Assembly: GCA_014189875.1 (NCBI GenBank)
Contig: BJFP01000004.1
Span: forward strand, 1-41,450
Origin: Verrucomicrobiota bacterium
Lineage (GTDB): Bacteria > Verrucomicrobiota > Verrucomicrobiia > Chthoniobacterales > Chthoniobacteraceae
Reading direction: 5' to 3'
Length of the DNA stretch: 41,450 nucleotides
Below are positions 1-41,450 of this stretch, piece after piece (position 1 is the stretch's first letter; every line of letters starts with the position of its first letter). Below the pieces are notes generated by a model. The model was not told the origin of the DNA, ran no database searches, and was given only the letters and a program-made list of their open reading frames with translations. Both the position numbers and the translations under genes were made by a program.

Positions 1-851
1 CCCGCAAGCATCCCCTCGACAAACTCACGGTTGTCGAAAAACGCAAAGTCCCCGAGCTTCTCACCGGTTCCGATGAAGCGCGTCGGGATGCCGAGTTCGT
101 CGCGGATCGCCACGACCACACCGCCTTTGCCCGAGCCGTCGAGCTTCGTGCAGATGATGCCGGTGAGAGTCGTCGCTGCGTGAAACTCACGTGCCTGGCT
201 GACCGCATTCGACCCCGTCGTCGCGTCCACGACGAGCAGCGTCTCGTGCGGGGCGGAGGCGTCGGTCTTTTGCAGGACGCGCTTCACTTTGCCGAGTTCG
301 GCCATGAGGTTGTGCTTCGTGTGCAGCCGGCCCGCGGTGTCGCAGATGATGAACTCGATGTTGTCCTTCTCCGCCTTTTGATACGCGTCGTGACAGAGCG
401 ACGCAGGATCGGCGTTGTATTGCCCCTTGATGATCGGCACCCCGATCCGCTCCGCCCACACGGCAAGCTGCTCGATGGCCGCCGCGCGAAAAGTGTCCGC
501 CGCGACGAGCAGCACGCTGTGCCCGCGTTTTTTCAAAAGCGCCGCAAGCTTCGCCGTGCTCGTGGTCTTGCCCGTGCCGTTCACGCCGACGACGAGGATC
601 ACCTTCGGCTTCGAAGCATGGGGGCGCAGCGTCCACCCATCGGTCGGAAGAATCTTCACGATCTCCTCGCGCGCGATCTTCACGACGCTGTCCGCACTCG
701 GCGCATCCTTGCTCGCCTGGAGCGTCTTGATGATCCGCGTCGTCATGCCGATCCCGAGATCCGCACGGATGAGCGATTCCTCAAGTTCATCCCAGTCCAC
801 CGTCTTGCCGGTGAATTTGTTCCAGATTTTTTTGAGAAAGCCGAAGGCCAT
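1..851 (-). CDS. ftsY: Signal recognition particle receptor FtsY (3' end outside window)
   Basis: FtsY is the SRP receptor GTPase that docks ribosome-nascent chain complexes at the inner membrane. Reading from 851 towards 1, 283 codons are visible. They show an N-domain helix bundle (residues about 1-80) and then the GTPase G domain with GVNGTGKTT (P-loop), DTFRAAA, DTAGR and TKLDGSGKGG. The last motif combination is specific to the SRP GTPases. FtsY is preferred over Ffh because there is a short amphipathic N terminus (MAFGFLKKIWNKFTG) and no sign of an M domain. The protein starts almost directly with the NG domain, so the acidic A domain of the E. coli protein is absent. The gene lies downstream of nusB on the same strand, separated by a heptamer inverted repeat. 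The C terminus is cut by the window edge. Confidence 0.96.
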   Translation of the reverse strand, partial: MAFGFLKKIWNKFTGKTVDWDELEESLIRADLGIGMTTRIIKTLQASKDAPSADSVVKIAREEIVKILPTDGWTLRPHASKPKVILVVGVNGTGKTTSTAKLAALLKKRGHSVLLVAADTFRAAAIEQLAVWAERIGVPIIKGQYNADPASLCHDAYQKAEKDNIEFIICDTAGRLHTKHNLMAELGKVKRVLQKTDASAPHETLLVVDATTGSNAVSQAREFHAATTLTGIICTKLDGSGKGGVVVAIRDELGIPTRFIGTGEKLGDFAFFDNREFVEGMLA

Positions 852-865
852 GTGTGTGAAAAGTA

Positions 866-1023
866 GTCAGTGCTCAGTGCTCAGTGCTCAGACTGAGAAG
901 CAAGTGTATCGGTGTGGATTCCTTCCGTAGCCGCCGACGACAGGAGGCGGGCTGACAAATCAGGAGTGCTCAAAAAAAACAGCGGGCGTCCAGTCTGAGC
1001 ACTGAGCACTGAGTACTGAGCAC
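866..1023. repeat. Inverted pair of heptamer arrays (unit GTGCTCA), family also at 38364-38474
   Basis: The left arm (870-890) has three tandem GTGCTCA units plus flanking partial units. The right arm (996-1023) has four TGAGCAC units, one with a substitution. The arms are reverse complements separated by about 105 bases, and an isolated half unit sits near 964-972. The right arm ends one base before the nusB stop codon (1024-1026). A transcript reading out of nusB would therefore enter a long imperfect hairpin before ftsY. The same unit recurs at 38364-38474. The rest of this ftsY-nusB gap holds no gene. Confidence 0.9.
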
Positions 1024-1476
1024 TCATCTCCCCTTCCCCTCCCCCCGCGGCGCCGCCGCTTCGCGCAACGGGCGCGTGAGTTCGCCTTTGATCTTGTCCA
1101 GCACGCCGTTCACGAAGCGGCTGCTGTCCTCGCCTCCAAACTTGCGCGCGATCTCGATCGCCTCGTTGATCGCGACGACCGGCGGCGTCTCCATGCAGTG
1201 AAACATCTCGTAGATCGCGAGCCGGAGAATGTTGCGGTCCACCGCGGCGAGGCGCGCGATGCCGAAGTTCTCCACGAATTTTACGATGCGCGCATCCACG
1301 CCCGCGAGGTTCGCATTCACGCCCGCGATGAGGGTCTCCGCGTATTCGCGCACCGACGCCTTCGCCTCGCGGAACGCCCAGAAATCCTTGCTGAGATCCG
1401 ACGTGTGATCGCCGTGGATGTCCTGCTGGTAGAGAAATTGAACGGCCGCCTCACGGCCTTCGCGTCGTTTGCTCAT
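1024..1476 (-). CDS. nusB: Transcription antitermination factor NusB
   Basis: This 150-residue all-helical RNA-binding protein binds boxA with NusE (S10) in rRNA antitermination. The N terminus MSKRREGREAAVQFLYQQD carries the NusB signature RExAxQxLY. The segments VDARIVKFVENFGIARLAAVDRNILRLAIYEM and VVAINEAIEIARKFGGEDSSRFVNGVLDKI match the C-terminal helices and the NexVexAKxfg..sxxFVNGVLD motif. The length is typical, with a short basic extension (about residues 138-150). It starts 7 bases after the ribH stop. The ribH-nusB order is a classic bacterial arrangement, so the two are probably cotranscribed. Confidence 0.96.
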   Translation of the reverse strand: MSKRREGREAAVQFLYQQDIHGDHTSDLSKDFWAFREAKASVREYAETLIAGVNANLAGVDARIVKFVENFGIARLAAVDRNILRLAIYEMFHCMETPPVVAINEAIEIARKFGGEDSSRFVNGVLDKIKGELTRPLREAAAPRGEGKGR

Positions 1477-1483
1477 GAAATAT

Positions 1484-1966
1484 TTACCGCTGTGTGCCGC
1501 GGATCGCGTCGAGTGTCTGCAACATGCGCACCGCCGCGCGTGCGGCCTCGGTTCCGCGATTGATGGTGGTGCCGAGGCAGCGCTCGCGCGCCTGCTCCTC
1601 GGTCTGCGCGACGATGACTTCGTGCAGCACCGGCAGCTTCATGCGCAGTGAAATCTCGAGCAGCGCCTTCGTGACGGAGGTCGCGATGAGATCCGCGTGG
1701 CTCGTCTCGCCCTGCCAGAGGAGGCCGAATGCAAAAACCGCATCCACATTTCTCCGCTCGACCACAAACTGCACGCCGAGCGGGATCTCGAATGACCCCG
1801 GAACGCGATGCACCTCGACCGCCGATCCCGGCGCGATGGCCGCGAGCTCCTCGCGCGCCGCAGCGACGAGGCCGTCCACAAATTCGGAGTTGTAGATGCT
1901 CGCGACCACGGCAAAGCGCTTCGCAATAAGGAGCGGCGCAGGTCGGTCTGGAATGGCGGTGGACAT
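1484..1966 (-). CDS. ribH: 6,7-dimethyl-8-ribityllumazine synthase
   Basis: Lumazine synthase condenses 5-amino-6-ribitylaminouracil with dihydroxybutanone phosphate in riboflavin synthesis. The 160 residues show the family blocks in order: ASIYNSEF near residue 22 (usually ASRFN), VPGSFEIPLG, the loop GETSHADLIAT with the catalytic-type His, PVLHEVIVAQTEEQARERC with the phosphate-binding Arg, and NRGTEAARAAVRML. Several residues differ from the textbook consensus (YN for FN, HAD for HFD), but the key His and Arg are kept. The gene lies between guaB and nusB on the same strand. Confidence 0.95.
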   Translation of the reverse strand: MSTAIPDRPAPLLIAKRFAVVASIYNSEFVDGLVAAAREELAAIAPGSAVEVHRVPGSFEIPLGVQFVVERRNVDAVFAFGLLWQGETSHADLIATSVTKALLEISLRMKLPVLHEVIVAQTEEQARERCLGTTINRGTEAARAAVRMLQTLDAIRGTQR

Positions 1967-2021
1967 CGGGGCGCGGAGAGTAGCGGGGGATGCGGAGTGC
2001 GCAAGGGTGAGAGTGGGGCGT

Positions 2022-2073
2022 GAACGGTGATAGGTGGCACCGCGCCTGAACTGGTCACCTATCGCCTTTCACC
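2022..2073. repeat. Short inverted repeat between guaB and ribH
   Basis: GGTGATAGGTG (around 2026-2036) faces CACCTATCGCC (around 2056-2066), leaving a loop of about 19 bases. The structure begins about 10 bases after the guaB stop on the minus strand. There is no clear U-run on either side, so I call it a hairpin repeat and not an intrinsic terminator. The remainder of the 1967-2083 gap shows nothing else. Confidence 0.6.
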
Positions 2074-2083
2074 ACTCGGCCCA

Positions 2084-3634
2084 TCACTTCGTGGACTTCA
2101 CCTCGATCACATCGTGCGGCGCGCTCTCGCGCTGGCCGGCGGCCGTGACGCGGATGAAACGCGCGGCCTTCCGCAGCGTGGGAAGATCGCGCGAGCCGAG
2201 GTAGCCGAGTCCGCTCTGCACGCCGCCCGAAAGCTGCGCGAGGACGAGCTCGACGGGCGGGCTCACTTCCTTCAGTGCCTCGATGCCTTCGGCGGCGACT
2301 TTGCGTGTGGAGTCTTTCGTGGAATGTCCGTATCGCGCCGCGCTGCCCGCGGTCATCGCCGCCGCGCTGCCCATGCCGCGGTACTGTTTGTAGAGCTTGC
2401 CGTTGATTTCCATGATCTGCCCAGGTGCCTCGGGGCATCCTGCGAGCAGGCCGCCGCAGATCACGGCCTGCGCGAGCGTGAGCGCCTTCACGATGTCGCC
2501 GCTCTTCACCACGCCGCCATCCGCGATGACGGTGACGCCGCATTTCTCCGCCGCGCGGCTCGCGACGTAGAGCGCCGTGAGCTGCGGGATGCCGACGCCT
2601 GCGACGACGCGCGTGGTGCAAATCGAGCCGGGGCCCTGGCCGACCTTGATCACATTCGCGCCGCACTTCGCGAGGTATTCGACGCCTGCGCCGCTCGTCA
2701 CATTTCCCGCGATGATCGGCAGCTCGGAAAATGCCTCGCGGATCAGCTTCACCGTGTCGCCCACGCCTGCGCTGTGGCCGTGGGCGGTGCTCACGGCGAT
2801 CACGTCGCAACCGCGTTCGACGAGCGCGCCCGCGTGGCCGATGATGCGTTCGCGATCCAGTGTGCCGTCCGCCTTTCGCAATCCGATGATGCTCGCGCCG
2901 CAGAGCAGGCGGAATTTTTCATCGCGCGCCGGTTTGAAGTGCGAGCCGTGCTCGTGAAGGATGTGCTCGATGTCGCTGAGCGTGAAAAGGCCGCGCAACA
3001 CATCGCCGTCGCCGACGACGAGGAGCTTGTGGATGCCCATGTGCGCGGTGAAAAAACTGTCCGCGGCCTTGATCGGTTCCCTGCCAAGCTCGCGCTCGTG
3101 GATCGTGTGGACCTGCGCGCGCGGCATCATCGCCTCGGCGACCTTGCGCGCGGCGTATCGCTCGCGGACCACGTGGCCCGGCAGCAGTCCGAGCAGCGTG
3201 TTTTTTTCATCCACGACGGGGAACGTGCTGAAGCCGAAGCGCCGGTCCGAGATCATCGCGAGCACTTCGCCGATGAGCTGATCCGGACCGATCTTGATCG
3301 GCTCCTGGATGAGGCCGTGGACGTTGTTCTTCACGCGGCTCACCTCGGAGAGCTGCTGTCGCTCGGGCATGTTGCAATGGATGAGGCCAAGCCCGCCCGC
3401 CCGCGCCATCGCGATGGCCATCGGTGATTCGGTCACGGTATCCATGTCCGCCGAGATGATCGGCAGGCGGAGCTGGAGCCGCTCGTGGAGCTGCGTGTCG
3501 AGGTTTGCGTCGCGCGGGATCACTTCGCTGTAAAGCGTCGCGAGCGTGACGTCGTCATACGTGAGGCCGACGCCGCTATGGGTCGGGAAAAACTTGTCGG
3601 GCGGCTGATAGAACTGGTCGTCGAAAGGTGCCAT
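2084..3634 (-). CDS. guaB: Inosine-5'-monophosphate dehydrogenase
   Basis: IMPDH oxidises IMP to XMP with NAD+, the first committed step to GMP. The 516 residues show the barrel start ([15 protein letters not shown], then [23 protein letters not shown]), a CBS pair at about 100-235, the active-site loop [11 protein letters not shown] with the nucleophilic Cys339, the DGG phosphate site at 372-374, the flap [11 protein letters not shown], and the Arg-Tyr dyad (434-435). The CBS pair and length exclude GMP reductase. Positions that look unusual are Ser282 where most homologues have Asp (STAHGHS for DxxHGHS), VVKSGD for IRxSGD, and GCPEAPGQ for GxEExPGE. It probably heads the ribH-nusB-ftsY run. 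Confidence 0.95.
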
Positions 3635-3690
3635 GTCGAAGCCTGCCAGATGCAGCCGGCGGATGAAAAGCGGGAAGTGCGCGTGCCGTT

Positions 3691-3762
3691 TTCAATCTCA
3701 CTCTTAATCGTAATCTTAATCCCAACGCAGCGCGTGCATGGCCGCAGGGATGAAGATTGAGA
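3691..3762. repeat. Inverted hexamer array (unit TAATCN), family also at 7081-7167
   Basis: The left arm has TAATCG, TAATCT and TAATCC in tandem (3705-3722), preceded by CAATCT. The right arm reads GGGATGAAGATTGAGA (about 3747-3762). It sits between guaB and the zinc-ribbon gene and begins just past the operon terminator. The same hexamer family recurs after lipB. Confidence 0.75.
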
Positions 3763-3763
3763 C

Positions 3764-3787
3764 AAAAAAGCACGGCTCTCAGAGCCG
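3764..3787 (-). terminator. Intrinsic terminator of the exbB-exbD-tonB-zinc ribbon operon
   Basis: CGGCTCTCAGAGCCG (3773-3787) is a near-perfect short palindrome overlapping the stop codon of the zinc-ribbon gene. On the minus strand it is followed by TGCTTTTTTG, i.e. a GC stem and a run of six T. This is the layout of a Rho-independent terminator for leftward transcription. Confidence 0.75.
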
Positions 3788-4018
3788 CGAGACCCGATCT
3801 CGGTTCGCGGGCGCGCCGCAGCACGGACAATGTGCGAGTTCGGAGCTGTTGCTGTCGCGAAACTCGAATGCGCAGAGATGGCACTTCACCAGCCCGCGGT
3901 GCGCGAGCCGTTCGCCGCGGCTGCGGCGGATGTTGTGCAGCACGGACGCGACGAAGATGATCGCGAGGCAGAGGCCGGCATAAACGAAGAGCAGCTCGTG
4001 GAGATCGAGGCGGAACAT
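3779..4018 (-). CDS. Small membrane-anchored zinc-ribbon protein
   Basis: This 79-residue protein has one N-terminal membrane helix (about residues 8-28, LLFVYAGLCLAIIFVASVL), a basic segment (HNIRRSRGERLAHRG), and then a cytoplasmic CxxC...CxxC pair: KCHLC at 45-49 and HCPCC at 63-67. This is consistent with a zinc ribbon tethered to the inner membrane. The ATG at 4018 is chosen because it directly precedes the membrane helix and lies 4 bases after the tonB-like stop. It is the last gene of the ExbB/ExbD/TonB operon. I do not recognise a named family. A role in assembly or regulation of the TonB-like complex is only a guess from position. Confidence 0.8.
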   Translation of the reverse strand: MFRLDLHELLFVYAGLCLAIIFVASVLHNIRRSRGERLAHRGLVKCHLCAFEFRDSNSSELAHCPCCGAPANRDRVSRL

Positions 4019-4022
4019 GCGG

Positions 4023-4790
4023 TTACCTCGGTGCCGCAGGTGCGATGATGTCGTCGCCCCACATGATCGTGACGGTGCCCCACACCACGCTGTCGCCCGT
4101 CTTGGAAAAATTCCGGGTGCGCACAAATGCGAGCGCGTCCCTGTCGAGCGCAGCATCGCCGGAAGCCTGCTGTAAAAACGCGAAGCGCGTCTCACCGTCG
4201 GCATTCACGCCCGCGAGCACGACCGTCGCCTGCACCGTCGCAGCCGTCTTCGCCGTCGCCGTGATGGCCCGCGGTTCCTTCACGCGCAGTTGCAGCGCCG
4301 CCGAGAATTCCACGCGGGTCGCCTGCGGCTGCGGTGCGGCAGGCGCGATTCTCTCCGACTGGGAGAGACTGCGGATCATCGCGAGCGGATCGCGGGCAGG
4401 AGGAATCTGGATCACCGGCGGATCGGGCGGCGCCCCGAGCGGCTGCGTGCGGATTTTCCGAAAAGACGGACGGTAGCGGATGTCGAGGAGTCCCGGCGGC
4501 TCGACGGCCTGCACTTTCGCGACGAGCGCGGGATCGTGTAGCGCGATCCATTGCAGCAGCGCGTCGGCCTCGGGATTGCGCTGCGACGGGTCGGCGGACG
4601 CGGCGAGGATCTGCACCATCGGCGCAGTGCGCACAGTGCGCGGCGGCACGGGATCCTTTCCCTGAAAAAGAAAGAACGCGGCGCTGTGCAGGAGGAACGA
4701 GATGAAGATGAACGCCACGAGCCACCAGGAGCTGCCCTCACGGTCGGCCCATGTGAAAATCACGGGCGTCTCGGCTTCCGTGTCGTTCAT
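4023..4790 (-). CDS. TonB-like energy-transducer protein
   Basis: This 255-residue protein has a short cytoplasmic N terminus, one membrane helix (about 20-42, SSWWLVAFIFISFLLHSAAFFLF), a long periplasmic stretch with Pro-rich parts (PPDPPVIQIPPARDP), and a C-terminal segment with ADGETRFAFLQQASGDAALDRDALAFVRTRNFS that resembles the TonB C-terminal fold. TonB proteins carry proton-motive energy from ExbB-ExbD to outer-membrane receptors. The ATG at 4790 overlaps the exbD-like stop as ATGA, showing translational coupling. The canonical YP box near the C terminus is not obvious, so it is a divergent TonB/TolA-type protein identified largely by context. Confidence 0.8.
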   Translation of the reverse strand: MNDTEAETPVIFTWADREGSSWWLVAFIFISFLLHSAAFFLFQGKDPVPPRTVRTAPMVQILAASADPSQRNPEADALLQWIALHDPALVAKVQAVEPPGLLDIRYRPSFRKIRTQPLGAPPDPPVIQIPPARDPLAMIRSLSQSERIAPAAPQPQATRVEFSAALQLRVKEPRAITATAKTAATVQATVVLAGVNADGETRFAFLQQASGDAALDRDALAFVRTRNFSKTGDSVVWGTVTIMWGDDIIAPAAPR

Positions 4791-5191
4791 TTTTTCGGGA
4801 TGTCGCCCGCGAGGATCACCGAGTAGCTGCGACGCAGCGCCTCGTCGGTCACGGCGGCTACGATGCCCGCGGGCGTGCCGGTGTCGGCCTTGATCACGAG
4901 CCATTTTTCCGCGGACTTGTTTTCGGAAAGTTTGCCGCGCAGCTCGTCCATCGTCACCTCGCGGTCGCGGTGATAGATCGCCGGAGCAGGCCCGCCGGTG
5001 ATGCTCACGATCTCCGCATTGCGCTGCGTGCCGAGCGCGAACGACGTGACCGGCAGGCTCACCTGCACGCCGGGCGTGAGCGTGAATTTCGTCCCGAGCA
5101 CATAGAAGACGAGCACGAGCACGAGCACGTTCATGAGCGGCATGATGCCGAACAGCGCGAGGTGAAAATGGTAGCCGCGTTCGAGCTTCAC
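4787..5191 (-). CDS. ExbD/TolR-like biopolymer transport protein with Asn at the key membrane position
   Basis: This 134-residue protein has one membrane helix (about 11-33) and a periplasmic domain whose end, KWLVIKADTGTPAGIVAAVTDEALRRSYSVILAG, matches the ExbD/TolR fold. The proposed start is GTG at 5191, two bases after the exbB-like stop; a longer in-frame reading would lie inside exbB. In ExbD and TolR the helix begins with a P-x-(I/V)-D motif whose Asp is essential for proton use. Here the aligned segment reads MPLMNVLVLVLVFYVL, with Asn21 (codon AAC) where Asp is expected. The rest of the ORF is intact. The protein may act in a non-canonical or unenergised complex. Confidence 0.85.
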   Translation of the reverse strand: MKLERGYHFHLALFGIMPLMNVLVLVLVFYVLGTKFTLTPGVQVSLPVTSFALGTQRNAEIVSITGGPAPAIYHRDREVTMDELRGKLSENKSAEKWLVIKADTGTPAGIVAAVTDEALRRSYSVILAGDIPKK

Positions 5192-5193
5192 GG

Positions 5194-5859
5194 TCAGATA
5201 TTTTCCGAGCGCCGCGGAGTCTCGCCGAACTCGATGATGTCCGGGTGCTGGCGGCTTTCCACGAGCAGGTTCACGACCTCGATTCCCGCGCGCTCCATGT
5301 CGTGGATGACCGCATTTGCCCGCGCGCTGAGATACGCGTAGGCCATCGCGCAAGGGATGCACACGGCGAGTCCCGAGGCGGTCGTGATGAGCGCCTGGTA
5401 GATCCCGTTGCCGATCTCGGCGGTGCTCGTCATGCCGGTCGTTGCGGCCATGCTCTTGAACGCCTCAAGCAATCCCGCGACCGTGCCGAGCAGCCCGAGC
5501 AGCGGCGTGAGAAAAGCGAGCGTGGCAAGCATTCCGAGCCGGCGTTCGAGCCGCGGCACCTCGAGCTGGCCGGCCTCCTCGACGATGTCCTTCAGCTCCG
5601 AGCGCGGCGCGCTGTGGCGGATGATCGCGGCATGGACGACACGCTGCACCGGCCCGCGCGTCGCAGCGGCCTCCATCTGCGCCTCCGAATAGCGGCGTCC
5701 GTGGATGAGGTTCGCGAGGCCGCGCATGAATTCGCCGACACGGACGCTGATGCGGTGAAAATACACCAGGCGCTCCAGGAACACGGCGCTGCCGAGCACG
5801 CTGCAGATGAGAATGAACCACATCACTGGGCCGCCCTTTTGCATGAAGTCGAGGAGCAT
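5194..5859 (-). CDS. MotA/TolQ/ExbB proton channel family protein
   Basis: This 221-residue protein has three predicted membrane segments: VMWFILICSVLGSAVFLERLVYF at 12-34, one near LATLAFLTPLLGLLGTVAGLLEAF at 111-134, and one near ALITTASGLAVCIPCAMAYAYL at 155-176. The TPLLGLLGT and ALxTTAxGL motifs with their conserved Thr residues are the ExbB/TolQ signature. It is the first gene of the leftward operon followed by exbD-like, tonB-like and zinc-ribbon genes, and is divergent from ruvC with an 85-base gap. It is the only intact ExbB homologue in the window; two further copies at 23-24 kb are broken. Confidence 0.93.
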   Translation of the reverse strand: MLLDFMQKGGPVMWFILICSVLGSAVFLERLVYFHRISVRVGEFMRGLANLIHGRRYSEAQMEAAATRGPVQRVVHAAIIRHSAPRSELKDIVEEAGQLEVPRLERRLGMLATLAFLTPLLGLLGTVAGLLEAFKSMAATTGMTSTAEIGNGIYQALITTASGLAVCIPCAMAYAYLSARANAVIHDMERAGIEVVNLLVESRQHPDIIEFGETPRRSENI

Positions 5860-5944
5860 GGCGCGATTCTACGCGCGCTCGAATGCGGCGCGAAAGGACG
5901 AAGTTTCAGTTTCGCGACGCGGCGCGTCCGCGTATGAAGCGCGC

Positions 5945-6448
5945 GTGCGAATCATCGCGATCGATCCATCCCTGCGTTGCAGCGGCTTTGCCGTGCTGGA
6001 GAAAATCTCCGGCAAGGTCCACACGATCGAATATGGCGTGGTGAAAAATCACCCAAAGCTGCTCCCGAGCGGATGCCTCCTCGCGATCCGCTCGCGCATC
6101 GCGGAACTCATCGCGCAGCACACGCCCGAGTGCGCGGTGATCGAGGGCGTGATTTTTGTGCAGAGCCACCGCACCGCGATCACGCTCGGTGCGGCCCGCG
6201 GTGCGGCGATCCTCGCGGCGGCTGAACATGGGATGCCGATCTACGAATACGCGCCGCGCCGCGTGAAGCAGAGCGTCGTGGGCCGCGGCGGCGCACAGAA
6301 GCAGCAGGTCGGCTTCATGGTCCGCGTGCTGCTCGGGCTGAAGGAGACACCGCCGCCGGATGCCGCCGATGCGCTCGCGATCGGCCTCACGCATTTTCAG
6401 ACTGCGGAAAGCGCGCGCCACGGTGCGGTGGTGCTGGAGCGGATATGA
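5945..6448 (+). CDS. ruvC: Holliday junction resolvase RuvC
   Basis: RuvC is the endonuclease that cuts Holliday junctions in the RuvABC complex. With GTG at 5945 the protein is 167 residues, the normal length, and begins MRIIAIDPSLRCSGFAVLE. The four acidic metal ligands are visible: Asp7, Glu67 (AVIEGV), Asp139 and Asp142 (PDAADALAIGLTH). The segment YAPRRVKQSVVGRGGAQKQQVGFMV matches the family core. The frame stays open upstream to 5807, but that extension overlaps the divergent exbB-like gene, so GTG 5945 is chosen. The stop overlaps the lipB start as ATGA. Confidence 0.95.
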   Translation: MRIIAIDPSLRCSGFAVLEKISGKVHTIEYGVVKNHPKLLPSGCLLAIRSRIAELIAQHTPECAVIEGVIFVQSHRTAITLGAARGAAILAAAEHGMPIYEYAPRRVKQSVVGRGGAQKQQVGFMVRVLLGLKETPPPDAADALAIGLTHFQTAESARHGAVVLERI

Positions 6449-7083
6449 AAGTCCGTCGGCTCGGCAGGATCAGCTACGGCGACGCGCTTAAGTTGCAGGA
6501 AAAGATCGTCGCGCAAAAGGCGGAGAAACTCGACGCGCCGGACGAACTGCTGCTGCTCGAACACGACTCCATCTTCACCATCGGCCGCACGAGCGATCAT
6601 TCCTCGCTGCGCGATTCCACCGCGCTGCCCGCGCCGCTCATGGCGATCAACCGCGGAGGCCAGGCGACGTGGCACGGGCCGGGGCAGCTCGTCGGCTATC
6701 CCCTGCTCGACTTGCGCAAGCGCGGCTCGGACCTCCACCGCTACCTGCGCGACCTTGAGGAATTTCTCATTTCGCTGTGCGCGGAATTCGGCGTCGCAGC
6801 AACGCGCCGCGAGGGACTCACGGGCGTGTGGGCGGGTGGGAAAAAAATCGCGAGCCTCGGCGTCGGCGTGCGGCGGTGGATCTCGATGCACGGCTTCGCG
6901 CTGAATGTGTGCGGCCCGCTCGAAGGCTTCGCGCACATCACTCCCTGCGGAATCGCCGGAGTCGAAATGACGAGCCTCGAACGCGAAGGCGCCGCGGGCG
7001 TGACGGTCGAGGCTGTGGCGGAAAAGGCCGCCAAGGATTTCCCGGGATTCCTCGCCACTGCGCGACGCGGAGATCCTTCTTAA
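6445..7083 (+). CDS. lipB: Octanoyl-(acyl carrier protein):protein N-octanoyltransferase LipB
   Basis: LipB transfers octanoate from ACP to lipoyl domains, the first step of lipoate synthesis. The 212 residues carry RGGQATWHGPGQ (70-81), GGKKIASLGV with catalytic-type Lys134, and GFAHITPCGI with nucleophile Cys168, all in family order. Translation is coupled to ruvC by a 4-base overlap. The stop codon TAA at 7081 forms the first three bases of a hexamer repeat array. LipA is not in the window. Confidence 0.96.
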   Translation: MKVRRLGRISYGDALKLQEKIVAQKAEKLDAPDELLLLEHDSIFTIGRTSDHSSLRDSTALPAPLMAINRGGQATWHGPGQLVGYPLLDLRKRGSDLHRYLRDLEEFLISLCAEFGVAATRREGLTGVWAGGKKIASLGVGVRRWISMHGFALNVCGPLEGFAHITPCGIAGVEMTSLEREGAAGVTVEAVAEKAAKDFPGFLATARRGDPS

Positions 7084-7167
7084 TCCTAATCTTATTCTTA
7101 ATCTTACTCCCGCCTCGTCACGTCGGCCCGACGACGCACCAAGAGGATTAAGATTAGGATTAAGATT
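7081..7167. repeat. Inverted hexamer arrays starting at the lipB stop codon
   Basis: The left arm is four tandem hexamers TAATCC, TAATCT, TATTCT, TAATCT (7081-7104). The right arm is GGATTA, AGATTA, GGATTA, AGATT (7145-7167), the reverse complement. A short CGTCGGCCCGACG palindrome sits in the loop (about 7121-7133). The lipB stop codon lies inside the first unit. Same family as 3691-3762. Confidence 0.9.
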
Positions 7168-7214
7168 GCCCGTCAGAGCGCGGGTCGGTGTTTTATCCGT
7201 CCAGACCGCCCCGC

Positions 7215-8276
<1,062 letters not shown>

Positions 8277-8286
8277 TGAGCGCCCT

Positions 8287-8314
8287 GGAGCGCTCCACTT
8301 CGTGCGCTCCACTT
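8287..8314. repeat. GGAGCGC-type palindrome with direct repeat after moxR
   Basis: GGAGCGCTCC (8287-8296) is a perfect palindrome, and GCGCTCCACTT is repeated directly at 8290-8300 and 8304-8314. A related GGAGCGC/GCGCTCC pattern lies at 26287-26380. The 8277-8375 gap between convergent genes holds no gene. Confidence 0.6.
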
Positions 8315-8375
8315 GCGACACCCCTCGCCCCTCGTCCCTCGTCCGCCTTTTCGCGACCACTCCCCGCTTCGCGGA

Positions 8376-9191
8376 TCAGCAGCCGAACGTCTTCCGCAGA
8401 TACTCGCGACTGCGCGTGGCGATCGCCTCCGGGCCTTCGTCGAAATTGAACACCTCGACCGACACGGTGCCGTCGTAGCCCGCATCGCGCAGCGCGGCGG
8501 CGATGGGCGCAAAGTCCATGTCGCCGAAGCCGGGCCCCTTGAGGTTCGGATCGTTCGCGTGGAAATATTCGAACTTCCCCGCACTCTCGCGGATGATCTG
8601 CGGAATCGGCGTGCCCTCGGAACTCATCGCCTTCACATCGAGAATGATGCTCATCGCCTTGCTCGCAAACTGCGCCGCGAAGCGCCGCCCCTCGGCGGCC
8701 GTGTTCACAAAGTTCGTCTCGTTCGGCGCGAGCGGCTCGAAGCACAGCACGACTCCTCGTTCCTCCGCACGCTTCACCGCGGCGCGGAAAACCTCCGTCG
8801 CCCACGCCCACGCCTGCTCATAAGTCACGCCATCCATCAGGTTCCTCTGCTTCGGCGAGCCGACCACGATGCGCGTGCCGCCGAGATCCGCGCAGCAGTC
8901 CACCAGCGCGACAAAATAATCCGAAGTCCGCGCACGCACCGCCGCGTCGGGATGCGTGAGGTAAATCCCTTCCGTCTGCACGAGCACCCAGTGCAGCCCG
9001 CTGATGCCGATTCCGATCTTCGCCACGAGCGCCCGGATGCGCGCACGCTCCGCAGCGGAAATCTCCGTGACACTTTTCGCGATGGTGAACGGCGCGATCT
9101 CCACGAAGTCATACCCCGCCTTTTTCGCGAACGCGAAAGTGTCCTCGAGCGACCAGTCTTTGAAAATCTCGTTGCAGATTCCGAATTTCAT
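8376..9191 (-). CDS. Sugar phosphate isomerase/epimerase-like TIM-barrel protein
   Basis: This 271-residue protein is of the xylose isomerase-like TIM-barrel superfamily (AP endonuclease 2 fold). MKFGICNEIF begins the first strand, so ATG 9191 is used although the frame stays open to 9281. The four expected metal-binding residues are visible: Glu152 (CFEPLAPNETNF), Asp185 (IILDVKAM), His211 (YFHANDPN) and Glu246 (VSVEVFNF). Such proteins isomerise or epimerise keto-sugars or inositol derivatives, but the substrate cannot be read from sequence. No signal peptide is seen. The neighbours are not sugar genes, so the pathway is unknown. Confidence 0.88.
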   Translation of the reverse strand: MKFGICNEIFKDWSLEDTFAFAKKAGYDFVEIAPFTIAKSVTEISAAERARIRALVAKIGIGISGLHWVLVQTEGIYLTHPDAAVRARTSDYFVALVDCCADLGGTRIVVGSPKQRNLMDGVTYEQAWAWATEVFRAAVKRAEERGVVLCFEPLAPNETNFVNTAAEGRRFAAQFASKAMSIILDVKAMSSEGTPIPQIIRESAGKFEYFHANDPNLKGPGFGDMDFAPIAAALRDAGYDGTVSVEVFNFDEGPEAIATRSREYLRKTFGC

Positions 9192-9252
9192 CCGCGCACA
9201 TTGCCGTGCGTATTGCGCCATGGGGAAGCGGAAAGTCGAGACGCTGCGCCGT

Positions 9253-9361
9253 CCGTAGCCGGGACTTTCCAGTCCCGGCACTCACCGGATGAAACCGCGC
9301 AAACAAGTGTGGAAAAGTTTCCGGCTGCTGCGAGCGCCGGGGCTGGAAAGCCCCCGCTACC
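9253..9361. repeat. Two hairpins with mutually inverted ends between two minus-strand genes
   Basis: GCCGGGACT/AGTCCCGGC form a 9-bp stem (9258-9279) with loop TTCC. A second stem GGGGCT/AGCCCC lies near 9339-9354. The outer flanks CCGTAGCCGG and CCCCGCTACCGACGG also pair imperfectly, so the whole 9253-9361 stretch can fold as one branched structure. The unit is not a short tandem repeat, unlike other gaps. Confidence 0.75.
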
Positions 9362-9368
9362 GACGGGC

Positions 9369-9899
9369 CTACCGGATTCCGCGGGCGATGTATTCGCGCG
9401 ACAGCGTGACGTAGCGGTCGGCCCACGTGCGGATGCCAGACTGCTCTTCGAGCGTGAGCGCGCGGACGACTTTTGCGGGCGTGCCGAGGATGAGCGAGCC
9501 GGGAGGGAACACTTTTCCGCCGGTGACGATGGCGCCCGCGCCGACGATCGAGCGCGCGCCAATTTCCGCACCGTCGAGGACGATGGCACCCATGCCCACG
9601 AGGACTTCATCGGCGATCTTGCACGCGTGAAGTATGGCCTTGTGACCGACGGTGACGAGTTCGCCGACTTCGGTGCCGAAATCGTCGGCGAGATGCACGA
9701 CCGCACCGTCCTGAATGTTCGAGCGCGGGCCGATAACGATGCGGTGGATGTCCGCACGCAGGACGCACTGGAACCACACGCTCGACTCCTCGCCGAGCGT
9801 CACGTCGCCGATGACGGTGGCATTTGCCGCAGTGAATGCCGTGGGGTGAATGCGCGGTGAACTGTCGAGGTGCTGCGCGATCCGCTGTGGAAAATCCAT
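9369..9899 (-). CDS. Gamma carbonic anhydrase-like hexapeptide-repeat protein
   Basis: This 176-residue left-handed beta-helix protein has hexapeptide repeats from IHPTAF through VGAGAIV. The zinc-ligand His residues of the gamma carbonic anhydrase/YrdA group are at 69 (GAVVHL), 86 (TVGHKA) and 91 (AILHAC). It also has the conserved Asp/Arg (RADIHRI) and NIQDGAVVH. ATG 9899 is preferred because the longer frame (9965) runs into the repeat-containing gap. It probably hydrates CO2 or is a non-catalytic metal-binding homologue; activity cannot be told from sequence. Confidence 0.9.
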   Translation of the reverse strand: MDFPQRIAQHLDSSPRIHPTAFTAANATVIGDVTLGEESSVWFQCVLRADIHRIVIGPRSNIQDGAVVHLADDFGTEVGELVTVGHKAILHACKIADEVLVGMGAIVLDGAEIGARSIVGAGAIVTGGKVFPPGSLILGTPAKVVRALTLEEQSGIRTWADRYVTLSREYIARGIR

Positions 9900-9960
9900 G
9901 CCGGGAAGCTGCCCGGCGCGGCGTGAAAAATCAACGGCAGACGGTCGTGATTCAATTTGA

Positions 9961-10052
9961 ACCACGAATGGACACGAATGGATTCCAGAGGACGGAGCGA
10001 CAGGAAACGCCGCCTGCCTCGTTCCATTCGTGTCTCTTCGTGTTCATTCGTG
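9961..10052. repeat. Inverted decamer arrays (unit CACGAATGGA)
   Basis: The left arm has two tandem CACGAATGGA units (9963-9982). The right arm has three decamers TCCATTCGTG, TCTCTTCGTG, TTCATTCGTG (10023-10052). The loop is about 40 bases. The 369-base gap 9900-10268 between the divergent carbonic anhydrase-like gene and HU otherwise contains an AT tract GGTTTTTTAAAAACC (about 10157-10171) and TTGACT at 10173-10178, which may belong to the HU promoter. No gene is seen. Confidence 0.88.
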
Positions 10053-10268
10053 GTTTCCGTCCAGTTGCCGCAACCCCCGGAGGATGCAGCCCGTATTCAC
10101 CGCGAATCCGGCACGGTTCCTGAACCGGCGACGCACGCGCACGCGCACGGCGGAAGGTTTTTTAAAAACCCATTGACTCGCCGATTTTCGGGTGACACAC
10201 AGCGGCCCGAATCCGACCGGTGGATTCGCCTCGCAATACCACTCACCCCACCCAGAACTCATCATCCC

Positions 10269-10544
10269 ATGAACAAGGCAGAACTCGTTTGCAGCGTGCA
10301 GAAAAACCTCGGCAAAGAAGTGAGCAAGGCCGCCGCCGAGAAGGCGGTGAACGCGGTCATCGAATCCATCGCGGCAACGCTGAGGAAGGGGAAGAACGTG
10401 CAGCTCATCGGCTTTGGCACGTTCAAGGTCGTGCACCGCAAGGCGCGCATGGGCGTGAATCCGAAATCCCTCGAGCCGCTGAAGATCAAGGCATCGAAGT
10501 CGGTGAAATTTGCAGTCGGGAAAGAGCTGAAGTCGAAGCTCTGA
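10269..10544 (+). CDS. HU/IHF-family DNA-binding protein
   Basis: This 91-residue nucleoid protein has the DNABII signature: MNKAELVCSVQKNLG at the start, IGFGTFKVVHRKARMGVNPKS (about 46-66) with the beta-arm that inserts into the minor groove, and VKFAVGKELKSKL at the end. The arm reads RMGVNPKSLEPLKI in place of the common GRNPxTGEEI. It is single-copy in the window, transcribed alone, followed by a terminator-like hairpin. HU bends and compacts DNA. Whether this copy is HU or an IHF subunit cannot be settled. Confidence 0.95.
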   Translation: MNKAELVCSVQKNLGKEVSKAAAEKAVNAVIESIAATLRKGKNVQLIGFGTFKVVHRKARMGVNPKSLEPLKIKASKSVKFAVGKELKSKL

Positions 10545-10550
10545 GCGTCG

Positions 10551-10575
10551 CGCCGGCCTTGGCGTGATTTTTTCA
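10551..10575 (+). terminator. Probable intrinsic terminator after the HU gene
   Basis: Six bases after the HU stop, GCGCC GGCCTT GGCGT forms a short GC stem, followed by GATTTTTTC. The stem is only 4-5 bp, so strength is uncertain. Confidence 0.5.
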
Positions 10576-10583
10576 AACGCGGG

Positions 10584-10695
10584 GGCGCAAAGACGCGACG
10601 GAGAAAAACGCAAAGGCGATGACGCGCGCTCCACATGTCGCTGCGATCTGTCTGCTGTCCTCGCTGCGCCTCTGCGTCTCTGCGTCTCTGCGTCT
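10584..10695. repeat. Octamer array (unit CTGCGTCT) facing a degenerate inverted arm
   Basis: The right arm has four tandem octamers CTGCGCCT, CTGCGTCT, CTGCGTCT, CTGCGTCT (10664-10695). The left arm (about 10584-10617) is a degenerate complement with CGCAAAGACGCGACGG and AACGCAAAGGCG. The array ends five bases before the ATG of the broken cytochrome gene. Confidence 0.8.
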
Positions 10696-10699
10696 TTTA

Positions 10700-11289
10700 A
10701 TGAGCACGAGCTTCGCCGTTCCGGCTAAGATCGCCCGAGCCCACTGTTCCCTCCTGAAATCCCCGCTCTCCCGCAGCCTGTCCGCAATCGCCGCGCTTTG
10801 CATCGCCAGCCCCGCATTTTCCGCCGCGCCGCCGAAGAAGGAGGAGGTAGAGGATCCGAATGCACCGGTGAGCTATTTCAAAAGGGTGCGTCTGATTTTT
10901 CAAGCGGAGTGCCAGGGGTGCCATCAGCCAGCGAAGGCGAAGGGCGGGTAGTGATGACGGACTTCGTGCGGCTGCTGAAGGGCGGCGACGACGCGGAGAA
11001 AGATGGGGCGGCCATCGTGCCGGGACAGCCGGAGAAATCACATCTCGTCGCGCAAATCACGCCGATGAAAGGCGTCGCAGAGATACCGCCGAAGAAGGCA
11101 CCGCTGCACGAAAGCGAAGTCGCGCTCATCAAACGCTGGATCGCCGAGGGCGCAAAGGACGACACGCCGGAGAATGCCAAGCAGCGCTTCGATGCTGAGC
11201 ATCCCCCGATTTACTCGCGGTCTCCGGTAATCGTTCCGCTCGATTTTTCACCCGATGGATCGCTGCTCGCAGTCGCGGGATTTCACGAG
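10700..11289 (+). pseudogene. WD40-type c-type cytochrome gene, frameshifted and truncated
   Basis: The first frame (10700-10951) gives a signal peptide ([20 protein letters not shown]), then [27 protein letters not shown] with a CxxCH haem site, and stops at TAG 10949. The homology resumes one frame over as VMTDFVRLLKGGDD, AAIVPGQPEKSHLVAQITP, HESEVALIKRWIAEGAKDDTP and a first WD40 strand DFSPDGSLLAVAGFH, ending near 11286. A single missing base in the codon after GGG (10947-10950) explains the break. The parent family is the long cytochrome plus WD40 protein common in Planctomycetes and Verrucomicrobia, usually several hundred residues longer. Here the rest is replaced by a DUF4160 tail. 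Confidence 0.85.
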
Positions 11290-11370
11290 GAGGAACTGCT
11301 TTCCGACTGGCAGCTTTTGGAGCAAGGCCGCAAGCCTTCCCAAATCGCGCCTTTGCAGAAAACTAACGCC
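11287..11370 (+). pseudogene. 3' remnant of a DUF4160-type gene fused to the cytochrome fragment
   Basis: Straight after AVAGFH the frame reads EEELLSDWQLLEQGRKPSQIAPLQ. This resembles the C-terminal end of DUF4160 proteins, which finish with a helix of the ELLxDWxLxR kind and a short IxPL tail. DUF4160 genes typically sit immediately upstream of a DUF2442 gene, and one follows here in the same frame at 11371. The N-terminal part of DUF4160 is missing, so this looks like a deletion or recombination junction with the cytochrome gene. Confidence 0.65.
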
Positions 11371-11673
11371 ATGAATCACCCCATTTACCGCATTACGTCC
11401 GTCGAGTGCGTCCTGCCCCACGCGCTGCGGTTGCGTTTCAACCATGGGCTGACTCGCACCATTGATTTGGAGCCGATTCTTGAGGGCGAACTCTATGGTC
11501 CGCTCCGTGACCCTGACATTCTTGCACAGGTTGCACTCGACCCGGAGATTCACACGGTTGTCTGGCCATGCGGGGCCGCCTTCGATCCGGCCACGCTGCA
11601 CGACTGGCCGGAACACGAGGCTGCTTTTCGCGCTGCGGCAGAGCGGTGGAAGCACTCCGCTGCGAGCGTCTGA
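11371..11673 (+). CDS. DUF2442 domain protein
   Basis: This 100-residue protein matches the DUF2442 pattern: YRITSVECVLPHALRLRFNHG, then DLEPILEGELYGPLRDPDILAQVALDPEIHTVVWPCGAAFDPATLHD. Proteins of this family are commonly encoded with a DUF4160 partner in a toxin-antitoxin-like pair; activity is not established here. ATG 11371 is the first in-frame Met upstream of the domain. The frame is also open through the DUF4160 remnant, so a longer fused product is possible. The base composition is a little less GC-rich than the neighbours, and the pair is typical of mobile accessory genes. Confidence 0.85.
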   Translation: MNHPIYRITSVECVLPHALRLRFNHGLTRTIDLEPILEGELYGPLRDPDILAQVALDPEIHTVVWPCGAAFDPATLHDWPEHEAAFRAAAERWKHSAASV

Positions 11674-11723
11674 GCATCCATATTCGCCGCCGCCTCTGAA
11701 TGAGCGCCACCCGGCACCCGTTC

Positions 11724-13511
11724 CTATAATTCAATCTCCACCCGCGCGCCGCTCTTTGTCAGTTTGGCCTGCACTGTCTTGGTCTTAGATCCCGAGCGCA
11801 CTTCGATCGTGTAATCGCCGAGAAAGCCGCGCACTTTTGCCACGCCCCCGCGTCCGGTCCAAGTGCTGGTGTTGGTCCACCACTTCTTAAACACGAGGTC
11901 GTACCACACCTTCCCGTGCCCGCGCGGCTGCCAATCGGCGGTCCACTGCGCCGCATTTGGAATCCAGTGGCGCTTTTCCCAAAATCCCCATGTGATGAAG
12001 CCGCTCGTCGCCGGGTGCGCGAAGACCGCGGTCATGAAGTCGCGCGTGTAATCGGCCATCACCTCGTCGTCCCACACGTTGATGTCGTGCTCCGTGATCT
12101 CGATGGGCAGCCCGAGCGCGCCGAAGCGGTTCAATATCTCCCAGACCTTGGTGATGGGTGTCAGTTGCTCGTTGAAGTGACCCTGCATTCCTATCCCCTG
12201 CACCGGCGCCTTGGCATCGAGCAGTTCCTTGATGACCCGGAAATAGCCGTCCTGATGCTCGGTGTCCGCCCCCCCGTGGGACAGGATGCTGTAGTCATTG
12301 ATGAAAAGCTTTGCCTGCGGGTCAGCTTCACGCGCGGCGCGAAATGTCTCGGCAAGGATGCCTTTGCCCAATGCGCGCTGCACATCGGTGTTGGTCACCG
12401 GCTCGTTCACCACGTCCCATTCGAGGATCTGGCCCTTGAAAGCGCCAACCTCATCACGGACGTGTTCGAGTATCCGCTTCCTCAGCGCATCCGGCTTGTC
12501 CTGCAATGCCGCCACATCCTTCGGGAGCCGCGTCCAGCCGGGCCAGAGCAAATTATGCCCGCGCACGGCGATGCCGGCGTCGCGAAGCCACTTCACGGTG
12601 TCGAGGGCACGCTGCCGGTTGCGCTCAAACTCCGGCCATTTCAGTTCGTTCTCGATAGTCACACGGTTGAATGAGTTCCTGACAAGGTCCCGGTAAGTAT
12701 CCGCGTCTGTCCCTTCATCGAGCAATGGCGACGCCCCCACCGCGCTGCCGAATCCATAGGCATGGCGCACCTGCCGGACTCGGACCTGCGCACCCGGCAG
12801 CGACTTGCCCGAGATGCTATGCACGATGACCGTCAGTTGCGCCTTGCGCATCTTTTCGATGCTCTCCGCCGCCTCCTTTCGCCAGGCGGCATCCGCGGCA
12901 CGGCCCTTGTAAGTAATCGGAGTGTAAGGCAGCCCGCCCAATGCCATGCCTTTGCCATAACTAATGACCCTCAGCCCCCCTATCTCCATCGCCTGCTTTG
13001 CGCTTCCGGCCTGGAAATGCAGCGCGATGTCTTCCTCGCCGTAGTCCATCGCGGCGACGAACGGAACATAGTATTTCGACCACGCCTTCCCGCACTCAAA
13101 GCGGAATGCCGACGACTTCGTGTAAGGCGGACGCGCCAGCTCGAAGACAAACGTTCCCTGTGCTTCGTCGCTTGCACCGGCGGCGCGCGCCCAAAACACC
13201 GCAAGCATCACCTCGCCCTTCGCCGCCTTCGCCGAGCATTTCGCATTTGTCTGGAAGCCCCACGCATTTTCCGACGCCTTCCGCACGGTCATGCGCAGCG
13301 CCTTCTCAAAACCCGGCGCACCCTTCACGTCCACGTATTCCGCGATGCCGTGCTTGTTCGTCTTTGCAAGTGCGAGCGCCATGCCTTCGAGCGCGCGCGG
13401 CGGGCTGATCTCGCGCCCGGCGGGCAGCTTCTTGAAGCGGGCATCCTGCGCAGCCATGTCCGCGAAAGCGGGCACGGCCAAGGCGAGAAAAAGGAGGATG
13501 CAGCGCAGCAC
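11724..13511 (-). CDS. Secreted endo-1,4-beta-xylanase, glycoside hydrolase family 10
   Basis: With GTG at 13511 the protein is 595 residues and starts with a signal peptide (LRCILLFLALAVPAFA). An N-terminal beta-rich region (about 20-200) resembles a carbohydrate-binding module. A GH10 catalytic barrel occupies about 220-560, with the acid/base Glu370 in WDVVNEPVTN and the nucleophile Glu474 in PIEITEHDI. HNLLWPGW and GFITWGFWEKRHW match substrate-site strands. The retaining mechanism cleaves xylan. TTG at 13535 is an alternative start; the frame stays open further upstream but would run into divergent dop. The C terminus has a short beta segment (FLGDYTIEVRSGSKTKTVQAKL). Confidence 0.93.
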   Translation of the reverse strand: MLRCILLFLALAVPAFADMAAQDARFKKLPAGREISPPRALEGMALALAKTNKHGIAEYVDVKGAPGFEKALRMTVRKASENAWGFQTNAKCSAKAAKGEVMLAVFWARAAGASDEAQGTFVFELARPPYTKSSAFRFECGKAWSKYYVPFVAAMDYGEEDIALHFQAGSAKQAMEIGGLRVISYGKGMALGGLPYTPITYKGRAADAAWRKEAAESIEKMRKAQLTVIVHSISGKSLPGAQVRVRQVRHAYGFGSAVGASPLLDEGTDADTYRDLVRNSFNRVTIENELKWPEFERNRQRALDTVKWLRDAGIAVRGHNLLWPGWTRLPKDVAALQDKPDALRKRILEHVRDEVGAFKGQILEWDVVNEPVTNTDVQRALGKGILAETFRAAREADPQAKLFINDYSILSHGGADTEHQDGYFRVIKELLDAKAPVQGIGMQGHFNEQLTPITKVWEILNRFGALGLPIEITEHDINVWDDEVMADYTRDFMTAVFAHPATSGFITWGFWEKRHWIPNAAQWTADWQPRGHGKVWYDLVFKKWWTNTSTWTGRGGVAKVRGFLGDYTIEVRSGSKTKTVQAKLTKSGARVEIEL

Positions 13512-13620
13512 GCTCGCGCTTCTACGACATTGCAACGATGACGCAAGCAGGACTCCGCTCGGCGTGCGAAAATGCGGAAGCGCTGGAAACTTCCCGCACC
13601 TTGCGTCATCTTCGCCCCAC

Positions 13621-15117
13621 ATGAGACGCGTCTTCGGAATCGAAACCGAGTATGGAATCACCGTGGACGGCATGGCCGATGTTGACGTGGTGCGCGAGAG
13701 CATCGCCATCGTGCGCAGCTACACCGAGCACGGCGCGCTGATGAAGTGGGACTACTCGACCGAGAATCCGCACCAGGACGCGCGCGGCTTCCTCGCGCCG
13801 GAACTGCGGCAGGACACGGATGAGGCCGCATACTTCGAACTCGATCGGGGCCGCAACCTCTCGCATGCCGAGATCAAAAGCGATCTAGTGCTCTCGAATG
13901 GCGCGCGCTTTTACAACGACCACGCGCACCCCGAATATTCCACGCCCGAATGCGCCACGCTCGCGGACATCGTCGCACAGGACAAGGCCGGCGAGCGCGT
14001 GCTCGAGGAATGCATGCGCCGCCGCAACGCGCACCTCCCCGCGGGCCAGCGCTGCCGGCTTTACAAAAACAACACCGACTTCCAGGGCCACAGCTACGGG
14101 TGCCACGACAATTTCCTCATGCGCCGCAAAGTCCCGTGGGACCGCATCGTGCGCGACAGCGTGTCGTTTCTCGCCACGCGTCAGCTCTTCTCGGGCGCGG
14201 GAAAACTGGGCATCGAGGGCGAAGATGAAAGCGCTCGGCCCGGGTCGTTCCAACTCGCACAGCGCAGCGATTTCTTCGAGGTGCTCACGAGCATAGACAC
14301 GATGAACCGCCGCCCCATCGTGAACACCCGCGACGAACCGCACGCCGATGGCGACCTCTACCGGCGCTTTCACATCATCGTGGGCGACGCGAACATGTCC
14401 GAGTGGGCCACCGCGATGAAGATCGGCACCACCGCGCTCGTGCTCGAACTCATCGAAAAGGATCATGCCCCGCGCATCGCGCTCGCCGATCCGATTTCCG
14501 CCACGCGCCAAATCAGCCGCGACGAGAGTTGGAAATGGATGCTCACATTTTCCGACGGACGCACCGCGAGCGCGCTCGACGTGCAACGCGAATGGCTCGA
14601 CGCCGCGCGAACGCATTGCGACCGTGACGACGACACCGCATGGGTGCTCGCCGAATGGGAAAGCGTGCTCGCGGATCTCGCGCGCGATCCGATGAGCACG
14701 CGCGACCGTTGCGACTGGGCCGCCAAGCGCTTCCTTCTCGATACCTTCCGCGAAGCCGAGAAGCTCGACTGGTCGCACCCGTGGCTCCAGGCGCTCGACC
14801 TCGAATACCACGACGTCTCGCTCGACAACGGGCTCTACTACGAACTCGCGCGCACCGGGCAGATGCGCCGCACCGTCACCGAGGAGCAGATCCGCCACGC
14901 GATCTTCTACCCGCCCGAGGGCACGCGCGCATTTTTTCGGGGCCGTGCCGTTGCGCGGTTCAATGCAGACATCACCTCGCTGCAATGGGACGCGCTCACT
15001 TTTCGCGAAGGCCCCGACGCGCTAACGTTCGCCTTCCCCCACCCTGCGTTCGACCCCGGTCTCGATCGTCTGAATTCGCTGATCCGAAACGCGACATCGC
15101 TCGAGTCACTGCGCTGA
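13621..15117 (+). CDS. dop: Dop-like Pup/UBact deamidase-depupylase (Dop/PafA family)
   Basis: This 498-residue protein is related to glutamine synthetase-type carboxylate-amine ligases. It has MRRVFGIETEYGI with metal-binding Glu8 and Glu10, FYNDHAHPEYSTPEC with the catalytic-type Asp, LYKNNTDFQGHSYGCHDNFL, and NTRDEPHADGDLYRRFHIIVGDANMSE. An insertion after KWDYSTENPHQDARGF matches the Dop-loop that separates Dop from PafA, so Dop is preferred. Dop deamidates the modifier and removes it from substrates. No Pup/UBact, PafA, proteasome subunit or ATPase gene lies in the window, so this copy is apart from its usual cluster. It is divergent from the xylanase gene. Confidence 0.88.
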   Translation: MRRVFGIETEYGITVDGMADVDVVRESIAIVRSYTEHGALMKWDYSTENPHQDARGFLAPELRQDTDEAAYFELDRGRNLSHAEIKSDLVLSNGARFYNDHAHPEYSTPECATLADIVAQDKAGERVLEECMRRRNAHLPAGQRCRLYKNNTDFQGHSYGCHDNFLMRRKVPWDRIVRDSVSFLATRQLFSGAGKLGIEGEDESARPGSFQLAQRSDFFEVLTSIDTMNRRPIVNTRDEPHADGDLYRRFHIIVGDANMSEWATAMKIGTTALVLELIEKDHAPRIALADPISATRQISRDESWKWMLTFSDGRTASALDVQREWLDAARTHCDRDDDTAWVLAEWESVLADLARDPMSTRDRCDWAAKRFLLDTFREAEKLDWSHPWLQALDLEYHDVSLDNGLYYELARTGQMRRTVTEEQIRHAIFYPPEGTRAFFRGRAVARFNADITSLQWDALTFREGPDALTFAFPHPAFDPGLDRLNSLIRNATSLESLR

Positions 15118-15259
15118 TTTCCCCGCTGCGATTTTCAGCAGCCATCGCCGCCGCCGAAACGATGCAGTCAGCATCAGCGGCGGAGGAAACTCCACGAGTA
15201 GAAAGCAGCGGCGGATCCCGATACGCGCTGGCGAACTGAATGGCGCGCCAACGGCGCAA

Positions 15260-15483
15260 CCCATACCAGCCTGGGGCAACGCCCCAGGCTGCGTGATACA
15301 AATGGCCAGAGGGCTGAAAGCCCGATCCATGTACGAACGCATGTGCGATGGGACGGGCTTTCAGCCCTTTGTTCTTTTCAACGCCAATGACCTGGGGCGC
15401 TGCCCCAGGCTGGTATGGGGACGGGCCTTTGGCCCTCCGGACAATCCCGCCCGAAACGGATCGTGCCGACATATTGTCGGCAC
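15260..15483. repeat. Nested cruciform repeat between dop and hrpA
   Basis: A perfect 19-bp inverted repeat (15260-15278 with 15401-15419, CCCATACCAGCCTGGGGCA) encloses a perfect 15-bp inverted repeat (15310-15324 with 15354-15368, AGGGCTGAAAGCCCG). Each outer arm also carries its own small hairpin, CCTGGGGCxxxGCCCCAGG. A separate 9-bp palindrome GTGCCGACA/TGTCGGCAC lies at 15463-15483. The 15118-15573 gap otherwise has no gene. The open frame of hrpA runs back into this repeat, so repeat-derived codons should not be taken as protein. Confidence 0.9.
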
Positions 15484-15573
15484 CACATTGCGGCACCGCG
15501 CCGTCGTGTTTCATGCGAAGCAAAAGTTCCCCGGTTTACTCCCGCGCAACCATCGTTAGCTTGCGCGCCCACG

Positions 15574-18500
15574 TTGCAAACTCCGTCGCCAAATCCACCG
15601 CTGCGCATCCACTACCCGCCCGAGCTTCCTGTCTCGGGAAAGCGGGATGAGATCCTCGCCGCGCTCGCGCAACATCAGGTCGTTGTCGTCGCGGGCGAGA
15701 CGGGCTCGGGCAAGACAACGCAGCTTCCGAAGATGTGCCTCGAACGGCTGCTCGCGACACGGGCGCGCGGACGCATCGGCTGCACGCAGCCGCGGCGCAT
15801 GGCGGCAACCAGCGTGTCGCGCCGCGTGGCCGAAGAGCTGAATGTGCAGTGGGGCCGCGAGGTCGGGTGCAAGGTGCGATTTGGCGACGACACGAGCCGC
15901 GACACGCTCGTGAAATTCATGACGGACGGCATCCTGCTCGCGGAGATCCAGAGCGACCCGATGCTGCGCGCATACTCGATCATCATCGTGGACGAGGCGC
16001 ACGAGCGTTCGCTGAACATTGATTTTCTCCTCGGCCACCTGCGCGGCCTGCTAAAGCGACGGCCGGATCTGCAAGTCGTGATCACCTCGGCGACGATTGA
16101 TACGCAGGCGTTCTCGGCGGCGTTTGCAAATGCGCCGATCATCGAGGCGAGCGGACGGCTCTTTCCCGTCGAAGTGCGCTACAAGGACGCGTCGGACGAG
16201 GAAGGCGAAGGGCTCGTGGAGGATGTCGTCAGCACAGTCGAGGAGGCGCTCATCGAGTCGGACGATGGCGACATCCTCGTCTTCCTCGCGACCGAGCGCG
16301 ACATCCGCGACACCTGCGATGCGCTCGAAGGCACGCTCGGCAAAAACTTCGAGGTGCTCGGACTTTTCGGGCGCATGGCGTCGGCGGATCAGCAGCGGAT
16401 ATTTTCGCCGGGGCAAAGGCGGCGCGTGATTGTATCCACGAATGTCGCCGAGACTTCGCTCACGATTCCGCGCATCCGCTACGTGATTGATTCCGGCCTC
16501 GCGCGCATCAGCCGCTACAATCCGCGCACGCGCACGAAGCGCCTGCCCGTCGAGCCCGTCGCGCAGAGCAGTGCAAACCAGCGCGCCGGCCGCGCGGGCC
16601 GCGTGCGGGACGGCGTGTGCGTGCGGCTCTACGCGCAGGAGGATTTTTCCGCGCGCCCGCCGTTCACTCAGCCGGAGATCCAGCGCGCCAATCTCGCCGA
16701 GGTGATTTTGCGGATGAAGGCGTTCCGCCTCGGCGAAGTGGAGACGTTTCCCTTTCTGAATCCGCCATCGAACGCCGCAATGCAGGCGGGCTACACGCTC
16801 CTGCACGAACTCGGCGCGCTGAACGACGAGCACGAGATGACCCCGCTCGGCCACGAACTCGCGCGGCTGCCGATCGATCCCACGCTCGGCCGCATGATGC
16901 TCCAGGCGCAAAAGGAGGGCGTGCTCCCCGAGGTGCTCGTCATCGCCGCGGGCCTGGGCATTCCCGATCCGCGCGAGCGCCCCGAGGACGCGAAGGAAGC
17001 TGCGACTGCGGCGCACCGCGCGATGGCGGACACGGAGTCGGACTTCCTCACGCTGCTACGCATCTGGCGCGCGATGCCGCCCGCCGAGAGCCGGAATGCG
17101 CTGCGCCGCTGGGCGAAATCCAATTTTTTCAACGCAAGCCGGCTGCGCGAATGGCGCGACCTTCACCGGCAGCTCGCCGACGCGATGGGTGTGAAGCCCT
17201 CACTCCCAGACCGCGACCTCCACTACGAGTGCATCCACCGCTCGGTGCTCACCGGACTGCTCGGCCACGTCGCGCGCCGCGAGGAACGCAACACCTACAA
17301 GGCCACCGGCAACCGGCTCACGACGATCTTCCCCGGCAGCGGACTTTTCGCACGGGGAAAGAAGCCCGCATCGGGATCGAGAAATGCGCCGGAGGAAAAG
17401 GGCAAGACTCCCTCGCAGCCGCAGTGGATCATGGCTGCGGAGATCGTCGAGACCTCCGCGCTCTACGCGCGCACCGCCGCGAGCATCCTGCCCGAGTGGA
17501 TTGCGGATCTCGGCGCACACCTCTGCTCGAAGCGCTACGGCGATCCGTACTGGGATGCAAAGGCTGGGCGCGTGCTCGCGACGGAGCGCACGATTCTCAG
17601 CGGCCTCGAAATCGCGCGAACGCTCGTGGACTACGGGCGCATCGAGCCAAAGGAGGCCACGGAGATTTTCATCCGCGGTGCGCTCATCGAGGCGCAGACG
17701 CCGGTCCAGCTCCGCTTTTTCTCCGAAAACCAAAAGCTGCGCGTGAAGATGGAAACCGCGCTGACCCGCGTGCGGAACCACCGCGCGCTGGTGCTCGACG
17801 AGATGCTTTACCGCTTCTACGCCGCGCGCATTGAGGCCGTCTCGTCGCTCCACGATCTCCAGCGGTTCGTGAAAGCGCGCCTCGCGGCGGAGCCGGATTT
17901 TCTCTGCGCGACCGAGGAGGATCTGCTCGGCGACTCCGGCGCGGACTACGACCGCGACGCATTCCCCGAGCAGGTGCGGCTCGCGAACACCGTCCTGCCG
18001 CTCTCCTACGAATACAATCCCGGCGACGAAAAGGACGGCGTGACCGTAAACGTCCCGCTGCCCGTCGCGCGCGCGCTCACCGCGGGACAACTCCAATGGA
18101 TGGTGCCCGGAATGCGCGCCGAACAAATCAGCACGCTGCTGCGCGCATTGCCAAAAACGATCCGCAAAACATTGCAGCCGCTCGAACCCAAGGTGCGCGA
18201 GATCGCCGCAACTTTCGATCCCGGAAAAGACGAGTTTCTTTCCGCGCTCGCCGCGCACGTCCAGCGCACGTATCGCGTCCCGCTGAAGGCCGGGGACTGG
18301 CCGCCGGACAGCCTGCCCGCGCATCTCATGCCGCGCATCCACATCGTGGATGATCGCAAGCGGGTGATCGCCTCGGGCCGCGATCTCTCCGCTCTGCACG
18401 ACGAGATCGGCACCGCGCGCACGCCCGCATGGGATCGCGCGGTGCGCGAATGGGAGCGCCCGGTCGGGAAATCGTGGAGCTTCGGAGACCTGCCGGAAAA

Positions 18501-19338
18501 AATTACCGTCGAGCAAATCGCCGGCACTCCACACTACGCTTGGCCCTCGCTCGTCTTCACGGATGCGGGCGCGTCCATCCGGCTCTGCCACACGCGCGAG
18601 GAGGCGGAAGGTCTCGCCGTCCCCGCAGTGCGCCGCCTCGCAGAGATCGCCGCGGAGAAGGACCTCGCGTGGCTCGCGCGCGAATTCCGCCAGCTCGGCC
18701 TCGTGTCAGTGCGCACGGCAGGCCCGGCGAATTTGCGCGACGCCTTCACCGTCGCCACGGCGAAGCTCGCCGGCACCGCGACGCCGTGGGGCACGCCCGA
18801 CTCGCTCTCGCGCGGCGCAATCGCGATGCTCACCGCACACGCTCTGCGCCTCTCCCCAGCGCTGCCGCTCACCGAGGCGCGCTTCCGCGAACTGCTCGCC
18901 ACCTTCCATCGCGACCTCCCTGCCCTCGCGCGAAAGGTCGGCGACATCACCGCCCAGATCGTCACGCTGCGCCACGCGCTCGTCTCCTCGCCGCGCCGCT
19001 ACGCCACGTTCGACGCCGACCTCGCGCGCCTGCTCCCTGCGGATTTTCCCGCGGGCATTCCGTTCGCGCAATTCGTCCACATCCCGCGCTACCTCCGCGC
19101 CATGCAGCTCCGCGCCGAACGCGCCGCTCTCGCGCCCGCGAAGGACTCAGAGAAGGCACGCCAGCTCGCGCCGTTTCACGGCTGGGAAAAACGCGTCGCA
19201 CCCGCACGCCACGCAGAGTTCCGCTGGATGCTGGAGGAATTCCGCGTCTCACTTTTCGCGCAGGAACTCGGCACCCCCGCGCCCGTCTCCGCGCAACGCC
19301 TCGCCACGCTCGGCGCTTTTAACGGAACTGCGGATTGA
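15574..19338 (+). CDS. hrpA: ATP-dependent RNA helicase HrpA
   Basis: This DEAH-box helicase of the HrpA type is 1254 residues from the proposed TTG start, close to the family size (about 1300). It shows Walker A GETGSGKTT (about 41-49), CTQPRRMAA, the DEAHERS box, SATIDTQAF, STNVAETSLTIPRIRYVID and QRAGRAGR, then HA2/OB-type regions (FPFLNPPSN, GLLGHVARREERNTYKATGN) and the long C-terminal DUF3418 region. There is no in-frame ATG near the domain start. TTG 15574 is used because the open frame upstream of it is repeat sequence; CTG 15601 is another option. HrpA acts on structured RNA and ribosome-associated substrates. Confidence 0.95.
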   Translation: MQTPSPNPPLRIHYPPELPVSGKRDEILAALAQHQVVVVAGETGSGKTTQLPKMCLERLLATRARGRIGCTQPRRMAATSVSRRVAEELNVQWGREVGCKVRFGDDTSRDTLVKFMTDGILLAEIQSDPMLRAYSIIIVDEAHERSLNIDFLLGHLRGLLKRRPDLQVVITSATIDTQAFSAAFANAPIIEASGRLFPVEVRYKDASDEEGEGLVEDVVSTVEEALIESDDGDILVFLATERDIRDTCDALEGTLGKNFEVLGLFGRMASADQQRIFSPGQRRRVIVSTNVAETSLTIPRIRYVIDSGLARISRYNPRTRTKRLPVEPVAQSSANQRAGRAGRVRDGVCVRLYAQEDFSARPPFTQPEIQRANLAEVILRMKAFRLGEVETFPFLNPPSNAAMQAGYTLLHELGALNDEHEMTPLGHELARLPIDPTLGRMMLQAQKEGVLPEVLVIAAGLGIPDPRERPEDAKEAATAAHRAMADTESDFLTLLRIWRAMPPAESRNALRRWAKSNFFNASRLREWRDLHRQLADAMGVKPSLPDRDLHYECIHRSVLTGLLGHVARREERNTYKATGNRLTTIFPGSGLFARGKKPASGSRNAPEEKGKTPSQPQWIMAAEIVETSALYARTAASILPEWIADLGAHLCSKRYGDPYWDAKAGRVLATERTILSGLEIARTLVDYGRIEPKEATEIFIRGALIEAQTPVQLRFFSENQKLRVKMETALTRVRNHRALVLDEMLYRFYAARIEAVSSLHDLQRFVKARLAAEPDFLCATEEDLLGDSGADYDRDAFPEQVRLANTVLPLSYEYNPGDEKDGVTVNVPLPVARALTAGQLQWMVPGMRAEQISTLLRALPKTIRKTLQPLEPKVREIAATFDPGKDEFLSALAAHVQRTYRVPLKAGDWPPDSLPAHLMPRIHIVDDRKRVIASGRDLSALHDEIGTARTPAWDRAVREWERPVGKSWSFGDLPEKITVEQIAGTPHYAWPSLVFTDAGASIRLCHTREEAEGLAVPAVRRLAEIAAEKDLAWLAREFRQLGLVSVRTAGPANLRDAFTVATAKLAGTATPWGTPDSLSRGAIAMLTAHALRLSPALPLTEARFRELLATFHRDLPALARKVGDITAQIVTLRHALVSSPRRYATFDADLARLLPADFPAGIPFAQFVHIPRYLRAMQLRAERAALAPAKDSEKARQLAPFHGWEKRVAPARHAEFRWMLEEFRVSLFAQELGTPAPVSAQRLATLGAFNGTAD

Positions 19339-19355
19339 ATTCCCGGGTGAATTTC

Positions 19356-19384
19356 TTGACTCGCGCACAGCGTCCGCCTAGCGA
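19356..19384 (+). promoter_or_regulatory. Candidate sigma-70-like promoter
   Basis: TTGACT (19356-19361) is followed after 17 bases by TAGCGA (19379-19384), ahead of the TTG start at 19394. The -35 match is good and the -10 match is poor. A leader of only a few bases would follow, so this is tentative. Confidence 0.25.
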
Positions 19385-19393
19385 GGCACCCCG

Positions 19394-19780
19394 TTGAAGC
19401 CCCTTTTTCACAAACTCCTGCTCCTCGCCTGCGCGCTGCAGCTCAGTGGTGCGCATTGGGTGGTTTTGCAGGTCACGGCGTGGACGGGGATGCTCGTGGC
19501 GCGCTCGCAGACCGAAGGCGTGGCGGAGGCGGTGAAGACGACCTTTGACGGCGAACATCCGTGCGCGATGTGCTCCGCGATCGAGTCGGGACAGAAGGAG
19601 GAGAAGCGCAACGACATGGATGCGCCGATGATGAAGGCGCTCATGGAAGTGAAGCTCGTGGCGATGGAAAATGCCGCGCTGCCGGTGCCTGCCGATGCAG
19701 GCGAACTTCACTGGATGGAATTTTCCCCGATGGCTTCGCTGCGCACGGATGCGCCGCCGACCCCGCCGCCGCTCGCCTGA
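19394..19780 (+). CDS. Exported small protein with a HPCAMC cysteine motif
   Basis: This 128-residue protein starting at TTG 19394 has a hydrophobic N-terminal segment (KLLLLACALQLSGAHWVVLQV) that acts as a signal or anchor, then FDGEHPCAMCSAIESGQKEEKR with a CxxC pair (about 57-60), and an acidic/Pro C terminus (DAPPTPPPLA). No catalytic family is recognised. Its position directly before a TonB-dependent receptor, and the CxxC, suggest a periplasmic metal-binding or redox role, but this is inference. The C-terminal part (MDAPMMKALMEVKLVAMENAALP) contains several Met residues, which would also fit metal handling. Confidence 0.75.
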   Translation: MKPLFHKLLLLACALQLSGAHWVVLQVTAWTGMLVARSQTEGVAEAVKTTFDGEHPCAMCSAIESGQKEEKRNDMDAPMMKALMEVKLVAMENAALPVPADAGELHWMEFSPMASLRTDAPPTPPPLA

Positions 19781-20082
19781 TCGGGCGCCTGCCACCTGCA
19801 TGATTCGCCGCGCACTCGCGTGGCGCTGACGGTCCTTTTCCGGGCCGCAATGCAAAGCTGAGACGCCCACATCCCGCCCCACGCCTGGACGTATCGCGTC
19901 CGAATTTCCCGGCGTGGTCCCATTTTCCACGGAGGGCGGTCGCGTGACCGCATCGTGCGCCTGGGAAGCGCTTACACGACAGCCCTGCTGTTGATGCTCA
20001 CAGACCGCCGCGGCACCGCCGCCCTCCGCTGGAAGCCCTGTTTCGGACGCAAACCCACACACTCACTCCAAATCCATTCCTC
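19781..20082. other. Intergenic leader of the TonB receptor gene, no gene seen
   Basis: The 302 bases upstream of the receptor ATG contain small palindromes such as GGACGTATCGCGTCC (about 19887-19901) and GCGGTCGCGTGACCGC (about 19936-19951). A CTGAGA string (19858-19863) was checked against the thiamine riboswitch, and the rest of that element is not present. I see no cobalamin box. The region may hold receptor regulation, but nothing is identifiable. Confidence 0.5.
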
Positions 20083-22251
20083 ATGAAACACCCCATCCTC
20101 ACCACCACCATCGCCGCCCTCCTCGTGTCGTCTCTCGCACTCCACGCGGAAGATGCGCGCACGAAGCCAAAACAGAACGCACCATCCTCCGCGCAGAAGC
20201 TCCCGGAGACGGTCGTCAACTCACAGAAATACTCGCTCACTTCGCCCATGATCGAAGTGCGCCGCGAAGAAATCCAGCGCACGCCGGGCGGCGTGTCGCT
20301 GATTGATTCCGAGACTTACAAAAAGGGACGCGTGAACACGCTCAAGGACGCACTCGACTTCGCGCCGGGCGTGTTCGTGCAGCCGCGATTCGGCGCGGAC
20401 GAGGCGCGGCTTTCCATCCGCGGCTCGGGCATCCAGCGCACCTTCCACGGGCGCGGACTGAAGCTGCTGCAGGACGGCGTGCCGCTGAATCTCGCGGACG
20501 GCGGCTTCGACTTCCAGGCCGTCGAGCCGCTCTCGGCGCGCGCGGTGGAAGTGTATCGCGGTGCGAACGCGCTGGAGTTCGGCGGCACGACGCTCGGCGG
20601 GGCGATCAACTTCATTTCGCCGACCGGCTACGATGCGCCGCGGCTCACGCTGCGCGGGGAATTTGGCAGCTTCGGCACTTATCGCGGACAGATCGCGACG
20701 GCGGGCGTGCAGGGTGCATTCGACTACTACGTGAGCTTCTCGCACGCGTCGCAGGACGGCTTCCGCGAGCACAGTCAGCAGAGCACGCAGCGGCTCTCTG
20801 CCAACTTCGGCTACAAGCTCAGCGACACGCTGGAGACGCGCTTTTATGTGACCTATGCGAAGTCGGATTCCGAGCTGCCGGGCAATCTCACAAAGCTGCA
20901 GCTCGCGACGAATCCAATGGCCGCGCAGCGCAATGCATTCTTAAGAATCTTCGACAACGTGGACAGCAACTGGAAGCGCGACTACGACCTCTTCCGACTC
21001 GCGAACAAGACTACGTGGCAGGAAGGCGACCATCGTCTCACGCTCAGCACGTTCTGGTCATACAAGGATCTCGACCACCCGATCCTGTTCGTGATCGACC
21101 AGCTCTCGAACGACTTCGGCGCGAACCTGCGCTACGACTACTCGGGCGATCTCGCGGGTCATAAGAACCGCTTCACCATCGGCTTCAGCCCGACGTGGGG
21201 AATCGTGCAGGACAACCGCTTTGCCAACGTGCTCGGCCGGCGCGGCGCGAAGTTTGCCGACAATGAGCAGACCTCGCTGAACCTTGACCTGTACGCGCAG
21301 GACGAGTTCTGGCTGAATGACAAACTCGCGCTCGTGCTCGGCGCGCAGGCGTCCTACGCGCGGCGGCACAACCGGGATGATTTCCCGGTCGGCCCGGACA
21401 ACAGCGACACGCAGGACTTCTGGGGCTTCAGCCCGAAGGTGGGCCTGCTGTATCAGCCGCAGAAAAACGTGCAGGTCTTCGCAAATGTGAGCCGGAGCTT
21501 CGAGCCGCCATCCTTCGGCGAGCTGACGAACGCAGCGAACAATGGCCGCGGCCTCGTGAGGCTGGACGCGCAGACCGGCACGACGGTCGAAGTCGGCACG
21601 CGCGGACGCAGCGGGCGCTTCTCGTGGGACTTCGCGTACTACTACAGTTGGCTCGACAACGAGCTGCTGGAATTCCAAGTCGCACCCGGACTCACGCAGA
21701 CGGTGAACGCGGGCCGGACGATTCATCAGGGCATCGAGCTGGGCTTCGATTTCGATGTGGCGCGCGGCATTTTCTCCCACGCTGGCGCGGAGATCAAACC
21801 GCACGACGGAAAAGGTGCGACACCGCTTGAGAAGGAGAGCGACCGTATCGTCCTGCGCACAGCGTATCTTTGGAATGACTTCCGCTACGACGGCGACAGC
21901 ACCTACGGCAACGGCCTGCTCGCCGGCACGCCAGAGCACTACCTGCGCGCGGAGCTGATGTATGAACACCCGTGCGGATTCTACGCCGGGCCCAACGTGG
22001 AATACGTGCCGAAAGGCTACCGCGTGGATGCGCGCGGCACACTTTTCACCGACGCCTACGCGCTGCTCGGCGCAAAGATCGGCTGGCGTGGCAAGCGCGG
22101 CGTGTCGGTGTATTTCGAGGCGAAGAACCTGACGGACGAACGCTACGCGGCGACCACGGGCGTCGTGAGCGCGATCACTCCGCTCAATAGCGCGCAGTTC
22201 CTGCCCGGGGACGGGCGCGGCTTCTTCGGCGGCGTCGAGTTCCGCTGGTAG
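20083..22251 (+). CDS. TonB-dependent outer-membrane receptor
   Basis: This 722-residue protein has a signal peptide (HPILTTTIAALLVSSLALHA), a possible TonB box near LPETVVNSQ, a plug domain (about 65-175, NTLKDALDFAPGVFVQPRFGADEARLSIRGSG and VEVYRGANALEFGGTTLGGAINFISPTG), and a 22-strand-type barrel (about 180-722). It ends with the receptor signature NLTDERYAATTGVV and a terminal aromatic strand GGVEFRW. Receptors of this type import ferric siderophores or other scarce ligands using TonB energy. A PepSY membrane protein follows, as in many siderophore loci, so iron is plausible. The local exbB copies are broken, so energy would have to come from another TonB system such as 4023-5859. Confidence 0.95.
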   Translation: MKHPILTTTIAALLVSSLALHAEDARTKPKQNAPSSAQKLPETVVNSQKYSLTSPMIEVRREEIQRTPGGVSLIDSETYKKGRVNTLKDALDFAPGVFVQPRFGADEARLSIRGSGIQRTFHGRGLKLLQDGVPLNLADGGFDFQAVEPLSARAVEVYRGANALEFGGTTLGGAINFISPTGYDAPRLTLRGEFGSFGTYRGQIATAGVQGAFDYYVSFSHASQDGFREHSQQSTQRLSANFGYKLSDTLETRFYVTYAKSDSELPGNLTKLQLATNPMAAQRNAFLRIFDNVDSNWKRDYDLFRLANKTTWQEGDHRLTLSTFWSYKDLDHPILFVIDQLSNDFGANLRYDYSGDLAGHKNRFTIGFSPTWGIVQDNRFANVLGRRGAKFADNEQTSLNLDLYAQDEFWLNDKLALVLGAQASYARRHNRDDFPVGPDNSDTQDFWGFSPKVGLLYQPQKNVQVFANVSRSFEPPSFGELTNAANNGRGLVRLDAQTGTTVEVGTRGRSGRFSWDFAYYYSWLDNELLEFQVAPGLTQTVNAGRTIHQGIELGFDFDVARGIFSHAGAEIKPHDGKGATPLEKESDRIVLRTAYLWNDFRYDGDSTYGNGLLAGTPEHYLRAELMYEHPCGFYAGPNVEYVPKGYRVDARGTLFTDAYALLGAKIGWRGKRGVSVYFEAKNLTDERYAATTGVVSAITPLNSAQFLPGDGRGFFGGVEFRW

Positions 22252-22321
22252 CCGGAAAAAATCCATCGCGGGGGCGGTGCTGCTCGGAATGATGAGCACG
22301 CCGCCCCCGCATTTTCCCACG

Positions 22322-23026
22322 ATGAAACCAAACACCATCCGCAAACTCCACCGCTGGCTCGGGCTGCTCTTCAGCGTCAGCATTCTCATGTCGGCGCTGA
22401 GCGGCGTGATTCACACCGTCATGACCCGCACGCAGGCCCCTCCCCCGCCCGCGCGCCCGAGCGGCGGCGGTCTCGATCCCGCGGCCATCCGCGTGAGCGT
22501 GGCCGATGCGATCGCGAAACTCCCTGCGGAATCCCGCGCAGTGCATGCCGTGAATCTCCGCGGCATCGGCGGCGAACCGTGGTATCAGATCTACGGAGGG
22601 GCTAAGGGCGTTCCTTTCTACGTGAGTGCCGGCGATGGCCACGTGGACCCCGCGCAGGATGAACGCTACGCGACCGAAATCGCGTCCGCATTTCTCGGCG
22701 GTGCCAAGGTCACGAAGACGGGCTACCTCACGGCATTCGACAACGAATACATCAATATCTTCCGCGTCCTACCCGTGTATCGCTTCGCCGCAAATGACGC
22801 GCTGGAGACCCGCGTGTATGTGAGCACCGTCACCGGCAGCGTGACGCGACACACGGACAAGCAGCGGCAGTTCGAGGCGAACATCTTCACGAACTTCCAC
22901 AAGCTCGGCTTCATCCCGGACAAAAATTTCCGCGACTTCATCCTCGCCTTTCTCACCGGCGGCACTGCGCTCGCAGCGCTTGCCGGAATCGTGCTGTTCT
23001 TCGCCACGCGCCCGCGGCGGCAGTGA
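22322..23026 (+). CDS. PepSY-domain inner-membrane protein
   Basis: This 234-residue protein begins MKPNTIRKLHRWLGLLFSVSILMSALSGVIH, the RxLHRWxGL start of PepSY-associated membrane proteins. A periplasmic domain follows, with YVSTVTGSVTRHTDKQRQFEANIFTNFHKLGFIP, and then a second helix (FILAFLTGGTALAALAGIVLFFAT). ATG 22322 is chosen over the upstream frame start at 22277 because the family homology starts there. Members of this family often accompany siderophore receptors and may take part in ferric reduction. It is 70 bases from the TonB receptor and probably in the same operon. Confidence 0.9.
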   Translation: MKPNTIRKLHRWLGLLFSVSILMSALSGVIHTVMTRTQAPPPPARPSGGGLDPAAIRVSVADAIAKLPAESRAVHAVNLRGIGGEPWYQIYGGAKGVPFYVSAGDGHVDPAQDERYATEIASAFLGGAKVTKTGYLTAFDNEYINIFRVLPVYRFAANDALETRVYVSTVTGSVTRHTDKQRQFEANIFTNFHKLGFIPDKNFRDFILAFLTGGTALAALAGIVLFFATRPRRQ

Positions 23027-23062
23027 CGACGCGGACTCCCATCGGCGGCGACCCATGAAATC

Positions 23063-23392
23063 ATGACCGACGCAATGCTCGGATCATTCCACAAAGGCGG
23101 CCCCATCATGTGGCCGCTGCTCCTCCTCTCCATAGTGGCGCTCACCATCGCGCTGGACCGGCTCATCTTCATCGCGCGTGAAAAGGCGCGGCGCTCAGCG
23201 GCAGACGTGGACAGATGCTCACGCAGATCGAGCGCGGCGACGTCGTTGCAGAGGCAAACATCGGCATCAGCTCGTGGGACTTTGTCGCGCGTGCGCTGGC
23301 GTTTGCGCTCACGCATCGCGAGCGCTCATTCAGCGAAGCGATGCTGCGCGCGGCAAACTGGGAGCTGAAGCGCTTCAACCGCGGACTGGGAG
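23063..23392 (+). pseudogene. exbB-like pseudogene, copy 1
   Basis: The first frame begins MTDAMLGSFHKGGPIMWPLLLLSIVALTIALDRLIFIAREKARRSAADVD. One base is then missing in the GAC-GAG-ATG stretch (about 23211-23214). The homology continues in another frame as MLTQIERGDVVAEANIGISSWDFVARALAFALTHRERSFSEAMLRAANWELKRFNRGLG and stops at 23392 where a terminator begins. The second and third membrane helices with the conserved Thr motifs are absent. By eye about four in five residues match copy 2 at 23909, so they are paralogues. It follows the PepSY gene and would have powered the TonB receptor. Confidence 0.88.
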
Positions 23393-23433
23393 AAAAAAAT
23401 GGCGCGCCCACTTTCGCAGAAGCGCCATTTTTT
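23393..23433. terminator. Bidirectional intrinsic terminator
   Basis: AAAAAAATGGCGC (23393-23405) and GCGCCATTTTTT (23422-23433) form a stem with a run of A on one side and T on the other. The structure can therefore stop transcription from both directions: the exbB-like fragment from the left and the cytochrome gene from the right. It sits exactly where exbB homology ends. Confidence 0.85.
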
Positions 23434-23450
23434 AAATGATGCCGGGCCGG

Positions 23451-23828
23451 TTACTTCTTAGCCTCGGGCTTGTGCTCGCTGTGGCACGCCTTGCAGTTCA
23501 CCGCAGCCCTGTAGTTCGCCGCAGCGCCGTCCTTCTTCGCGAGGACTTCCTCGGTCGCGCCGATGAGCTTCGCGACCTTTTCCTTGAATGCGGCCTGCTC
23601 GCCGCGCGCGGGCTTGCAGTTTTCCATGGCCTTATAGGCGTCCAGCGTGGCCTTCACCTCGGCCTCAGTGGCAGTTCCCTCGCCGATCTTGTCGCCGATT
23701 TTCTTCTCACCCTGCGGCGCCTTGTGGGCGTACTGCATGGCCTTCTTGATCGGGTTTTCCTCGGCGGCAAAGACGAGGGATGCGGCGACGATGAATGCGG
23801 ACGGGATGAGGAGTCTTGGGAGTTTCAT
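23451..23828 (-). CDS. Exported c-type cytochrome with C-terminal haem site (c'/c556-like)
   Basis: This 125-residue protein has a signal peptide (KLPRLLIPSAFIVAASLVFAA), a mainly helical middle, and a haem site NCKACH (Cys112, Cys115, His116) eight residues from the end. That is the placement seen in helical-bundle c' and c556-type cytochromes. An early Met31 (KKAMQYAHK) could be the sixth ligand, and Cys71 is unpaired. ATG 23828 fits the signal peptide; the longer frame (23909) is not needed. It lies antisense between two exbB pseudogenes and ends at the shared terminator. It is a periplasmic electron carrier with unknown partner. Confidence 0.85.
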   Translation of the reverse strand: MKLPRLLIPSAFIVAASLVFAAEENPIKKAMQYAHKAPQGEKKIGDKIGEGTATEAEVKATLDAYKAMENCKPARGEQAAFKEKVAKLIGATEEVLAKKDGAAANYRAAVNCKACHSEHKPEAKK

Positions 23829-23908
23829 GATAAGAGCAGCCGCGCGTAAAGAAGATCGCCCTTTCACGCAAGCCGGATTTTTTCCACAGCCAATCCCGAA
23901 CCAACCCA

Positions 23909-24359
23909 ATGCTCGAATTTTTCTACACAGGCGGCCCCATCATGTTGCCGCTGCTCGTCATCTCCGTCGTCGCGCTCACGGTGGCGCTGGAGCGGCTCAT
24001 TTTCATCGCGCGTGACAAGGCGCGACGCTCCGCGGCGGATGTAGATGAGATGCTCACGCAGGTGGAGCGCGGCGACCTCGATGCGGCGGCAAACATGGGC
24101 ATCACGTCGCGCGACTTTGTGGCGCGCGCTCGCGTATGCGCTCACGCACCGCGGGCGGCCGTTCAGCGAGGCGATGCTGCGCGCGGCGAACTGGAAACTG
24201 AAGCGCTTCAACCGCGGCCTGACGATCCTAGACACGACGATCCCGCTCGCACCGCTGGTCGGTCTGCTCGGGACGGTGACGGGGATGATCCGCAGCTTTG
24301 GCATGCTCGGCGGCGCGGAACTCGGCGCGCCCGCGGCGATCGCCGGAGGCATCGCGGAG
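23909..24359 (+). pseudogene. exbB-like pseudogene, copy 2
   Basis: MLEFFYTGGPIMLPLLVISVVALTVALERLIFIARDKARRSAADVDEMLTQVERGDLDAAANMGITSRDFVARA is in one frame. Two bases are then missing in a GCGCGCGCGC-type run (24122-24128), shifting the frame. The homology continues as LAYALTHRGRPFSEAMLRAANWKLKRFNRGLTILDTTIPLAPLVGLLGTVTGMIRSFGMLGGAELGAPAAIAGGIAE, including the second helix and part of the Thr motif. At about 24359 it is cut and joined to transposase-like sequence. The lesion differs from copy 1 in both site and type. Confidence 0.88.
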
Positions 24360-24632
24360 CTTGGCGCGCACCGCGAAGCGCCCAGAGTGGCCGATGAAAA
24401 CGCCCCCGTGCGAGCCGCGCACCGCTACATTGCCAACCGGCACGGCACCCTCGATTACGCCGCAGCCATCGCCGCCGGACTGCCCATCGGCAGCGGCCTC
24501 ATCGAGTCGGGACACAAGCATGTGCTCCAAGCGCGGCTCAAACTTCCCGGCTGCGCCTGGCTGCCCTCCAACGCCGAATCCATCGCCCAGCTTCGCGTCG
24601 TCCGTTCAAACGATCGCTGGCAAGACCTCTAA
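24360..24632 (+). mobile_element. 3' fragment of a DDE-type transposase gene fused to exbB copy 2
   Basis: The frame continues from the exbB fragment into AHRYIANRHGTLDYAAAIAAGLPIGSGLIESGHKHVLQARLKLPGCAWLPSNAESIAQLRVVRSNDRWQDL. The GLPIGSGxIES segment, the following K, and the RLKxPGxxW block are typical of the C-terminal end of ISKra4-like transposases, including the last catalytic Glu. Only about 75-90 codons remain. No terminal inverted repeats were found around it. This is a remnant, and it marks a past insertion that truncated the exbB copy. Confidence 0.75.
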
Positions 24633-24743
24633 CCCCTCGCCGCTTGAATTTCGTGGACTCGGTTTTAATCACGCCCGGTTGTCGGCCCCACATTTGCGCA
24701 GCATTGATCCTCGCACAGGCATCCGCTTTCCTCCGCTCCCCAC

Positions 24744-25778
24744 ATGAAAGCCATCCTCCTCGAGAAGCCGCAGACATTCCGCAAAATCGAAATCGCCGAG
24801 CCCGCTAAGCCCGGCCCCGGCGAGGCGGTCGTGACCATTCATCGCATCGGGATCTGCGGCACGGACTACTCGGGCTTCCTCGGCAAGATGCCGTTCTTCA
24901 GCTACCCGCGCATCCCCGGCCACGAACTCGGCGTCGAGGTGCTCTCCGTCGGCGAAGGCGTGACGAATGTGAAGCCCGGCGACAAGTGCTCCGTCGAGCC
25001 CTACATGAATTGCCAGAAATGCTACTCGTGCCGCCGCGGCCACACAAACTGCTGCGAGCAGCTCAAGGTACTCGGCGTCATGATGGACGGCGGAATGTGC
25101 GAGCGCATCCTCATCCCCGCGCGCAAGCTCCACGTCTCGCGCAAGCTCAACTTTGATCAGCTCGCACTCGTCGAGACGCTCGCCATCGGCTGCCACGCGA
25201 TCAACCGCGGCAATCCGCAGCCCGGCGAACATGTGCTCGTGATCGGCGCAGGCCCGATCGGGCTTTCCACGATCGAGTTCGCAAAGCTCAGCGGCGCGCG
25301 CACGATCGTCATGGACATGAATGCGGCGCGCCTCGCATTCGTCCGCGAGAAGATGGGCGTGCCGGACACCATCCTTCTCGCGCCCGGTGGCGAGGCCGAC
25401 GCGCTCGCCGCACTCAGCGCGATCACGAACGGCCAGCTCGCCGACGTCGTCGTGGACGCGACGGGCAGCAACGCGAGCATGGGCGGCGCGCTCGCGTATT
25501 GTTCGTTCGCTTCGCGGCTCGTGTATGTGGGCATCACGCAGCAGGAGGTGAGCTTCCTGCACGCACCGATTTTGCACCGCCGCGAGGTCACCATCATGGC
25601 CTCGCGCAATGCACTGCCGCCGGACTTCGCGCGCATCATCGCTCTGATCGAGGATGGAAAAATCAGCACCGACCCGTGGATCACGCACCACGCGAAGTTC
25701 GACGACATGATCGACATTTTTCCGACATGGCTGAAGCCCGAGAGCGGCGTGATCAAGGCGGTCGTCGCGCTCACGTGA
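24744..25778 (+). CDS. Zinc-binding alcohol/polyol dehydrogenase (MDR superfamily)
   Basis: This 344-residue medium-chain dehydrogenase has the catalytic-zinc ligands Cys38 (GICGTD), His60 and Glu61 (GHELG), the structural-zinc Cys90, Cys93, Cys96 and Cys104 (NCQKCYSCRRGHTNCC), and a Rossmann motif VIGAGPIGL (167-175). It resembles sorbitol, galactonate or L-gulonate-type sugar-acid dehydrogenases more than ethanol dehydrogenases, but the substrate is not readable. It is transcribed alone after the transposase fragment. A strong inverted repeat follows the stop by 5 bases and may end transcription. Confidence 0.92.
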   Translation: MKAILLEKPQTFRKIEIAEPAKPGPGEAVVTIHRIGICGTDYSGFLGKMPFFSYPRIPGHELGVEVLSVGEGVTNVKPGDKCSVEPYMNCQKCYSCRRGHTNCCEQLKVLGVMMDGGMCERILIPARKLHVSRKLNFDQLALVETLAIGCHAINRGNPQPGEHVLVIGAGPIGLSTIEFAKLSGARTIVMDMNAARLAFVREKMGVPDTILLAPGGEADALAALSAITNGQLADVVVDATGSNASMGGALAYCSFASRLVYVGITQQEVSFLHAPILHRREVTIMASRNALPPDFARIIALIEDGKISTDPWITHHAKFDDMIDIFPTWLKPESGVIKAVVALT

Positions 25779-25783
25779 CGATG

Positions 25784-25842
25784 CAAGGAGCAGCGGGCCC
25801 TCGCCTCGTTTCGCGTTGGAGGGAGGGCGCCCCTGCTCCTTG
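25784..25842. repeat. 10-bp inverted repeat after the dehydrogenase gene
   Basis: CAAGGAGCAG (25784-25793) and CTGCTCCTTG (25833-25842) are perfect complements. Imperfect GGGCCC/GGGCGCCC pairing between them forms a larger stem. It begins five bases after the stop codon. A short TTGTTC follows, so it may act as a weak terminator. Confidence 0.75.
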
Positions 25843-25886
25843 TTCATCATTGCCCGTCGCGATGTGCAGGCCACAATCCCCGCACC

Positions 25887-26288
25887 ATGAAAGCCATCTG
25901 GACGCTCATCTTCCTCGCAATCATCGCCACCACCGTCGGCCTCGCGCTGCTCTTCGTGCCGGCAACTGGCCATACCGACACCTTCTGGCTGAGCACAGGC
26001 ACAGTCGCGGCGGCGGAATTTTTCCTATGGATCGCGTTCACCTTCCGCGGCACGCCGCGCGGTGAGCAGGCGGGCGGCCTTGCAAAGCTCTCCATCGTCC
26101 TGGCGACGACGGGCTACTTCTTCGCCGTCGCCGTGCTCGCGCTGATCGCGATTTTTGCAACGCTGCCGTTCAAAGTGCTACTCGCGCTGCACATCCTCGC
26201 ACTGCTCGGCTTCGTGATCTTCGCCGGCCTCGCCGCGATCGGTGCGCGCGCCTTGCAAGGCACGGACGAGGCGCAGCGCCCGCGCTAA
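25887..26288 (+). CDS. Small four-helix membrane protein of unknown function
   Basis: This 133-residue protein shows four hydrophobic segments: about 4-26 (IWTLIFLAIIATTVGLALLFV), 34-52, 67-89 (LSIVLATTGYFFAVAVLALIAIF) and 94-118. There are short loops and a charged C terminus (GTDEAQRPR). I do not recognise a family and see no catalytic motif. It is isolated between the dehydrogenase and the convergent miaB gene, with repeats on both sides. Confidence 0.75.
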   Translation: MKAIWTLIFLAIIATTVGLALLFVPATGHTDTFWLSTGTVAAAEFFLWIAFTFRGTPRGEQAGGLAKLSIVLATTGYFFAVAVLALIAIFATLPFKVLLALHILALLGFVIFAGLAAIGARALQGTDEAQRPR

Positions 26289-26380
26289 CGTGGAGCACCG
26301 CCCATGGAGCGCCACTTCCCATGCGCTTGTGGCCGCCGGGGACGGCAGCGCTCCACGGGCAGCGCTCAATTCACGGCGCT
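26287..26380. repeat. Inverted GGAGCGC-type repeat between convergent genes
   Basis: CGTGGAGC (26287-26294) pairs with GCTCCACG (26348-26355), and GGAGCGCC (26304-26311) pairs with GGCGCTCC (26373-26380). The two interleaved 8-bp pairs lie between convergent genes. The core GGAGCGC is shared with 8287-8314. Confidence 0.65.
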
Positions 26381-26385
26381 CCGGC

Positions 26386-27753
26386 TCATAGCACTGCCGG
26401 ATTCCCGTACAGGCTGAACCCGCTCGTCCACTCGATCTGCACGTCGAAGACCTCGCCGATGTGGCGCTCGCCGCCCTCGAAGATCACGATCTTGTTCCCC
26501 GGCGTGCGGCCCGAGAGCGTCGCGGGATTCGTCTTGCTCGGGCCTTCGCACAGAATCTCCACGCGCTTGCCGACGAGCACTTCGTTTTTCTTCACGGCAA
26601 ATTCGTCCACGAGCGCGAGCAGCACACGGTTGCGTTCGTCGCGGATTTCCTCGGGCACTTGCGCATCCATGAGCGCGGCGGGCGTGTCGCGGCGCGTGCT
26701 GTATTTGAAAACGAACGCATTGTCGAAACCGACGCGCCGATACAGCTCGCACGACGCCTCGAAGTCCGAATCCGTCTCGCCGGGAAATCCGACGATCACA
26801 TCCGTGGTGATTGCGATGTCCGGCCTCGCCGCGCGCAGCGACTCGACGAGGCGCAGATATTTTTCCGCCGTGTAAGTCCGGTGCATCGCCTTGAGGATAC
26901 GGTCGCTCCCGCTCTGCACCGGGAGATGCACATGCGCCATGAGCTTCGGCAGCCGCGCGTAGCACCCGACGAGATCCGCGCGGAACCCGATCGGGTGCGG
27001 TGACGTGAAGCGCAGCCGCTGCAACCCCTCGACGGCATGGACCGCTTCGAGGAGCTGCACAAAGGGCGACTTTTCCCCGACACGCGGGAACTCGTGGCGT
27101 CCGTAATGATTCACGATCTGCCCGAGCAGCGTGACCTCGCGCACACCGCGCGCGACGAGTCCCTCGACCTCCTGCACAATGTCGGCGATCGTGCGCGAAC
27201 GCTCCGAGCCGCGCGTGCTCGGCACGATGCAGAAGGTGCAGTGCATATTGCACCCCTGCATGATGCTCACGAACGCGGTGACCTGCCTGTCCTTCAGCAC
27301 GTGCTCGCGGATCGTGCCCTGCGAACCCGCCTCCTCCGCGATGTCCACGATGCTGAATCGTGCGTCGTCCATGAGCCGCTCGCGCATCGCGATTTTCCGC
27401 TGCACGAGCTGCTCCACGTAGTCGGCGACCTTGTGAAATTTCTGCGTACCGACGACGAGGTCCACATGCGTGATGTCGCGCACGAGTTCGCCGCCGCGGC
27501 TCTGCGCCATGCAGCCGAGGAAGCCGAAGACCATCTCGGGCTTGTTTGCACGCAGGCGGCCGAGCAGGCCCATTTTCCCGAGCGCCTTCTGTTCCGCGAG
27601 ATCGCGCACGCTGCACGTGTTGATGAGCACGACATCCGCCGCCTTTTCCTCCGTCGTGATCTCATAGCCTCGACCAACGAGATCGCGCGCGACCTGCTCG
27701 GAGTCGCGCTCGTTCATCTGGCATCCGTAGGTTTTGAGAAATACTTTCGGCAT
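26386..27753 (-). CDS. miaB: tRNA-2-methylthio-N6-isopentenyladenosine synthase MiaB
   Basis: This 455-residue radical SAM methylthiotransferase acts on A37 of tRNAs reading UNN codons. The N-terminal UPF0004 domain carries Cys11 (YGCQMNE), Cys47 (NTCSVR) and Cys81 (GCMAQ) for the auxiliary cluster. The radical SAM motif CNMHCTFC uses Cys168, Cys172 and Cys175. The C-terminal TRAM domain (about 378-445) ends with IGEVFDVQIEWTSGFSLYGNP. The Q-M-N-E-x-D-S start separates MiaB from MtaB and RimO. miaA is not visible here. Confidence 0.96.
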   Translation of the reverse strand: MPKVFLKTYGCQMNERDSEQVARDLVGRGYEITTEEKAADVVLINTCSVRDLAEQKALGKMGLLGRLRANKPEMVFGFLGCMAQSRGGELVRDITHVDLVVGTQKFHKVADYVEQLVQRKIAMRERLMDDARFSIVDIAEEAGSQGTIREHVLKDRQVTAFVSIMQGCNMHCTFCIVPSTRGSERSRTIADIVQEVEGLVARGVREVTLLGQIVNHYGRHEFPRVGEKSPFVQLLEAVHAVEGLQRLRFTSPHPIGFRADLVGCYARLPKLMAHVHLPVQSGSDRILKAMHRTYTAEKYLRLVESLRAARPDIAITTDVIVGFPGETDSDFEASCELYRRVGFDNAFVFKYSTRRDTPAALMDAQVPEEIRDERNRVLLALVDEFAVKKNEVLVGKRVEILCEGPSKTNPATLSGRTPGNKIVIFEGGERHIGEVFDVQIEWTSGFSLYGNPAVL

Positions 27754-27813
27754 CGAAGAGCGCGAAAACTAGCCGAGCACGCGGCGCTCGTAAATGGGGA
27801 GTGTGGCGCGACT

Positions 27814-27949
27814 TTGGATGTTGGTCGTTGAGCGTGGGACGTTGGACGGCAGGCCCGCCGCAGGCGCGTTCCGAGGGTGGATGCGCGTCGTGACATGGCT
27901 GCGCCGCTGCGCGGGGCAAAACGTCCAGCGTCCAACGTCCAACGTCCAA
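27814..27949. repeat. Inverted heptamer arrays (unit TTGGACG)
   Basis: The left arm has five tandem heptamers TTGGATG, TTGGTCG, TTGAGCG, TGGGACG, TTGGACG (27814-27848). The right arm has CGTCCAG and three CGTCCAA (27922-27949). The loop is about 73 bases and holds a small CGGCAGGCCCGCCG stem. The right arm ends one base before the maf stop codon (27951-27953). The 27754-27950 gap holds no gene. Confidence 0.92.
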
Positions 27950-27950
27950 T

Positions 27951-28580
27951 TCAGGAAATCCCAAATTCCCGTAGCGCCACGCGCAGTCGCTCCATCGGCA
28001 GGCCGATCACATTCGAGAACGATCCCTCGAATGCCGCGATCATCCCGCCGCGGTCGTCCTGCGCCGCGTAGGCGCCGGCCTTGTCGAGCGGGTGGATACG
28101 CGCGAGGTAGCGCCTCAGTTCGTCATCGGTGCGACGGTGAAAGCGCACGTGCGTGACTTCGATGAAGCCGCGCTCCTTCCCCTGTCCCGCGATCCACACG
28201 CCCGAATACACCTCGTGCGTGCGGCCGTTCAGCCGTCGCAGCATCGTGAACGCAGCGCCCATGTCCGCCGGTTTTCCAAGCACGCGGCCCTCGAAAAAAA
28301 CCTCCGTGTCCACACCGAGCACCACTGCATTTTGCGCGCACCCGATTTCCGCGAGTGCCGCGCGCGACTTCGCACGCGCATTCGCGAGCACCGTCTCTCC
28401 GGGAGAAAAATGAGAGGGCGCAATCTCCTCGACGCCCTCCGGCACGCGCACCTCGAATGCGTAACCATGTTCAGCGAGCAGCGAGCGGCGGCGAGGCGAG
28501 GCGGACGCCAGAATGAGCGAAGGCCGGGCTTGCGGCCCGGCCTTGCTGAAATCGGATGGTGTGCGTCTCCGCGCCGCCAT
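27951..28580 (-). CDS. maf: Maf-family nucleoside triphosphate pyrophosphatase
   Basis: This 209-residue Maf/HAM1-like pyrophosphatase hydrolyses non-canonical or excess nucleoside triphosphates. The motifs are LASASPRRRSLL (near 23-34), GVDTEVFFEGRVLGKPAD (usually ADTVV...), NGRTHEVYSGV, and DKAGAYAAQDDRGGMI near the C terminus. A 20-residue N-terminal extension (AARRRTPSDFSKAGPQARP) precedes the domain. ATG 28580 overlaps the stop of the upstream gene by one base (TAATG), so translation is coupled. The preferred nucleotide, as in Maf versus YceF or YhdE types, cannot be assigned. Confidence 0.93.
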   Translation of the reverse strand: MAARRRTPSDFSKAGPQARPSLILASASPRRRSLLAEHGYAFEVRVPEGVEEIAPSHFSPGETVLANARAKSRAALAEIGCAQNAVVLGVDTEVFFEGRVLGKPADMGAAFTMLRRLNGRTHEVYSGVWIAGQGKERGFIEVTHVRFHRRTDDELRRYLARIHPLDKAGAYAAQDDRGGMIAAFEGSFSNVIGLPMERLRVALREFGIS

Positions 28581-29278
28581 TATTTTTTCGGATCCGCGGG
28601 CGCGGGCACGGGCGCATTGGCACCGGGGAGCTTCGGCATCTGCATTTCCTGGTAGCCCTCGGGCTTGTCGAATTCCTTCTCGTCCACCGGCTCTTCCTTT
28701 GCCTTCACGAGCGTGATGGTCATCTTGCCGACCGGCGTGGTCACTTCGCTCTTCACGACCATTCCGGGCACGTCCACCTTGCTCGGGTCGAATCCCGCGC
28801 CGCCCATCGCGCTGCTGAGTTTCATCATCTGATCCTTGATGGCCTGCGCATTCGGGAAGCTCTTCGCGATCCACAGCTTCGCCTGGAGCGTGCCCTGGTT
28901 CATTTCAAAAATCTCGGTGTCGTAGTCGCCCACCTTGTCCGTCTTGCCTGTCGCCTTCGGCTTTTCGATCTTGGAAGCATCCACGCCGAGCGCCTTCTGA
29001 CCGGCCTCCTGCTGCTTCTTCACGTCGGCGAGGTTCAGCTTCATCGCCATCTTCTGCTGGTGCAGGAGCGTGATCATCTCGCCGCTCTTGAAGTCCATCA
29101 GCGTCGTCACGTTGCCGCCCAGCGGGCTCGGCATGTCCATGCGGGCGCGGTCGCCCTTCAGCTTCATGGTGACTTCACCATTGATCATCGCGGATTCCAT
29201 TTTCTGCACGATCGTGACGTCTGCGCGCGCAAACACGGCGGCGATGAAAAGCGGGGCGAGGCGGAGGAAGAGCTTCAT
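28580..29278 (-). CDS. Exported DUF4412-type protein
   Basis: This 232-residue protein has a signal peptide (KLFLRLAPLFIAAVFA) ahead of DVTIVQKMESAMINGEVTMKLKGDRARMDMPSPLGGNVTTLMDFKSGEMITL. That beta-rich pattern, with an ADVTxxQ...GRxRxD...MDxxxGxxTTLMDxK layout, is typical of DUF4412 proteins of unknown function found in Gram-negative envelopes. A Lys-rich segment near 82-110 and a Pro-rich C terminus (PKLPGANAPVPAPADPKK) follow. ATG 29278 fits the signal peptide. It is coupled to maf by a one-base overlap. Confidence 0.8.
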   Translation of the reverse strand: MKLFLRLAPLFIAAVFARADVTIVQKMESAMINGEVTMKLKGDRARMDMPSPLGGNVTTLMDFKSGEMITLLHQQKMAMKLNLADVKKQQEAGQKALGVDASKIEKPKATGKTDKVGDYDTEIFEMNQGTLQAKLWIAKSFPNAQAIKDQMMKLSSAMGGAGFDPSKVDVPGMVVKSEVTTPVGKMTITLVKAKEEPVDEKEFDKPEGYQEMQMPKLPGANAPVPAPADPKK

Positions 29279-29373
29279 AGAGAGCGCCACCCTGCCCTGA
29301 ACCGCGGCGCAGTGGAAGGCAAAAAGCACGAAGTCTCCGCGATTCGCCCTGGAATTCGCTTGTTGCCCATCAC

Positions 29374-30342
29374 TTGACCGTTGCGCTCGCCGCTGCAGTC
29401 GCGCTCTCCGCATTTGCCGGACACCAGGTCGCTGACCGTAATGTGACCAAACCCACCGAAGCCCCCCTTCCCGCAGGCACGTTCACCGTGGGTGGAAAGT
29501 TCAGCAACCACCTCCAGAGCGGATTCCTCGACGCGACAGTGCCCTTCGCACAGGCGGGGAATGTCACATTTTTCGGCGCCCTGCGCGGGACGTGGGATGA
29601 CAACCACCAGCTCCTCCTCAGCACCGGCCTCGGCGCGCGCTACCTCGTGCCCGGCCACGACATCACCATCGGCGGCAATGTTTTCTACGACTACATTGAC
29701 TCGCAGTATGACAATCACTTCGACCAGCTCGGCCTCGGAGCGGAAGTGCTCACGAAATGGTTCGACGCGCGGTTCAACTGGTACCATCCCGACAGCGGCA
29801 TCCGCCCCGCGGTATTCGGCCCCGGCTTCCTGGTGAATGAAAGCGCACTCAACGGATTCAATCTCGAAGCCGGCTTCCTCATCCCCGGCCTCGACAAATA
29901 CGTCGAGGCCCGGGTCTTCGCCGGCTACTACCAATACCACAGCCGCATCGGCCGCAGCTTCGAGGGCTGGAAGACGCGCGCGGAAATCCGCTGGACCCCC
30001 GCGATCATCACGGATGTCGAATACTGGGGCGGCAACAGCGGCAGGGCCAACGCCGTCAACGGAGGGAACTGGATCACCAGCGTGCGCGTGAGCCTGCCCT
30101 TCGAGATTGGAAATCTTTTCGCCGGAAAGAATCCGTTTGCCGGCGCGGGCGACGCGCTCAAATTCGGCAAGCGCCGCGAATTCCGCGAGCGCCTCGGCGA
30201 GCAGGTCTGGCGTTCGCACCGCGAGCAGACCATCATTGGGCCTCCCGTCGGCGGCCCCGCTCCTTCCGCGCCCGTCAGGCAGTCGCAGCCCCCAGTCTCG
30301 GCGAGCTCGCCCACCCCCACGCCGAAATATTCGCCGACGTAA
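29374..30342 (+). CDS. Inverse autotransporter (intimin/invasin-type) beta-barrel protein without passenger
   Basis: This 322-residue protein (TTG 29374, no in-frame ATG nearby) starts with a signal-like segment (TVALAAAVALSAFAG). Repeated amphipathic strands follow, including YDYIDSQYDNHFDQLGLGAEVLTKWFDARFNWYHPDS and YVEARVFAGYYQYHS, then WITSVRVSLPFEIG. This is the pattern of the inverse autotransporter beta-domain. Near the end, FRERLGEQVWRSHREQTIIG corresponds to the plug or linker part that normally leads to passenger Ig-like repeats. Instead the protein ends in a Pro-rich tail (PPVGGPAPSAPVRQ...) with no passenger. It is a probable outer-membrane barrel with unknown cargo or function. 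Confidence 0.8.
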   Translation: MTVALAAAVALSAFAGHQVADRNVTKPTEAPLPAGTFTVGGKFSNHLQSGFLDATVPFAQAGNVTFFGALRGTWDDNHQLLLSTGLGARYLVPGHDITIGGNVFYDYIDSQYDNHFDQLGLGAEVLTKWFDARFNWYHPDSGIRPAVFGPGFLVNESALNGFNLEAGFLIPGLDKYVEARVFAGYYQYHSRIGRSFEGWKTRAEIRWTPAIITDVEYWGGNSGRANAVNGGNWITSVRVSLPFEIGNLFAGKNPFAGAGDALKFGKRREFRERLGEQVWRSHREQTIIGPPVGGPAPSAPVRQSQPPVSASSPTPTPKYSPT

Positions 30343-30430
30343 GGGGACCGCAATTCCTGAAGTAGCGTCCCTGCACTAACAGGCAAAGACGCTCGGACAG
30401 GCGCAATTTGAAAAACTGCCGCCGTATCCC

Positions 30431-30600
30431 GGATTCCAAGTTCCAAGTTTAAGCAAGCTCAGCCGGAACGATGCCGTTCCGGGAGCGCAGCGAAACGGAA
30501 CACCGGCTTCCAGCCTGCTGATGACTGCACCGGATGGCACGGCTCCGGCAGGCAGGATGCCTGTCGGCCGCACAGGCTGGAAGCCTGCGTTCCACCTCAT
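30431..30600. repeat. Composite inverted repeats after the barrel gene
   Basis: GGCTTCCAGCCTG (30505-30517) pairs with CAGGCTGGAAGCC (30572-30584). GGAACG/CGTTCC form a small hairpin at 30465-30480. TTCCAAG occurs twice in tandem near 30434-30447 as a lone 7-bp arm. The 30343-30626 gap between convergent genes holds no gene. Confidence 0.7.
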
Positions 30601-30626
30601 GCTTCGGGCGGCCACAAATCTTCTTT

Positions 30627-31328
30627 TCACACCCCGCCACTACGCCCGATTTGCGCAAGCTCATCGAGCAGCGCGAAAAGCAGCGCACCCGCAGTCTCGC
30701 TCTCCGGCGGCGGCGCGATGAGCTGTTCACGGGACTGGATGAAGGGCGCGGAACCCGCCTCGTCGAGCGACGCGGCGGCGAGATCCTTGACGCCGACCTT
30801 TTCCAGCTCGATGTGGAACTGAAGGCCGACCACGCGGTCGCCGAAAACGAACGCCTGATTCGCGCACGCATCGCTCTCCGCCACGCGCCGCGCACCCTCG
30901 GGAATCGTGAACGTGTCGCCGTGCCAGTGCATGACCGTGACCTGCTGAGGGAACGCCGCGAACGGCGCACTCCGATCCAGCATCCGCACGGGAAACCACC
31001 CGATTTCCTTCACGGGATTTTGAAACACTTTCCCGCCGAGGACATCGGCGAGAAGCTGCGCGCCGAGGCAGATTCCGAGGACCGGCTTGCGCGCGCCGAT
31101 CGCCGTCTTCAGAAAATCTTTCTCAACCGGCAGCCACGGATGATCGCGATGATCGTGGATGCTCATCGGCCCGCCCATGATCACGAGCATGTCAAAATCA
31201 TCCAGCGACGGTGGCGCGTCGCCGTCGTGCAGCGCCGTGCGCGAAAGCGTGTGCCCGCGCTCCGCGGCCCAGGCAGCGATGCGCCCAGGCCCCTCGAAGG
31301 GCGCGTGCTCGAGCGAATGGATTCTCAT
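30627..31328 (-). CDS. Class I glutamine amidotransferase domain protein
   Basis: This 233-residue protein of the GATase1 superfamily (GMP synthase-like amidotransferase domain) has the nucleophile Cys87 in GICLGAQLLADVLGG and His172/Glu174 in LQFHIELE, in the expected spacing. The N terminus MRIHSLEHAPFEGPGRIAAW starts the fold. It is a stand-alone domain with no synthetase partner next to it. Similar free-standing proteins hydrolyse glutamine or related gamma-glutamyl compounds; the substrate is unknown. The ORF is open to 31352, but ATG 31328 begins the fold. Confidence 0.88.
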   Translation of the reverse strand: MRIHSLEHAPFEGPGRIAAWAAERGHTLSRTALHDGDAPPSLDDFDMLVIMGGPMSIHDHRDHPWLPVEKDFLKTAIGARKPVLGICLGAQLLADVLGGKVFQNPVKEIGWFPVRMLDRSAPFAAFPQQVTVMHWHGDTFTIPEGARRVAESDACANQAFVFGDRVVGLQFHIELEKVGVKDLAAASLDEAGSAPFIQSREQLIAPPPESETAGALLFALLDELAQIGRSGGV

Positions 31329-31363
31329 GCCCGCGACGATACGCACCGCCATGCGGCGCGCGA

Positions 31364-31765
31364 TTATTTCTTCCGTTTCGCCACCACCGCTTCGGCACCG
31401 ATGGCGCGGCGCAGGAAAAATTGCGCGCGATTGTGCCCGGTGACGACGCCGAGGTAACCGAGCCGTGCGCGAGTGATATCCTGCTCGGCGAGGATGCTCT
31501 CCAGCACCTCTCCGACCGCGAAGGCTCGGCGCTCGCGTGCGGGATTCAGCGACTGCTCGGCGGCTTCGATCGCCCTCCGTGCGTGAATGATCTGCCCGTT
31601 GAGCGAACGCACGCGCGTGTGCACCTCGACGACCTGCCGCGTGATTTCATCGTTCAGCTTGTCACGCTCGATCACCGCGCCGCGCTGCCGCGCGTCCGCC
31701 AGATGGGTTCGCGACGGATCGAACAGGCCGCCGGGGCCGACGGCGCTCCATTCGCTGCACTCCGC
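31364..31765 (-). pseudogene. C-terminal fragment of a TolC-like outer-membrane efflux protein
   Basis: The frame, open from an in-frame TGA at 31766-31768 to the stop at 31364, encodes AVGPGGLFDPSRTHLADARQRGAVIERDKLNDEITRQVVEVHTRVRSLNGQIIHARRAIEAAEQSLNPARERRAFAVGEVLESILAEQDITRARLGYL. That is the second helical hairpin of an outer-membrane efflux protein. The usual N-terminal half and signal peptide are missing, and upstream sequence shows no continuation. I therefore call it a truncated remnant. A GTG near 31687 could allow a short product. Confidence 0.75.
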
Positions 31766-31847
31766 TCAGGCGGGGCGCAGCAGCGGCGGCGATGACCGCC
31801 GACGTTTCCTTTTGAAATGCCGCGCGGATGCTCCACTCTGCACGCCC

Positions 31848-33113
31848 ATGTTTCCACAGCTCGCCCTCCGCATCCTCCGCACGACCGATATGCGGCTGCT
31901 CGGGAAGTTCCTGTGGAATTTCGGCGTGAAGGGCCTGCTCTCGATCGAAAAATTCAAGCGCCGCATCAAGCGCGGCGAATATTTTCCGCCCTTCCTCTAC
32001 CTCTCGATTTTGAACTCCTGCAACCTGCGCTGCCAGGGCTGCTGGGTGGACGTGGAGGCCGAGCGCACGGAGATCGATCTCGACACGCTCAATCGCACGA
32101 TCACTGACGCAAAAAAACACGGGAACGCGTTCTTCGGCATCCTCGGCGGCGAGCCGTTCATGCACCCGGAACTGCTCGACCTCCTCGCGGCGCATCCGGA
32201 CTGCTATTTTCAGGTCTTCACAAACGGCCAGTTCATCACGGAGAAAATCGCGAAGCGCCTCCGGCAGGTCGGCAACGCCACGCCGCTCATCAGCATCGAG
32301 GGCCGCGAAGTCGTGAGCGACGAGCGGCGGGGAAAAAAGGAAGTCTTCACGCGCACCATGCGCGGCCTGCAAAACTGCCTGCGCGAACGCATCCTCACCG
32401 GCGTCGCGACAAGCGTGTGCCAGACGAACATTGACGAACTCTGCACCGAGGAATGGCTGCGCGAGCTGATCAAAATCGGCGCGCACTACGTGTGGTTTCA
32501 CACCTACCGGCCCGTCGGCCCGAAGATGAATCCCGCGCTCGCGCTGCGACCCGAGCAACTCGTGCGCGTGCGGCGCTTCGTCGTCGAGATGCGCGCAAAG
32601 ATGCCCATCGGCATCGTGGACGCGTACTACGATCACCGGGGCCAGGCGCTCTGCCCGATGAGCAACGGCATCTCGCATCACGTGAGCCCGAAGGGCGACA
32701 TCGAGCCGTGCCCGATCATCCAGTTCGCGAAGGAAAATATCCGCGACGAACGCGGCGTGTTCGCGACGATGCGCGACTCCGAATTCCTGAAAGACTTCCG
32801 CGACCTCAGCGCGCAGCACACGCGCGGCTGCGTCGTCCTGGAGCGCCCCGACCTCGTGAAGCAGATCGTCGTGAAGCACGGCGCACGCGACACGACCATG
32901 CGCGGCACCGCAATGGCCGAACTCGAAGCGATGACCCCGCGCTTTTCGCAATGGCTCCCCGGCGAGGAAATCCCGGAGCAGCACTGGATGTATCGCTGGG
33001 CGAAAAAATTCTGGTTCAACGATTTCGGCGCTTACGCAAAGGCCGATCACGATGGGACGGCAAAGGAGAAGGTGAAGGCGCTGGCGGGCGCGGGAGTGAC
33101 GCATGGCGGATGA
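31848..33113 (+). CDS. Radical SAM enzyme with C-terminal cysteine region
   Basis: This 421-residue protein has the radical SAM motif CNLRCQGCW (Cys58, Cys62, Cys65) and the SAM-binding GGEPFMHPELLDLL. Near residues 265-290, CPMSNGISHHVSPKGDIEPCPIIQF provides further Cys residues that may hold an auxiliary cluster. A CVV segment about 45 residues later adds another Cys. ATG 31848 starts the fold; the frame stays open upstream to 31587 over the efflux fragment. The C-terminal segment (YRWAKKFWFNDFGAYAKADHDGTAKEKV) is unplaced. The reaction is unknown. The next gene encodes an exported globin, and a link is possible but unproven. Confidence 0.88.
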   Translation: MFPQLALRILRTTDMRLLGKFLWNFGVKGLLSIEKFKRRIKRGEYFPPFLYLSILNSCNLRCQGCWVDVEAERTEIDLDTLNRTITDAKKHGNAFFGILGGEPFMHPELLDLLAAHPDCYFQVFTNGQFITEKIAKRLRQVGNATPLISIEGREVVSDERRGKKEVFTRTMRGLQNCLRERILTGVATSVCQTNIDELCTEEWLRELIKIGAHYVWFHTYRPVGPKMNPALALRPEQLVRVRRFVVEMRAKMPIGIVDAYYDHRGQALCPMSNGISHHVSPKGDIEPCPIIQFAKENIRDERGVFATMRDSEFLKDFRDLSAQHTRGCVVLERPDLVKQIVVKHGARDTTMRGTAMAELEAMTPRFSQWLPGEEIPEQHWMYRWAKKFWFNDFGAYAKADHDGTAKEKVKALAGAGVTHGG

Positions 33114-33200
33114 GGAAGACCCGCACCGCAGACAATTCCTGCGCAGGAACGGCCAAGGAATGTGGCGACAGAATCGCGAGGGTGCGGATGCTGCGCGCCG

Positions 33201-33755
33201 ATGAAGAAACTCCTCCTTCCCCTGTTGTCGTTCGCCCTCTGCCTCACTGTCACCGCTGCTGATCCCGCTCAACCCACAGGCAAATTCAGCACTGAATACG
33301 AGGGACGCGCTTACACATTCCCCGACGAGTCTTCGCTCGCAAAGTGGAAGGCGGACCGCGAGGCCAGCATTTATCAGCAAATTGGCGGCAAGCCCGCCAT
33401 GGATGCAGCCATCGAGATTTTTTACAAAAAAGTACTGGCGGATGATCGCGTGAAGCACTTCTTCGACGACGTGAACATGGCGCGCCAGCGCACAAAGCAG
33501 AAGGCGTTTCTCTCCGCGGCATTCGGCGGGCCGATTCCGTGGGAGGGCAAGGACATGCGCAAGGCGCACGCGAAACTGCCCGGATTGAACGACAGCCACT
33601 TCAATGCGATCGCCGAGAATCTCCAGGCGACGCTCACCGAATTGAAGGTGAAGAAGGAGCTCATCGACAAGATTCTCGCGATCGCGGAGAGCACCCGCGC
33701 GGATGTGCTGAATCGCCCGAAGGACAGCGTCCGCACTGACGGCGCCGCGAAGTAA
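33201..33755 (+). CDS. Exported group I truncated hemoglobin with a YHS-like N-terminal segment
   Basis: This 184-residue protein has a clear signal peptide (KKLLLPLLSFALCLTVTAA). A YHS-like segment follows (about 28-53, FSTEYEGRAYTFPDESSLAKWKADRE), then a truncated globin domain (about 57-172) with SIYQQIGGKPAMDAAIEIFYKKVLADDRVKHFF and the proximal His123 in MRKAHAKL. The globin would bind haem and ligands such as O2 or NO. Most truncated hemoglobins are cytoplasmic, so export is notable. The YHS part keeps the GRxYxFxxxxxxxKWxAD pattern but lacks a metal-binding Cys. ATG 33201 is the one that gives the signal peptide; the longer frame (33162) adds an unlikely N terminus. Confidence 0.85.
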   Translation: MKKLLLPLLSFALCLTVTAADPAQPTGKFSTEYEGRAYTFPDESSLAKWKADREASIYQQIGGKPAMDAAIEIFYKKVLADDRVKHFFDDVNMARQRTKQKAFLSAAFGGPIPWEGKDMRKAHAKLPGLNDSHFNAIAENLQATLTELKVKKELIDKILAIAESTRADVLNRPKDSVRTDGAAK

Positions 33756-33820
33756 CGGCGCGGGGCGGATTGCAAAATCATCATTCGACTTTGCACGCCC
33801 GCGCACGGTATTGCGGCGAA

Positions 33821-34888
33821 ATGTTCTCGCGCCGCCATTTCCTCGCCAGCCTCGCCGCGGCTTCCGTCCTCCCGAATCTCTCCGCGGAGGACGTGAAACC
33901 CCGCGCGAAGATCAAACTCGGCTTCGATAACTTCGCCGTGCGCGCGATGGGCTGGAAGGCTTCGCAGCTTCTAGACCACGCGGCTGCGCTGAAGTGCGAC
34001 GCGCTATTCATCAGCGACATTGATTCGTATGAGTCGCTGGAAAATGCCGCGCTCGCGGAGGTGCGAAAAAAGGCGGCGGACCTCGGGATTGATCTCTTCG
34101 CCGGCGGCTGGAGCATCTGCCCGACGAGTGTGCGCTTTAAGAAAAACTGGGGCACGGCGGAGGAGCATCTGCGCACGGGCATCCGCGTCGCGAAGGCGCT
34201 CGGCTCGCCGGTGTATCGCGTGGTCCTCGGTGCTGGCGAAGACCGCAAGACGCCCGGCGGCATCCGCGCGCGCATCGCGGACACGGTGGCGGTGCTGAAG
34301 GGGTGCCGTTCGGCCGCGATGGACGCGGGTGTGAAGGTCGCCGTGGAAAATCATGCGGGCGACATGCACTCGTGGGAACTCGCGGATCTCGTCGAGGAGG
34401 CGGGGAAGGATTTTGTCGGCGTGAACATTGATACCGGGAATGGGGCGTGGACGCTCGAAGACCCGATGGACGTGCTGGAGAACCTCGGCAAATACACCAT
34501 CTGCTCCAGCCTGCGCGACAACATGATCTGGGAGACCGAGGACGGCGCGAGCATCGCGTGGACCGCCGCGGGCGAGGGCCTAATGGACTGGAAAAAATTC
34601 ACCGCGCGCTGGGCCGAGCTTTGCCCGCAGGTGCCGATCATGATCGAGACGATCTCGGGTTTCGCGAAGAATTTCCCGTACAAGAAACCCGACTTCTGGA
34701 CGAACTACGACAAGCGCCCGGAGGCACTCGCACATTTCGAGGCACTCGCGAAACGCGGCCACACGATCCCGCCCTTCAAGGCCGAAGGCCCGGACAAAAA
34801 GATGCTCGAACAGGAATACCAAAAGGGCGAGCTCGCGCGCTCGATGAAGTACCTGCGCGAAGTCGTGGGGCTCGGACTGAAGGCCTGA
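33821..34888 (+). CDS. Tat-exported sugar phosphate isomerase/epimerase-like protein
   Basis: This 355-residue protein begins MFSRRHFLASLAAASVLPNLSA, a twin-arginine signal (RRHFLA), so it is exported folded. The mature part is a xylose isomerase-like TIM barrel with KVAVENHAGDMHSWELADLVEE, VNIDTGNGAW and VPIMIETISGF holding the acidic metal ligands. The C-terminal 80 residues (DKRPEALAHFEALAKRGHTIPPFKAEG) carry an extra helical tail. Proteins of this group in Planctomycetes and Verrucomicrobia often act in periplasmic carbohydrate or polyol breakdown; the substrate is unknown. It is the second such barrel in the window but, unlike 8376-9191, it is exported. Confidence 0.9.
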   Translation: MFSRRHFLASLAAASVLPNLSAEDVKPRAKIKLGFDNFAVRAMGWKASQLLDHAAALKCDALFISDIDSYESLENAALAEVRKKAADLGIDLFAGGWSICPTSVRFKKNWGTAEEHLRTGIRVAKALGSPVYRVVLGAGEDRKTPGGIRARIADTVAVLKGCRSAAMDAGVKVAVENHAGDMHSWELADLVEEAGKDFVGVNIDTGNGAWTLEDPMDVLENLGKYTICSSLRDNMIWETEDGASIAWTAAGEGLMDWKKFTARWAELCPQVPIMIETISGFAKNFPYKKPDFWTNYDKRPEALAHFEALAKRGHTIPPFKAEGPDKKMLEQEYQKGELARSMKYLREVVGLGLKA

Positions 34889-34902
34889 GCGAATCCATTT
34901 GA

Positions 34903-34983
34903 ACTACGAAGAACGCGAAGGAGAGGCAGAGGGTGAAAGGAATCCCCGCGAACCTTGCCGTTACACTTAGCGCCCTTCGTAGT
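34903..34983. repeat. Short inverted repeat (ACTACGAAG) between convergent genes
   Basis: ACTACGAAGAACGCGAAGG (34903-34921) faces CCTTCGTAGT (about 34974-34983), a 9-10 bp match with a tandem-like ACGAAG/GCGAAG left arm. It sits between two convergent genes. Confidence 0.55.
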
Positions 34984-35007
34984 AAAATTCCGGCGAGCGT
35001 CGCGCGA

Positions 35008-36381
35008 TCAGTTTCCGAAGAGGAGCCCGAGCACGCCGTCCACGCCCTTTTTTGCAGTGTCCACCGCGGTGCCGACCGCCTGCGTCGCGGTGTCGCCGAC
35101 CTTTTGCACCACGGCATTTTCCGCAGCCGCGTAGAGCCGCGCGGAGAGGTCCTCGCGCGGCGAACGGTACGGGCCGGTGATGCGCAGCGGCGTCCACGCG
35201 TAGCCGTCGCGCGGCGCGCTGAAAACCTTGTCCTGCGAGCCGGGGAGGAACTGCAGCGGCGCAGGCGTGATTCCGAGATCGAAGGTGCCGTCAATCTGCC
35301 CATTCACGACGCTGAACGATCCCTTCACCATGATCAGTCGTTCGCTTTCGACGACGAGATTCGTCACATGCAGCCCGCTCGCATCGTAGCGGAAATCGCC
35401 GCGCACCTGGTTGAGGATGAGCCTGCGAAAACGATCCGTCTTCGTGTATTTGGCAATCGTGTCCAGGATCGGCAGCGCATCGAGGACGGCCTGTTGCAGT
35501 TCCGCGTGGCCGGTGACGGCGGGCGCGGACGATGTGCCGTCGCGCAGCGAAATCTGAATCCGCCCATCGCCCTTCACGCGGCCATGCAAGCGTGCGCGCC
35601 AGTCCTCCGGGAGCAGTGGCGTGACATTCATGCCGGCGGTCTTGAATTGCAGATCCACCTTCTCCTTTTCGGTCACCTCGCCCATCACGGTGATCTCGCC
35701 GCCCTCGGCGCGCAGCTTCGCCTCCTGCACAAAAAGCACGGGCTCCTTGTGGACGACGCGCAGCGTGAGGATGTCCATTTCCGGCAGTCCGTGCTGCTTC
35801 GCGTGTCCGCCGTCGCCGATGACTTTCCAGCCGCCCTCGACCGGCGTTCCCACGGCGGAGAGGCCCGACACCGAGCCGCCTTCCCATGCGACGGCGAGTT
35901 CACGCACGCTGATGCGGCCGATCTCCGTGATCTTGTCGCTCTTCGCCGGGCGCGGGAATTCGGTCGGGAGGCGGTTCTCGAAAAAATTCACCGCCACGCG
36001 CTGCACGTCCACGCTCTCGACGCGGAATTTTTTGTCACCGAAAATCATCCGCCACACGCTCGGCAGGCGGAACTCGCCGTGAACGTCCTCGACCTTGATA
36101 TCGGAGAATTTCCCATCACGCCCCCCCTGTGCCGTGAGCCCTGCGCAGGAAAATTCCGTGGTGTCGAAACGGATCGGCGAGATCTCCACTTCCGCCTGGA
36201 GATGCTCCGAGGTGCGCGCGGCGATCTGTTTGCGGAATTCCGGGCTGCGCAGGTATGAGTTCACCCACGACTTCACGCCCATGAAGCCGGCGAAGATCAG
36301 CACCACGAGGACGACTCCGGTCCACGCGAGAATCTTGAGCCAGCGGTTGGAGGAGGGTTTTCTGGTCTGACGGAGTGCCAT
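35008..36381 (-). CDS. AsmA-like membrane-anchored periplasmic protein
   Basis: This 457-residue protein has one N-terminal membrane helix (about 17-39, ILAWTGVVLVVLIFAGFMGV) and a long beta-rich periplasmic region. VKGDGRIQISLRDG, LHVTNLVVESERLIMVKGSFSVVNGQIDGTFDLGITP and SAPRDGYAWTPLRITGPYRSPREDLSARL match the AsmA/DUF748-type repeats. AsmA-like proteins are thought to carry lipids between membranes. The C-terminal AENAVVQKVGDTATQAVGTAVDTAKKGVDG is an amphipathic tail. ATG 36381 overlaps the divergent ABC transporter region. The role here is inferred from fold only. Confidence 0.8.
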   Translation of the reverse strand: MALRQTRKPSSNRWLKILAWTGVVLVVLIFAGFMGVKSWVNSYLRSPEFRKQIAARTSEHLQAEVEISPIRFDTTEFSCAGLTAQGGRDGKFSDIKVEDVHGEFRLPSVWRMIFGDKKFRVESVDVQRVAVNFFENRLPTEFPRPAKSDKITEIGRISVRELAVAWEGGSVSGLSAVGTPVEGGWKVIGDGGHAKQHGLPEMDILTLRVVHKEPVLFVQEAKLRAEGGEITVMGEVTEKEKVDLQFKTAGMNVTPLLPEDWRARLHGRVKGDGRIQISLRDGTSSAPAVTGHAELQQAVLDALPILDTIAKYTKTDRFRRLILNQVRGDFRYDASGLHVTNLVVESERLIMVKGSFSVVNGQIDGTFDLGITPAPLQFLPGSQDKVFSAPRDGYAWTPLRITGPYRSPREDLSARLYAAAENAVVQKVGDTATQAVGTAVDTAKKGVDGVLGLLFGN

Positions 36382-36394
36382 GGAGGGATGCGAG

Positions 36395-38305
36395 ATGGAC
36401 GAGGAGCGCTTGCAAATAAAGCATGATTTGCGCATTTGGCAGCGCCCGATTTTTCCACGACAAGACTCCGACCCCCCAACCACACCCGTGCTCGAACTCA
36501 AAGACGTCTCGCTTTCCATCCAGGCCGGTGACGAGGAGCAGTTCCTCCTCATGCAGGTTTCCGTACATCTCCCGCACGGGCATTTTGCGGCGATCATCGG
36601 GCCGTCCGGCTGCGGCAAGAGCACGCTGCTGAAGGTTGTCGCGGGCATCAAGGAACACGGCTCCGGCGAGATTCACTGGAAGGGCCGCGACGTGATGACG
36701 GACGGTGATCTCGATCCGCACGAGATCGGCTACGTGCCGCAGTTCAGCATCGCGCACGAACTGCTCACGGTGGCGGAGTGCATCGAGAGCACGCTGCGGC
36801 TGCGCGTCGCCGGGCAGAGCGGGGAGGAACTCGATGCGCGCATCGCAAAAGTGCTCACCGATGTCGGCCTCGACGAAATCGCCGACCGGCGCGTGTCGCT
36901 GCTCTCGGGCGGGCAGAAGCGCCGCCTCGCGATGGCGATGGAGATGGTCAGCTCCCCTTCCCTGCTGCTGTGCGACGAGGTGACAAGCGGCCTCGATCCG
37001 AAGAGCGAGGACGAGATCGTCCACCTCATGCACGACATCTCGCGCACGGACAAACGCATCGTGCTCAGCGTCACGCACAGCCTTCAGCACGTCGCGCTGT
37101 ATGACAGCGTGATCGTGCTTTACCAAGGCCACCTCGTCTATCACGCCACACCGAAGCTCCTCACGCACTATTTCGGGATCACGAATCCCGCCGAACTTTA
37201 CCCGCGCCTCGCAGAGCGCAAGGCGGGCGAGTGGCACCGTTCGTGGGAAAAATATCGCGCGTCGTATTACGAGCAGAGCGCGCTTCCTCCGATCGTCGCG
37301 GCACCGGCCGATGCGAAGTCCGAAAATACGGAGACAAGCGAGGAGGAGGAAATCGAGCGGCTGCGCAAAATTGTGGAGGAAAAGGAAAAGTCGTCTTTGG
37401 AAAAAAATGACGGCGCCGGTGACGACGGCACGGAGAAATCCGACACCGTCAGGCCGGGACCATTCGCGCAGTTCGGCGTGCTGCTCGCGCGGCGGTGGAA
37501 GCTTTTCTTCCGCGACCGGGGCCAGGTGATCCTGCAAGCGGCGCTGCTCTTCGGCTTTCCATTTCTCGTCGTGATCTTCGCATTCGACGGTCTGCCGCAG
37601 GTAAAAGGGCTGGTCGCCGACGGCGGTGCGAATCTCCTCGAACGCGCGCGCCAGGAAGCCGTCGCGCTCCAGCAGATCGCGAAGACCGGCACGCTTGTGA
37701 GCGGGCTCATCATGTTCCAAGTGATCCTGCTCGCGCTCATGGGATCGAACAACTCCGCGCGCGAAGTCGCCGGCGAGCGGAACCTTTTCGAGAAGGAGAA
37801 ATTCGCGGGCCTCAGCCCGTTCGCGTATGTCGCGAGCAAGGTGACTTTTCTCGGCATGCTCGTCCTCGCGCAGTCGCTGTGGATGACGGTTTTCGTGAAC
37901 ATGATCGTCGGCTTTCAGGGCGATTTCCTCGTGCAGGTGATGAGCCTTTTCCTCGTGAACGCCGCGATCACATCGGTCTGCCTCGGCATCTCGTCGTGGA
38001 TGAAGAGCGCGGAGCAAAGCTCGCTGCTCTCGATCTACCTCGTCGGTTTCCAGCTTCCGCTCAGCGGCGCCGTGCTCGCGCTGCCGAAGCTGCTCGCGCC
38101 GGTCACGCAGGTCTTCATCGCGAGCTTCTGGGGCTGGAGCGGCTTCATCCGCTCGATGGAAAACACGCGCTACTACGATGCGATCAAACAGATCGCACAG
38201 ACCGAACCGGCGGGCGGCACACTCTGCATGTTGGTCCTCTCCGCGCACGTCGTCATCGGGCTGTTCTTCGCCTACACTGGCTGCAAAAACTCGCGCTGGG
38301 AGTAG
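36395..38305 (+). CDS. ABC half-transporter (ABCG-like ATPase fused to ABC-2 membrane domain)
   Basis: This 636-residue fused transporter has Walker A GPSGCGKST (about 74-82), signature LSGGQKRRLAMAMEM, and Walker B LLLCDEVTSGLD. An acidic, Lys-rich linker of about 45 residues follows (SENTETSEEEEIERLRKIVEEKEKSSLEKND), then a six-helix ABC-2 permease domain (about 365-630). ATPase first and membrane domain second is the ABCG order. ATG 36395 is preferred because GGAGGG at 36382-36387 is well spaced, although an earlier ATG (36380) is in frame. The substrate may be a lipid or drug. It is divergent from the AsmA-like gene. Confidence 0.9.
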   Translation: MDEERLQIKHDLRIWQRPIFPRQDSDPPTTPVLELKDVSLSIQAGDEEQFLLMQVSVHLPHGHFAAIIGPSGCGKSTLLKVVAGIKEHGSGEIHWKGRDVMTDGDLDPHEIGYVPQFSIAHELLTVAECIESTLRLRVAGQSGEELDARIAKVLTDVGLDEIADRRVSLLSGGQKRRLAMAMEMVSSPSLLLCDEVTSGLDPKSEDEIVHLMHDISRTDKRIVLSVTHSLQHVALYDSVIVLYQGHLVYHATPKLLTHYFGITNPAELYPRLAERKAGEWHRSWEKYRASYYEQSALPPIVAAPADAKSENTETSEEEEIERLRKIVEEKEKSSLEKNDGAGDDGTEKSDTVRPGPFAQFGVLLARRWKLFFRDRGQVILQAALLFGFPFLVVIFAFDGLPQVKGLVADGGANLLERARQEAVALQQIAKTGTLVSGLIMFQVILLALMGSNNSAREVAGERNLFEKEKFAGLSPFAYVASKVTFLGMLVLAQSLWMTVFVNMIVGFQGDFLVQVMSLFLVNAAITSVCLGISSWMKSAEQSSLLSIYLVGFQLPLSGAVLALPKLLAPVTQVFIASFWGWSGFIRSMENTRYYDAIKQIAQTEPAGGTLCMLVLSAHVVIGLFFAYTGCKNSRWE

Positions 38306-38363
38306 CGGGTGGCGCGCGAGGCCGCTGTGATTTTCAAAGCATGGGAGCGATGGATCGGCGTGA

Positions 38364-38474
38364 GTGCTCAGTGCTCAGTTCTCAGTGCTCAGTTCTCAGT
38401 GCTCAGTGCTCAGTGGTCAGTGGTTGCACATTTTGAGCCTGAGCACTGAGCACTGAGCACTGAGAACTGAGCAC
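38364..38474. repeat. Long inverted heptamer arrays (unit GTGCTCA)
   Basis: The left arm has nine tandem heptamers (38364-38426), mainly GTGCTCA with GTTCTCA and GTGGTCA variants. The right arm has five TGAGCAC-type units (38440-38474). The loop is only about 13 bases, so the hairpin is very strong. TTTT follows at 38475, so it may also end transcription of the ABC transporter gene. Same unit as 866-1023. The 38306-38568 gap holds no gene. Confidence 0.92.
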
Positions 38475-38568
38475 TTTTCCTCTCAACACTCATCGCGACC
38501 AGATTGAGCCATCGCCAAAATCAGTGTGCGGCTTGCAGCGCGTGAGCCCACCGTGGTAAAGCGCGCGG

Positions 38569-39348
38569 ATGCCTGCCGAACATTCTTCCCTGAAACTCCG
38601 CGACCCGCTCGGGCTGAGAAAGGGCCGTTCGCTGGAGGACATCGTGCACGAGGAGATCTCCGCAAAGGCGTACAAGCACGATCTCCGCGTGGCGCAGCTC
38701 GAACTGCTCACTTGGCAGCGGCGGCTCACGGAGACGAAGAACAACGTGATCATCGTGATGGAAGGGCCGGATGCCGCGGGCAAGGGCGGCGCGATCAAGC
38801 GGCTCACCGAGCGGCTCGACCCGCGGCTCGTGCGCGTGCATTCCACGGTGAAGCCGTCGAGCGACGAATACGAGCGGCACTACCTCTGGCGGTTCTGGGA
38901 GCGCATCCCGCAATACGGCCGCATCACCGTGTTTGACCGCTCTTGGTACGGGCGCGTGCTCGTCGAGCGCGTCGAGGGATTCTGCACGCCCGCGGAATGG
39001 AAGCGCGCGTATCGCGAGATCAACGAGTTCGAGCGGCATCTCCTCGATGACGGCACGATCATCATCAAATTTTTCCTCTTCATCACGAAGGACGAGCAGC
39101 TTGCGCGGTTCAAGGCGCGCGAGGCCGATCCCTACAAGCACTGGAAGATCAGCGACGAGGACTGGCGCAACCGCCGGCACTGGAAGGAAAACGTCGAAGC
39201 CGCGCAGGACATGCTTTTCAAAACCTCGACCGAGCACGCGCCGTGGCACGTCATCGGCGCGAACTACAAATGGAACACGCGTGTGAAGGTCGTGAATGCC
39301 CTCGTCGAGGCGCTCGACAAGGCGAAGCTCCGGGATTCGGCCCTATGA
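38569..39348 (+). CDS. ppk2: Polyphosphate kinase 2 family protein
   Basis: PPK2 enzymes phosphorylate nucleotides from polyphosphate. The 259 residues show Walker A GPDAAGKGG (66-74), the conserved ERLDPRxVRVHSTVKPSSDEYERHYLWRFW block, and the second motif DRSWYGR (123-129). FLFITKDEQLARFKAREADPYKHWKISDEDW and NYKWNTRVKVVNAL match the C-terminal lid. Whether it uses ADP/GDP or AMP is not decided by visible residues. The stop overlaps the next start as ATGA, coupling it to a lipoprotein gene. Confidence 0.94.
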   Translation: MPAEHSSLKLRDPLGLRKGRSLEDIVHEEISAKAYKHDLRVAQLELLTWQRRLTETKNNVIIVMEGPDAAGKGGAIKRLTERLDPRLVRVHSTVKPSSDEYERHYLWRFWERIPQYGRITVFDRSWYGRVLVERVEGFCTPAEWKRAYREINEFERHLLDDGTIIIKFFLFITKDEQLARFKAREADPYKHWKISDEDWRNRRHWKENVEAAQDMLFKTSTEHAPWHVIGANYKWNTRVKVVNALVEALDKAKLRDSAL

Positions 39349-40010
39349 GAATCGCCGCATTTTTCCTCGCCGCACTTTTTCTTACCGGCTGTGAAAAGCA
39401 GGACTCCGTGCGCGAGTCCGTGGATCTCGGCGACAAGCGCACAAAGCTCGGCGCCTACAAAGAGGCCGTTCGTGCCTACGAGAGCGCGCTCGATGGCACG
39501 CCGAAGACCGCGGAGATCCACTACAAGCTCGGCGTGCTCTACGACGACAAGCTCAAGAATCCCCTCGCCGCGATCCACCACTACGACCGCTACCTCGACC
39601 TCGTGCCGACGGAAGGCCGCTCGAAGGATGCCAAGTCCGCGCGCGCCGATTGCGAGAAGCGCCTGAACCTCACACTCAAGGACGGCGGCCTGATGACCAC
39701 CGCCGAAGCCGCGCGCCTGCGCAACGAAAACGAGCGCCTGCGCAAAGACCTCGCTGAGCTCCACAGCGCCAAACCCGCAATCGTGTCGCACACGCCCGGC
39801 GCAGGCGGCACTGACAAGATGACGGCAGGCGCACGAACGCATCTCGTGGAGAAGGGAGAGACGCTCGCGTCCATCTCGTTCAAATATTACCGCAACCGCG
39901 CGAACGCCTCGAGGATCAAGGACGCGAACGCCAACCAACTCGGCGGGAAGGACACCATCAAGCCGGGGATGACGCTCATCATTCCGGATCTGACGAAGAA
40001 GAAAAAATAG
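39345..40010 (+). CDS. Lipoprotein with TPR-like and C-terminal LysM domains
   Basis: This 221-residue protein has a lipobox ending at Cys16 (LFLTGC). TPR-like repeats follow (about 27-95, YKEAVRAYESALDGTPKTAEIHYKLGVLYDD), then a coiled-coil stretch (AARLRNENERLRKDLAELHS), and a LysM domain (about 165-215, HLVEKGETLASISFKYYRNRANASRIKDANANQLGGKDTIKPGMTLIIP) that binds peptidoglycan. It is therefore an envelope lipoprotein tied to cell wall. It starts inside the ppk2 stop (ATGA overlap). Coupling to a polyphosphate kinase is unexpected and the joint role is unknown. Confidence 0.88.
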   Translation: MRIAAFFLAALFLTGCEKQDSVRESVDLGDKRTKLGAYKEAVRAYESALDGTPKTAEIHYKLGVLYDDKLKNPLAAIHHYDRYLDLVPTEGRSKDAKSARADCEKRLNLTLKDGGLMTTAEAARLRNENERLRKDLAELHSAKPAIVSHTPGAGGTDKMTAGARTHLVEKGETLASISFKYYRNRANASRIKDANANQLGGKDTIKPGMTLIIPDLTKKKK

Positions 40011-40068
40011 GGCGCGTAGCGCTTCCAGCGCTAACGCATCAAGGTTGCGCTGGTGTCCGAACGCGACT

Positions 40069-40105
40069 CCCGGTTGGAGCACGCGACTCGCGTGCTCCAA
40101 CCGGG
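40069..40105. repeat. Perfect 17-bp inverted repeat
   Basis: CCCGGTTGGAGCACGCG (40069-40085) and its exact complement (40089-40105) are separated by ACT. A smaller AGCGC/GCGCT hairpin lies at about 40018-40032, just after the lipoprotein stop. No T-run follows. The 40011-40205 gap has no gene. Confidence 0.85.
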
Positions 40106-40205
40106 AACTGCGGTTCGCCGCACTCGCCTTCCTGTTGCCACAGCCCGGGCGAGGATCCGCCACGCTTGCCGGTGCGCCGCTCTGGGGCTATCACCCGCGC
40201 CGCAC

Positions 40206-41009
40206 ATGACCATCATTGACCACGAATTTTCCGACATCGCCACGCCCAGCGGGCCGATGCGCACGCATATCTTCCGTCCCGCGGCTCCGGGAAAATATCC
40301 CGCCATCTCTCTCTTCTCGGAAATCTTCCAAGTCACCGGCCCCATCCGCCGCACGGCTGCGATGCTCGCAGGTCACGGCTTCCTCGTCGCAGTGCCGGAG
40401 ATTTTCCACGAGTATGAGCCGGCGGGCACCGTGATCGGCTACGACAGCGCGGGCGCGGATCGCGGGAACTTCTGCAAGCAGGACAAATCGCTCGCCGCGT
40501 ACGACGCCGACCTCGCGGCGCTGCGTGAATTCATGAAGACGCATCCGAACAGCACGGGCCGCCTCGGCTCGGTGGGACTGTGCATCGGCGGGCATTTGAA
40601 TTTCCGCAACAGCTTCAGCCCCGACATCCGCGCGGCCGTGTGTTTCTACGCGACGGACATCCACAAAATCGAAGCGCACAAGCGCGGCCTCGGCGCAGGC
40701 ATGGCCGACGACACGCTCGAGCGCGCACGCCGCGGCGACGTGAAGGCCGAACTGCTCATGGTGTGGGGCCGCCAGGATCCGCACGTTCCCTTCGAGGGCC
40801 GCATGCAGATCCGGCGCGCGCTGGAGGAAGGCGGCGCGAACCACCAGACGTTCGAGGTGAACGGCGCGCACGCATTTCTCCGCGACGAAGGCCCGCGCTA
40901 CAATCCCGCACTCGCGCGCCAGTGCTACGCGCTCGCCATCGAGCTTTTCCAGCGCAAGCTCGGCGAAGGCGATCTGCCTGCGAGTGATTCCGGCGCGGCG
41001 AAACACTGA
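40206..41009 (+). CDS. Dienelactone hydrolase-family protein
   Basis: This 267-residue alpha/beta hydrolase has the DLH-type triad: nucleophile Cys126 (GLCIGGH), Asp191 (WGRQDPHVP) and His222 (NGAHAFLRDEG). Glu39 (FSEIFQ) is in the position of the DLH active-site Glu. The length and order fit carboxymethylenebutenolidase-like enzymes that open lactones or cleave small esters. ATG 40206 begins the fold; the frame is open upstream to 40053 across the repeat. Neighbours do not suggest a catabolic cluster, so the natural substrate is unknown. Confidence 0.92.
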   Translation: MTIIDHEFSDIATPSGPMRTHIFRPAAPGKYPAISLFSEIFQVTGPIRRTAAMLAGHGFLVAVPEIFHEYEPAGTVIGYDSAGADRGNFCKQDKSLAAYDADLAALREFMKTHPNSTGRLGSVGLCIGGHLNFRNSFSPDIRAAVCFYATDIHKIEAHKRGLGAGMADDTLERARRGDVKAELLMVWGRQDPHVPFEGRMQIRRALEEGGANHQTFEVNGAHAFLRDEGPRYNPALARQCYALAIELFQRKLGEGDLPASDSGAAKH

Positions 41010-41084
41010 GTCCCGCGGCAGCGGCAATTTTCTTCCGCAAAAAAATGAACGCCGTCCTGTGCGGCTTGTCCGAGAACGCACGCC

Positions 41085-41450
41085 ATGCGCCTTCCCCTCA
41101 TCATCACTCTCGCGGCCGTGCTCCCGCTGTGCGCCGATCCTGTGGAGCCGGCGAAGAAGCTCGTGGCCGCGGCGCGATCGCAGATCGGAATCACCACGCT
41201 CTACGACGGTGCATACGTGAAGCTCGCATACCCCGGCGGCGACGTGCCGGAAGATCGCGGCGTTTGCACGGATGTCCTCGTGCGCGCATTCCGCGCGATG
41301 GGCTCTGACCTGCAGAAGCTCGTCCATGAGGACATGGCGCGCGCATTTGCAAAGTACCCGCAGAAGTGGGGGCTAAAGTCACCGGATGCGAACATCGATC
41401 ACCGGCGCGTGCCGAACCTTATGCGTTTTTTCGAGCGCGCCGGAAAGACT
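41085..41450 (+). CDS. DUF1287-family protein (3' end outside window)
   Basis: The 122 codons to the window edge give a signal peptide (RLPLIITLAAVLPLCA) and then ARSQIGITTLYDGAYVKLAYPGGDVPEDRGVCTDVLVRAFRAMGSDLQKLVHEDM. The IGxTxxYDxxYxxLxYPGGDVPxxxGVCTDVxxRAxR pattern is characteristic of DUF1287 proteins, which resemble NlpC/P60-type Cys peptidases. The Cys of GVCTDV is the likely nucleophile. ATG 41085 fits the signal peptide. The end of the domain is cut. Confidence 0.9.
   Translation, partial: MRLPLIITLAAVLPLCADPVEPAKKLVAAARSQIGITTLYDGAYVKLAYPGGDVPEDRGVCTDVLVRAFRAMGSDLQKLVHEDMARAFAKYPQKWGLKSPDANIDHRRVPNLMRFFERAGKT

Follow-up and report, generated by a model that had tools for sequence, protein, structure and literature searches.

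An operon of Ton-like genes in a verrucomicrobial genome encodes an ExbD-like protein with asparagine, Asn21, at the position of the membrane aspartate that is essential in ExbD and TolR. The operon is on a stretch of 41,450 nucleotides (termed the window), part of a draft genome of 4.93 Mb in 746 contigs (G000). Sequence comparisons point, with a probability of about one half, to a Ton-derived trans-envelope module whose work may no longer need the canonical aspartate proton cycle. The operon is apparently a class-wide, vertically inherited Ton-like module of Chthoniobacterales and related Verrucomicrobiota, and loss of the aspartate is recurrent across the class. No description of the operon was found in the literature searched. 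Its features in the window are:

5194–5859, minus strand: exbB-like gene, 221 aa, MotA/TolQ/ExbB family (Pfam PF01618; aligned with TolQ/ExbB structures)
4787–5191, minus strand: exbD-like gene, 134 aa, GTG start at 5191, with Asn21 replacing the essential Asp (Pfam PF02472, profile match, fold)
5129–5131, minus strand: codon 21 of the exbD-like gene, AAC (Asn), aligned with ExbD Asp25 and TolR Asp23
4023–4790, minus strand: tonB-like gene, 255 aa (TIGR01352 below cut-off; orthologue matches; model matches TonB C-terminal domains)
3779–4018, minus strand: fourth operon gene, a 79-aa single-helix zinc-ribbon protein (CxxC...CPxC; Cys46, 49, 64 and 67)
3771–3789, minus strand: terminator-like hairpin and T-rich tail at the end of the fourth gene (hairpin count not above that of shuffled sequences, so that the placement is suggestive only)

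Position of Asn21 and the operon genes

The exbD-like gene is read from the minus strand and its coordinates are right; the plus-strand translation of the same region is unrelated. Asn21 sits in 'FGIMPLMNVLVLVLVFYVLG', inside a predicted helix of residues 11–35. Modelling predicts that this is the one membrane helix, N-terminal, and that alternating strands and helices of the periplasmic fold follow. The protein scores 38.4 bits with the Pfam ExbD/TolR family (PF02472), where the curated cut-off is 25.4. The top Foldseek match of the model is the ExbD periplasmic domain 8pek, with a TM-score of 0.66 (by target length) and an E value of only 0.015. A profile of orthologues puts Asn21 on the Asp of '(T)PFIDV' in the ExbD of E. 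coli (6tyi) and Serratia (7ajq). The first-pass annotation had placed an AAC-encoded Asn21 at the essential Asp position of ExbD/TolR, and both translation and profile alignment bear this out; no alignment places a different Asp at the site. In the window protein translation, the membrane helix has no other Asp or Glu. The membrane Asp that is the criterion for ExbD and TolR is thus lacking, Asn21 being found instead, and by its sequence the protein is an ExbD homologue and not a canonical proton-driven ExbD.

The order of the operon is exbB, exbD, tonB-like gene and zinc-ribbon gene, tightly packed. The upstream exbB is separated from exbD by two bases, and the start of the tonB-like gene overlaps the exbD stop (ATGA). 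The ExbB-, ExbD- and TonB-like operon that was recognized at first pass is a tight one, to which a fourth gene has to be added.

The ExbB-like protein has 100.6 bits with PF01618 (cut-off 22.9). Thr126 in TM2 (5482–5484) and Thr160 in TM3 (5380–5382) are kept at the positions of E. coli Thr148 and Thr181, and the TM2 Thr is retained in 151 of 152 orthologues. The position of E. coli ExbB Glu176 is Gln155 in the window (5395–5397), and just 29 of 152 orthologues have Glu there.

In the TonB-like protein, the membrane residues Ser31 and His35 (His codon 4686–4688) have the spacing of TonB Ser16 and His20, and the His is kept in 132 of 150 orthologues. The window protein misses the curated TonB cut-offs, with no Pfam match and 20.6 bits for TIGR01352 (cut-off 27.1). 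Its orthologues match TonB_C/TIGR01352, and its C-terminal domain (about residues 150–250) gives a high-confidence model, which Foldseek matches best to C-terminal domains of TonB (lowest E value 0.018). The gene was detected in 150 of 155 loci, and the zinc-ribbon gene is downstream in 136 of the 155. The four Cys of the zinc-ribbon protein are invariant in 29 aligned orthologues, with the other positions variable; orthologues match zinc-ribbon models, and no full-length family match was obtained. This undescribed partner gene, revealed by the operon, is a conserved fourth member of it across the class.

A second exbB-like gene in the window (23909–24632, plus strand) is broken. By eye, it consists of an N-terminal part, a frame change and a tail resembling a transposase remnant. 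It is near a TonB-dependent receptor gene (20083–22251) and the gene of a PepSY-type-looking membrane protein (22277–23026), and no match to exbD was found beside it.

Fixation in the family and occurrence across the class

Asn is found at the site in 36/36 orthologues sampled from the window's family, encoded by AAC in 28 and AAT in eight, and its column is one of 12 that are invariant among 129. Pairwise dN/dS values of close pairs are 0.01–0.13, and the gene is under strong purifying selection in this family. The ExbD paralogues differ: Asp is present in all 57 distinct proteins sampled from the window genome and related genomes. The window genome has nine other ExbD proteins, all with Asp, and an Asp-bearing ExbD is present in every genome checked. 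Since Asn is family-wide and all paralogues have Asp, the substitution is an old one, fixed and confined to a single ExbD lineage.

It should be pointed out that AAC is one base away from GAC and that the assembly is a draft in hundreds of contigs, which would suit an artefact, be it a sequencing error, a misalignment or post-translational deamidation of Asn to Asp. But with Asn in 36 independent genomes and two codons in use, sequencing error, which had been raised at first pass, is excluded for practical purposes, and an artefact at the DNA level is refuted. In addition, the profile aligns with solved ExbD without ambiguity in the region of the site, and deamidation is impossible for the Thr, Ser, Gly and Ala variants found in other lineages. 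An artefact of any of these kinds is hardly credible.

The gene might also be viewed as a redundant Ton paralogue that decays slowly under relaxed selection, the nine other ExbD genes being sufficient for the cell. The Asp-bearing paralogues would fit this, as would the several substitutes seen at the site class-wide and the few genomes that are without the gene. However, the low dN/dS values and an Asn that is invariant across 36 species are not signs of decay, the gene is found in 206 of the 213 genomes of the order, and the operon is kept even in a 0.9-Mb genome with two ExbD genes (G041, see below). Relaxed selection is thus distinctly improbable as an explanation.

Beyond the order, the ExbD-like orthologue is present in many families of the class. 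An ExbB profile scan of genome contigs gave two named relatives, both Spartobacteria MAGs, and a search of a phage collection gave no match. The class-wide tally covers 155 orthologous loci from 153 genomes of the order and class; at the class level the best-scoring loci were chosen, and synteny is the basis for calling them orthologous, the four-gene order being identical in most. The residues at the site are Asn (64 loci), Asp (58), Thr (12), Ser (7), Gly (6), Glu (4), Gln (2), Cys (1) and Ala (1), i.e. 62 acid and 93 non-acid. A tree built from 152 rows of concatenated ExbB and ExbD, with the ExbD site removed, requires at least 14 changes between acid and non-acid, a count that cannot separate gain from loss. 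Loss of Asp is the likely main direction, because all paralogues have Asp.

Almost every member of family f8 retains Asp with the same operon, as do the majority of f5 and some of f6, and proton coupling is thus plausible there at least. Some members of f13, f6 and f4 have Gly or Ala, and therefore a polar substitute is not generally required.

Several smaller groups deserve mention in their own right. In genus g26 (f5), Glu replaces Asp in 4/4 sampled genomes (L037, L082, L083 and L089), and the sister genera have Asp. Two genomes of f8 (G156 and G162; loci L110–L113) contain two operon copies each, all with Asp, and these four copies have lost the Pro three residues before the site, showing GLVD or ALxD instead of PLxD. 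Four loci, L135 and L138 (f6) and L148 and L155 (f4), come from single genomes with Gln, Gly or Cys whose relatives have Asp or Asn, and they represent useful material for fine-scale comparison.

Compensation, co-erosion and TonB-dependent receptors

The first-pass annotation had offered three options: that the complex works without a proton-carrying Asp, that it uses another residue, or that it is not energised. When ExbB, ExbD, the TonB-like protein and the fourth protein were compared with those of the Asp lineages, no acidic membrane residue was found to have been gained in the Asn lineage. A compensating acid in the helix of ExbB, the TonB-like protein or the zinc-ribbon protein was thus rejected. 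With no acid gained, the use of another residue appears weakened as far as the sequences go, and the first and third options would stay live.

Strict covariation of Asn with a change of the ExbB Glu to Gln was also rejected, as Gln or Lys is the rule beside Asp as well (p = 0.21). ExbB Gln155 is no response to Asn, since Gln or Lys is usual in the Asp lineages.

Perhaps ions are still conducted by another path, through water and polar side chains (Asn, Thr or Ser at the site together with the ExbB Thr ring) or through a carboxylate such as ExbB E132. The near-universal TM2 Thr and a TM3 Thr that is kept in most Asn lineages are consistent with such a path, and where Asp is replaced, the site is most often occupied by Asn, Thr or Ser. 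At E132, an acidic residue is found in 86% of the window's family vs 60% of the Asp-bearing rows. The position is variable, however, with E, D, Q and K all occurring, and ExbB E29 does not vary in either the Asn family or the Asp lineages. The lineages with Gly or Ala at the site also speak against the proposal, as does the finding that E. coli ExbD is inactive when it carries Asn here (PMC11658791). An alternative ion path is rather unlikely on balance.

Other parts of the apparatus have changed in some lineages. The ExbB TM3 Thr is replaced by Ala in 0/62 acid rows, 8/63 Asn rows and 17/27 other rows (T/S/G/A/C/Q), and 15/88 non-acid rows have lost the TonB-like His vs 3/62 acid rows. In genus g45 (f13), the ExbD Asp, the ExbB Thr and the TonB-like His have all changed, the His to Gln. 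By plain counts, p values for co-loss with Asp are about 1e-11 for the TM3 Thr and 0.04 for the His. These losses are clustered by kinship, and co-loss of Asp with either residue is not significant in independent pairs. Further erosion of the apparatus beside a non-acid site is therefore suggestive only. The window's family has largely preserved the ExbB Thr ring and the TonB-like His, and this would be unexpected if the motor had been dead for a long time.

Of 82 operon-bearing genomes, 21 gave no match for the receptor plug domain, among them the single-contig genome G041 (0.9 Mb). A second receptor model gave no match in the five plug-less genomes tested with it (G041, G190, G194, G091 and G044). 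The window's own genome has TonB-dependent receptors. Single absences are weak evidence, because many of the genomes are incomplete drafts; nevertheless, since the operon is kept where receptors are not detectable, it is apparently not tied to TonB-dependent import everywhere. Receptors are absent from 16/51 non-acid vs 5/31 acid genomes (p = 0.19). Receptor loss as an explanation of Asp loss was rejected, there being a trend only and no significance in independent pairs.

G041 contains exactly two ExbB and two ExbD, and its operon carries the Ser variant. A second 0.9-Mb single-contig genome of the same genus, G050, gave no match to the operon, and it keeps a single Asp-bearing ExbB–ExbD pair. 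The two genomes offer a natural presence/absence contrast for the operon.

The co-occurrence with Asp-bearing paralogues raises the question of whether the Asn protein pairs with one of them. In such a mixed dimer one helix would be permanently 'protonated', and the motor would be asymmetric yet energised. Heterologous TolR-like pairs exist in PVC bacteria (PMC12204202), and an Asp-bearing partner is at hand in every genome checked, even in G041 with its two ExbB and two ExbD. However, almost every locus carries a cognate exbB of its own immediately upstream, the nearest paralogues are about 25–34% identical over part of the protein only, and the Asp found in many orthologues of the same operon makes a pairing rule inconsistent. 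Mixed dimers thus seem improbable.

Proposed function and comparison with known systems

The preferred reading is that of a Ton-derived module that may do its work without the aspartate proton cycle. In ExbD, TolR and PomB the membrane Asp is 'absolutely required for activity' (PMC12905483). ExbD(D25N) is inactive in E. coli (PMC11658791), and the D22N substitution makes MotB resemble its protonated state (PMC9389320). On these three grounds, the conserved Asn is best read as a protonated-like locked state, and by analogy the window-family ExbD is best seen as a naturally occurring equivalent of E. coli ExbD D25N, which is inactive.

The ExbB ring probably assembles around the ExbD helix pair, and the TonB-like protein would probably dock on ExbB TM1 and reach toward the outer membrane. 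Chemically, the fixed Asn would resemble an Asp that is always protonated, as it does in the D22N and D25N laboratory mutants. The pump cycle would then most likely be off, without proton coupling, and the complex might be an assembled, non-cycling trans-envelope scaffold or tether in which the zinc-ribbon protein may take part. The gene set may be looked at as a natural version of the motor that works without the usual proton step. A broader proposal, put forward tentatively and with some doubt, is that, in repeated independent events within the Verrucomicrobiota class, a whole Ton/Tol/Mot branch became a trans-envelope module that works independently of protons and carries an additional zinc-ribbon subunit in the membrane, and that it represents a selected natural 5:2 assembly without the pore carboxylate.

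The aspartate of ExbD, TolR and MotB is regarded as the catalytic residue that defines these 5:2 motors (PMC12905483). An operon with repeated Asp loss beside Asp-bearing orthologues allows a comparison of the parts that serve proton coupling with those that serve assembly or tethering. It also calls for caution in annotation, as the name 'ExbD' in these bacteria need not signify an energised importer.

The resemblance to the Ton system of E. coli and Serratia is in the three homologous proteins encoded by adjacent genes, the ExbD periplasmic fold, the ExbB Thr ring, and the Ser/His pair and C-terminal fold of TonB. The operon differs from Ton in that ExbD Asp25 is Asn and the ExbB Glu176 position is Gln, in the presence of the fourth, zinc-ribbon gene, and in being kept in genomes with no detectable TonB-dependent receptors. 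TolQ-TolR-TolA belongs to the same motor superfamily, and the window ExbB-like protein scores best against TolQ; however, TolR Asp23 is replaced here, and the third protein has a C-terminal domain that matches TonB better than TolA. GldLM and the TolQ-vWA pairs of PVC and other bacteria (PMC12204202) are likewise diverged relatives of the ExbBD/TolQR core, with unusual inner subunits in 5:2 motors, but the pore helix of the TolQ-vWA pairs still has an Asp, whereas none was found in that of the window's ExbD-like protein. The laboratory mutants ExbD D25N and MotB D22N have the identical substitution, with an Asn that mimics protonated Asp. These mutants were engineered, and ExbD D25N is inactive, whereas the Asn of the window is natural, fixed in its family and under purifying selection.
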